A DNA stretch of 52,676 bases from Chryseobacterium gleum (GTDB lineage: Bacteria; Bacteroidota; Bacteroidia; Flavobacteriales_D; Sanyastnellaceae): positions 1 to 52,676 of the forward strand of contig CAMCHP010000012.1 in the NCBI GenBank assembly GCA_945874695.1, in the 5' to 3' direction. A program made the position numbers and the translations under genes. Of the stretch, positions 1 through 52,676 are shown piece by piece. Every line of letters begins with the position of its first letter. Within the stretch, counting starts at the first letter, position 1. The notes beneath the pieces are model-generated. The model was not told where the DNA came from and made no database searches. It worked only from the letters and a program-made list of their open reading frames with translations.

Positions 1-922
1 CTTCGTACTCTTCGGTATCAACGGGGTAAATACCCGCGAATACCATCGGCTTCACGTCTTCAAATCCTTTGATGGCAGTTTCACACGGACGAACTTTCGA
101 AGTGAGGGTGTCTCCAACCTTCACCTCGCGTGCATTCTTAATTCCGGAAATGATGTAGCCTACATTGCCCGCACTGAGGGTGTCGCGTGGCAAAAGGTCT
201 AGTCCGAGCACTCCAATTTCATCGGCGTGGTATTCTTTACCCGTGTTCATGAACTTCACGAGTTCCCCTTTTTTGATGCTGCCGTTTTTGATGCGGAGGT
301 AACCGATAATGCCTCGGAATGAGTTGAAAACCGAGTCAAAAACCATCGCTTGCAACGGTGCTTCGGGGTCGCCCTTCGGCGCAGGAATGCGAGCTACAAT
401 AGCGCGCAGAATATCATCCACGCCCATGCCTGTTTTTCCGCTTGCTGGAATTACTTCGCTCGGGTCACAACCAATTAATTCAACAATTTGGTCGGTCACT
501 GATTCGGGATCGGCGCTCGGCAAATCCATTTTATTTAAAATCGGAATGATCTCAAGGTCGTGCTCTAAGGCGAGGTAGAGGTTAGAGATGGTTTGGGCTT
601 CAATGCCTTGTGAAGCATCAACAATCAGCAAGGCTCCTTCGCACGCGGCAATCGAACGCGAAACTTCGTACGAGAAATCGACGTGCCCCGGGGTGTCGAT
701 CAGGTTGAGGATGTAGTCTTGCCCATCTTGCGCATACTTCATTTGAATGGCGTGGCTCTTGATGGTGATGCCGCGCTCGCGCTCGAGATCCATGTCATCG
801 AGGGTTTGCTCCTGCAGGTCGCGGTCAGAAACCGTGCCCGTTGTTTGCAACAAACGATCAGCCAAGGTACTTTTGCCGTGGTCGATGTGGGCGATAATGC
901 AGAAATTGCGGATGTTCTTCAT
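1..922 (-). CDS. lepA: Elongation factor 4 (LepA), 5' part; gene runs off the left edge
   Basis: Ribosome-associated GTPase that back-translocates or remodels stalled ribosomes. The reverse strand reads [19 protein letters not shown] from 922, giving the P-loop (AHIDHGKS) directly after the start. It continues through the G domain (DTPGHVDF and the NKxD region) into a segment ending [19 protein letters not shown], typical of LepA domain III. About 307 codons are present, roughly half of the usual 600-residue protein. It diverges from the sigma-factor gene at 1058, and a TAnnTTTG box lies only 6 bases before the ATG, so the mRNA may have almost no leader. The identification is firm; only the C-terminal half is missing, because the window ends. 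Confidence 0.95.
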
Positions 923-928
923 AGCCTG

Positions 929-936
929 CAAAAATA
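929..936 (-). promoter_or_regulatory. Putative -7 promoter box for lepA
   Basis: On the minus strand this reads TATTTTTG, a perfect match to the Bacteroidota -7 consensus TAnnTTTG. It ends 6 bases before the lepA ATG at 922. No clear TTTG -33 box is seen at the expected spacing, so the call rests on the -7 box and its position. Confidence 0.5.
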
Positions 937-1057
937 GCGTTGATTCCCGAATTAACGCGCTTTCTTAAATATAGTTCTTGCTTTTCAAAATAATTTTCGA
1001 ACAAGGTTCGTGAACAGGCAACTTTCGTTGAGGTTTTAGCATCAAAACAGTGGTTCC

Positions 1058-1594
1058 ATGTCTGAAAAAGAATTGGTGAATAGCTGCTTAAAGCAGGATC
1101 GCACAGCACAACGGGTGTTGTACGATCGCTTTGCCGGTCAGATGATGGCACTCTGTTTGCGTTATGCAGGAAACTCGTCTGAAGCTCAAGACATGCTTCA
1201 GGAGGGTTTCATCAAGGTCTTTGAAAAACTGGAACAATTTCGAGGTGATGGTCCGCTGGGCGGATGGATTCGCCGGGTGATGGTTAACGAGGCTTTGATT
1301 TATTTGCGCAAACAAAAAAAACATGCCCACATTGACAGCATCGACGACGATGTACCCATTGCGGGTGATTTTCAAGACGGATTCGACGTGCTGGCCACCG
1401 AAGATCTGATTCGTTTAATCGCCCAACTGCCCGACGGATACCGAACGGTATTTAACCTTTACGCTGTTGAGGGTTATAGCCACAAAGAAATCGCTGAACA
1501 ACTCGGCATTTCTGAAAACACATCGAAAACCCAGTTTCACAAAGCCAAATTGCACTTGCGCAAGCAGCTTGAATACTTAGAACGAACACCGTGA
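1058..1594 (+). CDS. ECF-type RNA polymerase sigma factor
   Basis: A 178-residue sigma-70 family protein. Region 2 lies at about residues 20-90 (YDRFAGQMMALCLRYAGNSS, then DMLQEGFIKVFEKL and GPLGGWIRRVMVNEAL). Region 4 lies at about 115-175 (LPDGYRTVFNLYAVEGYSHK followed by the EIAEQLGISENTSKTQF recognition helix). There is no region 1 or 3, as expected for the extracytoplasmic-function class. Its stop overlaps the GTG start of the next gene by 4 bases, so the two are translationally coupled. That neighbour has a single N-terminal membrane segment and is a candidate anti-sigma factor. In Bacteroidota such sigma factors often control envelope functions; the target regulon cannot be seen here. 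Confidence 0.93.
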   Translation: MSEKELVNSCLKQDRTAQRVLYDRFAGQMMALCLRYAGNSSEAQDMLQEGFIKVFEKLEQFRGDGPLGGWIRRVMVNEALIYLRKQKKHAHIDSIDDDVPIAGDFQDGFDVLATEDLIRLIAQLPDGYRTVFNLYAVEGYSHKEIAEQLGISENTSKTQFHKAKLHLRKQLEYLERTP

Positions 1595-2685
1595 ATAAAC
1601 TCAATCACGATACACCCGGATTCCTCCGCGACCGCCTGAGCGATGCCCAGTTGCCGGTTGATCCTGCCCTTTGGTCGGCGATCAGCAGCCAACTGCCTGC
1701 AGCAGGTGCAGCTACTTCGGGAGCAGCTGCAAGCAAGGCGGGTCTTGGATTACTTGCAAAGCTCGGCATCTCAGGTGCGGCGCTGCTTACCGTTGGGGCT
1801 CTTGTTTTCGCCCTAACGGGCGGATGGGATGAACCCGCACCCTCGACGCAACCAACCAACGAAATTGCGGGCTTGTCGGTTCAAGAAACACCTGACCAAG
1901 CGCCTGTGGATGCGCCCGCTGCAATGGAAAGCGCAGAAGAGGCCTCCGAAAATGAGGTGGCAATTGTTGCAGAAGAACGAAGCCGAGCGGTCAACGAACG
2001 AAGCACGCGGGTTGCATCCAACACGGCCCCATCAAGCACTTTGACCACTGACCCTGTAAGAGAAAATACGGTCTCTGCGATCGACCCACAACCTGCCCCT
2101 GAAGCGGATGTCCAGCCGCGCACCCATCCGGCCGTTCAGGCCGAAAACCCCAAAACGCCCCAAGCACCGAAAATCAGCTTTCATGCCGAAGTTGGGGGCT
2201 TTGATGACCTTGAGGTGCGCTTTATGCCTTTGGTCGATGCCTCGAACACTGTAACTTGGGATTTCGGCGACGGTCAAAGCTCACACCAGCACGCACCCGA
2301 CCACCGCTATGAAACCCCTGGTGAATACACGGTAACGCTTACGGCTGTAGGTGCAGATGGCGAAGCTCGCATGGTGCAGGATTTGGTTCAAGTGTACCCC
2401 GAATCGAAAGTTGTGCTTCCAAACATTTTTACGCCAAATGGCGACGGAATGAACGATGTCTTGTACCTTCACGCCGATTCAAAACACGTGACACTCGTGC
2501 GCATGCTCGTGCTTGATGCGCAAGGGAACACGGTGTTCGAGCGGCTTGGTGAGGGCATGGGCTGGGATGGGAATACGTTGCAAGGCGAGCCCGCTCAGGA
2601 AGGCAATTACCGTTTAATTGTTGTTGCGCAAGGCGCGAACGGTCAGCAATACAACGAGAGTGGCATTGTTCGGCTGCAGCGTTAA
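1591..2685 (+). CDS. Membrane protein with PKD domain and T9SS/gliding-type C-terminal domain; candidate anti-sigma factor
   Basis: A 364-residue protein starting at GTG 1591, overlapping the sigma-factor stop. Residues 1-50 look cytoplasmic and contain DPALWSAISSQLP. A membrane helix lies at about 55-76, followed by a Pro/Ala/Glu-rich linker to about residue 190. A PKD domain lies at about 195-270 (VTWDFGDGQSSH, GEYTVTLTAVG). The C-terminal 90 residues begin LPNIFTPNGDGMNDVLYL, the hallmark of the gliding-motility/T9SS type B C-terminal domain. Coupling to an ECF sigma gene suggests an anti-sigma role sensing something in the periplasm; that is inference. Two copies of the window's palindromic repeat are read in frame: ALTGGW at the end of the membrane helix and the linker around HPAVQAENP. 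No cleavable signal peptide is evident, so the C-terminal domain may be a periplasmic module and not an export signal. Confidence 0.8.
   Translation: MNKLNHDTPGFLRDRLSDAQLPVDPALWSAISSQLPAAGAATSGAAASKAGLGLLAKLGISGAALLTVGALVFALTGGWDEPAPSTQPTNEIAGLSVQETPDQAPVDAPAAMESAEEASENEVAIVAEERSRAVNERSTRVASNTAPSSTLTTDPVRENTVSAIDPQPAPEADVQPRTHPAVQAENPKTPQAPKISFHAEVGGFDDLEVRFMPLVDASNTVTWDFGDGQSSHQHAPDHRYETPGEYTVTLTAVGADGEARMVQDLVQVYPESKVVLPNIFTPNGDGMNDVLYLHADSKHVTLVRMLVLDAQGNTVFERLGEGMGWDGNTLQGEPAQEGNYRLIVVAQGANGQQYNESGIVRLQR
1805..1828 (+). repeat. REP-like palindrome, copy 1 (inside coding sequence)
   Basis: Stem CGCCC/GGGCG with loop TAAC, preceded by TTTT and followed by GATGGG. It is read in frame as FALTGGW at the end of the membrane helix of the sigma-coupled protein. 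The same core recurs exactly at 10306 and 15364. Confidence 0.8.
2124..2147 (-). repeat. REP-like palindrome, copy 2 (inside coding sequence)
   Basis: On the minus strand: TTTT, stem CGGCC/GGCCG, loop TGAAC, then GATGG. The stem sequence differs from copy 1 but pairs perfectly. It lies in the linker of the sigma-coupled membrane protein. Confidence 0.7.
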
Positions 2686-2696
2686 GCACGAAATAG

Positions 2697-2704
2697 TATA
2701 TTTG
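2697..2704 (+). promoter_or_regulatory. Putative -7 promoter box for the T9SS cargo gene
   Basis: TATATTTG matches TAnnTTTG, 75 bases upstream of the start at 2780 and 12 bases after the preceding stop. No convincing TTTG -33 box lies at normal spacing. Confidence 0.45.
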
Positions 2705-2779
2705 TTGTCTCATTCTTTCCGCGTGCGGTGGGAATGGGCAGATTAAGAAAGAGAAAACCAGAACTGTCATTTCTGCAAC

Positions 2780-5700
2780 ATGATCATGAAGAAAACGATC
2801 TATTCCATCCTTTTGCTAATGCTCCCTTTTTTAAGCGTGGCCCAGCAAATGCCCGTTGCCGCCTTTCAAACTTCGGCCGTTTCGGGAGAAGATCTGATTC
2901 AAAAGTACCACAGCTACCAAGGGGCTGTTTTGAACATGACCCGCGAAGAGTGGGATGTTTTTAGGGCTTGGGATGGCTACGACAAAGAAGCCATCGTACG
3001 CATTCTTCAAGAGTACAAAGAACCATTTATGGCCGGTCGCGAAGCGAGGAAAGCCGCGCGTGTGGCGCGCTCTAGCGAGTGCGATTGCTGGATTGAGCCT
3101 GACAATTCCTACTCTCAAATTACAACCACCGATTGGGTCGAATCAGGTGGTGCAGGCGTCGATGTGGATTGCTGGGCCGGTCCGTTCGGATTGAACGGCT
3201 GGAGTTACAACCTTTATGGGCAATTGTACAATTCTTTCTACTTGAACTCGAAAGGTACCGTGTCTTTCGGAAGCGGCTACATTGATTGGACCCCTGACGA
3301 ATTTCCCAATGCGACTTATGATCAAATCGCGGGTTACTGGGCCGATAGCGACTTCAGAACTACGGGCGAACTCTGGTATAAAGTAACGCCAGAGGCTGTT
3401 TATGTGAACTTTATTGACCTGGGATATTTCAACAACCACGGCGATAAGATGAATAACTTTCAAATCATTTTCACACCTGATGGGAGTACTGTTCTTCCTG
3501 ACGGCAACAACGTCCAATTGTGCTACTTAGACATGCAGTGGGCGCATGGTGATGTTGGCGGTTCGGGTGGTTTTGGTGGACCAAACCCAGGAAACGTTGG
3601 CGTAGACCGAGCTACAACAACTGGTCCACACATTCAGTTTGGGCGCTTCAATTTGAATAACAATACGTATAACGGCCCGTACGGATTTGGTAACCAACAA
3701 CAAGACGGCATTAACTGGCTTGACAATAAGGTGTTTAACATCAACACGTTAGGCGCAGGACAAAGTAACATCCCTCCAATTCCTACTGCAGCGTTTGGTT
3801 GTGATACGGTTCGTTTGTGCTTAAATGATACCCTTGACTTCAACATGCAGTTTTTGCCTCCAGAAACCAATCAGCAAGTTTCTATAACCGTTGATGTAGA
3901 CGGTGATGAAGCGGGTCTATTTTCCACTACACTTCAAAACGGTGCGTTGGCGTCGTTTGTCGGTGGATTCGTTGGCAATGCGGGCAACGTAGGTATTCAT
4001 ACCATCACTGTGACTGGCACTGACAACGGAAACCCGGCCGCTTCGAGCACTGTTTCGGTTGTCGTTGAAGTAATCCCAATTGAAATTCCGCCGCTCACTG
4101 TAAGCGGTTTATTCACTGTCTGTGCTGGCGGAACTACAGAAATTACAGCCTCACCCGGCTTTGATAGCTACCAATGGAGTTCGGGGTGTGAGGGTCTAAC
4201 CTGTGTGATTACCGGTGGTGGCCAATTCGAGGTTACAGGATTCTTAGATGTTTGTTCGACAAGCCGGTTCTTTGAAGTGGAATCAACCCCCTACTTTTTG
4301 CCCTGCATCGATATTGAACCTAACCCAGTATGCTCTGACGAAACGGCTATTGTAACCGTTTGTCCTGAGGAGCAACCCGAATATGTGAGCTACCAGTGGG
4401 ACGAAAACTGGACCGGACTCGGAGGCACTGTTGTTGAAGAAAACGGCCCTGTTGCAGAGGTAACACCGGGTACATTCCGGGTGCTCGTTGAGAATGAAGA
4501 GGGCTGTTTTGGCCAACGCGTTTTCATCGTGCAAAGCATCGATGCCTTTATTCCTGCTGATACTTGGTCAGGGGCTTACTGCGACGGCTTAGAAGACGTT
4601 GCGTTTACAGGTGGCTTCAGCAATCCTGCCCAAGGGCAGTTTACGATGTATTTCTTCTCCAGCGACAACGCCGGATGGAATGGATCCTATGTAAACGTCA
4701 TTATTGACGGTGAGGTTGTAGCTACACTTACCTCGACCTCATCATTTGTGATTCACCAAGTTGCCATTGAAGCAAACCAATTCATTGAACTTGAGTACAT
4801 CAGCTCAGGCCAAGGGGCTGACTCCAACTATAGCATCCAGCTCTTTAACTGCGCGAACGCAAACAGTGCAACCATCAACAACATGTCGCAAGGCATCGTT
4901 TACGCACAAAACACGGGTTGCTCTGCGCAACCCGCTTTTGGCGAGTGGAGTGTCGTTTCAGGACCGGCAGGGGGGTCATTCACCGTTGAAAACCAATTCA
5001 ACACCGTGTTCACTCCAGGCGGTTACGGTTTGTATGAAATCTGCTTCGCCGAAGCAACTTGTGGCATTAACTACTGCTACGAATTGGAATACACTGAGAC
5101 GCCATCGATTTCATTGAACGAAGATGAAGTGCTCTTGTGTGGTGACGAGAACTTCTCCTTCGTAGCGACCATTGAAGACATCGGTAATACGGGAACGATC
5201 AACTGGCCTGCACCAGGTATTGACGACGTGCTCTCAAACACATTCAGCTATAACTCGCCGCAAGACCTCGATCTCACTGTGACCATCACGAATGGTTGCG
5301 GTTCAGCCTCGGCTGATTTCAATATCGTGGCCCAGTTTCAGCCGAACACCCCAGTGTTGGAAGACCAAATTTTATGCGACGGCGGTTCTGTAACCTTGAT
5401 CGCAGCGATCAATCCAACACCAGACCTCAACTTCGCCTGGACCTTTAACGGAGCCGCGGCAGGTAGTAATCCGAACTTGACGGCAACGCAAACGGGAACA
5501 TACTGTGTTACTGTTACAAACCAATGTTTCCCGAATGGTACACCGGTTTGCGCTGAACTCAGCATTGCCGGCGAAATCGACAATCCGCTTCCCGCGCAAT
5601 CGGCATTCTGTAACGGACAAAACCCGGCGCTCTTGGTGGCCGATATTCCATCACTCGATTGGATTGTTGAATGGCCTGACGGCTCAATTGGTAACACCTA

Positions 5701-6316
5701 CGAGGTGACTTCGAATGGTGAAGTGTGTGCCTTGGTTACCGACCCTGGGAATTGCGCTACCACTGAATACTGCACCAACGTGTACATTGGAACAGCACCA
5801 ACAGTTAGCCCGTCCCCAACCGAGTTGATTGTATTATGCCCCGAAATCACGAATGCGTTCAACTTGAACTCGCCCAATGGCATCGTATACAACTGGAGTA
5901 TTAACTGCAACGCGGGTATCACCCTTTCTGGAAATAACACCTTGAACTTGAATTCATCACAGCTTGATCAAGATTGCTGGGGTAACATTCTGACCATTAC
6001 CGGTACTACAGCGAACCCTTGTGGTTCTGCATCAGGTCAGTTCGAAGTGTTGATTGATGCGTGTGCGATTACTATCCCGAACATTTTCACACCGAACGGT
6101 GATGCTGTGAATGAGACTTTCGCCATCGAAGGGCTCGAGGTTTACAGCAACGTACAACTGTGGGTTTACAACCGCTGGGGAAATACCGTTTATGAAAACC
6201 AAGATTACCAAAATGGAACTTGGCGCGCTGACGACCTCAGCGATGGTACTTACTGGTATGTGCTCATCTTACCGAATGGTATTGAACACAAAGGCACAGT
6301 GAACATCGCTCGATAA
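2780..6316 (+). CDS. Large secreted NIDO-like/Ig-like protein with T9SS type B sorting domain
   Basis: An 1178-residue exported protein. A signal peptide covers about residues 1-21 (KKTIYSILLLMLPFLSVAQ); the start may instead be the second Met at 2786. Residues about 115-325 resemble an extracellular nidogen-like (NIDO) domain: NSFYLNSKGTVSFGS, then IAGYWADSDF, FQIIFTPDGS and NNVQLCYLDMQW. The middle is a series of Cys-containing beta-sandwich repeats of the PKD/Ig-like kind (SYQWSSGC, SYQWDENW, LNFAWTFNG). The last 80 residues begin IPNIFTPNGDAVNETF and contain VYNRWGNTVYE, the type B C-terminal domain recognised by the type IX secretion system. It is probably displayed on or released from the cell surface; the ligand is unknown. 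It has its own -7 box and a strong terminator, so it is likely monocistronic. Confidence 0.9.
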   Translation: MIMKKTIYSILLLMLPFLSVAQQMPVAAFQTSAVSGEDLIQKYHSYQGAVLNMTREEWDVFRAWDGYDKEAIVRILQEYKEPFMAGREARKAARVARSSECDCWIEPDNSYSQITTTDWVESGGAGVDVDCWAGPFGLNGWSYNLYGQLYNSFYLNSKGTVSFGSGYIDWTPDEFPNATYDQIAGYWADSDFRTTGELWYKVTPEAVYVNFIDLGYFNNHGDKMNNFQIIFTPDGSTVLPDGNNVQLCYLDMQWAHGDVGGSGGFGGPNPGNVGVDRATTTGPHIQFGRFNLNNNTYNGPYGFGNQQQDGINWLDNKVFNINTLGAGQSNIPPIPTAAFGCDTVRLCLNDTLDFNMQFLPPETNQQVSITVDVDGDEAGLFSTTLQNGALASFVGGFVGNAGNVGIHTITVTGTDNGNPAASSTVSVVVEVIPIEIPPLTVSGLFTVCAGGTTEITASPGFDSYQWSSGCEGLTCVITGGGQFEVTGFLDVCSTSRFFEVESTPYFLPCIDIEPNPVCSDETAIVTVCPEEQPEYVSYQWDENWTGLGGTVVEENGPVAEVTPGTFRVLVENEEGCFGQRVFIVQSIDAFIPADTWSGAYCDGLEDVAFTGGFSNPAQGQFTMYFFSSDNAGWNGSYVNVIIDGEVVATLTSTSSFVIHQVAIEANQFIELEYISSGQGADSNYSIQLFNCANANSATINNMSQGIVYAQNTGCSAQPAFGEWSVVSGPAGGSFTVENQFNTVFTPGGYGLYEICFAEATCGINYCYELEYTETPSISLNEDEVLLCGDENFSFVATIEDIGNTGTINWPAPGIDDVLSNTFSYNSPQDLDLTVTITNGCGSASADFNIVAQFQPNTPVLEDQILCDGGSVTLIAAINPTPDLNFAWTFNGAAAGSNPNLTATQTGTYCVTVTNQCFPNGTPVCAELSIAGEIDNPLPAQSAFCNGQNPALLVADIPSLDWIVEWPDGSIGNTYEVTSNGEVCALVTDPGNCATTEYCTNVYIGTAPTVSPSPTELIVLCPEITNAFNLNSPNGIVYNWSINCNAGITLSGNNTLNLNSSQLDQDCWGNILTITGTTANPCGSASGQFEVLIDACAITIPNIFTPNGDAVNETFAIEGLEVYSNVQLWVYNRWGNTVYENQDYQNGTWRADDLSDGTYWYVLILPNGIEHKGTVNIAR

Positions 6317-6335
6317 AACATTCCTAAACAGATTT

Positions 6336-6369
6336 AAAAAAAGGAGCTCTTGATCGGGCTCCTTTTTTT
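6336..6369 (+). terminator. Rho-independent terminator after the T9SS cargo gene
   Basis: A 12-bp stem (seven A plus GGAGC pairing with GCTCC plus seven T) around a 10-base loop, with the T-run forming the 3' arm. It lies 20 bases after the stop at 6316 and 12 bases before radA. Confidence 0.9.
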
Positions 6370-6380
6370 AGCTTTCAGCC

Positions 6381-7739
6381 ATGGCAAAATTGCGCACACA
6401 ATACGTTTGCAACTCCTGTGGAGCTACCGCCCCAAAATGGATGGGAAAATGCACCTCGTGCAACCAATACAACACCTTTGTTGAAGAGGTCATTCAACCT
6501 GAAACCAAGAATACCCTGCGTACATCGGGTACAATAGGGCACCCCGAAGCGGCACCGCTGAAGTCGTTCAGCAGCAGCAGCGGCGTGCGCATTGTACTCG
6601 AAGATGAAGAGTTGAACCGCGTACTCGGTGGCGGCGTAGTGCCCGGCAGTTTAATTTTATGTGGGGGCGAACCGGGCATCGGAAAATCGACGCTCTTGCT
6701 GCAAACGGCCATGCGGTACGGCAATCGCAGGGTGCTGTATGTTTCGGGTGAAGAGAGTCCTGAACAAGTGCGAATGCGCGCTGAGCGAATCGGTGAATTG
6801 CGCGACGACCTTTTCATTCTGCCTGAAACCAACATGGCGGTGATTCGCGATCAGATCGAAGTCATTAAACCCGAATTGGTTATTGTTGACTCCATTCAAA
6901 CGCTGCATACACCCGACTTGGAATCGTCGCCCGGCAGCGTGAGCCAAGTGCGCGAAACCGCAGCTGACCTGCTCACGATCTCCAAAACAAAAGGCATTCC
7001 GATTATTTTGATCGGACACATTACGAAAGATGGCTCAATCGCTGGCCCCAAAGTGCTCGAGCACATGGTCGACGTGGTTTTGCAGTTTGAGGGCGACCGC
7101 TACCATGCCTTTCGCATCCTTCGAACGGTCAAAAACCGCTTTGGCAGCACCCATGAATTGGGCATTTACGAAATGCGAGGTGATGGCTTGCAAGCGGTCT
7201 TAAATCCCTCAGCAGTGCTGATTGGCGAACAAGACAGTGGGTTGAGCGGATCAGCCATTGCCGCATCACTCGAAGGCATGCGCCCGCTCTTGCTCGAAGT
7301 ACAGGCTCTCGTGAGTTCAGCGGTTTACGGCACCCCACAGCGCAGTGCAACCGGATTTGACTTGCGCCGACTCAACATGTTGCTCGCCGTACTCGAAAAG
7401 CGTTGCGGATTCAAACTGGCCATGAAAGATGTGTTCTTGAACATCGCCGGTGGTTTGCGCGTTGAAGACCCCGCAATTGACTTGGCGGTGGTTGCGGCCT
7501 GCCTTTCGAGCAGCCTTGACTTGGCCTTGCCGCGCGATACTGCTTTTGCCGGTGAAGTTGGGCTTTCGGGTGAAATTCGTCCGGTTGCGCGCGTTGAACA
7601 ACGCCTCGCAGAAGCTGCCAAAATGGGCTTTGCTCGCATGCTCGTATCGTCGTACAACCGCAATTTGCCCAAGAAAGTAGGTGATTTAGACGTTGTTCAA
7701 GTTGCGCGTGTGAACGACATTCACCGGTTGCTTTTTTGA
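6381..7739 (+). CDS. radA: DNA repair protein RadA (Sms)
   Basis: A 452-residue branch-migration helicase of recombinational repair, at full family length. The N-terminal C4 zinc finger uses Cys10, 13, 24 and 27 (CNSCGATAPKWMGKCTSC). The RecA-like domain has the Walker A motif GEPGIGKS at 96-103 and the RadA-specific KNRFGS motif at 251-256. The C-terminal Lon-protease-like domain is present (SGLSGSAIAASLEGMRPLLL and FAGEVGLSGEIRPVARVEQR). The ATG follows the upstream terminator closely, so its promoter must be short or overlap it. The stop codon is immediately followed by a REP-like palindrome shared with the convergent gene rsmI. Confidence 0.97.
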   Translation: MAKLRTQYVCNSCGATAPKWMGKCTSCNQYNTFVEEVIQPETKNTLRTSGTIGHPEAAPLKSFSSSSGVRIVLEDEELNRVLGGGVVPGSLILCGGEPGIGKSTLLLQTAMRYGNRRVLYVSGEESPEQVRMRAERIGELRDDLFILPETNMAVIRDQIEVIKPELVIVDSIQTLHTPDLESSPGSVSQVRETAADLLTISKTKGIPIILIGHITKDGSIAGPKVLEHMVDVVLQFEGDRYHAFRILRTVKNRFGSTHELGIYEMRGDGLQAVLNPSAVLIGEQDSGLSGSAIAASLEGMRPLLLEVQALVSSAVYGTPQRSATGFDLRRLNMLLAVLEKRCGFKLAMKDVFLNIAGGLRVEDPAIDLAVVAACLSSSLDLALPRDTAFAGEVGLSGEIRPVARVEQRLAEAAKMGFARMLVSSYNRNLPKKVGDLDVVQVARVNDIHRLLF

Positions 7740-7761
7740 TTTCGCCCTAACGGGCAGATGG
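7740..7761 (+). repeat. REP-like palindrome, copy 3, between convergent radA and rsmI
   Basis: TTTCGCCCTAACGGGC followed by AGATGG. The stem has one weakened pair at its base. It fills most of the 30-base gap between the radA stop and the rsmI stop, where a hairpin could serve as a bidirectional 3' end. Confidence 0.8.
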
Positions 7762-7769
7762 TCGAGGCC

Positions 7770-8441
7770 TTACGCGAGCCCTTCAAACACCACAACGAAC
7801 TCACCGCGCGGTTCATTCGCTTCAAAATGGGCCAATACTTCAGGAAGGGTTCCGCGGACGGTTTCTTCGAAGCGTTTCGTCAATTCACGGCTCACCGCGA
7901 TTCGCCGCGTTTCGCCACAAAACGTAATCAGCTCTTTCAAGAGTTTCACAATGCGATGCGGAGACTCGTACATCACCGTGGTGCGATCTTCTAACGCAAT
8001 AGCCTTCAAGCGCGTTTGGCGCCCTTTCTTATGCGGCAGAAATCCTTCAAAAACAAAGCGGTCAAGTGGTAAGCCCGACAACACCAACGCGGGAATCACC
8101 GCCGTTGCGCCGGGTAAACTTTCAACAGGAATGTTGCGCTCAACACAGGCACGCACAAGTAAAAATCCTGGATCACTAATGCCCGGCGTGCCCGCATCAG
8201 AAATCAACGCCATTTCAACCCCTGAAGCGATTTCATCGAGCACCCGCTCGAGCACTTTGTGCTCATTGTGCTGATGAAATGCCCGCATGGGCGTGCTGAT
8301 CTCGTAATGACGCAAAAGTTTGCTGCTGGTGCGTGTGTCTTCAGCAAGAACGACTTGAACCGACTTGAGCACCTCAACCGAGCGGTATGTAATATCCCCC
8401 AAGTTGCCAATCGGAGTTGGAACAAGGTGCAACCGGCTCAT
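7770..8441 (-). CDS. rsmI: 16S rRNA (cytidine1402-2'-O)-methyltransferase RsmI
   Basis: A 223-residue SAM-dependent methyltransferase of the tetrapyrrole-methylase fold that modifies C1402 in the ribosomal decoding centre. The N-terminus LHLVPTPIGNLGDITYRSVE and the motifs VLAEDTRTSSKLLRHY, LISDAGTPGISDPG and LPGATAVIPALVLSGLP are diagnostic. It is somewhat shorter than Proteobacterial RsmI (about 280), because it lacks the C-terminal helical extension. Its ATG overlaps the stop of the upstream hypothetical gene by 4 bases, so the pair is coupled. Confidence 0.95.
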   Translation of the reverse strand: MSRLHLVPTPIGNLGDITYRSVEVLKSVQVVLAEDTRTSSKLLRHYEISTPMRAFHQHNEHKVLERVLDEIASGVEMALISDAGTPGISDPGFLLVRACVERNIPVESLPGATAVIPALVLSGLPLDRFVFEGFLPHKKGRQTRLKAIALEDRTTVMYESPHRIVKLLKELITFCGETRRIAVSRELTKRFEETVRGTLPEVLAHFEANEPRGEFVVVFEGLA

Positions 8442-9271
8442 AAGAAACGTCGTTCAACCAGTTGAATGAGCGCTAAAACAACAGTGTCTTCTTCATCCAC
8501 ATGCTCAAAACGCGCATTCGCTGATGATAATATAATCATCGCGTGCTCGAACGAGGCGGCGCTGTTCACCTCATCAATTATCAAATTGTATGCCGTGCTA
8601 TCGCCTTTGAACACGTCGTTAATGAACTGAAACTTCTGGTTCAAGCCGATGGCTTTGCGCAAATCTTCAATGGGCGTGCGACGCAAACGCGCAGCGACGG
8701 TGTTCTCTGCATTCTTCTCTTTTGGTAACACTCGGCCTGCTACAGGCGGCATCCTTGGCTGTTCAGGGGCCATTGCAGGCTCTGCAGCAACTGTGTTTTC
8801 AACCTCAGGCTCCGCAGCGATCGCTACGGGTTCTTCAATGGCTTCTTCGCTAAAATTATCCTCTTCTTCGTTCGCTGTCGGCGTTGATGGATGCTCGTCT
8901 GCAATTAATTCATCTGCGGCCTCTTCAACCGTATGCACCGCTGCTTCAGGCTGTGTATCGGCATCGTCCTTGCTGGTTTCGACAGATTCAACTGCTGTAA
9001 CCTCTTCAATGGCATCGATCAGGGAAGTTTGTCCGGGCAAAACCTGATTCAAGCGAAATGGAACGGTCGGTTCGGCGGGTGCAGATTGCTCTTCCTCAAC
9101 ACCTTTCACCAACGTTTGCATAGCGGCATAACGCAACGCGATAAGCCGCTCGTACAATTCACGCGCCTTCTCGGTTAGCGGTTCAACCTCGGCCAAACTG
9201 AGGCTACCCTCGGCCAAGCGCTCGATCATGCCGTGTAACTCCTTCGATATGTCGTGAAGCGAACGTTCCAT
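8438..9271 (-). CDS. Hypothetical protein with acidic linker
   Basis: A 277-residue protein of unknown function. Residues 1-55 are predicted helical (LHGMIERLAEGSLSLAEVEP). Residues about 60-180 are a low-complexity Glu/Ala/Pro/Thr linker. The last 80 residues form a compact conserved-looking domain (IEDLRKAIGLNQKFQFINDV, then SAASFEHAMIIL and LALIQLVERRFL). No catalytic motif, signal peptide or membrane segment is visible, so it is probably cytoplasmic. The 4-base overlap with rsmI suggests co-expression but gives little clue to function. I recall similar helical-acidic-helical proteins in other Bacteroidota but cannot name a family. Confidence 0.8.
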   Translation of the reverse strand: MERSLHDISKELHGMIERLAEGSLSLAEVEPLTEKARELYERLIALRYAAMQTLVKGVEEEQSAPAEPTVPFRLNQVLPGQTSLIDAIEEVTAVESVETSKDDADTQPEAAVHTVEEAADELIADEHPSTPTANEEEDNFSEEAIEEPVAIAAEPEVENTVAAEPAMAPEQPRMPPVAGRVLPKEKNAENTVAARLRRTPIEDLRKAIGLNQKFQFINDVFKGDSTAYNLIIDEVNSAASFEHAMIILSSANARFEHVDEEDTVVLALIQLVERRFL

Positions 9272-9320
9272 TTATCAGAATTAGGTGCAAAAGTACTATT
9301 GTTTCAGTAATGTGCATTCA

Positions 9321-9674
9321 TCATACCAAGCCGTATGCTTCGCGCTGCTTTTTTGTGAGCGATGCCGCAACTAAATCGTAACTGTTTTTAATCCATAACC
9401 GAAGGTGTGAATCGGGAACGGAGCCGTCGATGATCACTGTGTTCCAATGCGCTTTGTTCATGTGATAACCCGGAGTAACGGCCGGATATTGTTCGCGCAG
9501 CGCAATGGCCTCTTCAGGATCACATTTTAGGTTGACACTTTCAAAGGTATCTACGTCGGTCAATGCGAAAATTTTACCGGCCACCTTAAATACCAAAACC
9601 TTTTGATCAAAAGGAAAACCCTCTTCCACGGCGGGAAAAGAAAGGCAAAGCGCGCGGTAGGTTTCGATATCCAT
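9321..9674 (-). CDS. MmcQ/YjbR family protein
   Basis: A 117-residue protein of the YjbR (CyaY-like fold, double-wing) family; members bind DNA but their role is poorly defined. Characteristic segments are YRALCLSFPAVEEGFPFDQK, VFKVAGKIFALTDVD, VNLKCDPEEAIALREQY, PGYHMNKAHWNTV and LRLWIKNSYDLV. An upstream in-frame Met would add 15 residues, but the internal ATG at 9674 (MDIETYRALC) matches the usual family start. The start lies 16 bases after the stop of the LD-carboxypeptidase gene, so the two are probably co-transcribed. Confidence 0.88.
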   Translation of the reverse strand: MDIETYRALCLSFPAVEEGFPFDQKVLVFKVAGKIFALTDVDTFESVNLKCDPEEAIALREQYPAVTPGYHMNKAHWNTVIIDGSVPDSHLRLWIKNSYDLVAASLTKKQREAYGLV

Positions 9675-9690
9675 GACTGCGTAGAATAAT

Positions 9691-10605
9691 TTAAAAGGCG
9701 ATTTGGGTGCGTTGATCACTCACCTCAAAGGTAACCATCTTACCCAAAGGCATGGTAAAATTGATGGTTTCATGCCCGAATGGGAAATCAAAGCAAACCG
9801 GAAAATTATACCCCTGCACCGCATGCTGTATGATCTCACGTGCATTGGCTCCAAAAGGGTTGTCGGTATCAAATCCGAATGCGGGCGTATTGTCCCGCAG
9901 CGATGAAAAATTGCCAACTAACAAGCCGGCGATGCGGTCAAAAACACCCGCCTGCTTAAAATTGGTCATCATGCGGTCAATGTGGTATAGCATTTCATCA
10001 ACGTCTTCAAGCAGTAAAATGGCTCCGTCCAAATCGGGAAACCAGGGCGTGCCTTGCAGGCTATAGAGCACCGATAAGTTACCTCCGACGAGTTTCCCGG
10101 TTGCCTTGCCCGTATGAATGGCCTGTGCTTGGGCTTCGATCGAGGTACAGGCTCCGCGTAAGACATCGAAAAATTGTTGCTGCACGCTGGTGGGGGCGGT
10201 GAGCAAGGTGCTTCCAACTGGGGCGTGGAGGCTGACTCCGCCAATGCCCTGAATGGCTGCGTGAATTGCCGTGACATCGCTGAACCCGCACAACAACGGC
10301 GGCGACCATCCGCCCGTTAGGGCGAGCAAAGGAAGCAAACGAGCAGAGCCGTACCCGCCTCGCATGCACAGAATGGCTTTCACGTTCGGATCATGCAAGA
10401 GGGTGTTCAGTAGCGCTGCGCGATGCGCGTCACTGCCAGCCATTTGGTTTTCACGGGCCAAAATATTCGCGGGCACGTGCGGTTCAAAGCCGTTTCTCGC
10501 AATTAATTCGCACATCGCATGTACCTGTTCGGCCGTGCAAAAGCGGGCAGGAGCGGCTAAAGCGATGGTGTCGCCAGGTCGAAGCGCAAGAGGGTTGTGT
10601 TGCAT
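9691..10605 (-). CDS. LD-carboxypeptidase, peptidase family S66
   Basis: A 304-residue enzyme that removes the terminal D-Ala from the L,D-bond of muropeptide tetrapeptides during peptidoglycan recycling. Visible family features are the N-terminal LRPGDTIALAAPARF, the nucleophile region ILCMRGGYGSARLLPLL, GFSDVTAIHAA, the C-terminal GKLVGGNLSVL, and GAILLLEDVDE and FPFGHETINF around the catalytic Glu and His. I chose the ATG at 10605 (MQHNPLALRPGD) over an in-frame Met 24 codons upstream that overlaps the metG promoter region. One stretch, LALTGGWSPP, is encoded by an exact copy of the dispersed palindrome and replaces the family's usual variable loop before GFSDVT. Confidence 0.92.
   Translation of the reverse strand: MQHNPLALRPGDTIALAAPARFCTAEQVHAMCELIARNGFEPHVPANILARENQMAGSDAHRAALLNTLLHDPNVKAILCMRGGYGSARLLPLLALTGGWSPPLLCGFSDVTAIHAAIQGIGGVSLHAPVGSTLLTAPTSVQQQFFDVLRGACTSIEAQAQAIHTGKATGKLVGGNLSVLYSLQGTPWFPDLDGAILLLEDVDEMLYHIDRMMTNFKQAGVFDRIAGLLVGNFSSLRDNTPAFGFDTDNPFGANAREIIQHAVQGYNFPVCFDFPFGHETINFTMPLGKMVTFEVSDQRTQIAF
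10306..10328 (-). repeat. REP-like palindrome, copy 4 (inside coding sequence)
   Basis: On the minus strand CGCCCTAACGGGCG followed by GATGG, identical in core to copy 1 and read in the same frame (ALTGGW), here in the LD-carboxypeptidase. Confidence 0.8.
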
Positions 10606-10630
10606 ACCCTGCAAATCTGCTGAAAAGAAA

Positions 10631-10638
10631 TAATTTTG
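10631..10638 (+). promoter_or_regulatory. Putative -7 promoter box for metG
   Basis: TAATTTTG fits TAnnTTTG, 29 bases before the metG ATG, within the divergent spacer to the LD-carboxypeptidase. No clear -33 box is seen. Confidence 0.5.
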
Positions 10639-10667
10639 CAACGCAGCACTCAGCTGATTTATCGAAA

Positions 10668-12737
10668 ATGACAGCACCTCAACGCTACATGGTTACTTCG
10701 GCATTGCCCTATGCCAACGGCCCATTACATATCGGACATATTGCGGGGGCGATGCTCCCTGCAGATATTTACGTGCGCTATTTGCGCGCTGCGGGTGAAG
10801 AAGTGCTTTACGTGTGTGGCTCTGATGAACATGGCGCTGCAATAACATTGCGCGCTCGCAAAGAAGGTGTTAGCGCGCAAGAAATTGTTGACCGTTACCA
10901 TGTGTTGATGCGTGACACATTTTCTGCCTTCGGTATTGAATTTGATATTTACGACCGCACCTCTTCGCCAGAGCACCATGCCAATGCCCAGGCGTTTTTT
11001 CTCGAGTTGTTGAAAAACGATGCTTTCGAAGTAAAAACGGAGCAGCAGTACTACGATGTGGAGGCCAGTCAATTTTTGGCCGATCGCTACATCATGGGTA
11101 CGTGTCCGAAGTGTTCAAATGAGAACGCTTACGGTGACCAATGTGAACAGTGCGGCTCGGCTTTGAGTCCGACTGACCTCATTAATCCTCGTTCTGTATT
11201 GAGTGGAAGCACGCCCGAGCTTCGTGAAACCTCGTTGTGGTATTTGCCGATGCAGCGCCATGAAGCGTGGTTGCGCAAGTACATTGAGCAGGGGGAGTTA
11301 GATGGTGCATTTCATCACGATCCGCGCAGTTGGAAAAAACATGTGATTGGCCAGTGTAAGTCATGGATTGACGGCGGCTTGCAATCGCGTGCTATGACGC
11401 GCGACCTCGATTGGGGTGTGCCAGTGCCCCTTGAGGGCGCTGATGGCAAAGTGCTTTATGTGTGGCTTGATGCGCCCATAGGCTATATTTCAGCAACCCG
11501 ACGTTGGGCCGAATCACGGGGAGAAGATTGGCAAAAGTGGTGGAAATCAGACGACACCGCGTTGGTGCATTTCATTGGAAAAGATAACATCGTTTTTCAC
11601 TGCTTGATTTTCCCGATTCTGTTGAAAGCGCATACCGGTTACATTCTACCAACCAATGTGCCTGCGAATGAGTTCATGAACTTAGAGGGCGACAAGATTT
11701 CAACTTCGCGCAACTGGGCGGTATGGCTGCATGAGTACTTGGAAGAGTTTCCGGGGCGTGAAGATGAGTTGCGCTATGTTTTGTGCAGCATCATGCCCGA
11801 GCAGAAAGACAGCGAATTCACGTGGGTTGACTTCAAAGACCGGGTAAACAACGAGTTAGCTGATATTTTAGGAAACTTCGTAAACCGAGCTTTGGTTCTT
11901 ACGCATAAATACTACGAAGGTGTTGTTCCCGCACCGGGCGAATTCACGGCAACTGACCAGGCCTTAATTGCACAAATTGAAGAGACCGCGGCTGTTGTCG
12001 GAGATTTAATTCGCGCATTTAAGTTTCGTGAAGCCCAAATGGAGGCCATGAACTTGGCCCGTGCAGGCAACAAGTACATGACCGAACAAGAGCCTTGGAA
12101 ATTGGTAAAGACCGATCCAGATCGTGTGAAGACCATACTGTACTTGTGTTTGCAGGTTACGGCTAATTTGCCTGTCGTATTGCACCCCTTTTTGCCGCGC
12201 ACATCGCAGAAATTGGCGGGGGCATTGGGGCTCGATCATTTGCATTGGAAGGCCTCGAGCGCGGCGTTGTTGCGTCCGGGTCAAACGGTGGGCATACTGC
12301 CTATTTTGTTCACGAAGATTGATGACGAGACCGTGGCCCGTCAGATCGACAAGTTGCACCATTCACGGGCCGCAGCACTAAGTAAGCCCCTGAACACCAC
12401 CCCGCAAAAGCCCAATGTAAGTTTTGAGCAATTTGCAGAACTGGATATCCGCATTGTAGAAATCATCGCCGCTGAGCGCGTAGCAAAAACCAAGAAGTTG
12501 TTGAAGCTCACCGTTCATACTGGCATCGATGAACGCACTGTAGTTTCTGGCATTGCAGAGCACTACAACCCCGAAGACATCATTGGAAAACGGGTTTGTT
12601 TGTTGCTCAATTTGGCGCCACGCGAAATCAAAGGCATCGAAAGCCAGGGCATGGTTTTGATGGCTAGCAATCCCGATGGAAGCTTGTCGTTTGTTAGCCC
12701 AGAGCGCGGCGGTGAGGTTGGCGATGAGGTGCGTTAA
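10668..12737 (+). CDS. metG: Methionine--tRNA ligase
   Basis: A 689-residue class I aminoacyl-tRNA synthetase charging tRNA-Met. The HIGH signature is at residues 21-24 (PLHIGHIAG). The zinc-binding insertion reads CPKCSNENAYGDQCEQCG at about residue 145. The KMSKS-loop equivalent is KISTS (EGDKISTSRNW). The C-terminal 110 residues form the EMAP/Trbp111-like tRNA-binding domain (FAELDIRIVEIIAAERV, then ESQGMVLMAS), so this is the long homodimeric form usual in Bacteroidota. It diverges from the LD-carboxypeptidase gene. Full length; no anomalies. Confidence 0.97.
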   Translation: MTAPQRYMVTSALPYANGPLHIGHIAGAMLPADIYVRYLRAAGEEVLYVCGSDEHGAAITLRARKEGVSAQEIVDRYHVLMRDTFSAFGIEFDIYDRTSSPEHHANAQAFFLELLKNDAFEVKTEQQYYDVEASQFLADRYIMGTCPKCSNENAYGDQCEQCGSALSPTDLINPRSVLSGSTPELRETSLWYLPMQRHEAWLRKYIEQGELDGAFHHDPRSWKKHVIGQCKSWIDGGLQSRAMTRDLDWGVPVPLEGADGKVLYVWLDAPIGYISATRRWAESRGEDWQKWWKSDDTALVHFIGKDNIVFHCLIFPILLKAHTGYILPTNVPANEFMNLEGDKISTSRNWAVWLHEYLEEFPGREDELRYVLCSIMPEQKDSEFTWVDFKDRVNNELADILGNFVNRALVLTHKYYEGVVPAPGEFTATDQALIAQIEETAAVVGDLIRAFKFREAQMEAMNLARAGNKYMTEQEPWKLVKTDPDRVKTILYLCLQVTANLPVVLHPFLPRTSQKLAGALGLDHLHWKASSAALLRPGQTVGILPILFTKIDDETVARQIDKLHHSRAAALSKPLNTTPQKPNVSFEQFAELDIRIVEIIAAERVAKTKKLLKLTVHTGIDERTVVSGIAEHYNPEDIIGKRVCLLLNLAPREIKGIESQGMVLMASNPDGSLSFVSPERGGEVGDEVR

Positions 12738-12752
12738 GCACGCCGGCACCTC
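12726..12752 (+). terminator. Weak terminator-like hairpin at the end of metG
   Basis: GAGGTGC pairs with GCACCTC around a 13-base loop spanning the metG stop, followed by AATTTA and not a true T-run. It may be a weak terminator or only an RNA-stabilising hairpin. Confidence 0.35.
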
Positions 12753-12814
12753 AATTTAGGGTTAAATGTTTCAATCGCCATGCGAATACAACCAAGGTTG
12801 TGTTAGAAAACATA

Positions 12815-12822
12815 TACCTTTG
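12815..12822 (+). promoter_or_regulatory. Putative -7 promoter box for the slyD-like/ftsX operon
   Basis: TACCTTTG matches TAnnTTTG, 31 bases before the ATG at 12854. A GTTG 14 bases upstream could be a poorly spaced -33 box. Confidence 0.5.
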
Positions 12823-12853
12823 AAGCTGAAATTTATACCCTTATCTCACACCC

Positions 12854-13366
12854 ATGAAAGTTGCAAAAGGCAAATTGGTATCGGTCGATTACAGCCTCCA
12901 CGCTGACGGTCCGGAAGGCGAGCTCATTGAAGAAACCACTGCGCAAGAGCCGCTAGAGTTCATTTTTGGTCATGAAGACCTGCTTGAGAAGTTCGAAGCA
13001 GTATTGCTCGACAAACAAGCGGGTGATTCATTTACCGTATTGATTAAGGCCGCTGATGCCTATGGCGAAGAAGATGAAGACGCGATTGTTGATCTTCCAC
13101 TTTCTACCTTCGTTGTTGACGGCGAGCTTGACGATGAGTTGTTGAAAGAAGGCGAATTGATTCCGATGGTTGACGACGACGGCAACGACGTATATGGCGT
13201 TGTACTTGAAGTAACCGAAGACAATGTTACGCTTGATTTCAACCATCCATTGGCCGGGTTAGATCTCTACTTCGACGGTAAAATTGTTGAGGTACGTGAG
13301 CCATCAGAAGACGATTGGCGCGCGCTCGAAGAGGAAGACGAAGACGACGAAGACGATTTCGAATAA
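12854..13366 (+). CDS. SlyD-like FKBP-type peptidyl-prolyl isomerase
   Basis: A 170-residue cytoplasmic cis-trans prolyl isomerase and chaperone. The N-terminus KVAKGKLVSVDYSLHADGPE with EEPL-type FIFGHEDLLEKFEAVL matches the SlyD-type FKBP half-domain. The insert-in-flap region follows (AYGEEDEDAIVDLPLSTF to FNHPLAGLDLYFDGKIVEVR). The His/Cys-rich metal-binding tail of E. coli SlyD is absent; the C-terminus is instead strongly acidic (EEEDEDDEDDFE). ftsX follows after only 6 bases, so they share a transcript. Confidence 0.92.
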   Translation: MKVAKGKLVSVDYSLHADGPEGELIEETTAQEPLEFIFGHEDLLEKFEAVLLDKQAGDSFTVLIKAADAYGEEDEDAIVDLPLSTFVVDGELDDELLKEGELIPMVDDDGNDVYGVVLEVTEDNVTLDFNHPLAGLDLYFDGKIVEVREPSEDDWRALEEEDEDDEDDFE

Positions 13367-13372
13367 TTCGCA

Positions 13373-14248
13373 ATGGCGAAATCACCGTTCAGAACTACAC
13401 GCAGTAACTGGAGCACCTCACTGTCAACCGTGGTGGGCATGACGCTCACCCTGACCATGTTGGGGTTGCTCAGTTTGCTGTTTTTGTTTGGACGGCAATG
13501 GCAGAAACAACTGCGCGAGCAGGTTGTGGTTCAGGTGTTTTTAGAGCAAGAGCTCGATGAACCAGCTGTTGCCCGTGTGAAAAAAATTATTGAGGCGCAA
13601 CCCTTTACGGCTTCGGCCACCTACATCACGGCTGAGCAAGCCAGTTTGGAGATGGAGCGCGCCCTGGGCGAAGAGTTTATTGATTTTTTAGGATACTTGC
13701 CCATTCCGCCAAGCATTGATATTCAAATCGACCCGCAATACGCGGCCCTTGACAGTTTAGATGGCGCGGTGAGCGAATTCATCACTAACATCGAGGGCGT
13801 TGCGGAGGTTGAGTATCAGAAAGTGCTTTTGGGCAAGCTGGAAGAGAATTTGCGTCGCCTGAGTTTACCCTTGCTCATTTTGGGCGGATTATTGCTTTTG
13901 ATCGCTATTGCGCTGATCAACAATACCATTCGGTTATCGATTTTCTCGAGCCGCTTCTTGATTAAAAGTATGCAGCTTGTTGGCGCAACCCGTGCATTTA
14001 TTCGGAGGCCTTACATCCTCAAGGGGATTCGCTACGGGGTGTTGTCGGGCTTGCTGGCCTTCGGGTTTATCGTAGCATTGCTCGCCATGTTCCGCAGAAT
14101 GTCGGGTGATTTGCTCGATCAAATCGACCTTAAAACTTTCGCGCAACTCTTCGGAATTGTTGTGGCTTTGGGTATTTTAATCGCCTGGATTTCTACGCAT
14201 TTCGCGGTTAATAAGTACATCCGCTTGCGTCAAGATCAGTTGTATTGA
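13373..14248 (+). CDS. ftsX: Cell division permease-like protein FtsX
   Basis: A 291-residue membrane partner of the FtsE ATPase, which couples division to activation of peptidoglycan hydrolases. A cytoplasmic N-terminus and first membrane helix lie at about 20-42 (VVGMTLTLTMLGLLSLLFLF). A periplasmic domain of about 115 residues follows (VVQVFLEQELDEP to VEYQKVLLGKLEENL). Three further helices include LPLLILGGLLLLIAIALINN and the FtsX/MacB-type segment RLSIFSSRFLIKSMQLVGAT. ftsE is not in the window. The order ftsX, DUF3098, uppP is one I know from other Bacteroidota. Confidence 0.95.
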   Translation: MAKSPFRTTRSNWSTSLSTVVGMTLTLTMLGLLSLLFLFGRQWQKQLREQVVVQVFLEQELDEPAVARVKKIIEAQPFTASATYITAEQASLEMERALGEEFIDFLGYLPIPPSIDIQIDPQYAALDSLDGAVSEFITNIEGVAEVEYQKVLLGKLEENLRRLSLPLLILGGLLLLIAIALINNTIRLSIFSSRFLIKSMQLVGATRAFIRRPYILKGIRYGVLSGLLAFGFIVALLAMFRRMSGDLLDQIDLKTFAQLFGIVVALGILIAWISTHFAVNKYIRLRQDQLY

Positions 14249-14280
14249 TTCGCTATTTTGAAAGTCATTATCTTAGCAGC

Positions 14281-14529
14281 ATGAATTCATTCTTTCTGTT
14301 CCAACGTTCGAATTATGTTTGGCTTTTGGCCGGACTGGGTACGATCATACTCGGCTTCATTCTAATGTCGGGTGGCGGGTCTGAGGATCCAAAAGAATTC
14401 AGTGATGCTATTTTTAGCACTCGACGCATTGTTATTGCGCCATTGATTGTTTTGGCGGGTTACGGCCTTGTGATGTACAGCATCATGAAGAAGGCACCAT
14501 CGGCGTCACAAACAAACGCTAGCAAATAA
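14281..14529 (+). CDS. DUF3098 family small membrane protein
   Basis: An 82-residue protein with two predicted membrane helices: NYVWLLAGLGTIILGFILMS at about 10-30 and IVIAPLIVLAGYGLVMYSIM at about 53-73. The segment between them, SGGGSEDPKEFSDAIFSTRR, is the conserved signature of DUF3098, a family found beside ftsX and uppP in Bacteroidota. I took the ATG at 14281; a TTG at 14245 overlapping the ftsX stop would add 12 residues of non-family sequence. The function is unknown; context suggests a role at the division site or in lipid-carrier recycling. Confidence 0.88.
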   Translation: MNSFFLFQRSNYVWLLAGLGTIILGFILMSGGGSEDPKEFSDAIFSTRRIVIAPLIVLAGYGLVMYSIMKKAPSASQTNASK

Positions 14530-14534
14530 TCGGT

Positions 14535-15332
14535 TTGAGCTTACTTGAGGCCATCATTCTTGGCATTATTCAGGGTTTAACAGAGTTTCTTCCCGTATCA
14601 AGCAGCGGCCACTTGGAGTTGGCCAAAGCCCTTATGGGCAATGAGCAGCTGCCCGAAGAAAGTTTGCTGTTCACCGTCGTTGTTCATTTTGCTACCGCAA
14701 TGAGCACTGTCGTGATCTTCCGAAAAGACCTCGCGGAAATCTTCCGTGGCTTGTTTCAATTCAAGAACAACGAAGCCCTGCATTTCAGCTTAAAGATCGT
14801 TTTGTCGATGATTCCTGCGGCATTTATTGGCCTCGTTTTTAACGATGCCATTGAAGCGCTGTTTAGTGGACAAGTACTCTTGGTAGGCGCCATGCTCACC
14901 ATCACCGCCCTTCTTTTGCTATTTGCCGATCGTGCAGCACGCACCGAGAAATCAGTCAGTTACACGAACGCTTTCATAATTGGCATCGCGCAGGCAGTGG
15001 CGATTTTACCAGGGATTTCTCGTTCTGGAGCAACCATTGCTACCAGTGTTTTGCTCGGCATTGATCGCGCAAAAGCCGCACGCTTCTCGTTTTTGATGGT
15101 TGTGCCGCTCATCTTCGGAAAAATTGCCAAAGACATCCTTGACGGTGGCGACCAACTGGCTCTGAATGGTCAAGCTCCCGTTTACATCGTTGGCTTTATA
15201 GCCGCCTTTTTTACCGGCCTTTTCGCCTGCAACCTAATGATTTCGCTGGTGAAGAAAAGTCAATTGCGTTATTTCGCCTGGTACTGTTTTGCCGCTGGCA
15301 GTTTGGCCATTGCGCTTTCACTCTTGTTTTGA
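14535..15332 (+). CDS. uppP: Undecaprenyl-diphosphatase (bacitracin resistance protein family)
   Basis: A 265-residue integral membrane phosphatase that recycles undecaprenyl diphosphate to the lipid carrier for peptidoglycan and polysaccharide synthesis. Both signature regions are present: GLTEFLPVSSSGHL near the N-terminus and AILPGISRSGATIATSVLLG at about residues 155-175. The start is TTG at 14535 (SLLEAIILGIIQGLTEF); no ATG or GTG lies near, and the family N-terminus aligns exactly, so a TTG start is well supported. It lies 5 bases after the DUF3098 stop. Its stop is followed at once by a facing pair of REP-like palindromes. In many relatives truB follows uppP, but here a convergent peptidase gene does. 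Confidence 0.95.
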   Translation: MSLLEAIILGIIQGLTEFLPVSSSGHLELAKALMGNEQLPEESLLFTVVVHFATAMSTVVIFRKDLAEIFRGLFQFKNNEALHFSLKIVLSMIPAAFIGLVFNDAIEALFSGQVLLVGAMLTITALLLLFADRAARTEKSVSYTNAFIIGIAQAVAILPGISRSGATIATSVLLGIDRAKAARFSFLMVVPLIFGKIAKDILDGGDQLALNGQAPVYIVGFIAAFFTGLFACNLMISLVKKSQLRYFAWYCFAAGSLAIALSLLF

Positions 15333-15385
15333 TCTCCGCCTAACGGCGGGATGGGGGACTCCTCATCCGCCCGTTAGGGCGAAAA
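15333..15385. repeat. Inverted pair of REP-like palindromes (copies 5 and 6) between uppP and the M1 peptidase gene
   Basis: Copy 5 (15333-15354, plus) has stem CCGCC/GGCGG with loop TAAC and then GATGG. Copy 6 (15364-15385, minus) has stem CGCCC/GGGCG with the same loop and a TTTT flank. They face each other across about 10 bases, so the whole 50 bases can fold as one long imperfect hairpin or two small ones. The position between two convergent stop codons suits a bidirectional terminator or 3'-end stabiliser. Confidence 0.8.
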
Positions 15386-15399
15386 CAAAAAAGTTCGAA

Positions 15400-17832
15400 T
15401 TAGCGAATTACCTCAATGGATGTCGCCGCCACGTTTTTGCCGTTTGAATCGGTCGCGACCACACGGTACCATCCAACAGGGAGCTGAGCCACCGATAGGC
15501 GGTGTTGCGCTTGCGATGGCGACAGTGATTCTTGAGCGACCATCCGACCGTTTAGGTCGAAAACCCGCACCATGCGCGCGCCCGTTAAGCCCTCAATGGT
15601 AAGCTGGTCATTCGCCGGATTGGGATAGCAATTCAAAGCCGCAAGGTTCGGTTCAACAATGGCCGCAGCCACGTCGCCATTGCCAAATGCATACTGCCCT
15701 TTCAAGAGCTGATTGATGGTGATTTGGCCGCTCCCATTGAATAAATTGCCTTGCTGAAGCTCATAGTCTGGATGGTTAATCCAAGGCTGACTGGAGTCTT
15801 CGCGCCACAACAGCATAATGTCTTCTTCAGTTGTGCTTACCAAATCGTAATCGAGGTCATACGTTTGGATGCCCCGGTAATTCAAGCGGCCGGTGAGCTC
15901 GAGCCCATCGGGCCAAATGCCATCAACCGTCCAATAGTGTGTTGAGCTCAACACATCAATATACGAAGCAAGGTCGTGATTGTCGGGGGCGGCCCATTGG
16001 TGTTCAATGCGAATGAATGCACTGTCGCCTTCGTTGATTGCGGCCGTACCGGTTCTGAATTCTACGAAAGGACGAAGTTGATTCGACGAGGTGCTATTCA
16101 CGGTGAACTCGTAATCCATGCGGGCTTGGTTCAATAGCCCGTTTGAATTCAGACTCCACATCACCGGTTCGAAATCGGTTGTGATGTTGACGGTGCTATA
16201 CTGATCGCCAACGGTAACCATAAAGTTGTGCTTTTCGCGGTTCGCATCCATCGCCGTGACCTCAAGTGGCACGTTGGTGTAGAAATCTGGACAGCCTCGG
16301 AGTTTTTGTTGCAGAAAGAGCGTTGTGGCATAGGTTCCTCCGGTGTTGGTTGATTCAACCGAATCGATGACAAAGGTGCTGAACCCGGGTTTAAAAATGT
16401 GGTCGTCAAAGAAGGCATCCAAATCAAGCCCTGAACCCGCTTCAAGTTCATCGCGGAAAATATTGGGATCCATGTTTGAAAATGCGAGGCTCTCTTGCAC
16501 CGCTTGCATGCCTGTTCTAAAGAGTTCATCGCCCATGTAAGCGCGCAAATTGTGCATTACCGATGCCCCCTTATTGTAGGTTGTGCGGCCGTAAATCCAT
16601 TCATCAGGCATCGGCGACATGGGGTGGAAATCTTCATCTTGAACGTGAGCCTCTTCAAGTACAAACAGGTGATTGTCTTTTACTACGTCAATGAACTCAT
16701 CACGGCCATCGCGCCATTCGAAGAAGAGGTGTGCACTGTATTCAGCAGGGCCTTCTTTGAGCCACATGTCGTTGTGTACAATCGTGGTCACGATGTCGCC
16801 CCACCAGTAGTGCCCCAACTCATGGCTGATCAAGCGACCGTTAGAATTCAGGCTTTCACCGACCATGAACTGCGGATAAGCGATGTTGGTCGGAATTTCA
16901 AGTGCGCCCGCGGTCGTGTACACATAGCCGACGCGGTTCCAAATCATTGGTCCCCACCAATATTCGAGGGCATCAATGGCAAAACCGAGCTCCTGAAAGG
17001 TGTTCATCATGCCGTTGATATGTTCGGGCTTGGCCGCCAAACGCACTTCGACATCGCCATATGCACCCTCGTGAATGTATTCACTAGTGGTATAATTCGA
17101 CACTGCTATGGCACTTAAATAACTTGGAATCTGTGTCGCAAGATGAAAGCTTCGGCGCAAGGTGTCTCCGCCAAGCTGAACCTCATCGAATAAATCTCCT
17201 TGACACACGGCAATTCGTCCACCTGCTGAAGTAACATGGTATGTATAGGTAGCGCGCTCAACAAAAGTGTCAAAACAAGGGTACCACACTTTACCGAAGT
17301 TTGGCGGGACGGTTGTTAGTCCTATCCCCAAGTTATAGATGTAGTTGCTTGCGAAATAAAACCCGCCCCAGTTCGGGTCGGCATGCGGTTGTCCTTGATA
17401 ATACACGGTCAATTGTTCCTCAACCCCCACTTCAGGCGCTTGAGTGAAGTACACTTGCAATGTTTCACCGTTGTAAGTATAGTTGAGGTGTTGGTCAGCA
17501 ACCTTTACGCTATCAACCGTTAACTCGAACAAATCAAGCAAGATGCTTGCACGATCCGGTTCGAGTGCCACATATGAAATGGTTGTTGCTGCGACAATGG
17601 TTTGTTGACTGTAGCGTGTAACATCGATGTCAATTTCATAGTGCAAGATGTCGATTGTATCGCTACGCAAAATAGAATTCTGCATTGCCTTTTGTTGCGC
17701 CGGGGTGAGCTTCTTCGCGCGGGGCATCTTTTGGAGGTTGCGGTAGAAGTGACATCCGTCGTAATCAGGTTGTGCTGCAAGGGAAAGCGCACTCAAGACC
17801 GCAAAAGCAAGAAAGATCAGTTTGGTTTTCAT
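15400..17832 (-). CDS. Secreted M1-family zinc metallopeptidase with T9SS type A sorting domain
   Basis: An 810-residue exported protein. Its signal peptide is MKTKLIFLAFAVLSALSLAA. An M1 N-terminal beta domain is followed by the catalytic domain: HELGH at 337-341 and the third zinc ligand Glu360 (LKEGPAEY), exactly the HExxH-x18-E spacing of M1 aminopeptidases. The substrate-recognition motif, usually GxMEN, reads GALEIP at about 309-314, so the motif Asn is missing and exopeptidase specificity may differ. The C-terminal 80 residues begin LNCYPNPANDQLTIEG and contain VFDLNGRMV, the type A T9SS sorting domain. The protein is probably surface-attached or released for peptide digestion. It starts divergently from the GxxExxY gene and converges on uppP. 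Confidence 0.93.
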   Translation of the reverse strand: MKTKLIFLAFAVLSALSLAAQPDYDGCHFYRNLQKMPRAKKLTPAQQKAMQNSILRSDTIDILHYEIDIDVTRYSQQTIVAATTISYVALEPDRASILLDLFELTVDSVKVADQHLNYTYNGETLQVYFTQAPEVGVEEQLTVYYQGQPHADPNWGGFYFASNYIYNLGIGLTTVPPNFGKVWYPCFDTFVERATYTYHVTSAGGRIAVCQGDLFDEVQLGGDTLRRSFHLATQIPSYLSAIAVSNYTTSEYIHEGAYGDVEVRLAAKPEHINGMMNTFQELGFAIDALEYWWGPMIWNRVGYVYTTAGALEIPTNIAYPQFMVGESLNSNGRLISHELGHYWWGDIVTTIVHNDMWLKEGPAEYSAHLFFEWRDGRDEFIDVVKDNHLFVLEEAHVQDEDFHPMSPMPDEWIYGRTTYNKGASVMHNLRAYMGDELFRTGMQAVQESLAFSNMDPNIFRDELEAGSGLDLDAFFDDHIFKPGFSTFVIDSVESTNTGGTYATTLFLQQKLRGCPDFYTNVPLEVTAMDANREKHNFMVTVGDQYSTVNITTDFEPVMWSLNSNGLLNQARMDYEFTVNSTSSNQLRPFVEFRTGTAAINEGDSAFIRIEHQWAAPDNHDLASYIDVLSSTHYWTVDGIWPDGLELTGRLNYRGIQTYDLDYDLVSTTEEDIMLLWREDSSQPWINHPDYELQQGNLFNGSGQITINQLLKGQYAFGNGDVAAAIVEPNLAALNCYPNPANDQLTIEGLTGARMVRVFDLNGRMVAQESLSPSQAQHRLSVAQLPVGWYRVVATDSNGKNVAATSIEVIR
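15540..15563 (-). repeat. REP-like palindrome, copy 7 (inside the sorting-domain coding sequence)
   Basis: On the minus strand TTTT, stem CGACC/GGTCG, loop TAAAC, then GATGG. It encodes FDLNGRMV, which is also the natural type A sorting-domain motif, so chance or convergence cannot be excluded. Confidence 0.5.
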
Positions 17833-17884
17833 AGCATCACGTGAGCTACGAATATACGCAAAGTTGCAATGTGTAGTCTCTTGA

Positions 17885-17906
17885 TTTCGGCCTAAACGGC
17901 CGGATG
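17885..17906 (+). repeat. REP-like palindrome, copy 8 (intergenic)
   Basis: TTTCGGCCTAAACGGCC followed by GGATG. It lies in the 164-base divergent spacer between the M1 peptidase and GxxExxY genes. I see nothing else in that spacer except possible promoters. Confidence 0.75.
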
Positions 17907-17996
17907 CAGAGTTTTACTCGACGACTGTGAATTTGCCGCTGTCGTGTGCGCAAAAATGCTGCAAATTCAACCTCAAAAGGATCAAAAACGCCAACT

Positions 17997-18404
17997 ATGA
18001 ACAGTTTTAACAATACAAACATCGACGTGCTTCCTGAGTTAAGCGACTTGAGCTATGCAATCATCGGCTGCGCCTACAAGGTGCACCGCGAACTGGGTCC
18101 AGGGCTGCTTGAATCAAGTTACCAAATTTGTTTAGCTCATGAATTGAGCAAATCAAAGCTGCATTACGAGGCTCAAAAACATCTGCCAATTGAATACGAC
18201 GGAATTCTGCTCAGCGCCGGTTACCGTGTTGATTTCCTTATTGAAGACAACATCATTGTTGAACTGAAAGCGGTTTCAGAAATCGGCCGTATTCATTACG
18301 CCCAAACCTTAAGTTATATGAAGCTCTCTGGAGTGAGGCTCGGGCTGCTCTTAAATTTCAATGTCACCGACATGAAAAAGGGCATTCACCGCATTGTGCG
18401 GTAA
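17997..18404 (+). CDS. GxxExxY protein, PD-(D/E)XK nuclease-like
   Basis: A 135-residue protein of the GxxExxY family (PDDEXK_3 superfamily). The name-giving motif is GPGLLESSY at about 38-46, preceded by SYAIIGCAYKVHRELG. A nuclease-type core is visible: RVDFLIEDNIIVELKA gives the Asp and the E-x-K of the PD-(D/E)XK fold, followed by HYAQTLSYMKLSGVRLGLLL. I took the ATG at 17997; a GTG 17 codons upstream reads through unconserved sequence. Function in the family is not established. A tandem array of 88-bp hairpin repeats begins 20 bases after the stop, a striking association (see findings). Confidence 0.88.
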   Translation: MNSFNNTNIDVLPELSDLSYAIIGCAYKVHRELGPGLLESSYQICLAHELSKSKLHYEAQKHLPIEYDGILLSAGYRVDFLIEDNIIVELKAVSEIGRIHYAQTLSYMKLSGVRLGLLLNFNVTDMKKGIHRIVR

Positions 18405-18424
18405 ATTATCTATGATTATTTCGA

Positions 18425-18714
18425 CCACGGATTCAAGGGATTTGCACGGATAGGCTGGGTGATGGCGCACTGCAATGATCCGTGTGAATCTCATTATTCT
18501 GCGGTTGATAAACCACGGATTGGAGGGATTTGCACGGATAGGCTGGGTGATTGCGCTCTGCAATAATCCGTGTGAACCTCATTAATCTGCGGTTGAATGG
18601 GCCACGGATTGGAGGGATTTGCACGGATGGACGGGGTGACTGCGCAATGCAAAAATCCGTGTAAATCTCATTAATCTGCGGTTGATAAACCACGGATTGG
18701 AGGGATTTGCACGC
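18425..18714. repeat. 88-89 bp tandem repeat, 3.3 copies, downstream of the GxxExxY gene
   Basis: Units begin at 18425, 18513, 18602 and 18690 (the last is truncated), each starting CCACGGATT. Within each unit GATTTGCACGGAT can pair with ATCCGTGTGAATC about 25 bases later (11 of 13 positions in copy 2). CCACGGATT can pair less well with AATCTGCGG, so each unit can fold as a two-tier hairpin. Units differ mainly in the hairpin loop. This array accounts for the whole 327-base gap between the GxxExxY and DUF4837 genes; a minus-strand reading frame through it is a by-product of the repeat. Confidence 0.93.
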
Positions 18715-18731
18715 GTAGGGAAGCCTAGGGC

Positions 18732-19754
18732 TTAGACCCCTGTCTTCAACGTCTTAACAATCCCCTCTGCTTCACGGATGTACTCACGTTTATTGAAGTA
18801 GGGGGCATACGCATAGCCTTCAGCTGTTATGATGCGTTGATTGGCCTCATCATAGAACGTCATGCTGTAGAATGGCCCACCCATGAAGTCACCTTCCATG
18901 CGCCACAAACCACGTAATTCAGCTGTGAATCGGTTGTTGAACGTTACTTCTTCATACATCGGCGGCACAATCATTTCTGTAGTCATGTAACTTCCTTCAG
19001 GTTGACCATGTACATACGCTTGTAACACTTCATTGCGCTTGCGCAAAAGGAAGTCATAGCTGAAAACCGAATCGGATGTGTAGGGGTAGGTATAGATGAA
19101 AAAACCCTGCTTCACATCGTGGTTGTTTCCGCCTTTCATGCGGGTCATTTCGCGTTGAATCCACCAGAAATCTGCGTTCTTTTTTACCGCGAAGGCGTCT
19201 TTGGGGAAGTTGATGGCGATGTTGAGCGCGTCTTTGAGCTCTGCTGCTAGCACCTCATTGGCGAAGCTAGCTGCTTGAGCGCCTGCGCGACGAACCTCCG
19301 CACGATGGATCGCGTTCGAAAGCTCATCACCCCGCTCACGAATCGCTTCAGCGATTGCTGCAACTGTTTTTCCTTTGACCTCGGCATACACTTGGTCGTT
19401 CGCATAGCGGTTTTTAAACATGCTTAGCGAAGGCGTTTGTGTATCGATGCGATCAGCCAAATCGATGTAGATAATGTTGCGGTGCGGTTTCCAGAAACGG
19501 TCGAAGTCTGCCGGATCAAGTAATGCCAAGTCAAACGAATACTCAAACTGAGGGAGAACGGCATAGGGGCGATCACTGAACTCGCGAAGGGCGTTCACGA
19601 TATCGCTTTGCCAATGTTTCTCAGGCAGCACCACAACTACTTCACCAATTGGGCCTACTTTTCCGGGTAAAACGAGTTCATGGCCGCTGTTGTCACATGC
19701 GGTAAATGCGACCGCAATGCCCACCATTGCGCCAAAAAATAATGCTTTATGCAT
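18732..19754 (-). CDS. DUF4837 family lipoprotein
   Basis: A 340-residue lipoprotein with lipobox around Cys20 (GIAVAFTACDN), so probably anchored in the envelope. The sequence after it, GKVGPIGEVVVVLPEKHW, matches the start of the Bacteroidota family DUF4837, as do ADFDRFWKPHRNIIYIDL, FWWIQREMTRMKGG and RGLWRMEGDFMGGPFYSMTF. The function is unknown. It follows the lytic transglycosylase gene by 6 bases on the same strand, suggesting a cell-envelope role and co-transcription. Confidence 0.9.
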   Translation of the reverse strand: MHKALFFGAMVGIAVAFTACDNSGHELVLPGKVGPIGEVVVVLPEKHWQSDIVNALREFSDRPYAVLPQFEYSFDLALLDPADFDRFWKPHRNIIYIDLADRIDTQTPSLSMFKNRYANDQVYAEVKGKTVAAIAEAIRERGDELSNAIHRAEVRRAGAQAASFANEVLAAELKDALNIAINFPKDAFAVKKNADFWWIQREMTRMKGGNNHDVKQGFFIYTYPYTSDSVFSYDFLLRKRNEVLQAYVHGQPEGSYMTTEMIVPPMYEEVTFNNRFTAELRGLWRMEGDFMGGPFYSMTFYDEANQRIITAEGYAYAPYFNKREYIREAEGIVKTLKTGV

Positions 19755-19760
19755 GGCCGA

Positions 19761-21005
19761 TTATTTGTAGATGTACAACTTCTGGCCCGGACGAATCATG
19801 CTTCCTCGAATGCTGTTCCATGCTTGCAGCTGGCCAACACTCACACCGTGTTTGCGTGCAATTGCCCCTAAAACGTCGCCCGAACGAACAACATAAACAA
19901 TGGGCTCTTTTTCTACGACAATCTCGGGTTCTACCTCTGGTTTATAGCTTTCAATGCTGTCTTTCATTGCAATGAAACCTGCTACTTGATCATACGGTAA
20001 ACGCAATTCGTACTTGCCTCCAGAGGGTATAACGCCTTTTCTATAGGTCGGATTGTACCACGCCAAAGCTTCTTCATCGAGGGCGATAAACGCTGCCAAC
20101 TGATCGAAACGCACCATGTTATTTACCAACAAAGTATCTGTTTCGAGCCATGAACAGGTGGTTTCAGCGGGGTAGATGTTGTGTTCTTCGTGAAACTCCA
20201 TGAGGTAGTTAACAGCAATAAAGGCTGGAACATACCCTCGGGTTTCTTTGGGTAGGTAGGGACGCACAGCCCAATAGGTTGATTTTCCGCCTGACCGGCG
20301 GATGGCCTTATTGACGTTGCCTGGGCCAGCATTGTAGGCCGCCAAAGCTAAACTCCAGTCGTTGTACATACTGTACAAACGGGCAAGGTATTCACACGCG
20401 GCTTCGGTGCTGCGGATGGGATCCATGCGCTCATCAACGTATGAATTGACTTCGAGGCCATACATCTTCCCCGTTGGATACATGAACTGCCAGAGGCCGG
20501 ATGCCCCAACACGTGATCTTGCGCGCGGATTGAGGGCAGATTCTACGATCGGCAAGTATTTTAACTCAAGTGGCAAATTGGCTTTGTCGAGTTTTTCTTC
20601 GAAAAGCGGAAAATAGTAGCGCGACATGCCGAGCATTCGACCGAGGTGCTTATTTCGGCGTGTGGCATAAAACCGAATGTACTCCAGTACTTCAAGGTTG
20701 GCCTCTAAGCCCATGGGGGATTCGGCGTTGAGCATGTTCAAACGCGAGAATATAAGGGCAGTATCGAGGTCAGGGATATGGTCTGGAGCAAAGTCGTAGA
20801 TGTTCCAGAAAGCGGTGTCTGTATTTAAACAGAACTGCTCACGAAACGATTGTTGCCACACTTCATCAATATCAGACAGAAACAATCCGTTGATAATTGT
20901 TGAATCTGGGACATGGGTATGGGTAAAATCAGGTGCTTGCGCACGTGAAGTTGACCATCCGCCGGAGGCGAATAAAAAACACACAGCAATTGTTAGACCT
21001 CGCAT
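19761..21005 (-). CDS. Membrane-bound lytic transglycosylase (MltD-like) with LysM domain
   Basis: A 414-residue exported peptidoglycan lytic enzyme. The signal peptide starts MRGLTIAVCFLFASGG; I chose this ATG at 21005 over one 26 codons upstream that precedes non-conserved residues. The SLT catalytic domain reads LKYLPIVESALNPRARSRVG, with Glu in VESALNP as the catalytic acid, then GLWQFMYPTGKMYG and LALAAYNAGPGNVNKAIRRS. A single LysM domain closes the protein (YVVRSGDVLGAIARKHGVSV to RPGQKLYIYK). It cleaves glycan strands between MurNAc and GlcNAc. It lies between tatA and the DUF4837 gene on one strand. Two palindromic-repeat-like stretches fall within it. Confidence 0.93.
   Translation of the reverse strand: MRGLTIAVCFLFASGGWSTSRAQAPDFTHTHVPDSTIINGLFLSDIDEVWQQSFREQFCLNTDTAFWNIYDFAPDHIPDLDTALIFSRLNMLNAESPMGLEANLEVLEYIRFYATRRNKHLGRMLGMSRYYFPLFEEKLDKANLPLELKYLPIVESALNPRARSRVGASGLWQFMYPTGKMYGLEVNSYVDERMDPIRSTEAACEYLARLYSMYNDWSLALAAYNAGPGNVNKAIRRSGGKSTYWAVRPYLPKETRGYVPAFIAVNYLMEFHEEHNIYPAETTCSWLETDTLLVNNMVRFDQLAAFIALDEEALAWYNPTYRKGVIPSGGKYELRLPYDQVAGFIAMKDSIESYKPEVEPEIVVEKEPIVYVVRSGDVLGAIARKHGVSVGQLQAWNSIRGSMIRPGQKLYIYK
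20283..20305 (+). repeat. REP-like palindrome, copy 9 (inside coding sequence, degenerate)
   Basis: TTTTCCGCCTGACCGGCGG followed by ATGG. The opposite strand encodes the conserved MltD motif AIRRSGGK, so this may be coincidental. Confidence 0.4.
20954..20975 (-). repeat. REP-like palindrome, copy 10 (inside signal-peptide codons, degenerate)
   Basis: On the minus strand TTCGCCTCCGGCGGATGG: a 4-bp stem with a 3-base loop but the same GGATGG flank. It encodes FASGGWS in the lytic transglycosylase signal peptide, close to the FALTGGW read from copy 1. Confidence 0.4.
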
Positions 21006-21048
21006 GATTGAAATACGGCAATTCGAGGTGCGATGTTGTGTGCTGGCC

Positions 21049-21222
21049 TTAATCCTTAAGGCGGTCGCGATCATTCTTGTCATCTTCGCCGCGCGTTGCG
21101 TCTTTGAATTCTTTTACGCCACGGCCTAAGCCTTTCATCAACTCCGGAATCTTCTTGCCTCCGAAAAGGAGAAGCACAACGGCTACAATTAAAATGACTT
21201 GCCAGGGTCCTATTTGTCCCAT
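21049..21222 (-). CDS. tatA: Sec-independent protein translocase subunit TatA
   Basis: A 57-residue protein, too short for a typical ORF cutoff, found by reading the reverse strand. It has the TatA architecture: a short N-terminus (MGQIGPWQ), one membrane helix ([16 protein letters not shown]), the hinge and amphipathic helix ([20 protein letters not shown]) containing the conserved FGGKKIPEL, and a charged tail. TatA oligomers form the translocation path for folded twin-arginine substrates. tatC is not in the window. The lytic transglycosylase gene begins 43 bases downstream on the same strand, and a TAnnTTTG box lies upstream. Confidence 0.92.
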
Positions 21223-21278
21223 AATACAGGTTACTTGAGGTGTTGAAGTCGCTACAGGCGTTTGCCCTTGCGTTGGTG

Positions 21279-21286
21279 CAAAGGTA
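21279..21286 (-). promoter_or_regulatory. Putative -7 promoter box for tatA and the downstream envelope genes
   Basis: On the minus strand TACCTTTG, matching TAnnTTTG, 56 bases before the tatA ATG and within the 78-base gap after panC. Confidence 0.5.
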
Positions 21287-21300
21287 GTAATTCTGAATAA

Positions 21301-22161
21301 TCAGCGCGCCGTGTTTGGATTCAAAACTACATTGTCGATAAGGCGCACTCCATCGACGTAAAACGCAAGTAGGGCGCGGATTTCTTGTGGTTCATTCCAG
21401 TTCTCTGCAGCCTGTAAGTTTTGAGCGTCGACCACTTCGAGGTATTCGAGGCCGAGCCCGTTCTGCATTTCGAGGTGTCGTCGGCCCCATTTTGCGAGGC
21501 GCTGCGGATCAAGTTCAACGCTCTTTTGTTGCATGTGTTTGAGGGTTTCGTAGCCGGCCAAGGCGATTTGTCGACCGGCGGCAGTAAGCCTAACATTGCG
21601 CGAACTGAGCGCCAAACCGTCGTGGTCACGCACCAATGCGCAGCCGACAACTTGGGTTGGAATGCTTTCTCGCCGCACGAGTTCTCGGATGACGGCGAGT
21701 TGCTGAAAATCTTTTTCGCCGAGGTAAAGCTTGTGCGGCCCAAGCATGCGGAGAAGCTTTCGTACAATGGTGACCACCCCGTCAAAATGGCCCGGCCGAA
21801 ATTTACCTTCAAGGCTGTGGGTGAGAGCGCCGTAATTGGTGCTTTGGGTGCTCACATCATTGCCATACATGGTTGAAATTTGAGGCACGAAAAGCAAATC
21901 ACAGCCTGCGGCTTCGGCCACAGTGAGGTCTTCTTGAAGTGTTCGCGGGTAGTTCACCAGATCGCTCGACTGGTTGAATTGGGTTGGGTTCACGAATACA
22001 CTCGACAAGCAAACGTCGTTTTCAAGCGCTGCTCGGCGCATCAAGCTTTGGTGGCCGGCATGCAAGGCCCCCATTGTAGGCACAAAACCAACTGAAGTTT
22101 CAGACGGGTACATGCGTTGGCGCAAATCGCTCCAATCGCTTGGGGAAGTGAATACTAGCAT
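21301..22161 (-). CDS. panC: Pantothenate synthetase
   Basis: A 286-residue enzyme that joins pantoate and beta-alanine with ATP in the pathway to coenzyme A. Diagnostic segments are VGFVPTMGALHAGHQSLMRR (the HxGH nucleotide site), VSSVFVNPTQF-type SSVFVNPTQFNQ, PGHFDGVVTIVRKLL, YLGEKDFQQLAVIREL and DGLALSSRNVRL. The ATG at 22161 (MLVFTSPSDW) was chosen over one 32 codons upstream whose residues are not family-like. panD, often next in line in relatives, is absent here. The gene diverges from the short GT5 gene, a pairing I know from other Bacteroidota. Confidence 0.96.
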   Translation of the reverse strand: MLVFTSPSDWSDLRQRMYPSETSVGFVPTMGALHAGHQSLMRRAALENDVCLSSVFVNPTQFNQSSDLVNYPRTLQEDLTVAEAAGCDLLFVPQISTMYGNDVSTQSTNYGALTHSLEGKFRPGHFDGVVTIVRKLLRMLGPHKLYLGEKDFQQLAVIRELVRRESIPTQVVGCALVRDHDGLALSSRNVRLTAAGRQIALAGYETLKHMQQKSVELDPQRLAKWGRRHLEMQNGLGLEYLEVVDAQNLQAAENWNEPQEIRALLAFYVDGVRLIDNVVLNPNTAR

Positions 22162-22196
22162 GCTTCGCTTAGGAGGTTTCGAATGCCAAAATCGGC

Positions 22197-22204
22197 CAAA
22201 GCTA
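22197..22204 (-). promoter_or_regulatory. Putative -7 promoter box for panC
   Basis: On the minus strand TAGCTTTG, matching TAnnTTTG, 35 bases before the panC ATG. Confidence 0.45.
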
Positions 22205-22213
22205 AAGGATTCG

Positions 22214-22245
22214 TTTGAATGACGCGTATTTTTTTCGTAAATTTG
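22214..22245 (+). promoter_or_regulatory. Putative promoter for the GT5-DUF4270 operon
   Basis: TTTG at 22214-22217, a 20-base spacer and TAAATTTG at 22238-22245 form a complete -33/-7 pair for the Bacteroidota housekeeping sigma factor, 26 bases before the ATG at 22272. Confidence 0.65.
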
Positions 22246-22271
22246 CAAGACGTGCATAAATTGAAAACCTG

Positions 22272-23102
22272 ATGAGTAAAGCTAAAGTCCTCTATGTTTC
22301 TCAAGAAATTCAACCGTTTCTTCCTGAAACCACCATATCTCGGATTAGCAGACAACTTCCTCAGGGTGCTCACGACAAGAACAATGAAGTTCGGATTTTC
22401 ATGCCGCGTTTCGGAAAAATCAACGAACGTCGGCATCAACTTCACGAGGTGATTCGCCTTTCAGGGATGAACCTTATTATCAACGATACCGACCACCCGC
22501 TGATCATTAAAGTAGCTTCGATTCCTTCGGCGCGCATGCAGGTTTACTTCATCGACAACGATGAATTCTTCAAACGTAAAACCGGTTTGCAAGACGACGC
22601 GGGCGTATACTACCCTGATAACGACGAGCGTTCGATTTTCTTTGTCCGTGGTGTACTCGAGACTGTAAAAAAATTAGGCTGGGTGCCTGACATCATTCAC
22701 TGCCACGGCTGGATGTCAGCTTTGATGCCCGCCTATGTGAAAGAGTTCTACAGCGCTGACCCCCATTTCGCCAATTCAAAGGTTGTTTACAGCGTTTACG
22801 GCGATGAATTTGAAGGTGCGCTTGATACGAATTTGGCGAAAAAACTGGCCTTTGATGGCATCAGCGAGCGCGCTACATCGCTTGTTCAGGACCCCACACA
22901 CAACAACTTGACAAAACTTGCCGTTGAGTACGCTGACGGAGTGATCCTCGGTCCAGAAAAAATCAATGACGAGCTTGCCGCTTACATCAATTCGAGCCGC
23001 ACGGCATCCATCGAATGTTGCGATGAAGATCGTTTGGTCAATGACGCTACGGCATTTTATGAAAGCATTCTCCAGGGAAACCCGGCCTTGGTGGAAGAAT
23101 AA
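22272..23102 (+). CDS. Short glycogen/starch-synthase-like protein (GT5 N-terminal domain only)
   Basis: A 276-residue protein resembling only the N-terminal Rossmann half of glycogen synthase: KVLYVSQEIQPFLPETT, VRIFMPRFGKINERRHQLHE, PDIIHCHGWMSALMPAYVKE and VVYSVYGDEFEG. Full GlgA is about 480 residues with a second GT-B domain, which is missing. The KxGGL ADP-glucose-binding motif near the N-terminus is also absent (PETTISRISRQLPQG instead). It is therefore probably not a starch synthase despite usual annotation. Proteins of this length recur beside panC in Bacteroidota, so it is a real family and not a local truncation. DUF4270 follows after 4 bases. Confidence 0.88.
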   Translation: MSKAKVLYVSQEIQPFLPETTISRISRQLPQGAHDKNNEVRIFMPRFGKINERRHQLHEVIRLSGMNLIINDTDHPLIIKVASIPSARMQVYFIDNDEFFKRKTGLQDDAGVYYPDNDERSIFFVRGVLETVKKLGWVPDIIHCHGWMSALMPAYVKEFYSADPHFANSKVVYSVYGDEFEGALDTNLAKKLAFDGISERATSLVQDPTHNNLTKLAVEYADGVILGPEKINDELAAYINSSRTASIECCDEDRLVNDATAFYESILQGNPALVEE

Positions 23103-23106
23103 ACCC

Positions 23107-24420
23107 ATGAACTTCCACCTGAAAAGCTTGCGGCGGTCTGCTCAGACCGCCATCTTTTTGCCACTCCTTGTGGCATTGGCTTATTGCAAGCGGCCTGAAC
23201 AGGATCTGGGCCTGAACCTTCAACCCGAAGGCGACCTTTTGAATGTGCTTCAAACCGACACCCTCACGTTGAAGGTGTTCACCGAAATTGAAGATTCGCT
23301 GCGCTCCGATGAGCTCAGCCGCTCGATGCTCGGTAACACCGTCGACCCTGAAACCGGTTTGATTCGTGCTTCATTTTACACGCAATTGCGACTTTCTGCA
23401 CCGGATATTGATTTCGGCGACAACCCCGTTCCCGACTCCATTGTACTTTCGCTAAAGTATCTCGGACAGTTCTGGGGAAAACACATTCCCCAAGCCTTCG
23501 AAGTGTTGGAGGTGAACGAAACCCTTGAACAAACAAACGACTATTTCACTACGCAAGATTTCGAGATCATTCCTGGAAATCTGGTGCATCCATCGGTAGG
23601 TGAAATTCCGATCAATGTCACTGAACGCCTGCTCGTGGGCGAAGACTCCGTCAATGCACAGCTCCGCATTCCGCTGAGCCTTGATTTTGCGAATCGTTTG
23701 TTGACCGCTGGCGCGGATGTTTACGACACCAATGAAGACTGGCTGACCTACTTCAAAGGAATTCTTGTGCGCTCCATTTCGCCGGATGGTGCTGTGCTTA
23801 GTTTCGATTTGGTCGATAGTGAATCGCTCATGCGCTTGTACTATCACAACGACACCGACACCGCTTTTTACGACTACAACATCAACGCCCTTTGTGCGCG
23901 TAGCAACCGTTTCTCGCATCAGTTCTTCGGCCCATTAGCGGCATTGAACGCATCGAACGAGATCGATGGGAATCTCCAAACTTACGTTCAGGGTGGTGCG
24001 CGCTTAAAAACGCGGATTGAAATCCCTTTTCTCGATGAATTCAATCGTGTTCAAGGCAAAACAATCAACAAAGCCGAACTCTTTCTACCGGTAAGTGATG
24101 CGCCTGAATCGCGCTATCCCAATATTCCCTTGCTTTTTGTCTTGACAGAAACGGCGGATGGGAGCGCCGTTGGTTTGCCCGGTCAGTTGTCTACGACAAT
24201 CGACATCGGTGGTGCTTATGAAACCGCGAATAACCGATACCGCTTTAATGTAACGCGTTGGTTCCAAGATTACCTCAATGGCAGCCAAGCGGTGAACTTC
24301 TTGCACGTTGTGTCAAGCAACGGGGCAATTACTGTTGGGCGAACGAAACTCAACGGCCCGAATGCTGATCCTGAAAATCCTGAGCGCAACTTGCGACTCG
24401 TGGTTACTTACACCGATTGA
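23107..24420 (+). CDS. DUF4270 family lipoprotein
   Basis: A 437-residue lipoprotein with lipobox at Cys27 (VALAYCKRPEQD), hence probably membrane-anchored. Family features are GLNLQPEGDLLNVLQTDTL near the start, SMLGNTVDPETGLIRASFYT, DSIVLSLKY, INKAELFLPV, and the closing RWFQDYLNG and ERNLRLVVTYTD. DUF4270 proteins are common in Bacteroidota between the short GT5 gene and glmS, as here, and their role is unknown; the beta-rich tail resembles carbohydrate or surface modules. The start at 23107 follows the GT5 stop by 4 bases; a longer frame overlapping that gene lacks a signal peptide. Confidence 0.92.
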   Translation: MNFHLKSLRRSAQTAIFLPLLVALAYCKRPEQDLGLNLQPEGDLLNVLQTDTLTLKVFTEIEDSLRSDELSRSMLGNTVDPETGLIRASFYTQLRLSAPDIDFGDNPVPDSIVLSLKYLGQFWGKHIPQAFEVLEVNETLEQTNDYFTTQDFEIIPGNLVHPSVGEIPINVTERLLVGEDSVNAQLRIPLSLDFANRLLTAGADVYDTNEDWLTYFKGILVRSISPDGAVLSFDLVDSESLMRLYYHNDTDTAFYDYNINALCARSNRFSHQFFGPLAALNASNEIDGNLQTYVQGGARLKTRIEIPFLDEFNRVQGKTINKAELFLPVSDAPESRYPNIPLLFVLTETADGSAVGLPGQLSTTIDIGGAYETANNRYRFNVTRWFQDYLNGSQAVNFLHVVSSNGAITVGRTKLNGPNADPENPERNLRLVVTYTD

Positions 24421-24435
24421 GGCGATGAATTATCG

Positions 24436-24443
24436 TACCTTCG
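24436..24443 (+). promoter_or_regulatory. Possible -7 box for glmS
   Basis: TACCTTCG differs from TAnnTTTG at one position and lies 31 bases before the glmS ATG. I see no glmS ribozyme in this spacer. Confidence 0.35.
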
Positions 24444-24474
24444 TTGGCAACAACTCATCAATTGACATCTCTAT

Positions 24475-26319
24475 ATGTGTGGTATCGTAGCTTATCTGGG
24501 TACGGAAGACGCTTATCCTATTCTTATTAAAGGACTAAAACGCTTGGAGTACCGCGGGTACGACAGCGCAGGCGTTGCTTTGCTTCACGAAGGTGAATTT
24601 AACTTACATAAATGCCGCGGACGTGTAAGCGACCTTGAGGCTCATGTGAAAGACGGCTCAACGGCCGGTGTTTTAGGCATTGGCCACACCCGCTGGGCAA
24701 CACATGGTCCGCCAAACGATATCAATGCTCACCCGCACTTGTCAGGCGATGGCAACCTCGCGCTGATTCACAATGGCATCATTGAGAACTACAGCACCCT
24801 CAAAGAAGAGTTGATCAACCGTGGACATAAATTCTACAGCGATACCGACACCGAGGTGCTTGCCCACTTGATTGAAGAGGTGCGTAGCAAAACCGGCTTA
24901 GACTTGTTCGATGCGGTACGCCTATCGCTCAATGAAGTTGTTGGTGCGTATGCCTTGGTTATTCTCGACAAGAACAATCCTGACCAGCTCATTGCGGCGA
25001 AGAAAAGCAGTCCGCTTGTGATTGGTATCGGTGAAGATGGTACCTACTTTATTGGTTCAGACGCCACGCCCATTATTGAGTACACGAAAAACGTGGTATA
25101 CCTCGAAGACGAGGAGGTGGCCTTGCTCAGTCGTCAAGACGGACTGAAAATCGTGACGATTCAGAACCGCGAGAAGATTCCATACATCCAAGAGCTTGAA
25201 ATGCAATTGGAGGCGATTGAGAAAGGCGGGTACGACTCGTTCATGTTGAAAGAGATTTACGAGCAGCCCCGATCGATTCGCGACTGTTTCCGTGGTCGAA
25301 TGAACTTGACAAAAGGAATGATTCGTTTGTCGGGGATTGAGAATTTCGAAGATAAATGGATCAATGCCCGCCGCATCATCATTCTAGGTTGCGGCACCTC
25401 GTGGCATGCGGGTTTGGTAGGTGAATACTTATTCGAAGAGCTTGCGCGCATACCGGTTGAGGTTGAATACGCCAGTGAGTTCAGATACCGCAACCCTATC
25501 ATTCACGAAGATGACATTGTAATCGCCATCAGTCAGAGCGGTGAAACCGCAGACACGCTGGCGGCCGTGCAACTCGCAAAAGAGCGTGGCGCACATATTT
25601 TCGGTGTATGTAATGTGGTTGGGTCTTCGATTTCTCGAGCAACCCATAGTGGTTGTTACACCCATGCCGGTCCTGAAATTGGCGTTGCCTCAACCAAAGC
25701 GTTTACTGCGCAGGTTACAGTGCTTACTTTGTTGGCGTTAACTGTTGCTGAAAAACGGGGCACCATTGCCCCAGAGCGTTTGCATCGCTTGATTGCCGAG
25801 ATCAACTCGATTCCAGATAAAATTGAGCAAGCACTTACGACCAACGACCAGGTTCAGTTCATAGCCGAGATTTATAAGAATACGCGCAATGCCCTCTACC
25901 TCGGACGTGGATTCACATTCCCCGTTGCTCTTGAGGGGGCTCTTAAACTGAAAGAAATCAGTTACATCCACGCGGAGGGTTACCCGGCCGCAGAGATGAA
26001 GCACGGTCCAATTGCATTGATTGACGAAGAGATGCCGGTGTTTGTTATCGCAACGCAAGGCCAGAGCTACGAAAAAGTATTGAGCAACATTCAAGAAGTG
26101 AAGGCCCGTAAAGGAAAGATCATTGCCATTGTCACGGCAGGCGATACACAGGTTCCCAAACTGGCCGACTATGTCATCGAGATTCCTAAGTCTGACGATG
26201 TGCTTGCACCTTTGCTTACTGTGATTCCGTTGCAATTGCTAAGCTACCACGCAGCTGTGATGCGCGGTTGCAATGTTGATCAACCGCGCAATCTAGCAAA
26301 GTCGGTTACGGTTGAGTGA
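24475..26319 (+). CDS. glmS: Glutamine--fructose-6-phosphate aminotransferase (isomerizing)
   Basis: A 614-residue enzyme making glucosamine-6-phosphate, the first step to UDP-GlcNAc for peptidoglycan and LPS. The start MCGIVAYLGTEDAYPILIKG exposes Cys2, the glutaminase nucleophile. The class II glutamine amidotransferase domain continues (RLEYRGYDSAGVAL, GHTRWATHGPPNDINAHPH, HNGIIENY). Two SIS domains follow (RIIILGCGTSWHAGLVGEYL and NALYLGRGFTFPVALEGALK with KEISYIHAEGYPAAEMKHGP). The C-terminus QPRNLAKSVTVE is the family ending. Full length and apparently functional. Confidence 0.97.
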   Translation: MCGIVAYLGTEDAYPILIKGLKRLEYRGYDSAGVALLHEGEFNLHKCRGRVSDLEAHVKDGSTAGVLGIGHTRWATHGPPNDINAHPHLSGDGNLALIHNGIIENYSTLKEELINRGHKFYSDTDTEVLAHLIEEVRSKTGLDLFDAVRLSLNEVVGAYALVILDKNNPDQLIAAKKSSPLVIGIGEDGTYFIGSDATPIIEYTKNVVYLEDEEVALLSRQDGLKIVTIQNREKIPYIQELEMQLEAIEKGGYDSFMLKEIYEQPRSIRDCFRGRMNLTKGMIRLSGIENFEDKWINARRIIILGCGTSWHAGLVGEYLFEELARIPVEVEYASEFRYRNPIIHEDDIVIAISQSGETADTLAAVQLAKERGAHIFGVCNVVGSSISRATHSGCYTHAGPEIGVASTKAFTAQVTVLTLLALTVAEKRGTIAPERLHRLIAEINSIPDKIEQALTTNDQVQFIAEIYKNTRNALYLGRGFTFPVALEGALKLKEISYIHAEGYPAAEMKHGPIALIDEEMPVFVIATQGQSYEKVLSNIQEVKARKGKIIAIVTAGDTQVPKLADYVIEIPKSDDVLAPLLTVIPLQLLSYHAAVMRGCNVDQPRNLAKSVTVE

Positions 26320-26356
26320 TATTTATCATTTTAATGTCCTGTTTGAACAAAACCGC

Positions 26357-26364
26357 TACATTTG
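26357..26364 (+). promoter_or_regulatory. Putative -7 promoter box for the envelope-protein pair at 26508
   Basis: TACATTTG matches TAnnTTTG. Transcription from here would give a leader of about 140 bases before the ATG at 26508. A TTTG 11 bases upstream is too close for a normal -33 box. Confidence 0.5.
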
Positions 26365-26408
26365 GCGCAATTCAATCTCTCTCAATGCGTGAAACTGGCC
26401 TCTTCAAC

Positions 26409-26470
26409 AGGTTACTTGTTGATAACCTCAACGGATGTTCATCCACAGTTCTGGCGAATTCGCCTTTTTT
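26409..26470 (+). promoter_or_regulatory. Three successive leader hairpins ending in a T-run
   Basis: AGGTTA/TAACCT (26409-26428), GGAT/ATCC with a GTTC loop (26433-26444) and GGCG/CGCC with an AATT loop (26453-26464) are followed by six T (26465-26470). The last is terminator-like though its stem is only 4 bp. It is either the glmS terminator or a leader structure for the next operon. Confidence 0.35.
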
Positions 26471-26507
26471 GCAACTTGAAACAAGTTTTACTTAATTTTC
26501 AATCATC

Positions 26508-27263
26508 ATGAAAAAAGCAGTTATCTTATTTGCGGCAGCGCTTCTCTGCCTAGCTGGTACGCAAGTACAAGCTCAGAAGCAAATCGGCGGCGACAAGAAC
26601 CTTGAGTTCCAATTCGCTCCACTCGGTGGTAATCCTATTGACATGAACGGCATCCGTTTCCGTTTGTTCAACAGCGAAACCTCTGCGATTCGTGTGAACT
26701 TCTTCTTGGGTTCTTCGACAATCACTGATGTGATTTCTCAAGAAGGTGAATTGAGCGCTGAATCACCAGTAAGCCCAATGCTTCAATCTTACGACCGTGC
26801 GTTTGACTTCACCCTCCGTCCAGGTTACGAAATCCACTTTGAAGGTACAGATCGCTTGTCTCCTTACGTAGGTGCAGAGATCGATTTCGGTATGGGCTCA
26901 ATGAGCACAGAGACTGAGAAGTGGGGTGCTGACCAATTGAGCGATCCAGTTCCTGGGAAGTATGTAGTGTGGTCTCAGACCGAGGGTTCATCATACACCC
27001 GCTTTGGTATCAATTTGTTGGCTGGTTTTGATTACTATTTCGCTGATAATTTGTACCTTGGTGCTGAGTTGGGCTTTGGCTTTTCAAATACCAGCTTCGG
27101 GGACGACACGTTCGAAGTATCAAATACAGCAGCTTGGAGCTACGAAAACTCTTTCGGAACATCACTTGATGATGACCTTCCAGCAGCAGTTGTAAATGGT
27201 TCTGAGTTCAGCGTTGGTCCTCTTGTAGAGGGGCGTATCCGCCTCGGCTTCTTGATCAACTAA
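26508..27263 (+). CDS. Probable outer-membrane beta-barrel protein
   Basis: A 251-residue exported protein with signal peptide KKAVILFAAALLCLAGTQVQAQ. The mature part alternates aromatic and glycine-rich amphipathic strands typical of small outer-membrane barrels: LEFQFAPLGGNPIDMNGIRF, FTLRPGYEIHF, DRLSPYVGAEIDFGMGSM, FGINLLAGFDYYFADNLYLG, AELGFGFSN and VEGRIRLGFLIN. No enzymatic motif is seen. A lipoprotein gene follows after 7 bases, so the two are probably expressed together. A distant similarity to OmpA/W-type barrels is likely, but the substrate or role is unknown. Confidence 0.78.
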   Translation: MKKAVILFAAALLCLAGTQVQAQKQIGGDKNLEFQFAPLGGNPIDMNGIRFRLFNSETSAIRVNFFLGSSTITDVISQEGELSAESPVSPMLQSYDRAFDFTLRPGYEIHFEGTDRLSPYVGAEIDFGMGSMSTETEKWGADQLSDPVPGKYVVWSQTEGSSYTRFGINLLAGFDYYFADNLYLGAELGFGFSNTSFGDDTFEVSNTAAWSYENSFGTSLDDDLPAAVVNGSEFSVGPLVEGRIRLGFLIN

Positions 27264-27270
27264 TTGAATT

Positions 27271-28143
27271 ATGAAAACTACTCAGCGATTTTTAACTACT
27301 CTCAGTATTGCCGGTTTCGCACTGGTAGCGGTTGTATTTTCTTCTTGTAGTAAAGAAGACTTGACGAACCGCAGCTACTACGCTCCTGCGTCAGAGCAAA
27401 CTCCAAAACAGCGTTTCGAAGCGTTGATGGAACAAATGCCTGAAATCGCCCTTTGGGATGAGCGCACCGAGCAAATTGTGCGAATTAACATGAGCACGCG
27501 TGAATTCAGTTTCTCTGACCCCAACCCGGGTTGGAACTTCTCAAGCTCTGAAGGCCCTCAATTCATTGCGGCTGATCAAGGCGGAGGCATTCTGATCATT
27601 CCTGCGTACTCTTTTGGTTCAAATACTGGCGGTACTGTTGTTGCAGGAAGCTCTGCACTTGACATCAACTACACCTTCTGTTTTTCTGCTTCTGACGAAG
27701 CGCTCGGGCTCGACTTGTTCGACTTCGGTGGAGACTTTGACGGTGTATCAATTGTGTTGGGTATTGCAGGAGACTTCGAAGCGTTGGCTGAAGGCATTGA
27801 CGAGGAAGAAGACGGCGATCTCGATTCGTTCTTCCAAGGCATCGCGATGTACGTTGTTTACGACAACGAAGCATCTGGCAACTATGAAATCTTAAACTGG
27901 ATCGAAGACATCGACGGAGATGCTGACGATTTCGTTGACCAAGGATTCTCATACGTTGTTGACTTCCAAAACTTCAACTTGTACTTCTCTGCAAGTGGAG
28001 AACTCAATGTTTCAGGTGGCGAAATGAGCTTCAGTGGTGAATACCTCGGGTTCGTAGAGCTTTTTGAAAGCCTTGATGAAGAAGACGAAGAAGAGTTTGA
28101 TTACGCCTTAGTTCCTGGTTTTGGCACCATGGGTTGCAATTAA
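27271..28143 (+). CDS. Hypothetical acidic lipoprotein
   Basis: A 290-residue protein with a lipoprotein signal (FALVAVVFSSCSKED, lipidated Cys at about residue 26). The mature protein is very acidic, with runs such as GIDEEEDGDLDSF and LDEEDEEEFDYAL, and beta-rich (ELNVSGGEMSFSGEYLGFVE). I do not recognise a family. It is separated by 7 bases from the upstream barrel gene and is followed by a strong terminator, so the pair forms a two-gene envelope operon. The acidic stretches could bind calcium or stabilise the protein in salt, but no EF-hand is visible. Confidence 0.78.
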   Translation: MKTTQRFLTTLSIAGFALVAVVFSSCSKEDLTNRSYYAPASEQTPKQRFEALMEQMPEIALWDERTEQIVRINMSTREFSFSDPNPGWNFSSSEGPQFIAADQGGGILIIPAYSFGSNTGGTVVAGSSALDINYTFCFSASDEALGLDLFDFGGDFDGVSIVLGIAGDFEALAEGIDEEEDGDLDSFFQGIAMYVVYDNEASGNYEILNWIEDIDGDADDFVDQGFSYVVDFQNFNLYFSASGELNVSGGEMSFSGEYLGFVELFESLDEEDEEEFDYALVPGFGTMGCN

Positions 28144-28160
28144 TCTTCTCTGAATACTTT

Positions 28161-28191
28161 AAAGGGCGACTCTCGGGTCGCCCTTTTTTTT
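28161..28191 (+). terminator. Rho-independent terminator after the envelope pair
   Basis: The 10-bp stem AAAGGGCGAC/GTCGCCCTTT around a TCTCGG loop, followed by an eight-base T-run, 18 bases after the stop at 28143. Confidence 0.93.
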
Positions 28192-28228
28192 GCCTTAACT
28201 TCACTCCTTCACACGCCAGTTCAGCGCC

Positions 28229-29002
28229 ATGCAAATCACTGCCTCCTTCATTTGGAACAATACAGCCTACGCTGCTGACCTCTCTAAGGGCCATGACCTT
28301 TCAATACCCTACATTGCAGGGCCTGGTCGACTCAGTTGCTGGTATGTTGGGCCCATCGAAATAGAGCCCGTGCGCTCTGATGCCTTTACGGGCAGCGTTG
28401 CCGAGGGTGGCAGCGTAAACTTCAGAAACATAACATTCAATCCACACGGACACGGCACCCACACCGAGTCGTATGGTCACATCACACCCGAGGTGTATTC
28501 AGTAAACCGAGCCATCAAATCAGCGTTTATGCCGGCTTTGGTTTTAACGGTTTCACCCTATCGGGTGGATGGTCGATCTGAAGTAGCGTCACCTGGAGAT
28601 TATGTAATCGATGCTGATGCCATTCCCGATGGATCACTACCCCCCGCTGTAATAATTCGTACAACGCCAAATAACAGCCTAAAACTCACGCGGGCCTACA
28701 GCGACACCAATCCGCCCTTTATGTTGCCTGAAGCGGCTCAAAAGCTCGTTTCGGCCGGTGTAGAACACTTGCTCATTGATTTGCCGAGCGTAGACCGTGA
28801 ATTTGACCAAGGGAAACTCCGGTGCCACCACATCTTTTTTGGTATTCCAGACGCACCGCGGGCACATGCAACCATCACGGAGCTCATTTACGTGCCCAAT
28901 GCGGTGACCGATGGTTTGTACTTGATGAATTTACAAACCGCGCCATTCGAAAACGATGCTACGCCTTCTCGTCCTGTGATTTATAAGGCAAGCGCACAGT
29001 AA
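28229..29002 (+). CDS. Cyclase family protein (kynurenine-formamidase-like hydrolase)
   Basis: A 257-residue metal-dependent hydrolase of the cyclase/kynurenine formamidase superfamily. The metal-binding motif is HGHGTHTESYGH at about residues 73-84, corresponding to the family HxGTHxD/E...H. Further support comes from DLSIPY near the start, AVIIRTTPNN, the repeat of aligned Asp/His residues, and HLLIDLPSVDREFDQGKLRC with HHIFFG near the end. The substrate cannot be assigned. The last 44 bases overlap the 3' end of the convergent sensor kinase gene, so both proteins' C-termini are encoded by the same DNA on opposite strands. Confidence 0.87.
   Translation: MQITASFIWNNTAYAADLSKGHDLSIPYIAGPGRLSCWYVGPIEIEPVRSDAFTGSVAEGGSVNFRNITFNPHGHGTHTESYGHITPEVYSVNRAIKSAFMPALVLTVSPYRVDGRSEVASPGDYVIDADAIPDGSLPPAVIIRTTPNNSLKLTRAYSDTNPPFMLPEAAQKLVSAGVEHLLIDLPSVDREFDQGKLRCHHIFFGIPDAPRAHATITELIYVPNAVTDGLYLMNLQTAPFENDATPSRPVIYKASAQ
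28551..28572 (+). repeat. REP-like palindrome, copy 11 (inside coding sequence)
   Basis: TTTCACCCTATCGGGTGG then ATGG: stem CACCC/GGGTG with loop TATC. Both arms are changed relative to copy 1 in a way that keeps pairing. It encodes SPYRVDG in the cyclase-family protein. Confidence 0.6.
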
Positions 29003-30443
29003 ACGTGCTTCCCTTCCCGACTTCGGTGGTAAAGGTGATCTTGCCTGATGCTTGTTCGACGATGTTTCGAACAATGGCTAGGCCGAGGCCAGCTCCGGTC
29101 GATTTCGTCGTAAAACTTGGGACGAAAATCTTTTCGCGCATTTCTTCTTGGATGCCTGTGCCATTGTCGGCGACATCGATGACAACGTCCCCATCCGCTC
29201 GATAGAGCGAAATCAAAACCCGCCCCTCTTGCTCAGATGGGATGGCCTGTTTGGCATTCGTAATGAGGTTGTTAAACACACGTAGTAATTGCTCTTTATC
29301 GGCAAAAACCCAAGCTTCGCGATCAGAACATGCTTGATGCAATTGTATTTCAAAATGCTCATCTTGAGTATAAATGCCGACCGCATTCCGCAACAATTCA
29401 CCCAAATTTACACTGCTGCTTTCAGCGCGCGGCATCTTAGCAAAATCGCTGAATTCACCGGCTATGGTTGCCAAGCTTGTGATTTGCTCGATCATTGCAT
29501 CGCAGAATCCTTGCAGTTTCTCTTTGTACATTGGGTCTGATGGATCGAGTGAGCGCTGGAGATGTTGCACCCGCAACTTCATTGGGGTGAGCGGGTTCTT
29601 GATCTCATGAGCTACTTGCTTGGCCATTTCACGCCATGCCATTTCGCGTTCATTTCGGGCGAGCTGATCGGCTGCCGTTTCAACCTCCTTCAACATGCGG
29701 TTGTAAGCAATTACCAAGGCGCCAATTTCATCGTTGCTACCCCATTCGATGGGTTCATTCTTGGCTTGCAGGTCAACATGCATCATGCGCCGACTGATAT
29801 TCTGCAAAGACGAAATGATATAGTTTGACAAAACAAATGCCAAGGAGCTTGCGCCCAAAAAAAGGAGGATGTAAATCTTAGTTAAGCCAACGAGGAAATC
29901 ACGCAGCTCAGAGCGGTCAATTTCTTGCTTGTCATAACGGACATTGGTAATTGCGATTGGTTTGCCTTCAAGGTCTACGAAATACCAATAGGCCATAACG
30001 AATGTTCCGTAGTCGATATCGCGCATTTGCTCAGCTCGGGTATTGCCCGTAGAGAGTTGTTTCATCACCGTGTAATCGATGTTTTGCGAAAATCCCAGCT
30101 CTTTGATGTTCTCGGGGCTCGAGCTGATTAAGAGCTCACCACGCAGTGAATACAGATTCACTGCAAGGCGGTGAACGTCAGATAGCTCTCCAATCTTGTC
30201 GGTGAAATAATACGCTACAGAATCGGGTGCCATGCGTCCGCCAAGCTGCTCAAGGAAGTAGCGCATGCTCTCTTGCACCGCTTGCTCCTTTCGCTGAAGG
30301 CGTTGGAGGTTATACTCTTCTTCTTGCGATTTAAAGTTGAAATATGCTGTGAACCCCGACACCACGAAGGAGATCAAGATCAGGGTAAGCATAGACAAAT
30401 AAATACGCTGCCTGAGTGTGAGTTTAAACCAACGTTTTCCCAT
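28959..30443 (-). CDS. Sensor histidine kinase (NtrY-like, HAMP-containing)
   Basis: A 494-residue membrane kinase. A first membrane helix at about 12-34 and a second at about 188-208 enclose a 150-residue periplasmic sensor domain. A HAMP linker follows (ISRRMMHVDLQAKNEPIEWG). The dimerisation domain carries phospho-acceptor His279 (AKQVAHEIKNPLTPMKLRVQ), and the ATPase domain has the N box VFNNLITNAKQAIP, G1 box IDVADNGTGIQEEM and G2 box STGAGLGLAIV. No response regulator lies beside it. The HEIKNPLTP H-box resembles NtrY-type kinases. The gene is read toward the cyclase-family gene and overlaps its end by 44 bases. Confidence 0.93.
   Translation of the reverse strand: MGKRWFKLTLRQRIYLSMLTLILISFVVSGFTAYFNFKSQEEEYNLQRLQRKEQAVQESMRYFLEQLGGRMAPDSVAYYFTDKIGELSDVHRLAVNLYSLRGELLISSSPENIKELGFSQNIDYTVMKQLSTGNTRAEQMRDIDYGTFVMAYWYFVDLEGKPIAITNVRYDKQEIDRSELRDFLVGLTKIYILLFLGASSLAFVLSNYIISSLQNISRRMMHVDLQAKNEPIEWGSNDEIGALVIAYNRMLKEVETAADQLARNEREMAWREMAKQVAHEIKNPLTPMKLRVQHLQRSLDPSDPMYKEKLQGFCDAMIEQITSLATIAGEFSDFAKMPRAESSSVNLGELLRNAVGIYTQDEHFEIQLHQACSDREAWVFADKEQLLRVFNNLITNAKQAIPSEQEGRVLISLYRADGDVVIDVADNGTGIQEEMREKIFVPSFTTKSTGAGLGLAIVRNIVEQASGKITFTTEVGKGSTFTVRLPYKSQDEKA
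29191..29213 (-). repeat. REP-like palindrome, copy 12 (inside coding sequence)
   Basis: On the minus strand TTTCGCTCTATCGAGCGG then ATGG: stem CGCTC/GAGCG with loop TATC, another compensated variant. It encodes SLYRADGD in the kinase ATPase domain. Confidence 0.55.
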
Positions 30444-30479
30444 CGCGGTGAAAGATACAGCAAGAAGCGATATGGAATG

Positions 30480-30507
30480 AAAAAAGCGCCCCCGAAGAAG
30501 CGCTTTT
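30480..30507 (-). terminator. Rho-independent terminator of the ATP synthase operon
   Basis: On the minus strand AAAAGCGC pairs with GCGCTTTT around a 10-base loop, ending in six T. It lies about 25 bases after the atpG stop. Confidence 0.9.
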
Positions 30508-30530
30508 CCATCCTAAACTGTCCACGTTTA

Positions 30531-31409
30531 TTATGCGTTCAAAGCTTCAGCACCACCAACAATCTCGAGGATTTCGTTGGTAATAGCGGCCTGGCGTGCT
30601 TTGTTGTATGTTAATTTCAGTTCTTTGATGAGGTCAGTAGCGTTATCAGTGGCCTTGTGCATGGCCGTCATCCGCGCGCCATGTTCAGAGGCATTGCTAT
30701 CGAGCAGCGCTTTGAAAAGCTGAATTTTAATCGAGTTTGGAATAATCCGCTCAATGATTTCCTCGCGATTTGGCTCGAAAATATACTCAGCAGGCATTGC
30801 GGCTTCGGTCACTTCAGGTTGACGAACTGGGAGCAACTGCTCGGCCATCACATCCTGCGATGCTGCATTCTTGAAGCGATTGTAAACCACCACAATGTGG
30901 TCATACTTATGCTTCGCGAAAGCCTCCATCAGACCTTCAGCAATGGTTGACGTGTTGGCAAAATTGAGTTGATCAAAGATGCTGTATGGTGTTGGGCCGA
31001 GGTTTTCGGTTGTGTTCACCGGCTGACTCTTGAAGTTGTCGAAGGCTTTTTTACCGAGGGAAAGCACTTTCACGTTCTTTCCTGCGAAGTCTTCTTTCAT
31101 GAGTCGACGCGTTTCTTTGATCACGTTATTGTTGAAGCCTCCACACAAACCGCGGTTTGAAGTGATAGCAACAATGAGCACGTTCTTCACTTCACGCTGC
31201 GCCGAGTATACGCCTTCGCCTTCAGCAAGTGTCGCACTGACATTCGCGAGGATCTCTTGCAGTTTCTCTGCATAGGGCCGCATTCTCGTAATTGCATCTT
31301 GTGCTCTACGCAGCTTTGCCGCAGACACCATTTTCATGGCCTGGGTAATTTGCCGTGTAGATTGTACTGAAACAATCCGGTTTCTGACTTCCTTAAGCCC
31401 TCCAGCCAT
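30531..31409 (-). CDS. atpG: ATP synthase F1 subunit gamma
   Basis: A 292-residue central-stalk subunit that rotates within the alpha/beta ring. The N-terminal helix (GGLKEVRNRIVSVQSTRQIT, QAMKMVSAAKLRRAQDAI) and the C-terminal helix (MTAMHKATDNATDLIKELKL, YNKARQAAITNEILEIVGGA) are the conserved coiled-coil ends. NVLIVAITSNRGLCGGFNNN is the Rossmann-like middle. It starts 2 bases after the atpA stop and is the last gene before a strong terminator. The beta and epsilon genes (atpD, atpC) are not in this cluster, as is usual in Bacteroidota. Confidence 0.97.
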   Translation of the reverse strand: MAGGLKEVRNRIVSVQSTRQITQAMKMVSAAKLRRAQDAITRMRPYAEKLQEILANVSATLAEGEGVYSAQREVKNVLIVAITSNRGLCGGFNNNVIKETRRLMKEDFAGKNVKVLSLGKKAFDNFKSQPVNTTENLGPTPYSIFDQLNFANTSTIAEGLMEAFAKHKYDHIVVVYNRFKNAASQDVMAEQLLPVRQPEVTEAAMPAEYIFEPNREEIIERIIPNSIKIQLFKALLDSNASEHGARMTAMHKATDNATDLIKELKLTYNKARQAAITNEILEIVGGAEALNA

Positions 31410-31411
31410 TG

Positions 31412-32989
31412 TTACGCGTATTTAGCAGTAAGGTCGGCAGCGACCGAACGCAACGTGTTTTCGATTTCGTCGGTGAGTTTTCCAGCCTTCAATCCGTCAA
31501 GCACATCGCGGTGTTTGCTTCGCATGAAAGACAAGAACTCCACTTCGAATGCTTTCACTTGGTTCACTGGAACCTTCATGATCAAGCCTTTCGTACCCAA
31601 ATAGATGATCGCGATTTGCTCTTCAACGGTCATCGGAGAGTTCTGCGCTTGCTTCAAGATTTCCACGTTACGGGCGCCCTTTCCAAGAACGGCTTTGGTC
31701 GCTTCGTCGAGGTCAGAACCAAACTTCGAGAAGGCTTCCAACTCGCGGTATTGAGCCTGATCAAGTTTCAAGGTACCCGAAACTTTCTTCATCGACTTGA
31801 TCTGTGCTGAACCACCTACACGTGAAACAGAGATACCTACGTTAATCGCTGGGCGAACACCTGACAAGAACAAACTTGACTCGAGAAAGATTTGACCGTC
31901 GGTAATCGAGATTACGTTGGTCGGAATGTATGCCGACACGTCACCTGCTTGGGTTTCGATGATCGGTAACGCAGTCAATGAACCTCCACCTTTCACATGG
32001 CCACGGAGTGACTCTGGAAGGTCGTTCATTTGTGCGGCAATTTCGTCGGTTGCGATCAACTTCGCAGCGCGCTCTAGCAAGCGGCTGTGTAGGTAGAATA
32101 CGTCACCTGGGTAAGCCTCACGTCCTGGCGGACGACGAAGCAACAACGACACCTCACGGTAGGCAACGGCTTGTTTTGACAAGTCATCGTAAACTACCAA
32201 TGCCGGACGACCTGTGTCGCGGAAGTACTCACCAATCGCTGCGCCCGTAAACGGAGCGTAGAACTGGAGTGGCGCAGGATCAGAAGCGGTAGCGGCCACT
32301 ACAACCGTGTATGGCATGGCTCCGTTATCTTCAAGGGTTTTTACGGTTTGAGCAACCGTCGAACCTTTTTGACCAATCGCCACGTATATACAGAATACCG
32401 GCTCACCGCGCTCGTAAAACTCGCGTTGGTTGATGATTGTATCAATTGCGACAGTTGACTTTCCTGTTTGACGGTCACCGATGATCAACTCACGTTGACC
32501 ACGACCTACAGGAATCATCGCGTCGATTGCCTTAATGCCCGTTTGCAACGGCTCATTTACCGGCTGACGGTAAATAACACCTGGTGCCTTACGTTCGATC
32601 GGCATTTCAAATAACTGACCTGTGATTGGTCCTTTTCCATCGATGGGCTCTCCGAGGGTGTTTACCACCCGACCGAGCATGCCTTCGCCCGCTTGAATCG
32701 AGGCGATACGACGTGTGCGCTTTACGCTCGAGCCTTCGCGAAGATTTCCAGATGCACCAAGCAATACGGCACCAACGTTATCTTCTTCAAGGTTCAAAAC
32801 GATACCACGAACTCCGTTTTCGAATTCAATAAGTTCTCCCGACTCCACGTTTGAAAGTCCGTAGATACGGGCGATACCGTCACCTACCTGAAGAACACTA
32901 CCTACTTCTTCGAGTTCGGCTTCTGATTTAAAGCCGGAGAGTTGTTCTCTCAGAATTGCAGAAACTTCTGCGGGTTTCAGATCAGCCAT
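31412..32989 (-). CDS. atpA: ATP synthase F1 subunit alpha
   Basis: A 525-residue non-catalytic nucleotide-binding subunit of the F1 hexamer. Recognised by the N-terminal [17 protein letters not shown], the Walker [14 protein letters not shown] at about 170, [40 protein letters not shown] and [20 protein letters not shown]. Full family length. It is preceded by a 44-base gap from atpH containing a small perfect hairpin, and followed after 2 bases by atpG. Confidence 0.98.
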
Positions 32990-33008
32990 TTGAATGACAT
33001 GTATTTTG

Positions 33009-33023
33009 TTCCCATCGGGAACG
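33009..33023. other. Perfect hairpin between atpH and atpA
   Basis: GTTCCC pairs with GGGAAC around ATC in the only sizeable gap of the F1 part of the operon. It has no T-run in the direction of transcription, so it may be an mRNA-processing or stability hairpin and not a terminator. Confidence 0.4.
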
Positions 33024-33033
33024 TTAAATTCTA

Positions 33034-33594
33034 TTATATCGCAGCTTCGTAGAGGTTCTTCGTGAATTCCATTCGGAGTTTACGGAAGTGGCTCAGAACT
33101 GAAGCGTCGACCATTTTATCTTCCACTTTCAACACGAAACCACCGATGATTTCGGGGTCTACTGTTTCAGTGATCACAATCTCGCGTTGCTCATTGAGCT
33201 TTTTCACGAGGCGGTGAATTTCAGTTCGACTGGCATCGTCAAGCGGTGTTGCAGTGACTACAGAAGCTGTCATGATACCCTTCTTCACGCGAATTTGGCG
33301 CAAATATTGCCCCGCAACCTCATGGAGAAGGCTCTCACGGCCCTTCGAAGTGATGATGCGCACAAAAGAAGCGGTAAGAATGCTAATTCGGCCACCGAAA
33401 ATGGCTTCGAGCACCTTCTCTTTCTTGTCGCTCTTCACAACTGGGCTGTTCATGAACACCCGCAAATCGCGATTTTCGTCCAAAGCTTGAACGATAACCG
33501 CGAGGTCTTTTTCAACCACATCGGCTTCACCCCGTTCTGTTGCCAGGTCGAGGAGCGATTTTGCGTAACGATATGCTACTTTCGGATTGCTCAT
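33034..33594 (-). CDS. atpH: ATP synthase F1 subunit delta
   Basis: A 186-residue peripheral-stalk subunit that joins F1 to the b subunits. The N-terminal helical domain starts [20 protein letters not shown] and the C-terminal region contains [20 protein letters not shown] and [22 protein letters not shown], the best-conserved stretch of the family. It sits between atpF (10-base gap) and atpA, the standard order. Confidence 0.95.
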
Positions 33595-33604
33595 GCCGTT
33601 ATTA

Positions 33605-34102
33605 TCAATTCAGCTTGGTCTCCTGAAGGAGTTTTTCGACCAACTCTTTTTGATTTTGGTCGTTTGACAAGCTTTGGCGCACTACCCGTTCAGCAATGTC
33701 AAGCGAAAGGCTTGCCACGTGAATTTTGAGTTCTGCCATCGCGGCGAGTTTCTCATTGTTCACGGCTTCACGTGCAGCAGCGATTAGCTTTTCAGCATCG
33801 CTTTTTGCTTGCTCCCGCGCCTCTGCGACAATTTGATCTTTCATCTCACGGGCTTCACGAAGGATCGCGTCGCGCTCATTGCGGGCTTCTTGCAGCAACT
33901 TCTCGTTGTCTGATTTCAAGCCTGCAATCTCTTGGCGTGCTTTTTCAGCTTCACCGAGGGAACGCGAAATTGATTCTTCACGCTCTTTAAGACCGCTCAA
34001 GATTGGGCCCCAAGCTAAGCGCTTGAGCAAAATCAGAACGATAATGAAGGCGAGCGACGCCCACACCATGGTGCCGAGACTCGGCGATAGTAATGCGTCC
34101 AT
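33605..34102 (-). CDS. atpF: ATP synthase F0 subunit b
   Basis: A 165-residue peripheral-stalk subunit. One N-terminal membrane helix (LGTMVWASLAFIIVLILLKR) is followed by LAWGPILSGLKEREESISRS and a long charged coiled coil rich in Ala, Glu, Lys and Arg, ending NQKELVEKLLQETKLN. Length and layout are those of bacterial b subunits. It lies between atpE and atpH on the same strand. Confidence 0.95.
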   Translation of the reverse strand: MDALLSPSLGTMVWASLAFIIVLILLKRLAWGPILSGLKEREESISRSLGEAEKARQEIAGLKSDNEKLLQEARNERDAILREAREMKDQIVAEAREQAKSDAEKLIAAAREAVNNEKLAAMAELKIHVASLSLDIAERVVRQSLSNDQNQKELVEKLLQETKLN

Positions 34103-34123
34103 AATTTAATTCAGTTTTTTGGC

Positions 34124-34369
34124 TTACTTAAGCGCAACAAGCAAGCATACGATTACTGCGAAGAGGGCAACGCCTTCAACAAGTGCCGCAGCAACGATCA
34201 TGCTCGCACGGAGGTCACCTGCAGACTCTGGCTGACGAGCCATAGCTTCGAGGGCAGAACCACCAATGCGTCCAATACCAATACCAGCACCGATAACAGC
34301 AGCACCAGCACCGAGACCTGCCAGACCTTGTCCGTAGAAGTCGTTCAGAAGGATAGTCAACAATTCCAT
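34124..34369 (-). CDS. atpE: ATP synthase F0 subunit c
   Basis: An 81-residue hairpin of two membrane helices forming the rotor ring. The first helix is glycine-rich (GLGAGAAVIGAGIGIGRIGG), the loop contains ARQPE, and the second helix carries the ion-binding carboxylate (AALVEGVALFAVIVCLLVAL, Glu of LVEGVALF). The absence of the usual sodium-binding Gln in helix 1 is more consistent with a proton-driven ring; that is inference. Confidence 0.96.
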   Translation of the reverse strand: MELLTILLNDFYGQGLAGLGAGAAVIGAGIGIGRIGGSALEAMARQPESAGDLRASMIVAAALVEGVALFAVIVCLLVALK

Positions 34370-34390
34370 TTTAAAAATTATTACAGTTGA

Positions 34391-35539
34391 TTAATGATGA
34401 GCTTCATGAGTGGCATCGCCGAAGTACAACGCTGCCAATAATGTAAATACGTATGCCTGAAGGAATGCCACAAGCAATTCCAGGAAGAACATGAACACCA
34501 TGAACGCTACTGCGCCCACGCCAACTCCGTAGCCGAGGCCTGTGCTTACCTCACCGAACATGAGTACCAAGCTCACAAAAGCTAAGATTACGATGTGACC
34601 CGCAGAAATGTTTGCGGTCAAACGAATCATCAAAACGATAGGTTTAAGTACTACACCAACCAATTCGATTGGGACGAGGATGAACTTAATTGGCAAAGGA
34701 ATTCCTGGAGGCCATAGAATGTGACCCCAGTAATGCTTGTTTCCGTTGATGCTGGTGAGCACGAAGACGAAAGCCGCAAGGACAAGCGTGACGCCCAATG
34801 TACCTGTGATGTTGAACCCTCCGAGGAAAGGAACCAAACCAAGTATGTTACACATCCAGATGAAGAAAAACACGGTCAGCAAGAATGGCAAAAACTTGTC
34901 TGCTTTTTTCTTGCCCAAAGATGGGATCGCAACCTCATCACGAATGAACAAGATCAAAGGTTCTAATAGGTTTTGGAAGCCTCGTGGTGCTTGGCCGGCG
35001 CGACGTTTGTAGGCATTGCCCACACTGCGGAACAAGAACACCATTAAGATCATGATCACAAACATACCAAACACTGATTTGGTGATGCTCAGGTCGAAAG
35101 GCACCGCACCAATAACCGCATGGGTTTCATGGTCAATCGGGGCATACGACCCGTGTTCGTCGGGGGCTTGAGCTGCGTATAGAATCTTCTCGTGGTAGTT
35201 CACAAAGCGTTGACCATTGGCCTCCACCACCACAGTTCCTTCGGCATCGTGATGAAATTCAGACGACATGAAGAACACGAGGCCGTTATCAGTCCACAAT
35301 ATAATTGGAAGTGGAATGCTTACCTCAGGAATGCCTTCGCTCGCTTTACCCCAGAGGTGCACCGAGTGGGCGTCAGAAATGTGGTGAACGATGTAGTCTC
35401 CTGCGTTGAACTTGCTTTCTCCTTCAGGAGAAGCTTCACTCGGACTCGCCTGAGCGGCCGCAGACCCTAGCACCGCAAGCAGCACCGCCCACAGGCGAAG
35501 GGATTGGAATGAATTAAATACGATCTTGCCGATGCTCAT
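34391..35539 (-). CDS. atpB: ATP synthase F0 subunit a
   Basis: A 382-residue stator subunit forming the proton half-channels. The ATG at 35539 gives an N-terminal signal-like helix (LWAVLLAVLGSAAAQAS) and a periplasmic extension of about 130 residues not found in E. coli AtpB but usual in Bacteroidota. The catalytic helices include FLLTVFFFIWMCNILGLVPF and LIVRLTANISAGH-type VLMIRLTANISAGHIVI with the essential Arg. A Met 13 codons upstream would put charged residues before the signal and is less likely. A promoter-like TTTG-N16-TACTTTTG lies just before. Confidence 0.95.
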   Translation of the reverse strand: MSIGKIVFNSFQSLRLWAVLLAVLGSAAAQASPSEASPEGESKFNAGDYIVHHISDAHSVHLWGKASEGIPEVSIPLPIILWTDNGLVFFMSSEFHHDAEGTVVVEANGQRFVNYHEKILYAAQAPDEHGSYAPIDHETHAVIGAVPFDLSITKSVFGMFVIMILMVFLFRSVGNAYKRRAGQAPRGFQNLLEPLILFIRDEVAIPSLGKKKADKFLPFLLTVFFFIWMCNILGLVPFLGGFNITGTLGVTLVLAAFVFVLTSINGNKHYWGHILWPPGIPLPIKFILVPIELVGVVLKPIVLMIRLTANISAGHIVILAFVSLVLMFGEVSTGLGYGVGVGAVAFMVFMFFLELLVAFLQAYVFTLLAALYFGDATHEAHH

Positions 35540-35575
35540 TATCAGTGGTTTTTCAACCTCTTTCGAAAATCGACG

Positions 35576-35603
35576 CAAAAGTAGTCATTTAATTGTGGTC
35601 AAA
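35576..35603 (-). promoter_or_regulatory. Putative promoter for atpBEFHAG
   Basis: On the minus strand TTTG, a 16-base spacer and TACTTTTG (a perfect TAnnTTTG) lie about 37 bases before the atpB ATG, in the 98-base gap after the AtpI-like gene. This would let the core ATP synthase genes be transcribed independently of sprE and bactofilin. Confidence 0.6.
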
Positions 35604-35637
35604 TCACCCGATGTGCAAATTTTTCAACATCGGTTGA

Positions 35638-36018
35638 TTACTTTGCTGCTGGGGTGGCTAATAGCGCGGCTCTCACGAGTAAAATCGTGTATGACATGTA
35701 GGCCGCAAAAAGGGCTATTGCTACCGAAATGATGTTGGGGTCATTCGTCGCCAAAAGATAAACGAGCAAAAAAACCATGGCTGACATGAGCTTAATACCC
35801 ACTACACCAAGAAATGCGGTGATGAAGCGTTGTGGGCTTTTCGCGTGTGCTTTAATCAACATGCGACGAAAAAGCTGATTGAGCAGCAAGAAGCCTACAA
35901 ACAATGCTGGCACAACGGGGTTGTAGGCCTCCTGTCGGGCATTCATAACGAGCACATATCCAATCGATAGGCCGACCAAAACAAGTGTGTTGTACAAAAA
36001 AAAACGCGTTGCGTTCAT
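35638..36018 (-). CDS. Small membrane protein, AtpI/UncI-like position
   Basis: A 126-residue protein with four predicted membrane helices (FFLYNTLVLVGLSIGYVLV, VVPALFVGFLLLNQLF, FITAFLGVVGIKLMSAMVFL and ISVAIALFAAYMSYTILLV). It sits between atpZ (4-base overlap) and atpB, the place occupied by the F0 assembly factor AtpI in many operons, and its size and topology fit. Sequence similarity to AtpI is not obvious to me, so the role in c-ring assembly or ion supply is inferred from position. Confidence 0.75.
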   Translation of the reverse strand: MNATRFFLYNTLVLVGLSIGYVLVMNARQEAYNPVVPALFVGFLLLNQLFRRMLIKAHAKSPQRFITAFLGVVGIKLMSAMVFLLVYLLATNDPNIISVAIALFAAYMSYTILLVRAALLATPAAK

Positions 36019-36239
36019 GGTTTCAGGAGGTCTTTGAGGGCCCGGTAAAATCCGGCCGTTAGGCCGAAAACAGCACCCCCGATCGTTGCCCAGGGGGTTT
36101 TATTATTTAAATAACGGTCAAGGCGTATGCCCCCATAGGTAAAGAGGCCAATGGCGGTTGCCATGGTAAACGCGATGCCGGTAAACTGCAAGAACGCGTT
36201 AGGCCGTTTGTTCGGCGGCAATTCGTTCTTTTGATTCAA
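36015..36239 (-). CDS. atpZ: AtpZ/AtpI family protein
   Basis: A 74-residue two-helix membrane protein. FLQFTGIAFTMATAIGLFTY followed by GGIRLDRYLNNKTPWATIGG is the recognisable AtpZ core; the second helix is AVFGLTAGFYRALKDLLK. AtpZ with AtpI forms a channel-like assembly aiding F0 assembly or ion homeostasis. It overlaps the end of the bactofilin gene by 41 bases and the next membrane gene by 4. A REP-like palindrome is read in frame as VFGLTAGF within the second helix. Confidence 0.85.
   Translation of the reverse strand: MNQKNELPPNKRPNAFLQFTGIAFTMATAIGLFTYGGIRLDRYLNNKTPWATIGGAVFGLTAGFYRALKDLLKP
36049..36070 (-). repeat. REP-like palindrome, copy 13 (inside coding sequence)
   Basis: On the minus strand TTTTCGGCCTAACGGCCGG then ATT: stem CGGCC/GGCCG, loop TAAC, in the second helix of AtpZ. 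Confidence 0.65.
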
Positions 36240-36621
36240 CTTGTTTGAGGTCTTTAATTTTTCCGCCCATGTGGAGGGTTCCTGAAAGCTTCGCGCCAGG
36301 CTCTATGCCCAATTGGCCGTAGTGTATTTCGCCTTCAATTGAGCTTTTCGACTTGAGGGTAAGGAGGTCTTCAACGCCGAGTTTACCCTTTAAGCGGCCT
36401 TCAACATCGCAGTTTTGGCAACGTACAGTGCCCTCCACGATGCCTTGCGGACCAATTACCACGCGGCCTTTCGTTTCAAGTTCACCGATGAACGTGCCAT
36501 CGATGCGGATATTGCTTTCGCTGGTAATTTCACCTTTGAAACGTGTGCCTTCAACAATGCGGTTGATGGTATTTTCGAGGCTCGCATCACTTACGCGGGC
36601 TGTTTTGCTTTTGTTCAACAT
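36199..36621 (-). CDS. Bactofilin (polymer-forming cytoskeletal protein)
   Basis: A 140-residue protein. Its central beta-helix repeats begin IVEGTRFKGEITSESNIRID and continue GTFIGELETKGRVVIGPQGI, VEGTVRCQNCDVEGRLKGKL and SSIEGEIHYGQLGIEPGAKL, flanked by short disordered ends. Bactofilins polymerise without nucleotide and scaffold cell-wall enzymes or membrane domains. The gene begins 5 bases after the sprE stop and overlaps atpZ by 41 bases, so it is in one transcription unit with T9SS and ATP synthase genes. A divergent M23 peptidase gene two genes away fits the common bactofilin-M23 pairing. Confidence 0.93.
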   Translation of the reverse strand: MLNKSKTARVSDASLENTINRIVEGTRFKGEITSESNIRIDGTFIGELETKGRVVIGPQGIVEGTVRCQNCDVEGRLKGKLGVEDLLTLKSKSSIEGEIHYGQLGIEPGAKLSGTLHMGGKIKDLKQVESKERIAAEQTA

Positions 36622-36626
36622 CGCTT

Positions 36627-39269
36627 TTAGGGTTGATAGTTTTCTTTGAAGAAGGTTTGATAGCCTTCCAAATCCTTGTTCTTGAACAAAGAAACGTAAT
36701 TCTCTTTGGAAATCAATGTCGTTGGGGGCTGATTCTGTCGCAGGCCCTCCATGTCAGGGCTGCTCATGAAGAGTGCAAAAAATGCGGTTGCATCTTCAAG
36801 TCGGTTGAAGGTTTTCACAAGCACAACTTGGTTATTGCGGTCAATCAGGTTACTCGACACCTTCAAGCCAAGGCTTTTGAAGTGGGTTGTGGAAAAATCA
36901 GACAGTTGAGCCTTCACCTGGTTTACGTCGCCGTCTTTGAGCGGAAGAACAATCATGAAATAATGTCTTGCTGCCGCGTCGTAGGTGAATGGGGTAACAT
37001 TGAGTTTTGGCTCTTCAGCGGTCGACTCTTCTGTTTTCTGCGTTTCTACTGCGATTTCGTTGCGCAAAATCTTCAGTTTTTCATCGGCAAATGCCGCTTC
37101 TTCGCTTCCTGGGCATTCAGCGATGATTTTCTCAAGCGCTTTGATGTAATTGTCGCGCATGCCGAACATCGCATCCATGCCGCCCGTTGCTTGCGCATTG
37201 AGAAGTTTGTACTTGCAGATGAGGTGATTTTCAGGTTCGTTTTGAATCACTTCTGCGGTTTTCAACAGCAACTCTTGGTAACTGCGGTTGTAGTACATCG
37301 GAAGCAGGGCTTCGTAGGCTACGCGTTCTTCTTGCTTTCTGATTTCAGCGACGTCGAGGTAATCAGGGTTTTCGACCAACAAGGCGAACTCTGTGCCCGG
37401 GTAGCGCTCGAGAATGATGTCGCCCCAATGCTTGCTCGAACAGGTTCCACAAAACGGGTTTTGGTAACCTTCAGACTCTTTCAGCAAGTAGGTTCTGAAG
37501 AGCAAATAAAACGCGGTCGGGTGAAACTCACTGTCATCGAATCGCGTGACCAAAACCTCCCACTGCTCAATAGCGTTTTCAAGATCGTCGAGTTTTTCGC
37601 GATAAATTACGCCCGATTGGTAGTAAGCCTCTGAAATCGCTGCGGTACCCGCTTGGCGGTCTTCATCTGAGCACGGAAGGGCTGCAAGCATTTCATCAAT
37701 CGAAGGGATTTCATCTTTCACCGCCACCTCTTCAACCACTTCTTCAACTTGTTGTTCTTCTTCGCTGTCTCCGAACGACATTGACATTTTGTTCTTGCGG
37801 CGCCAGTTGTCTTCCAATTTTCGGTCGCCCCAATACTGCACGAAGTTTCGCTGTCCGCTCACCCGCAATTGTGCATTGTAGGGCCAAAAGGTTCCTGCGC
37901 CGTTGCTAACCTCTGCACTCCCTTTGGCAGCAGCCTCTTCAGCGGCACGTATTGCTGCATCGCGCTCTTCTTCCAATTGACGACGAATCTTCTTCAACTT
38001 TTTGATTCGGTCTTCTTCGCTCAAATCGCAGATCGCGGCCAAGCTATCTTGCGACTCAATGATGTTCAAGTGAAAAACCAGTTCGGTCAAGCTTTCGGCT
38101 TTGTTTTTCACCTCATTGTATCGCGGGTGTTTTTCTTCGATGTTTCTGAAGGTGCTGTCGTAATAAGCTTGAGCGAGGGGATATTTCTTTTCTTCAAGGT
38201 GAAGATCGGCAAGACGCAAGAAACTCTTGGTCTTTTGACGCTTGTTATCAACCGATGCAGCGACTGAACTTTTTAGGTAATCGATTCCTTGATTTCGATT
38301 TTGTTCTTCGAGTTCGATTTCAGCGAGCGCAAAGTAAATTTGATCTTGGTACTCAATATTCTTTTCATCTTTGAGGAGTTTGAAGAGTATCTCCTTTATG
38401 CGGTCTGAATTTCCGCCCCGACGATCAAAAGCCATTGCTTGCATGATCTTCGAGTAGAAAGCCATTTCATATTCGGGGCGCAACTTCAACACGGTGTTGT
38501 AAAGTGCGATGGCCTCTTGCGATTTGTCTTGCCGCTGGTTGAGCTGGGCCAAGATGAATGTCGGTCGCGCTTTGTCGCGCTTCCTTTTAATATAGCGCAA
38601 GGCATATTCAACTTGTTCAGCGGCTTCTTTCCAGTTTTCTTGGCGGATGAGAAAGTCGGCATAAACCAAGTGCACCTCCACCCGCGTTTCGTCTTTGAGA
38701 TCACGAAGTTGTACCGCTTTAAGGATGGCGTTTTTTGCCTTTGAGAATTGGTCGCGCTGCATGTATGTGCGCGCGAGCCATGCATTGGAGAGTGCTTGCA
38801 TCTCATTTTCCTTGTACTTGCGTGACACGTACAAGAACATTTCTTCAGCCTTTAAGTAGTCGCGTTTGTAGAAATAGCCTTGACCGATAAGCAAGTAATT
38901 ATCATCGATCCAGCGGTTCATCTCTGGTCGCTTACGACTTTTGCCTGCGCGGCCCGCTGGTTCCATTTTATGACGATCAATTACGCGCGAACTTTTTTCA
39001 ATTGCGCGTTCCATGAGTGGGAAAACAGCCTCGGCATCGGCTTCAGCACCGTAAATGAATACAGGAAGCACCTCGTCGTAATCGTCTTTTTGCCGCTCTT
39101 TTAAAAGCGCGCGGGCCTCCTTCATCGATTCTTTCGCGTAGAAGTAACCGTTGTAACGTGCTGTGGTATTGTGGAATACGCGGTAACTGAACCCGTCTTT
39201 ACGCGTTGTGCATGACCCGATTAAGATCACCACCAGCAGAAGGTATAGACGAGTGTATCGACGAAACAT
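36627..39269 (-). CDS. sprE: T9SS-associated TPR lipoprotein, SprE/PorW type
   Basis: An 880-residue lipoprotein with lipidation at Cys20 (LLLVVILIGSCTTRKD). The N-terminal sequence FSYRVFHNTTARYNGYFYAK matches the conserved start of SprE/PorW. Tetratricopeptide repeats run from about 120 to 400 (YLKAEEMFLYVSRKYKENEM, AWLARTYMQRDQFSKAKNAI). A Glu/Lys-rich coiled coil at about 420-460 (RIKKLKKIRRQLEEERDAAI) is followed by an acidic segment, more TPR-like helices and a C-terminal alpha/beta domain. SprE/PorW links the outer-membrane T9SS translocon to the inner-membrane motor and is required for secretion and gliding. The presence of T9SS cargo elsewhere in the window supports the call. Confidence 0.85.
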   Translation of the reverse strand: MFRRYTRLYLLLVVILIGSCTTRKDGFSYRVFHNTTARYNGYFYAKESMKEARALLKERQKDDYDEVLPVFIYGAEADAEAVFPLMERAIEKSSRVIDRHKMEPAGRAGKSRKRPEMNRWIDDNYLLIGQGYFYKRDYLKAEEMFLYVSRKYKENEMQALSNAWLARTYMQRDQFSKAKNAILKAVQLRDLKDETRVEVHLVYADFLIRQENWKEAAEQVEYALRYIKRKRDKARPTFILAQLNQRQDKSQEAIALYNTVLKLRPEYEMAFYSKIMQAMAFDRRGGNSDRIKEILFKLLKDEKNIEYQDQIYFALAEIELEEQNRNQGIDYLKSSVAASVDNKRQKTKSFLRLADLHLEEKKYPLAQAYYDSTFRNIEEKHPRYNEVKNKAESLTELVFHLNIIESQDSLAAICDLSEEDRIKKLKKIRRQLEEERDAAIRAAEEAAAKGSAEVSNGAGTFWPYNAQLRVSGQRNFVQYWGDRKLEDNWRRKNKMSMSFGDSEEEQQVEEVVEEVAVKDEIPSIDEMLAALPCSDEDRQAGTAAISEAYYQSGVIYREKLDDLENAIEQWEVLVTRFDDSEFHPTAFYLLFRTYLLKESEGYQNPFCGTCSSKHWGDIILERYPGTEFALLVENPDYLDVAEIRKQEERVAYEALLPMYYNRSYQELLLKTAEVIQNEPENHLICKYKLLNAQATGGMDAMFGMRDNYIKALEKIIAECPGSEEAAFADEKLKILRNEIAVETQKTEESTAEEPKLNVTPFTYDAAARHYFMIVLPLKDGDVNQVKAQLSDFSTTHFKSLGLKVSSNLIDRNNQVVLVKTFNRLEDATAFFALFMSSPDMEGLRQNQPPTTLISKENYVSLFKNKDLEGYQTFFKENYQP

Positions 39270-39307
39270 GCGTTGTTTTGATTTACACGGGTTTAACTAC
39301 AAACCAG

Positions 39308-39315
39308 CAAAAATA
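39308..39315 (-). promoter_or_regulatory. Putative -7 box for sprE
   Basis: On the minus strand TATTTTTG, matching TAnnTTTG, 38 bases before the sprE ATG at 39269. Confidence 0.4.
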
Positions 39316-39342
39316 TTTTATTTTTCCGGTTTTCTTTTCGCT

Positions 39343-39370
39343 TTTGACAATCCTGAACCCGTTATCTTTC
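39343..39370 (+). promoter_or_regulatory. Putative promoter for the M23 peptidase gene
   Basis: TTTG, a 16-base spacer and TATCTTTC (one mismatch to TAnnTTTG) end only 4 bases before the GTG at 39375, so the transcript may begin at or near the start codon. Confidence 0.4.
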
Positions 39371-39374
39371 CGAC

Positions 39375-40247
39375 GTGGCTCGAAAACGCAAACCGCTCAT
39401 CCGCCGATTAAGGCGCAAATTCAGACTTTCATTGCTTCACGAAGCGAGCTATGAGGAGCTTTTTTCGGTGCTTCTCACGCCGTTGAATGTGATTCTCATG
39501 ATCATTGGCTTGGTTACTGTTGTGGGCTTGTTAAGTTACGCAATTACCGCATTAACGCCATTGCGCGAGTACATTGTGCCGGGCTATGTCGATGAGCAAC
39601 ATCGCAAAGATGCGCGTTATGCGCGTTTTCAGGTTGATTCGCTGCAAGCCATTGTTGACGTCCAAAACCAGTATTATACCAATCTTCGCGCTGTATTGCT
39701 CGGTGAAGTTCCGCGTGATTCGAGTGCATTACAGCCGAACAATGCTGGCGGAGACGAGCCTTTAGGTTTTAAGTTATCGGCCGAAGACTCTCTGCTTCGC
39801 TTACAAGTTGAGCAAGAAGATCGATTTATTCTTCGCGTAGGTTCTTCAGGGACCGTTGAAACACGATCGAGTCGCGGAATTTTATTCAAGCCCGTTGAGG
39901 GTTCGGTTAGTTCGCTATTCGATCCAGATAACGGGCATTTCGGCATTGACTTGGTGGCACCTGAAGAGGCCATGATTCGGGCGGTCGCACCGGGCACGGT
40001 TATATTATCCTCGTTTACCGTTAACGGCGGTCACGTCATCGGGATTCAGCACGACAACAACCTGGTTTCAATGTACAAGCACAATTCAGCGTTATTGAAA
40101 TCGGTCGGTGACCCCGTCAAAGTTGGAGAATCAATTGCGATCATTGGCAATACCGGTGACCACAGCGATGGTCCGCACTTGCATTTCGAACTCTGGAAAC
40201 GCGGTGTGCCCGTTGACCCCATGGAGTATTTAATTTTTGATGAGTGA
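39375..40247 (+). CDS. M23-family peptidoglycan endopeptidase (LytM domain)
   Basis: A 290-residue protein starting at GTG. A basic N-terminus (ARKRKPLIRRLRRKF) precedes one membrane helix at about 34-60 (LNVILMIIGLVTVVGLLSYA), then a short coiled coil and a periplasmic LytM domain. The zinc ligands appear as His and Asp of NGHFGIDLVA and the His pair of GPHLHFELWKRG. It probably cleaves peptide cross-links, or serves as a regulator if the active site proves altered. It diverges from sprE-bactofilin, a familiar bactofilin/M23 partnership. A degenerate REP-like palindrome lies near its start. Confidence 0.92.
   Translation: MARKRKPLIRRLRRKFRLSLLHEASYEELFSVLLTPLNVILMIIGLVTVVGLLSYAITALTPLREYIVPGYVDEQHRKDARYARFQVDSLQAIVDVQNQYYTNLRAVLLGEVPRDSSALQPNNAGGDEPLGFKLSAEDSLLRLQVEQEDRFILRVGSSGTVETRSSRGILFKPVEGSVSSLFDPDNGHFGIDLVAPEEAMIRAVAPGTVILSSFTVNGGHVIGIQHDNNLVSMYKHNSALLKSVGDPVKVGESIAIIGNTGDHSDGPHLHFELWKRGVPVDPMEYLIFDE
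39398..39419 (-). repeat. REP-like palindrome, copy 14 (inside coding sequence, degenerate)
   Basis: On the minus strand GCGCCTTAATCGGCGG then ATG: a 4-bp CGCC/GGCG stem with a 6-base loop. The opposite strand encodes LIRRLRRKF of the M23 protein. Confidence 0.35.
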
Positions 40248-40277
40248 TCTAGTTAATGATTGCTTAACATTGTGCCC

Positions 40278-40308
40278 TTGAGAATTCGGTGGCATAAATG
40301 TAGTTTCG
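40278..40308 (+). promoter_or_regulatory. Putative promoter for the transglutaminase/ATP-grasp operon
   Basis: TTG at 40278-40280, a 20-base spacer and TAGTTTCG (one mismatch to TAnnTTTG) at 40301-40308, about 58 bases before the ATG at 40367. It lies in the 119-base gap after the M23 gene. Confidence 0.4.
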
Positions 40309-40366
40309 ATACTTCCAAACAAGGGTTTAACCTTTCCCAGATACGTTTGAGTGAGCTGTGCGGTTT

Positions 40367-41932
40367 ATGAGTAAAAGCATTCGTTGGCTACTTTGGTTCT
40401 TGTTTTTACTTCCCGCTTCAACCATACTCTATAAGGTTGTTGTTCTTGATTATTCGTTTTCAAGCATTCTACCAACGGCTGTTTATGAGGTTCAGATTAA
40501 TCTTGACCTCGAGGGATATGGCGATGCTGTATCGGTAGCTACTTTTTTGCCCGATGGGAATGACCGCCAATATTTAATCGACGAATCAACGCAATCAGGT
40601 GCATTTGAAACTGCACTCGTTCGTGGTGCTAGTGGACGAAAAATTGAATGGAGTATTCCGTCATTACAAGGCAAGCAAAGGATCACTTGGCGAGGTAAAG
40701 TGCGGTGTGATGCCGTATCATATATTATAGATAGTGCCCTCTTCGTTCGCGATTCATACCCTCCCTTTGTGCAAAATGAACTGGCGCCAACCGTAACCAT
40801 TCAAAGCACCCACCCTCTGATTTCAGAAAAAGTTGAGGAGTTATGTCAAGGTGAGCATCGGGTGGGAGTAATTCTCGAGCGCTTTCATGCCGCTGTTACC
40901 AATTTAGAGCCTCAAGCATTTTCGGGTACAACAGATGCGCTAACCGCTTTACGTTTGGGTGAAGCATCATGCAACGGTAAAAGTCGCTTGTTTGTCGCGC
41001 TATGCCGAAACAAAGGTATTCCCGCCCGTTTGGTCGGAGGTTTGATTTTGGAGAATGATTCAAAACGCACTTCGCATCAGTGGGCTGAAGTGTATGTTGA
41101 CGGTGTTTGGGTACCTATGGATGGGTTAAACAATCATTTTGCATCGATCCCTTCAAACTACCTAAGGCTCTACACCGGTGATGAAGCGCTCTTCACACAT
41201 ACCGCTAACATTGGCTTCGACTATCTTTTTACAATCAAGAAAGGATTAGAAAGCAACCCAGAACTTGCTTCAGAGCTAAAAGGCAGTTTTTTAAATTCAT
41301 ACCTGATGTGGCAGGCATTTGAAAAAGTCGGCATCTCACTCGCCTTGCTGAAAACCATATTGCTACTTCCGTTAGGCGCGATGATTGTTGCCCTAGCTCG
41401 CAACGTAATCGGTTTGAAGACTTATGGTGTTTTTCTCCCTGCACTCATTGCCATTGCAATCTCCGGAACCGGCTTGGTTTGGGGGCTTTTGGCGTTTACT
41501 GTGGTGATCATCCTCGTTAGCTTAGTACATTTTCCGCTCGAACGCATCGGCCTGTTGTATACGCCAAAGTTGGTCATTATGCTCGTTACGGTTGTGGTTG
41601 CATTTATTGTATTATCAATCGCTGGCATTTCGTTTGGATTCACTGAAATCGCCTATGTAGCTATGTTTCCTGTGGTTGTGATAACAATAACTGCGGAGCG
41701 ATTTGCACGACTTATTGTAGAAGACGGATTCGGAAAGGCGTTGAAAACAACGTTCCAAACATTGATCGTTGTCGTGATGTGTTACTTCAGCATAACCTCA
41801 CGAACAATGGAGGCTGTTTTTCTTGCATTTCCTGAGCTATTTTTGGTAATAACGGGGTGCATGGTGGTGCTTGGTCGCTGGATCGGGTTGCGCGTTATTG
41901 AGTATAAACGTTTTCGCTGGATTGCCCAATGA
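40367..41932 (+). CDS. Transglutaminase-like protein fused to seven transmembrane helices
   Basis: A 521-residue inner-membrane protein of the class annotated as inactive transglutaminase fused to 7 TM helices. An N-terminal membrane anchor at about 5-25 is followed by a periplasmic region. The transglutaminase core carries Cys202 (GEASCNGKSRLFVALCRNKG), His237 (TSHQWAEVYVDG) and Asp252 (VWVPMDGLN), with spacings of 35 and 15 residues as in active enzymes, so the triad looks intact despite the family name. Residues about 320-510 form the multi-helix domain (LLPLGAMIVALARNVIGLKT, YGVFLPALIAIAISGTGLVW). I took the ATG at 40367 over a GTG three codons upstream. It overlaps the ATP-grasp gene by 4 bases; the pairing with such a ligase is known from other phyla. 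Confidence 0.88.
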   Translation: MSKSIRWLLWFLFLLPASTILYKVVVLDYSFSSILPTAVYEVQINLDLEGYGDAVSVATFLPDGNDRQYLIDESTQSGAFETALVRGASGRKIEWSIPSLQGKQRITWRGKVRCDAVSYIIDSALFVRDSYPPFVQNELAPTVTIQSTHPLISEKVEELCQGEHRVGVILERFHAAVTNLEPQAFSGTTDALTALRLGEASCNGKSRLFVALCRNKGIPARLVGGLILENDSKRTSHQWAEVYVDGVWVPMDGLNNHFASIPSNYLRLYTGDEALFTHTANIGFDYLFTIKKGLESNPELASELKGSFLNSYLMWQAFEKVGISLALLKTILLLPLGAMIVALARNVIGLKTYGVFLPALIAIAISGTGLVWGLLAFTVVIILVSLVHFPLERIGLLYTPKLVIMLVTVVVAFIVLSIAGISFGFTEIAYVAMFPVVVITITAERFARLIVEDGFGKALKTTFQTLIVVVMCYFSITSRTMEAVFLAFPELFLVITGCMVVLGRWIGLRVIEYKRFRWIAQ

Positions 41933-42786
41933 AAGCTTGGTGGAGAAAGAGCTACGCCGATGTATTAGGCATCAATGAGCGCAATTTATCTTGGGTATAT
42001 ACACGCAATCCCCGTGCTTTCTTTGAGCTCGCGAATGACAAAGTACTCACTAAAGAGATCCTTGCCGCAGCAAATATCCCGGTCGCCAAACAATTAGCCG
42101 TTATTCAACGTGTTGGAGAAATTGAAGCCGCCTGGGGGGCCATTGACCCCGTTTCATGTGCAATTAAGCCTGCACATGGCAGCGGGGGCGGCGGCATATT
42201 GGTATTGCACCGGGAAAACGCAAGCTGGAAAAACAATGGCGCGGTAGTTAGCGAATCGGCTATTCACAAGCACATAGCAAACATTATTTTCGGTGTCTTT
42301 AGTTTTGGGTCAGATGATGTCGCGCTCATTGAAGAAAAAATAGTTCCGCATGATGCCATTCTGCGGATTTTCAATCAAGGTGTTGCCGACTTGCGGATTA
42401 TTGTGTGCGACAATAGGCCCATTATGGCCATGCTTCGCATTCCGACGCTAAAGTCAGGAGGTAAAGCAAACCTCCATCAAGGGGCTCTTGGTATAGGCGT
42501 TAACATTGAAACTGGCAAAACCACTTCGGCCTTCAATGGTGCGCATTATGTTGAACTTCACCCCGACAGCCAATTTCCATTGACTAATTTTCTCGTTCCT
42601 TACTGGGCTGATTGTCTTGATATCGCGGTCAAAACATCCCAATCGGTGCCCCTAAATTACTTGGGTGTCGATATCGCATTTGATCAGAATCTTGGGCCTC
42701 TCGTTCTCGAAATCAACGTACGTCCTGGTTTGGAGATTCAAAATGTAAATCAACTTGGACTAAAGCGTGTGTTGCCAAAATCATGA
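41929..42786 (+). CDS. Alpha-L-glutamate ligase-like ATP-grasp protein
   Basis: A 285-residue ATP-grasp enzyme of the RimK-related group. The N-terminus ADVLGINERNLSWVYTRNPR with DKVLTKEILAAANIPVAKQL is characteristic. The ATP-binding loop is IKPAHGSGGGGILVL. VADLRIIVCDNRPIMAMLRI, GVDIAFDQNLGPLVLEINVR and PGLEIQNVNQLG contain the metal-binding Glu and Asn. Members are expected to add glutamate or a related amino acid to a carboxylate or peptide C-terminus; the substrate here is unknown. The 4-base overlaps with genes on both sides make co-translation likely. Confidence 0.9.
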   Translation: MKAWWRKSYADVLGINERNLSWVYTRNPRAFFELANDKVLTKEILAAANIPVAKQLAVIQRVGEIEAAWGAIDPVSCAIKPAHGSGGGGILVLHRENASWKNNGAVVSESAIHKHIANIIFGVFSFGSDDVALIEEKIVPHDAILRIFNQGVADLRIIVCDNRPIMAMLRIPTLKSGGKANLHQGALGIGVNIETGKTTSAFNGAHYVELHPDSQFPLTNFLVPYWADCLDIAVKTSQSVPLNYLGVDIAFDQNLGPLVLEINVRPGLEIQNVNQLGLKRVLPKS

Positions 42787-45047
42787 ACCACAAGTATAGC
42801 GCAATACCTTTCCTTATTCTACTCACAATGATCATCATTGTTGTGGTTTGGAGCGATAACTATGCCGAAAAATTGAGCAACCTTCCTCGTTTGGTATACC
42901 TCGGGAACAGCGAGAATTCTCCGAGTGATATGTCATTATGGCAATTTGAGGTAGAGAATGACCCAACAGCATTGGGCGACTTGTTGTCAGATTCGAACTA
43001 TGTTGCTGCTGTTCGTGCCTATGAACAAGAGGCTTGGCCTATGAGCCAACTCTATTTTGAATCGGTTTTAAACAACAATGGTCCTTCGGTTGGCGTTTTT
43101 AACTATTTAGGCCTCATCGCATTGAAAACGAACGAAGCCGCCGAAGCTATTAGGAATTTCAACCTTGCATTGAGCCTCGATGACACCTACAATCCTGCTC
43201 GCCTTAACCTCGCCCTACTTTACAGCAGACTGGAGAATTATACCGCTGCCGACAGCATCTACAACGTGCTTGCACAACGGAGCCCTTTTCATAGTCGATC
43301 TCAAGTAAATCATGGCATCATGCTCTGCCGCATCGGTGAATGGAACCGAGCAAACCAGGTACTTGAGAAGGCCATTCAAATATCGTCGGGCAAACAAAAA
43401 GCAAAAGCTCTGACGTACAGAGGCATGACGTATATCAACATTGCCGATACCCTCTTGGGACAACAAGACTTTCAGGCAGCCATAAACCTCGCCCCAGATT
43501 ACATTCTGCCACGGGTATACTTGGCACTGATTGCCCCAACCGATGAAGAAAGCCTGGTCGAAATAACCAAGGTTATTCGACTCAAAGAATCCTATGCTCC
43601 GGCACATTATTATAAGGGCGTGATTCTCGAACGGCTTGGTCAAAGAGACGATGCTCGACTGGCCTTTGAAAAAGCACTGCAACTCAACCCCAGTGATGCC
43701 GAATTGTCTTCACTTCTCGGCGCATTCTACATCAACAATGATTTGATTGCCGAGGCAGAGCAGTTCTTTAATCTTGTATACGGGCAAGACACCATTGCGC
43801 CCCAAAGCTATTTTTATCGCGCAAAAATAGCTTCGAGGAAAGAAGAACTCAAAGAGGCTATCGATCTCTATCGCAAAGCCATTGAAACAAGCGGCAATAA
43901 TTATGCCGAGGCATACCACAATCTTGGGATTTTGTTGAAGCGCTCAAATAAAACCGATGAAGCCATTGCGGCCTACGAGCAAGCAATCAAGCTTCGACCA
44001 AATTATGAAAGCGCTTGGTATAACTTAGGCTTGGCCTATCGTGCCCAAGCCAGAAATAACGAAGCGATTTCAGCCTATGAAAAGGCAATTCTCATTAATC
44101 CGATTGCTACCAAATCAATGTATAATTTGGCGCTACTCTATGCCGATATAGGGAATAATGACCGCGCAATTGGTTTGTTTGAGAACATTATTGATGTAGA
44201 TCCAGACTATGCTAAAGCCTGGTATAATCTTGGCTTAACTCATCAAAAACAAGAACGCTTCCAAGTGTCGATCGACATTTACGCTCAAATGCTTGAGCGC
44301 TTTCCGAATTATGCCAAAGCCTGGTACAATAAAGCAATTGCACTGAAAGAGCTCGGGTTGTTTGAAGAGTCAATCATCGCCTACGAACGCGCGATTGAAC
44401 ACGAGCCCACCTTTCTGGCCGCCTGGAAAAACCTCGGCGCATTGGAGGCACAACAAGGCAACACAACGCGTGCTGCTGAAGTCTTCAGTCAAGCTGTTGA
44501 TCTCGACCCTACAGACCCTGAAATGCGCTACAATTTGGCTTTGCAGCTCAAAGCCACCGGTGAATTGCGAGAAGCGGCAGTTCAATTAAACCGCGCAATT
44601 AAGATGCGCCCCGATTACCTTAAGGCAATCGAACTGCTTTCAGAGATTGCCCAAGCGCTTAACGACCGAAAACTAGAAACAAAAACCCGTGATTATCTCG
44701 CCGAAATAAAAAACACCCCCGAAGCATGGTATGAACTTGCGCGAGATTTACATAAGACAAAGCAGTTTAGCGAAGCCATAAAACGCTATGAAAAAGCTGA
44801 GGAATTAGGCAAAACCGATGAATGGGTTGCCTATTGGCAGGGAAAAGCCTATGAGGAACTCAATGAAAGTCAACAAGCGCAAAAATTCTACGAAACAGCC
44901 TTGATAAGGAACAAAAAGCACAAATTCTCACTCTATCGCTTGGCTATTTTATATCAAACGACCAACCCATCCCGCGCCCAAGAATTACAGAAAAAACTTG
45001 TTCAATTTCACCCTGAATTTGCACGAGAAAAAGGAATTACGCCATGA
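42783..45047 (+). CDS. Membrane-anchored tetratricopeptide repeat protein
   Basis: A 754-residue protein with one N-terminal membrane helix at about 6-25 (AIPFLILLTMIIIVVVWSDN). Then come at least 14 TPR units, many near-canonical: AEAYHNLGILLKRSNKTDEA, YESAWYNLGLAYRAQARNNE, YAKAWYNLGLTHQKQERFQV and FLAAWKNLGALEAQQGNTTR. There is no catalytic domain. The repeat solenoid probably lies in the periplasm and binds partner proteins or substrate peptides, bridging the inner-membrane transglutaminase-like protein and the outer-membrane barrel encoded next to it; that is inference from position. It overlaps both neighbours by 4 bases. Confidence 0.88.
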   Translation: MNHKYSAIPFLILLTMIIIVVVWSDNYAEKLSNLPRLVYLGNSENSPSDMSLWQFEVENDPTALGDLLSDSNYVAAVRAYEQEAWPMSQLYFESVLNNNGPSVGVFNYLGLIALKTNEAAEAIRNFNLALSLDDTYNPARLNLALLYSRLENYTAADSIYNVLAQRSPFHSRSQVNHGIMLCRIGEWNRANQVLEKAIQISSGKQKAKALTYRGMTYINIADTLLGQQDFQAAINLAPDYILPRVYLALIAPTDEESLVEITKVIRLKESYAPAHYYKGVILERLGQRDDARLAFEKALQLNPSDAELSSLLGAFYINNDLIAEAEQFFNLVYGQDTIAPQSYFYRAKIASRKEELKEAIDLYRKAIETSGNNYAEAYHNLGILLKRSNKTDEAIAAYEQAIKLRPNYESAWYNLGLAYRAQARNNEAISAYEKAILINPIATKSMYNLALLYADIGNNDRAIGLFENIIDVDPDYAKAWYNLGLTHQKQERFQVSIDIYAQMLERFPNYAKAWYNKAIALKELGLFEESIIAYERAIEHEPTFLAAWKNLGALEAQQGNTTRAAEVFSQAVDLDPTDPEMRYNLALQLKATGELREAAVQLNRAIKMRPDYLKAIELLSEIAQALNDRKLETKTRDYLAEIKNTPEAWYELARDLHKTKQFSEAIKRYEKAEELGKTDEWVAYWQGKAYEELNESQQAQKFYETALIRNKKHKFSLYRLAILYQTTNPSRAQELQKKLVQFHPEFAREKGITP

Positions 45048-46288
45048 AAAAACTCATTGCCCTTGTGCTGACCTTTCAGTGCTGCGGGCTTTTCGCTCAA
45101 ACATCGTTTAACCTTGCGGGAAGCTTCGCTACAGGTTTTCAATCGAATGTTTTCAATGCACCAAATATATATGTGCGGCCTCAGGGCGATACGCTCACCA
45201 ATGATAGTCTCTTTGTTAGTGATCAACTTCTGAATATCGCGCTGAATGCGGATCTGAAGTGGAATCGAAAACAAAATTACTTCAGTTGGAAAACCGATTT
45301 CGAACTTGATCGATACGCATCGATCAAGCAAGCCAATAGCACCGAAATCGATTCTTGGCTCAGGTATAGCAGAAAAAAGAAAACGGAAAAGATTAACCCC
45401 AGCGCATACCTCAGATTGAGGTCTTCAAATCGACTCGGATTGAATGTTCTTGGGTCAGAGTTATTAACCCCATTCTCATTTCGCCAAGTTGAACTTGGAG
45501 CTTCTTTGCTTTTCAAAATCTCTGCAGTTTACAATCTTCAAACGCAACTTTCTTACACGTTCAAGGATTACGACAAATGCATCAATTGTGGCATTAACAA
45601 TGAGTCGGTAAGTCTTACCCAGCGTCAATTTGACATTGGAGTGATCCATGAATTTCTTGCCGACAAAAAAAACCGTCGCAAGAAATTTGTCGTCAGCACG
45701 TTGTGGCAAGATCGGAGCTATTTCGATTGGATCAACTATGAGCTGCTCGATCCCAATCGAGGCCCAAATGATGCCGAACCCTTCTTGCCATTCAATCCTA
45801 ATGTAGAATACCAAGCCAGACGTTGGAAGTATCTGATCACAGAGTTCTCTTATAATCTCCCCATTAGTAAAGCAATCGACATCAAACCTCAAATTGAGTT
45901 TACGCGACGTTATGATGTGTCAAACGGAGATTTTGGTAGTCGCCAGTGGAGTGCTGATATCTTCGCTCTGTTGAAAAGCGATTCATGGAGTGGCCGATTC
46001 CGCGCGGGTTACACATTTCGAAACTACACCGATCGTTTAGCTGATCAGGCTGCTGGAACCCCTTTCCCCTTGCTTGTTTACCGATATTTTAGAACAAGTC
46101 TGAGGGTCGAAAAAATACTGGGTAAAAAATTCGCTCTTTGGACAGAAGCGAGTTATACGTCGCGAGAATCTAATACTGATCTCCTAACGACACGGGTACG
46201 GCGAAGCTATACCAATGGAGCGTTCTTTTTCGGTTTGAGGGTTTTCTTAGACGGTAAAATAAATCCGAAAAACAGCAAAACCCCCTAA
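45044..46288 (+). CDS. Probable outer-membrane beta-barrel protein of the operon
   Basis: A 414-residue exported protein with signal peptide KKLIALVLTFQCCGLFAQ. The mature part has many alternating hydrophobic/polar strands with aromatic girdles, such as NYFSWKTDFELDRYASI, YNLQTQLSYTFKDYDK, WKYLITEFSYNLPISKAIDI, GRFRAGYTFRNYTD and FALWTEASYTSRESNTD. It ends FGLRVFLDGKINPKNS, so the last strand is not strictly C-terminal. I do not recognise a family, although the layout fits a 14- to 18-strand barrel. It is the last gene of the overlapping four-gene operon and ends one base before the tRNA-Asn remnants. Confidence 0.8.
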   Translation: MKKLIALVLTFQCCGLFAQTSFNLAGSFATGFQSNVFNAPNIYVRPQGDTLTNDSLFVSDQLLNIALNADLKWNRKQNYFSWKTDFELDRYASIKQANSTEIDSWLRYSRKKKTEKINPSAYLRLRSSNRLGLNVLGSELLTPFSFRQVELGASLLFKISAVYNLQTQLSYTFKDYDKCINCGINNESVSLTQRQFDIGVIHEFLADKKNRRKKFVVSTLWQDRSYFDWINYELLDPNRGPNDAEPFLPFNPNVEYQARRWKYLITEFSYNLPISKAIDIKPQIEFTRRYDVSNGDFGSRQWSADIFALLKSDSWSGRFRAGYTFRNYTDRLADQAAGTPFPLLVYRYFRTSLRVEKILGKKFALWTEASYTSRESNTDLLTTRVRRSYTNGAFFFGLRVFLDGKINPKNSKTP

Positions 46289-46289
46289 G

Positions 46290-46353
46290 CTCCCCCGGTT
46301 GGACTTCAACCAACGACCCTCCCGACAACGTCGGGATGATCTAACCGGCTGAG
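46290..46353 (-). pseudogene. tRNA-Asn remnant A with remodelled anticodon hairpin
   Basis: On the minus strand it matches tRNA-Asn from the D arm (CTCAGCCGGTTAGA) through the variable region, T arm (one change) and the 3' acceptor strand. The 5' acceptor strand is missing. The anticodon arm is replaced by a 7-bp stem TCCCGAC/GTCGGGA with GTT in the loop. It cannot fold a normal acceptor stem, so it is unlikely to be a working tRNA. Confidence 0.85.
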
Positions 46354-46378
46354 AAAATGGCGTTGATATGCTGTAAAC

Positions 46379-46407
46379 AAAAAAGCATCGCGGTTAAACG
46401 ATGCTTT
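46379..46407 (-). terminator. Terminator between tRNA-Asn remnants B and A
   Basis: On the minus strand AAAGCATCG pairs with CGATGCTTT around an 8-base loop, ending in six T. The same hairpin recurs at 46501-46529, so each tRNA-like unit carries its own terminator. Confidence 0.8.
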
Positions 46408-46411
46408 GAAG

Positions 46412-46475
46412 CTCCCCCGGTTGGACTTGAACCAACGAACCTCCCGACAACGTCGGGATGATCTAACCAGCTGAG
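46412..46475 (-). pseudogene. tRNA-Asn remnant B with remodelled anticodon hairpin
   Basis: A second copy 122 bases from remnant A with the same TCCCGAC-GTT-GTCGGGA arm, an intact T arm (GTTGGTTCAAGTCCAAC) and 3' acceptor strand, and no 5' acceptor strand. Remnants A, B and the att copy C lie in register at about 122-base intervals. Confidence 0.85.
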
Positions 46476-46500
46476 AATCTTAAGTTGATATGCCATAAAC

Positions 46501-46529
46501 AAAAAAGCATCGCGGTTAAACGATGCTTT
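46501..46529 (-). terminator. Original terminator of tRNA-Asn, now separated from the gene
   Basis: On the minus strand AAAGCATCG/CGATGCTTT plus six T, directly 3' of the att copy. Before the element inserted, this hairpin would have followed the intact tRNA-Asn gene. Confidence 0.75.
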
Positions 46530-46576
46530 CTAAGCTCCCCCGGTTGGACTTGAACCAACGACCCTCTGATTAACAG
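46528..46576. other. attL-side copy of the 49-bp attachment repeat
   Basis: Identical over 49 bases to 51356-51404. It contains a displaced 3' half of tRNA-Asn (anticodon loop to discriminator) plus 7 flanking bases. Confidence 0.92.
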
Positions 46577-46592
46577 GCATAAAATAATTGTA

Positions 46593-46600
46593 TATCTTTG
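46593..46600 (+). promoter_or_regulatory. Putative -7 box for the integrase
   Basis: TATCTTTG matches TAnnTTTG, 17 bases inside the element from the att repeat and 126 bases before the integrase ATG. Confidence 0.45.
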
Positions 46601-46675
46601 CTTTGTGATTTTACTCAAAAGCTTTGTGTACATAGGGTTTCAGGCGTTATGCGCTTTGTGTATTTTTTTGCAAGT

Positions 46676-46728
46676 GTATGCAAATTTCACCCCTTTGTAT
46701 GCAAATCGTATGCAAATTGTATGCAAAT
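46676..46728 (+). repeat. Four GTATGCAAAT iterons overlapping the integrase start
   Basis: GTATGCAAAT occurs at 46676, 46697, 46708 and 46719, with spacing 21, 11 and 11 bases, i.e. on one face of the helix. The last copy overlaps the integrase ATG at 46727. They look like arm-type binding sites for integrase or an autoregulatory protein. Confidence 0.75.
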
Positions 46729-47998
46729 GAAAACAGACTTAGGACAGCAGGTTTCAGTATCTGTATTTTTTGACACCAGAAGAAAGAAGGCAAACGGTAC
46801 ATACCCGGTGAAGCTCCGAGTTTTTACCTCATCACCCAGAAGACAACAAAAACTCTACCCTACTCGATTCGAGTTCTCAGAAGAAGAGTTTCAAGCTATC
46901 TGGGAAAGCGATCGACCACGCGGCAAAAACAGAGAGCTCAGGGAAGAACTTCAGGCCGTTGAAGCTCATGCGCGTGAAGTTAGCTACCAGATACACCCCT
47001 TTACTTTCGAGGCATACGAAAACAAACTCTTCAGAAAGGTAGGTGAAGCCGCAAACGTTTGCTACCAATACGAAAAACGAATTAAGGAGCTTCACCGAGC
47101 TGGGCAAATCAAAAGCAAACAACTGCATGAAAGCACCCTGAAAACATTCGATGAGTTCACCCAGAGCAAAAAACAAAAGCTTCAGAACTTGACCCTACAC
47201 GCAATTACTGCGGACTGGTTGAACGACTACGAAACATTCATGCTGGAGGGCAAAGGGCGAAGCGCGACCACGGTAGGCATTTATTTGCGGACGCTGAAAA
47301 CGGTTTTTAACGCTGCGATCGAAGAGGGCGAAGTTAGCAGGGAGTTCTACCCATTTGGAAAACGAAAGTACACCATACCCTCAGGGCGCAAAGTGAAGAA
47401 AGCCCTCAGCAAAGAACAGTTGAGAGCCCTATTCAATGCCGAGCCGCTTACACCTGAACAGCAAAAAGCAAAAGACTTCTGGTTCTTTTCATACTCATGC
47501 AACGGTATGAACGTGAAGGACATTGCCCGGATGAGGTTCAAAGACATGGACGAAGAACAGATTCGATTCATACGCGCAAAGACTGAGCGCACTACGAAAG
47601 GCAACCAAAGGCAAATAGTAGCTATTCAGAGCGACTTCACACGAAAAGTAATAGCTGAGCACGGCAACACCAGAAAGAGCCCTCAGCAGCTTGTTTTCAA
47701 TATTCTGAAGGGCAATGAAAGCCCAGAAGAAGAGGTTCGCAAGGTTCAGAATTTCACCCGGTACATAAACCAGCACATGAAGAAGCTCTGTAAGGCATAC
47801 GGGCTACCTGAAGACATTTCTACCTACTGGGCGAGGCATAGCTTCGCAACATTTGCGGTTCAGTCTGGAGCAAGCTTGGAACAGATTCAGGAAAGCTTAG
47901 GCCACGGCAACATAAAAACGACCCAGAACTACTTTGCAGGATTCGACCACGCAGCAAAGAAAAAACTGGCCGCTTCACTTATGAACTTTAACGATTGA
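46727..47998 (+). CDS. Tyrosine-type site-specific integrase
   Basis: A 423-residue recombinase of the Bacteroidota phage-integrase type. An N-terminal arm-binding region (VSVSVFFDTRRKKANGTYPV) is followed by the SAM-like core-binding domain (TADWLNDYETFMLEGKGRSA, TTVGIYLRTLKTVFNAAIEE) and a catalytic domain. The HxxR box reads TYWARHSFATFA, with Tyr in the His position as in many relatives. SLGHGNIKTTQNYF carries the second His and the nucleophilic Tyr. The first catalytic Arg is not in its usual place (SYSCNGMNVKDIARMRF), a variant I recall from this subfamily. The ATG at 46727 was chosen; an upstream GTG would translate the iterons. It acts on the tRNA-Asn att repeat. Confidence 0.93.
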   Translation: MKTDLGQQVSVSVFFDTRRKKANGTYPVKLRVFTSSPRRQQKLYPTRFEFSEEEFQAIWESDRPRGKNRELREELQAVEAHAREVSYQIHPFTFEAYENKLFRKVGEAANVCYQYEKRIKELHRAGQIKSKQLHESTLKTFDEFTQSKKQKLQNLTLHAITADWLNDYETFMLEGKGRSATTVGIYLRTLKTVFNAAIEEGEVSREFYPFGKRKYTIPSGRKVKKALSKEQLRALFNAEPLTPEQQKAKDFWFFSYSCNGMNVKDIARMRFKDMDEEQIRFIRAKTERTTKGNQRQIVAIQSDFTRKVIAEHGNTRKSPQQLVFNILKGNESPEEEVRKVQNFTRYINQHMKKLCKAYGLPEDISTYWARHSFATFAVQSGASLEQIQESLGHGNIKTTQNYFAGFDHAAKKKLAASLMNFND

Positions 47999-48002
47999 AA
48001 CG

Positions 48003-48482
48003 ATGAGCAACGAAATTAAATTCAGCATAGACCGAATTCTAGATGAAGTCAAAGAACAACCGATTGCCGATCAAATAAGAGAACTCAGACGCTATAAGGC
48101 TGAGTTTTTACGCTTACCGCCATTAAGTCAATTGTCATATTTCGAAACTCCTTTCCCAAGGCAGGTTGACATAGAGATTCAACGATTAGAGCACGAAGTA
48201 AGCAACACCCCGAACGTTTTCAAGGTTTCATCTAAGAACGGAGCAAAAAGTGAGCTTTTACAGGTTTTTTATGCACTTCATAAACTGAATCTGATTGAAA
48301 AAAAGGACGGGGGCTTTCCAACACAACATGAGTTCTTAACAGAGCTCGGTAAATTCTTAGGTGAAGACTGGATTAAGTCAAGCGTACTTTTAAGCCAGCG
48401 GAGAACAGATACAACCGTCGAGAAACAGAACGCAGTTTTCGAGGGCTTACAAGCCAAATGGCACAACAAAAAAACAACTTAG
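48003..48482 (+). CDS. Hypothetical element protein, faintly RteC-like
   Basis: A 159-residue predicted helical protein starting 4 bases after the integrase stop. The C-terminal half (GAKSELLQVFYALHKLNLIE, then PTQHEFLTELGKFLGEDWIK and KQNAVFEGLQAKW) resembles the pattern of the RteC C-terminal domain found in Bacteroidota mobile elements, where RteC relieves repression of excision. The resemblance is by eye and weak. The N-terminal half (SIDRILDEVKEQPIADQIRE) is unknown to me. A role in regulating excision or integration would suit its place between integrase and HTH genes. Confidence 0.6.
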   Translation: MSNEIKFSIDRILDEVKEQPIADQIRELRRYKAEFLRLPPLSQLSYFETPFPRQVDIEIQRLEHEVSNTPNVFKVSSKNGAKSELLQVFYALHKLNLIEKKDGGFPTQHEFLTELGKFLGEDWIKSSVLLSQRRTDTTVEKQNAVFEGLQAKWHNKKTT

Positions 48483-48554
48483 ACTAAGCGAACCTAAGTG
48501 CTAGCCACAAAGCAAAGCAAAACCTTTGCCCTGAACCCACAAAAACAGGGCTTT

Positions 48555-48893
48555 ATGGAAAATCCATTTTCGCAAATCAATCAACGGTTGAGCAACCTCG
48601 AACAGCTCATTTCTGAACTTGCTGAACAGAGCAAACAGGCCGCCACCAATGAGAGCAACGACTTTCTAACCATTGAAGAGGCTGGAGAACTTTTGCACTT
48701 GTCAAAGGCCACCATTTACAGTAAGTGCAGCCTCAGAGAACTACCCTACATGAAACGAGGGAAACGGCTTTTCTTCAGCCGTGAAGAACTACTGGCCTAC
48801 CTGAAGACCGGACGAAAGAGAACCCTCGATGAGATTCAAGCGGATGCCGCTGGCAACCTCATCAAAAAAGAAGGAGGGCAGCGCAATGATTAA
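48555..48893 (+). CDS. Helix-turn-helix excisionase-like protein
   Basis: A 112-residue protein. An N-terminal coiled coil (QINQRLSNLEQLISELAEQS) is followed by a winged-helix excisionase/MerR-type DNA-binding domain: DFLTIEEAGELLHLSKATIY, SKCSLRELPYMKRGKRLFFS and REELLAYLKTGRK. This layout is standard for the small HTH proteins of Bacteroidota integrative elements that act as recombination directionality factors or regulators. The ATG at 48555 replaces a longer GTG frame. The end overlaps the start of the ATPase gene by 8 bases. Confidence 0.85.
   Translation: MENPFSQINQRLSNLEQLISELAEQSKQAATNESNDFLTIEEAGELLHLSKATIYSKCSLRELPYMKRGKRLFFSREELLAYLKTGRKRTLDEIQADAAGNLIKKEGGQRND
48876..48881 (+). 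promoter_or_regulatory. Unusually strong Shine-Dalgarno before the replication ATPase
   Basis: The sequence AAGGAGGG falls around 48871-48879, some 7-10 bases before the ATG at 48886. Almost no other gene in the window has an SD of this quality, so it supports the internal ATG as the start. Confidence 0.55.
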
Positions 48894-50025
48894 CAGCAGC
48901 CACCCCCCTGAAGAGCAGCATAAAGATACGGATATTTCACCAAAGGAGCTTCTGAACAATGTGAGCAACCTTGCAAACGGCCACCGCGAAGAGCTGAGGA
49001 TAAAACTCGAAGGGCTGGAAGTAAAAGCGAGCGACGAGATACGACCACCGGAAACAGCTTGGATTCAAGATATAGAAGGAAGAGAGGCCGTAATTCTAGG
49101 CACGCTGGGCAATTTTTCAATGATTATAGGCAAAGCGAAAAGCCGAAAATCTTTCTTTCTAAACATAGCCGTTTCAGCAGTTCTCAGCGATGACAAGCTA
49201 ATGAACCAATTCAAAGGATGCCTACCCGCTGGGAAAAACATAGTTCTCTATTTCGACACCGAGCAAAGCAAATACCACGTTCAAAAGGCATTGCAACGCA
49301 TTTGCAGACAGATACACGTTGAAGAGCCTAAGAGCCTCAAAGTATTTGGACTTCGCAGCGAACCACCATCTGAGCGTTTGCAGCTGATCGAATACGCGAT
49401 CACAAGCACCGAGAACTTAGGTTTCGTAGTAATTGACGGAATAAAAGACCTCATCACTTCGATAAACGACGAAGCCGAGGCCACAATGATCGCAAGCAAA
49501 CTTTTGAAATGGACTGAAGAACAAAACATTCACATTGTTACAGTTCTTCACCAGAATAAAGGCGACAATAATGCACGCGGCCACATTGGTACAGAGTTGG
49601 TGAACAAGGCTGAAACGGTATTGTCAGTTTCAAAACACGAAAAAGACAAGGAAATTTCAACGGTTGAGGCCGAGCAATGCCGCAACCGAGAACCTGAACC
49701 GTTTGCATTTCGAATAGTGAATGAATTACCCGCACTCATTGAAGATTTCGAGTTCAAGCAAATCACAAGCCGCGAGAAAACCGCCTTGCAGGAATTACCC
49801 ACATACAGACAGCGCACAATTTTGCACACCGTTTTCTCAAAGAACGAAAGCTATATGTACGGCGAACTGGTTCGGCAAATCAAACTAACCGCTGAACATG
49901 AAATAGGCGAAAAGTTTGGAGAGAACCGCGTGAAACATTTCATAACGCATTGCAAGAATGAGGGCTGGATATTGCAGCAAGGCGAGAAAAAAGCGTACAC
50001 CCTTGCATCAATAGTTAACGAGTAG
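48886..50025 (+). CDS. RepA-like AAA ATPase (putative replicative helicase)
   Basis: A 379-residue RecA-fold ATPase. The variant Walker A, MIIGKAKSRKSFFLN at about residue 75, and Walker B-like GFVVIDGIKDLI are typical of the RepA/AAA_25-type ATPases of plasmids and Bacteroidota elements. VLYFDTEQSKYHVQKALQRI and IVTVLHQNKGDNNARGHIGT fit the sensor and Arg-finger regions. A C-terminal winged-helix-like part follows (IGEKFGENRVKHFITHCKNE). It likely unwinds the element's origin. It overlaps the HTH gene and is followed by a palindrome-rich spacer before the primase-like gene. Confidence 0.82.
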   Translation: MINSSHPPEEQHKDTDISPKELLNNVSNLANGHREELRIKLEGLEVKASDEIRPPETAWIQDIEGREAVILGTLGNFSMIIGKAKSRKSFFLNIAVSAVLSDDKLMNQFKGCLPAGKNIVLYFDTEQSKYHVQKALQRICRQIHVEEPKSLKVFGLRSEPPSERLQLIEYAITSTENLGFVVIDGIKDLITSINDEAEATMIASKLLKWTEEQNIHIVTVLHQNKGDNNARGHIGTELVNKAETVLSVSKHEKDKEISTVEAEQCRNREPEPFAFRIVNELPALIEDFEFKQITSREKTALQELPTYRQRTILHTVFSKNESYMYGELVRQIKLTAEHEIGEKFGENRVKHFITHCKNEGWILQQGEKKAYTLASIVNE

Positions 50026-50123
50026 ATGACGGTTTAGTTTAGGGCGTACTATACGCCCTTAAACCGTAAACCGATACTCATTCACAGTTTACTAAACTAG
50101 TTTAACCCATTAAACTGAAAGCA
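50026..50123. other. Origin-like palindrome cluster
   Basis: A 98-base AT-rich spacer with nested palindromes. One is a long hairpin at 50029-50067: ACGGTTTA pairs with TAAACCGT and AGGGCGTA with TACGCCCT, with a GTTT bulge. Then come AGTTTACTAAACT (50086-50098), AAACTAGTTT (50094-50103) and an outer CAGTTTA/TAAACTG (50085-50117). It lies between the ATPase and primase genes. A single-strand or double-strand replication origin, or a regulatory site, would fit. Confidence 0.55.
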
Positions 50124-51122
50124 ATGAATTTTCGTTTCAACTTAGAGCAAGGCAGCAAAAAGCACCATTGCCCCGGATGCGGAAAGAAACGTTTCGTCCG
50201 GTACGTTAACAGCTCCACAGGTGAATATTTGCAGGAGCAATTTGGACGCTGCGACAGGGAGGCAAACTGCGGCTACCACCTGAAGCCCGAAAAAGACATT
50301 GAACCCTCACAGACGTACAAACCTCATCCGGTAGCGAAAGATGTTTTCTACCCCGCTGAAGTATTGACAGCCACGCGGCTGAACTTCATGCAGAACACCT
50401 TTCTGGAGAACCTGACCACGCGCATACCGTACCCATTGCCACCAGATGAGGTTCGAGAGGTTGCAACGATGTACCAAACGGGTAGCATAACGAGGCCGGG
50501 CTTCATGCAGGGAGCAGTTACTTTTCCTTTCATAGACGAACGAGGCCGCGTTCACGCTATCCAAGTGAAGCAATTCGACGAAAGCAACCATACAACCAAA
50601 ACAAACGCGGTTCACGCAATGATTAAGCACCGGATGAAGACCACCGGGCAACCAATACCGAACTGGCTTCAGGAATATGAAAAGCAGGAACGAATATTTC
50701 GATGCCTATTCGGAGCGCACTTGCTAAAGCAATACCCCAGAAACCCGGTTGCAATAGTTGAAGCCCCGAAAACCGCGTTCATTGCCTCGCTCTATTTTGG
50801 AAGCCCTGAAGCTTCAGAAAAGAACTTTCTTTGGCTGGCAGCTTACAATCTGAGCAGCCTGAAGCCTTACAAGTGCAGACCGCTGGCAGGGCGCAAAGTT
50901 GTGCTATTTCCTGACCTTTCAGAAGACGGGTTCGCGTTCAAGAAATGGAGCTCAGACGCTGCAAACCTCAACCAAAAAATACCAGATGCCTCGTTCTACG
51001 TTTCTGACTTGCTCGAACGCAAGGCAACCACCGCGATGAGGTTGAAGAGTGCAGACCTTGCAGACTACCTTTGTGAGATGAACTGGAAGCTCTTTCGAAG
51101 CACCAATTCGAACCAGAGATAA
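50124..51122 (+). CDS. DUF6371-like zinc-finger/primase-like replication protein
   Basis: A 332-residue protein. The N-terminal zinc finger uses CPGCGKKRF and a second Cys pair in FGRCDREANCGYH, as in CHC2-type primase fingers. The middle domain recognises PGFMQGAVTFPFIDERGRVH. A toprim-like fold follows: NPVAIVEAPKTAFIASLYFG supplies the first acidic residue and RKVVLFPDLSEDGFAFKKW the second acidic cluster. Such DUF6371-type proteins accompany RepA-like ATPases on Bacteroidota elements. It probably primes or assists replication from the adjacent palindrome cluster. Confidence 0.8.
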   Translation: MNFRFNLEQGSKKHHCPGCGKKRFVRYVNSSTGEYLQEQFGRCDREANCGYHLKPEKDIEPSQTYKPHPVAKDVFYPAEVLTATRLNFMQNTFLENLTTRIPYPLPPDEVREVATMYQTGSITRPGFMQGAVTFPFIDERGRVHAIQVKQFDESNHTTKTNAVHAMIKHRMKTTGQPIPNWLQEYEKQERIFRCLFGAHLLKQYPRNPVAIVEAPKTAFIASLYFGSPEASEKNFLWLAAYNLSSLKPYKCRPLAGRKVVLFPDLSEDGFAFKKWSSDAANLNQKIPDASFYVSDLLERKATTAMRLKSADLADYLCEMNWKLFRSTNSNQR

Positions 51123-51291
51123 ACCGAACGAGCTCCACAAAAAACACCTCGAAAAATTCACGCGCGATTTTTTTTGAGAGTAGCACCGATGTACCACATA
51201 GAGCGACGACCAAAGATCGACCCCTACCCCCCTGTCAAGTTACTTCAATCACAACGACCAAACAGGCTGAACAGGCCGCTAAGTCTGGTTT

Positions 51292-51313
51292 ATCGGGCAA
51301 ATATCGGGCAAAT
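51292..51313 (+). repeat. Two tandem ATCGGGCAAAT repeats near the attR side
   Basis: A perfect 11-bp tandem duplication. It shares the GCAAAT core and 11-base period with the GTATGCAAAT iterons at the other end of the element, as expected for integrase arm sites. Confidence 0.65.
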
Positions 51314-51314
51314 G

Positions 51315-51351
51315 AAAAAGGGCTTCAAACGGTTAAACGTCTGAAACCCTT
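51315..51351 (-). terminator. Terminator of the tRNA-Asn gene supplied by the element
   Basis: On the minus strand AAGGGTTTCAGACG pairs over 14 positions (two wobbles) with CGTTTGAAGCCCTT around TTTAAC and runs into five T, just 3' of the tRNA and inside the element boundary. Confidence 0.85.
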
Positions 51352-51355
51352 GTGC

Positions 51356-51404
51356 TTCTAAGCTCCCCCGGTTGGACTTGAACCAACGACCCTCTGATTA
51401 ACAG
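51356..51404. other. attR-side copy of the 49-bp attachment repeat
   Basis: It forms the 3' half of the intact tRNA-Asn gene. It ends exactly at the edge of the anticodon loop (51404) and is identical to 46528-46576. Confidence 0.92.
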
Positions 51405-51436
51405 TCAGATGCTCTAACCGGCTGAGCTACAGGGGA
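51363..51436 (-). tRNA. tRNA-Asn (anticodon GTT)
   Basis: A 74-base cloverleaf on the minus strand. The acceptor TCCCCTG pairs with CGGGGGA (one wobble). It has D stem GCTC/GAGC, anticodon stem TCTGA/TCAGA with loop CTGTTAA (GTT at 51400-51402), T arm GTTGG-TTCAAGT-CCAAC and discriminator G. CCA is not encoded. The 3' half is contributed by the inserted element and restores an intact gene. Confidence 0.97.
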
Positions 51437-51495
51437 ATCTAATACCCGTTTTCGAAACGGGTTGCAATATTACACCAAACTTCGGTACAAAGCAA

Positions 51496-51503
51496 TATCT
51501 TTG
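51496..51503 (+). promoter_or_regulatory. Putative -7 promoter box for the PfkB kinase gene
   Basis: TATCTTTG matches TAnnTTTG, 14 bases before the ATG at 51518. Confidence 0.5.
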
Positions 51504-51517
51504 CAGAAATTTTTATC

Positions 51518-52444
51518 ATGAGTTTGCTTGCAGTTGGCACTGTTGCCTTTGACTCCATTGAAACCCCATTCGGGAAAATAGACCGTGTAGTTGGCGGTGC
51601 AGCCACCTACATCACATTGGCTGCCAGTTATTTCGTTAAAGAATCACACCTTATTTCGGTGGTCGGTGACGACTTCCCTGCTGACTTCTTGCAGCAAATG
51701 AAAGATCGCGGAATTCATCAAGATGGATTGCAAATCAAAGCCGGCGAGAAGTCATTCTTTTGGTCAGGTCGCTACCATTATGACCTCAATTCACGCGACA
51801 CACTCATCACCGACCTCAATGTTTTGGCCGATTTTAAACCCGTTGTGCCCGAAACATGCAAAGAAGCGCCTTTCGTGATGCTCGGTAACCTCGACCCCAC
51901 CGTGCAACTTTCTGTACTCGAACAACTCGAAGCACGTCCGAAACTCATCGTGCTCGACACCATGAATTTCTGGATGAACATGGCAATGGAGCCGCTCGCG
52001 AAAATCATAGCAAAAGTCGACGTCTTGACCATCAACGACGAAGAGGCACGGCAGCTTACCAATGAGTATTCACTCGTTAAGGCCGCGCAAAAAATCCTCG
52101 AAATGGGCCCAAAATACCTCATCATCAAAAAAGGAGAGCACGGTGCGCTCCTCTTCGATCATGAGCAGGTGTTTTTCGCGCCTGCGTTGCCCCTCGAAGA
52201 CGTGGTCGACCCAACCGGTGCCGGAGACACATTCGCAGGTGGTTTCATCGGTTATCTTGCCCGCACAGGTAATATTACCTTTCAAAACATGAAGCGCGCG
52301 GTCATCATCGGCTCGGCCATGGCTTCATTTACCTGCGAGGCGTTTGGGCCTGAACGTTTGCTTAACCTCACGAACGATGAAATCGATGCCCGTATTCAAC
52401 GGTTTGTTGAGTTGGTCGATTTCGATATTCTACTCGTAGATTAA
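51518..52444 (+). CDS. PfkB-family sugar/nucleoside kinase
   Basis: A 308-residue ribokinase-fold enzyme. The N-terminal VGTVAFDSIETPFGKIDRVV followed by GGAATYITLAASYF is the substrate-binding glycine motif, and VDPTGAGDTFAGGFIGYLAR near residue 231 holds the catalytic Asp and anion hole (PfkB signature 2). LIVLDTMNFWMNMAMEPLAK and LTINDEEARQLTNEYSLVKA are typical of the adenosine-kinase-like branch seen in Bacteroidota, so the substrate may be a nucleoside or small sugar; it cannot be fixed from sequence. The last 10 codons are duplicated imperfectly just downstream. Confidence 0.92.
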   Translation: MSLLAVGTVAFDSIETPFGKIDRVVGGAATYITLAASYFVKESHLISVVGDDFPADFLQQMKDRGIHQDGLQIKAGEKSFFWSGRYHYDLNSRDTLITDLNVLADFKPVVPETCKEAPFVMLGNLDPTVQLSVLEQLEARPKLIVLDTMNFWMNMAMEPLAKIIAKVDVLTINDEEARQLTNEYSLVKAAQKILEMGPKYLIIKKGEHGALLFDHEQVFFAPALPLEDVVDPTGAGDTFAGGFIGYLARTGNITFQNMKRAVIIGSAMASFTCEAFGPERLLNLTNDEIDARIQRFVELVDFDILLVD

Positions 52445-52539
52445 GATCGGTTGTCGCTGCCGCTGGCAGTACATACCGGGAATAAGTCGATTTCGAAATC
52501 CTACTCGTAGATTAAGGTCGATCAGATCGGTTGTCGCTG
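52415..52539 (+). repeat. Imperfect duplication of the kinase gene's 3' end
   Basis: 52415-52459 (the last codons, the stop and ATCGGTTGTCGCTG) recurs at 52486-52539 with a few substitutions and a 9-base insertion. The two copies are separated by 26 bases. The second runs into eight T and then a REP-like palindrome. Confidence 0.8.
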
Positions 52540-52544
52540 TTTTT

Positions 52545-52566
52545 TTTCTGCCTAACGGCAGGATGG
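52545..52566 (+). repeat. REP-like palindrome, copy 15 (intergenic)
   Basis: TTTTTTCTGCCTAACGGCAG followed by GATGGG: stem CTGCC/GGCAG with loop TAAC, between the kinase stop and the convergent partial gene. The stem again differs from other copies by paired changes. Confidence 0.8.
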
Positions 52567-52577
52567 GTGTGTGGTAA

Positions 52578-52676
52578 TTACAGCAGGTTGATGCGGTCTC
52601 CCAGGGCGTCTTTGTAAGAACCCCCAATTGGAATTTCCTTGTCGGTATCATCCATCAGCAAACCATTGGCTCCAAT
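52578..52676 (-). CDS. C-terminal fragment of a LytTR-type DNA-binding protein (gene runs off the right edge)
   Basis: The minus strand reads 32 codons to a stop at 52578, ending KEIPIGGSYKDALGDRINLL. The pattern IPIGxSYK...L...L is the usual end of a LytTR DNA-binding domain, as in LytR/AlgR-type response regulators of Bacteroidota. The fragment is too short to tell whether a receiver domain precedes it. It converges on the PfkB kinase gene, with a REP-like palindrome between. Confidence 0.6.
   Translation of the reverse strand: MGANGLLMDDTDKEIPIGGSYKDALGDRINLL

Follow-up and report, generated by a model that had tools for sequence, protein, structure and literature searches.

A conserved four-gene unit that spans both membranes, a sister of the Pseudomonas rlo operon, and what it might make and export

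Why should a transglutaminase-like membrane protein, an ATP-grasp ligase, a TPR protein and an outer-membrane barrel be encoded by a single run of overlapping genes? In the window (the whole stretch of 52,676 nucleotides that was analysed) these four genes lie on one strand at 40367-46288. A check of the open reading frames bears out what the initial annotation had read there: all three junctions are 4-base overlaps, each of them ATGA, and the four genes are co-translated. Shortly 5' of the ATG of gene 1, at 40342-40349, stands TACGTTTG, which resembles what we take to be the Bacteroidota -7 promoter box. (Numbers preceded by L and G are our own handles for loci and genomes.)

40367-41932, + strand: gene 1, transglutaminase-7TM (TG-7TM) protein, 521 aa (open reading frame)
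41929-42786, + strand: gene 2, RimK-like ATP-grasp ligase, 285 aa (open reading frame)
42783-45047, + strand: gene 3, anchored TPR protein, 754 aa (open reading frame)
45044-46288, + strand: gene 4, outer-membrane beta-barrel, 414 aa (AlphaFold model and family-specific profile)

Gene 1 runs from an N-terminal TM helix through a transglutaminase-like domain, predicted to be periplasmic, to the 7TM_transglut membrane domain. Its Pfam matches are PF14402, PF01841 and PF14400: Transglut_core scores 62 bits and 7TM_transglut (PF14402) 142 bits, past its cut-off of 25; the NCBIfam RloB model gives 130.9 bits, under its 900-bit cut-off. Three residues are presumed to be catalytic:

40970-40972, + strand: codon of Cys202; Cys in 92 of 96 aligned rows
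41075-41077, + strand: codon of His237; invariant in the alignment
41120-41122, + strand: codon of Asp252; a residue outside the scan patterns

Among the 96 aligned TG rows (the window is entered twice) the triad reads Cys-His-Asp in 80 and Cys-His-Cys in 10. Conservation of the Cys and the His is partly built in, since the scan for relatives used motifs around both residues; the loci found by PF14402 only (L020-L034, L166-L170), and so free of the motif scan, contain the same gene set. The AlphaFold model (pLDDT 92) places C202 at the start of a helix and H237 and D252 on adjacent strands, as the fold predicts: gene 1 has the Cys-His-Asp site in a papain-like fold that marks the transglutaminase-like cysteine enzymes. 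Judged from sequence, this protein-cutting or protein-joining site is apparently a working one, and the label "inactive transglutaminase" seems misapplied to a large clade of its family. (A side observation: Cys replaces the triad Asp, in the motif WVPFCPTN, in ten TG proteins, mostly of Myxococcota: L083, L092, L101, L102, L103, L105, L107, L109, L112 and L114.)

Among solved structures 3isr fits the TG model best (Z 25.2, with an rmsd of 2.8 across 252 residues); its annotation reads putative cysteine protease. The next matches, at Z near 9-10, are TgpA (9.8), TG2 and LapG (9.1). Such neighbours suggest that the operon could be a periplasmic protease module, in which a LapG/TgpA-like cysteine protease processes an exported protein, the ligase yields a regulatory signal, and the TPR protein and barrel form the export site. 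We consider this quite improbable: the related loci have no recurring neighbour gene that would encode a dedicated substrate, and the ligase is in places fused to the TG-7TM protein (see below), which argues for a shared chemical path. Gene 1 shares its fold and its Cys-His-Asp site with TgpA, a membrane-tied transglutaminase-like enzyme of the periplasm, and with 3isr, but differs from both in that the TG domain is fused to 7TM_transglut and partnered with an ATP-grasp ligase.

That ligase, the product of gene 2, matches Pfam PF14397 (ATPgrasp_ST) with 206 bits and TIGR02291 with 248.1 bits, the latter under the NCBIfam cut-off of 314 bits. In the numbering of E. coli RimK it retains K100, K141, R189, R203, N213, H215, D248, E260 and N262, which we take to be the ATP/Mg residues of the RimK structure. 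All nine are kept in 66 of 66 ligases of the window's type and in 15 of 15 of the RloC type (of which more below); the N-terminal domain of RimK is absent from both. L-glutamate is most likely what gene 2 would ligate, a specificity argued from the family alone. There is accordingly a likeness in ATP-grasp residues to the polyglutamylation of ribosomal protein S6 by RimK/RimB, from which the window's ligase differs in lacking the RimK N-terminal domain and in being tied to partners in the inner and outer membranes.

Gene 3 encodes at least 12 TPR stretches (Pfam TPR models), predicted to be periplasmic, behind an N-terminal membrane anchor at about residues 7-24 that is also present in relatives across phyla. 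Gene 4 matched no named Pfam family; in its AlphaFold model (mean pLDDT 86.6) a signal-like helix at the N-terminus leads into a 16-strand barrel. Its fold matches are porin-like (Z about 19) and dominated by general and substrate-specific porins; exporter barrels surface only in Foldseek, which returns generic barrels with low TM-scores, PgaA (4y25), BcsC (6tzk) and AlgE among them. The presumed inward residues, considered as possible signs of an Arg/Lys-lined channel for a polyanion, are only slightly basic, averaging 25 basic against 21 acidic. TPR repeats together with a 16-strand barrel are what the operon has in common with the exporters PgaA, BcsC and AlgK-AlgE, and the two parts are joined in one protein in Spirochaetota (see below); unlike these exporters, it has no glycosyltransferase (polymer synthase) among its four proteins as seen by Pfam, and general porins match its barrel equally well or better.

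Do these genes belong together? Scanning contigs for TG relatives found 211, of which 80 were kept. They come from about ten phyla (Bacteroidota, Pseudomonadota, Nitrospirota, Myxococcota, Spirochaetota, Campylobacterota, Krumholzibacteriota, Calditrichota, Thermodesulfobacteriota and Fibrobacterota), although single phylum assignments may be wrong because most of the scanned relatives are metagenome bins. In 62 loci the contig leaves 5 kb or more on the 3' side; among these the ligase is found in 61, the barrel in 54, the TPR gene in 49, and all three in 45; the barrel counts are lower bounds, since Spirochaetota barrels are recognised solely by profile-profile comparison. Four loci of the window's family (L025-L028) have the identical four genes in identical order, and four of another family (L030-L032, L034) have the order TPR-barrel-TG-ligase. 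PF14402 is itself rare (at E <= 0.001, in 7 of 394 genomes sampled in the phylum, 8 of 396 in the class and 6 of 101 in the family); within the family the barrel profile is found in 6 of 6 genomes with TG-7TM versus 1 of 95 without (Fisher p 5.5e-9, in a test that treats species as independent). Genes 3 and 4 are thus co-conserved with genes 1 and 2 in relatives, the contrary of which the initial annotation had named as its refutation, and the same set recurs across phyla, which places it beyond chance. By sequence comparison the four make up a single conserved unit, and one that spans both membranes, as had been proposed for them at the outset.

Several Bacteroidota lineages (L020, L023, L024, L044, L111) have no TPR gene. 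The Cys is gone from L021, L024 and L029, where ligase and barrel remain; the TPR protein and the Cys are therefore not always needed. In L021 and L112 the ligase is fused to the TG-7TM protein, placing the C-terminus of the 7TM domain beside a cytosolic ATP enzyme. In Spirochaetota a barrel with N-terminal TPR-like repeats lies beside the TG gene (hhalign aligns it with the barrel family at E 2e-12; the TPR part scores under Pfam cut-offs). L172 is a barrel-7TM-ligase variant that has no TG domain. A third variant, at L171:3174-7422, is a RimB-RimK-barrel-7TM-ATP-grasp cluster, its 7TM protein likewise without a TG domain; it sets a barrel beside polyglutamate genes and furnishes a second point of likeness to RimK/RimB by joining that pair to barrel, 7TM and ligase. 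The fusions and the L171 cluster support a single trans-envelope machine. (In four Bacteroidales loci, L038, L039, L040 and L042, a membrane spermidine-synthase-like gene lies 3' of the barrel gene; the one at L038:13872-15494 overlaps it.)

What is the machine related to? The Rlo operon of Pseudomonas aeruginosa encodes RloA, RloB and RloC: RloA is a secreted retropepsin that cuts polyglutamate in stretches of eight or more glutamates; deleting rloB or rloC suppresses the loss of RloA; the phenotypes concern hypo-osmotic tolerance, cell shape and biofilm; and no export partner is known (PMC12239564). The suppression fits RloB and RloC making or presenting an acidic peptide. The window's operon is a sister of the Pseudomonas rlo operon, with consistent differences. 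The two share a homologous TG-7TM gene and an adjacent RimK-like ATP-grasp gene in which the same ligase residues are kept. In the RloB type the transglutaminase is dead, there is a secreted retropepsin, and TPR and barrel genes are absent; the window's type has an intact Cys-His-Asp, TPR and barrel genes, and no RloA in the locus.

Several lines of evidence separate the two: 1) The RloA profile is found in 19 of 19 RloB-type stretches versus 0 of 100 of the window's type (six of the 100 being duplicates). The window's own genome has no PF05618 retropepsin, and one is found anywhere in the genome in just 5 of 27 genomes of its type. 2) The TG triad is lost in every RloB-type row examined. 3) In the phylum of G828, a gammaproteobacterium, PF14402 occurs in 70 of 397 genomes with bimodal scores: 62 lie above 280 bits (RloB type), six at 167-186 bits (window type), and two near 100 bits, in which the TG domain is absent. 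4) The RloB-type neighbourhoods that were fetched have RloA upstream, the triad lost, and no TPR or barrel; those of the window's type have the triad kept, no RloA, and ligase, TPR and barrel following where the contig permits. 5) In a TG tree (a quick search, with long branches) the two clades stand apart with full support. The genes that lie directly upstream of the operon in the gammaproteobacterial loci L166-L169 were considered as retropepsins and rejected: these 185-187-aa genes are not RloA. They encode a membrane protein; the copy that was scanned, L166:4511-5068, gives a weak PepSY_TM hit.

The papers searched contain no description of the four-gene form, though an earlier mention in Iyer et al. 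2009, which the Rlo paper cites, is possible. The RloB-RloC pair, which in Pseudomonas is linked to biofilm, to osmotic tolerance and to sensitivity to antibiotics, thereby gains a second form found in nature. This form has a partner in the outer membrane and a catalytic site that is apparently live, and it makes the role of the pair directly testable.

The Rlo comparison also brings up the strongest competing account: tagging of the envelope, with nothing exported. The ligase and the TG-7TM protein would extend acidic peptide tails or attach them to periplasmic or outer-membrane proteins, crosslinking being possible for transglutaminase folds, and the barrel would be the protein that receives the tag, an anchor, or else a porin with a tuned opening, which would provide osmotic tolerance as in Rlo. 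The Rlo phenotypes and their want of a known export partner (PMC12239564) suit this account, as does the resemblance of the barrel to general and substrate-specific porins. On the other hand, barrel and TPR genes are missing from RloB-type loci, and the barrel remains a partner even after the TPR gene or the Cys has been lost. We think it unlikely, if less so than the protease module.

The reading that we tentatively put ahead of the others, short of holding it probable, is a trans-envelope machine, sister to Rlo, for synthesizing or modifying a peptide and exporting it. In the cytosol the RimK-like ligase would extend a peptide or carrier by amino acids, L-glutamate being the most likely one; the 7TM domain, docked on the ligase, would take the chain through the inner membrane; in the periplasm the cysteine site would cut the chain or join it by transpeptidation, a job that in Rlo would fall to secreted RloA; the TPR protein, held by its anchor, would bridge the periplasm; and the barrel would release or display the product. 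The glutamyl-type product that the initial annotation suggested is plausible, given the RimK positions kept and the tie between rlo and polyglutamate cleavage. It is probably so, although we infer the product itself and likewise the direction of its transport. A more specific version, possible but somewhat more doubtful, is an undescribed, phylum-spanning machine in which a glutamyl-type polypeptide is made non-ribosomally in the cytosol and leaves through a dedicated outer-membrane channel, the TG domain replacing the Rlo protease. If true, it would do for a polypeptide what the TPR/barrel secretion systems do for polysaccharides.

Has the operon been acquired, as was first suggested from two 60-base samples? 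The samples were correctly counted (38.3% G+C in the TPR gene and 60.0% in radA) but are weak evidence, since 6.6% of the window's 60-base tiles are at or below 38%. Whole genes tell more: at third codon positions the four have a G+C content (GC3) of 0.42-0.46, and all 28 upstream genes tested are at or above 0.468. Synteny speaks against acquisition despite this low GC3. In the window the order is barrel, inserted element, tRNA-Asn, pfkB; in G394, of another genus of the same family, it is (L188) response-regulator gene, barrel, tRNA-Asn, pfkB. G394 is the sole genome of the family with a barrel (L188:7149-8498, so strongly diverged that it is about 25% identical to the window's) but no TG, and has most likely lost the TG, ligase and TPR genes; the genes upstream in L188 (508, 1197 and 249 aa) stand ahead of the operon in L026 and L028 as well. 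In G423 (L035), too, a tRNA-Asn lies downstream of the operon. This and the shared barrel-tRNA-Asn-pfkB place indicate that the locus is ancestral in the family, and recent acquisition is rejected. That the four are unrelated genes brought together by chance or by a mobile island could draw on the low GC3 and on patchiness in the family (the 6 of 101 genomes above), yet it is contradicted by conservation over about ten phyla, two gene orders and fusions, as well as by the syntenic place in another genus, and we find it barely credible.

A mobile element does lie next door:

46289-46321, + strand: first truncated tRNA-Asn 3' end, abutting the operon's last stop codon
starts 46289, 46411 and 46534: the truncated tRNA-Asn 3' end in three copies, one every 122-123 bases
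46289-51436: integrative element with a tyrosine recombinase gene and with HTH, AAA and zinc-ribbon/DUF6371 genes, reaching as far as the intact tRNA-Asn
51362-51436: intact tRNA-Asn

An integrase element enclosing the operon was rejected, there being no tRNA-Asn end to the left of the operon. The tRNA-Asn end at 46289-46321 belongs to the neighbouring integration site and not to the four-gene system; the mobile element is the operon's neighbour, inserted at tRNA-Asn. A sensor/response-regulator pair precedes the barrel of G394, and the whole operon in relatives.
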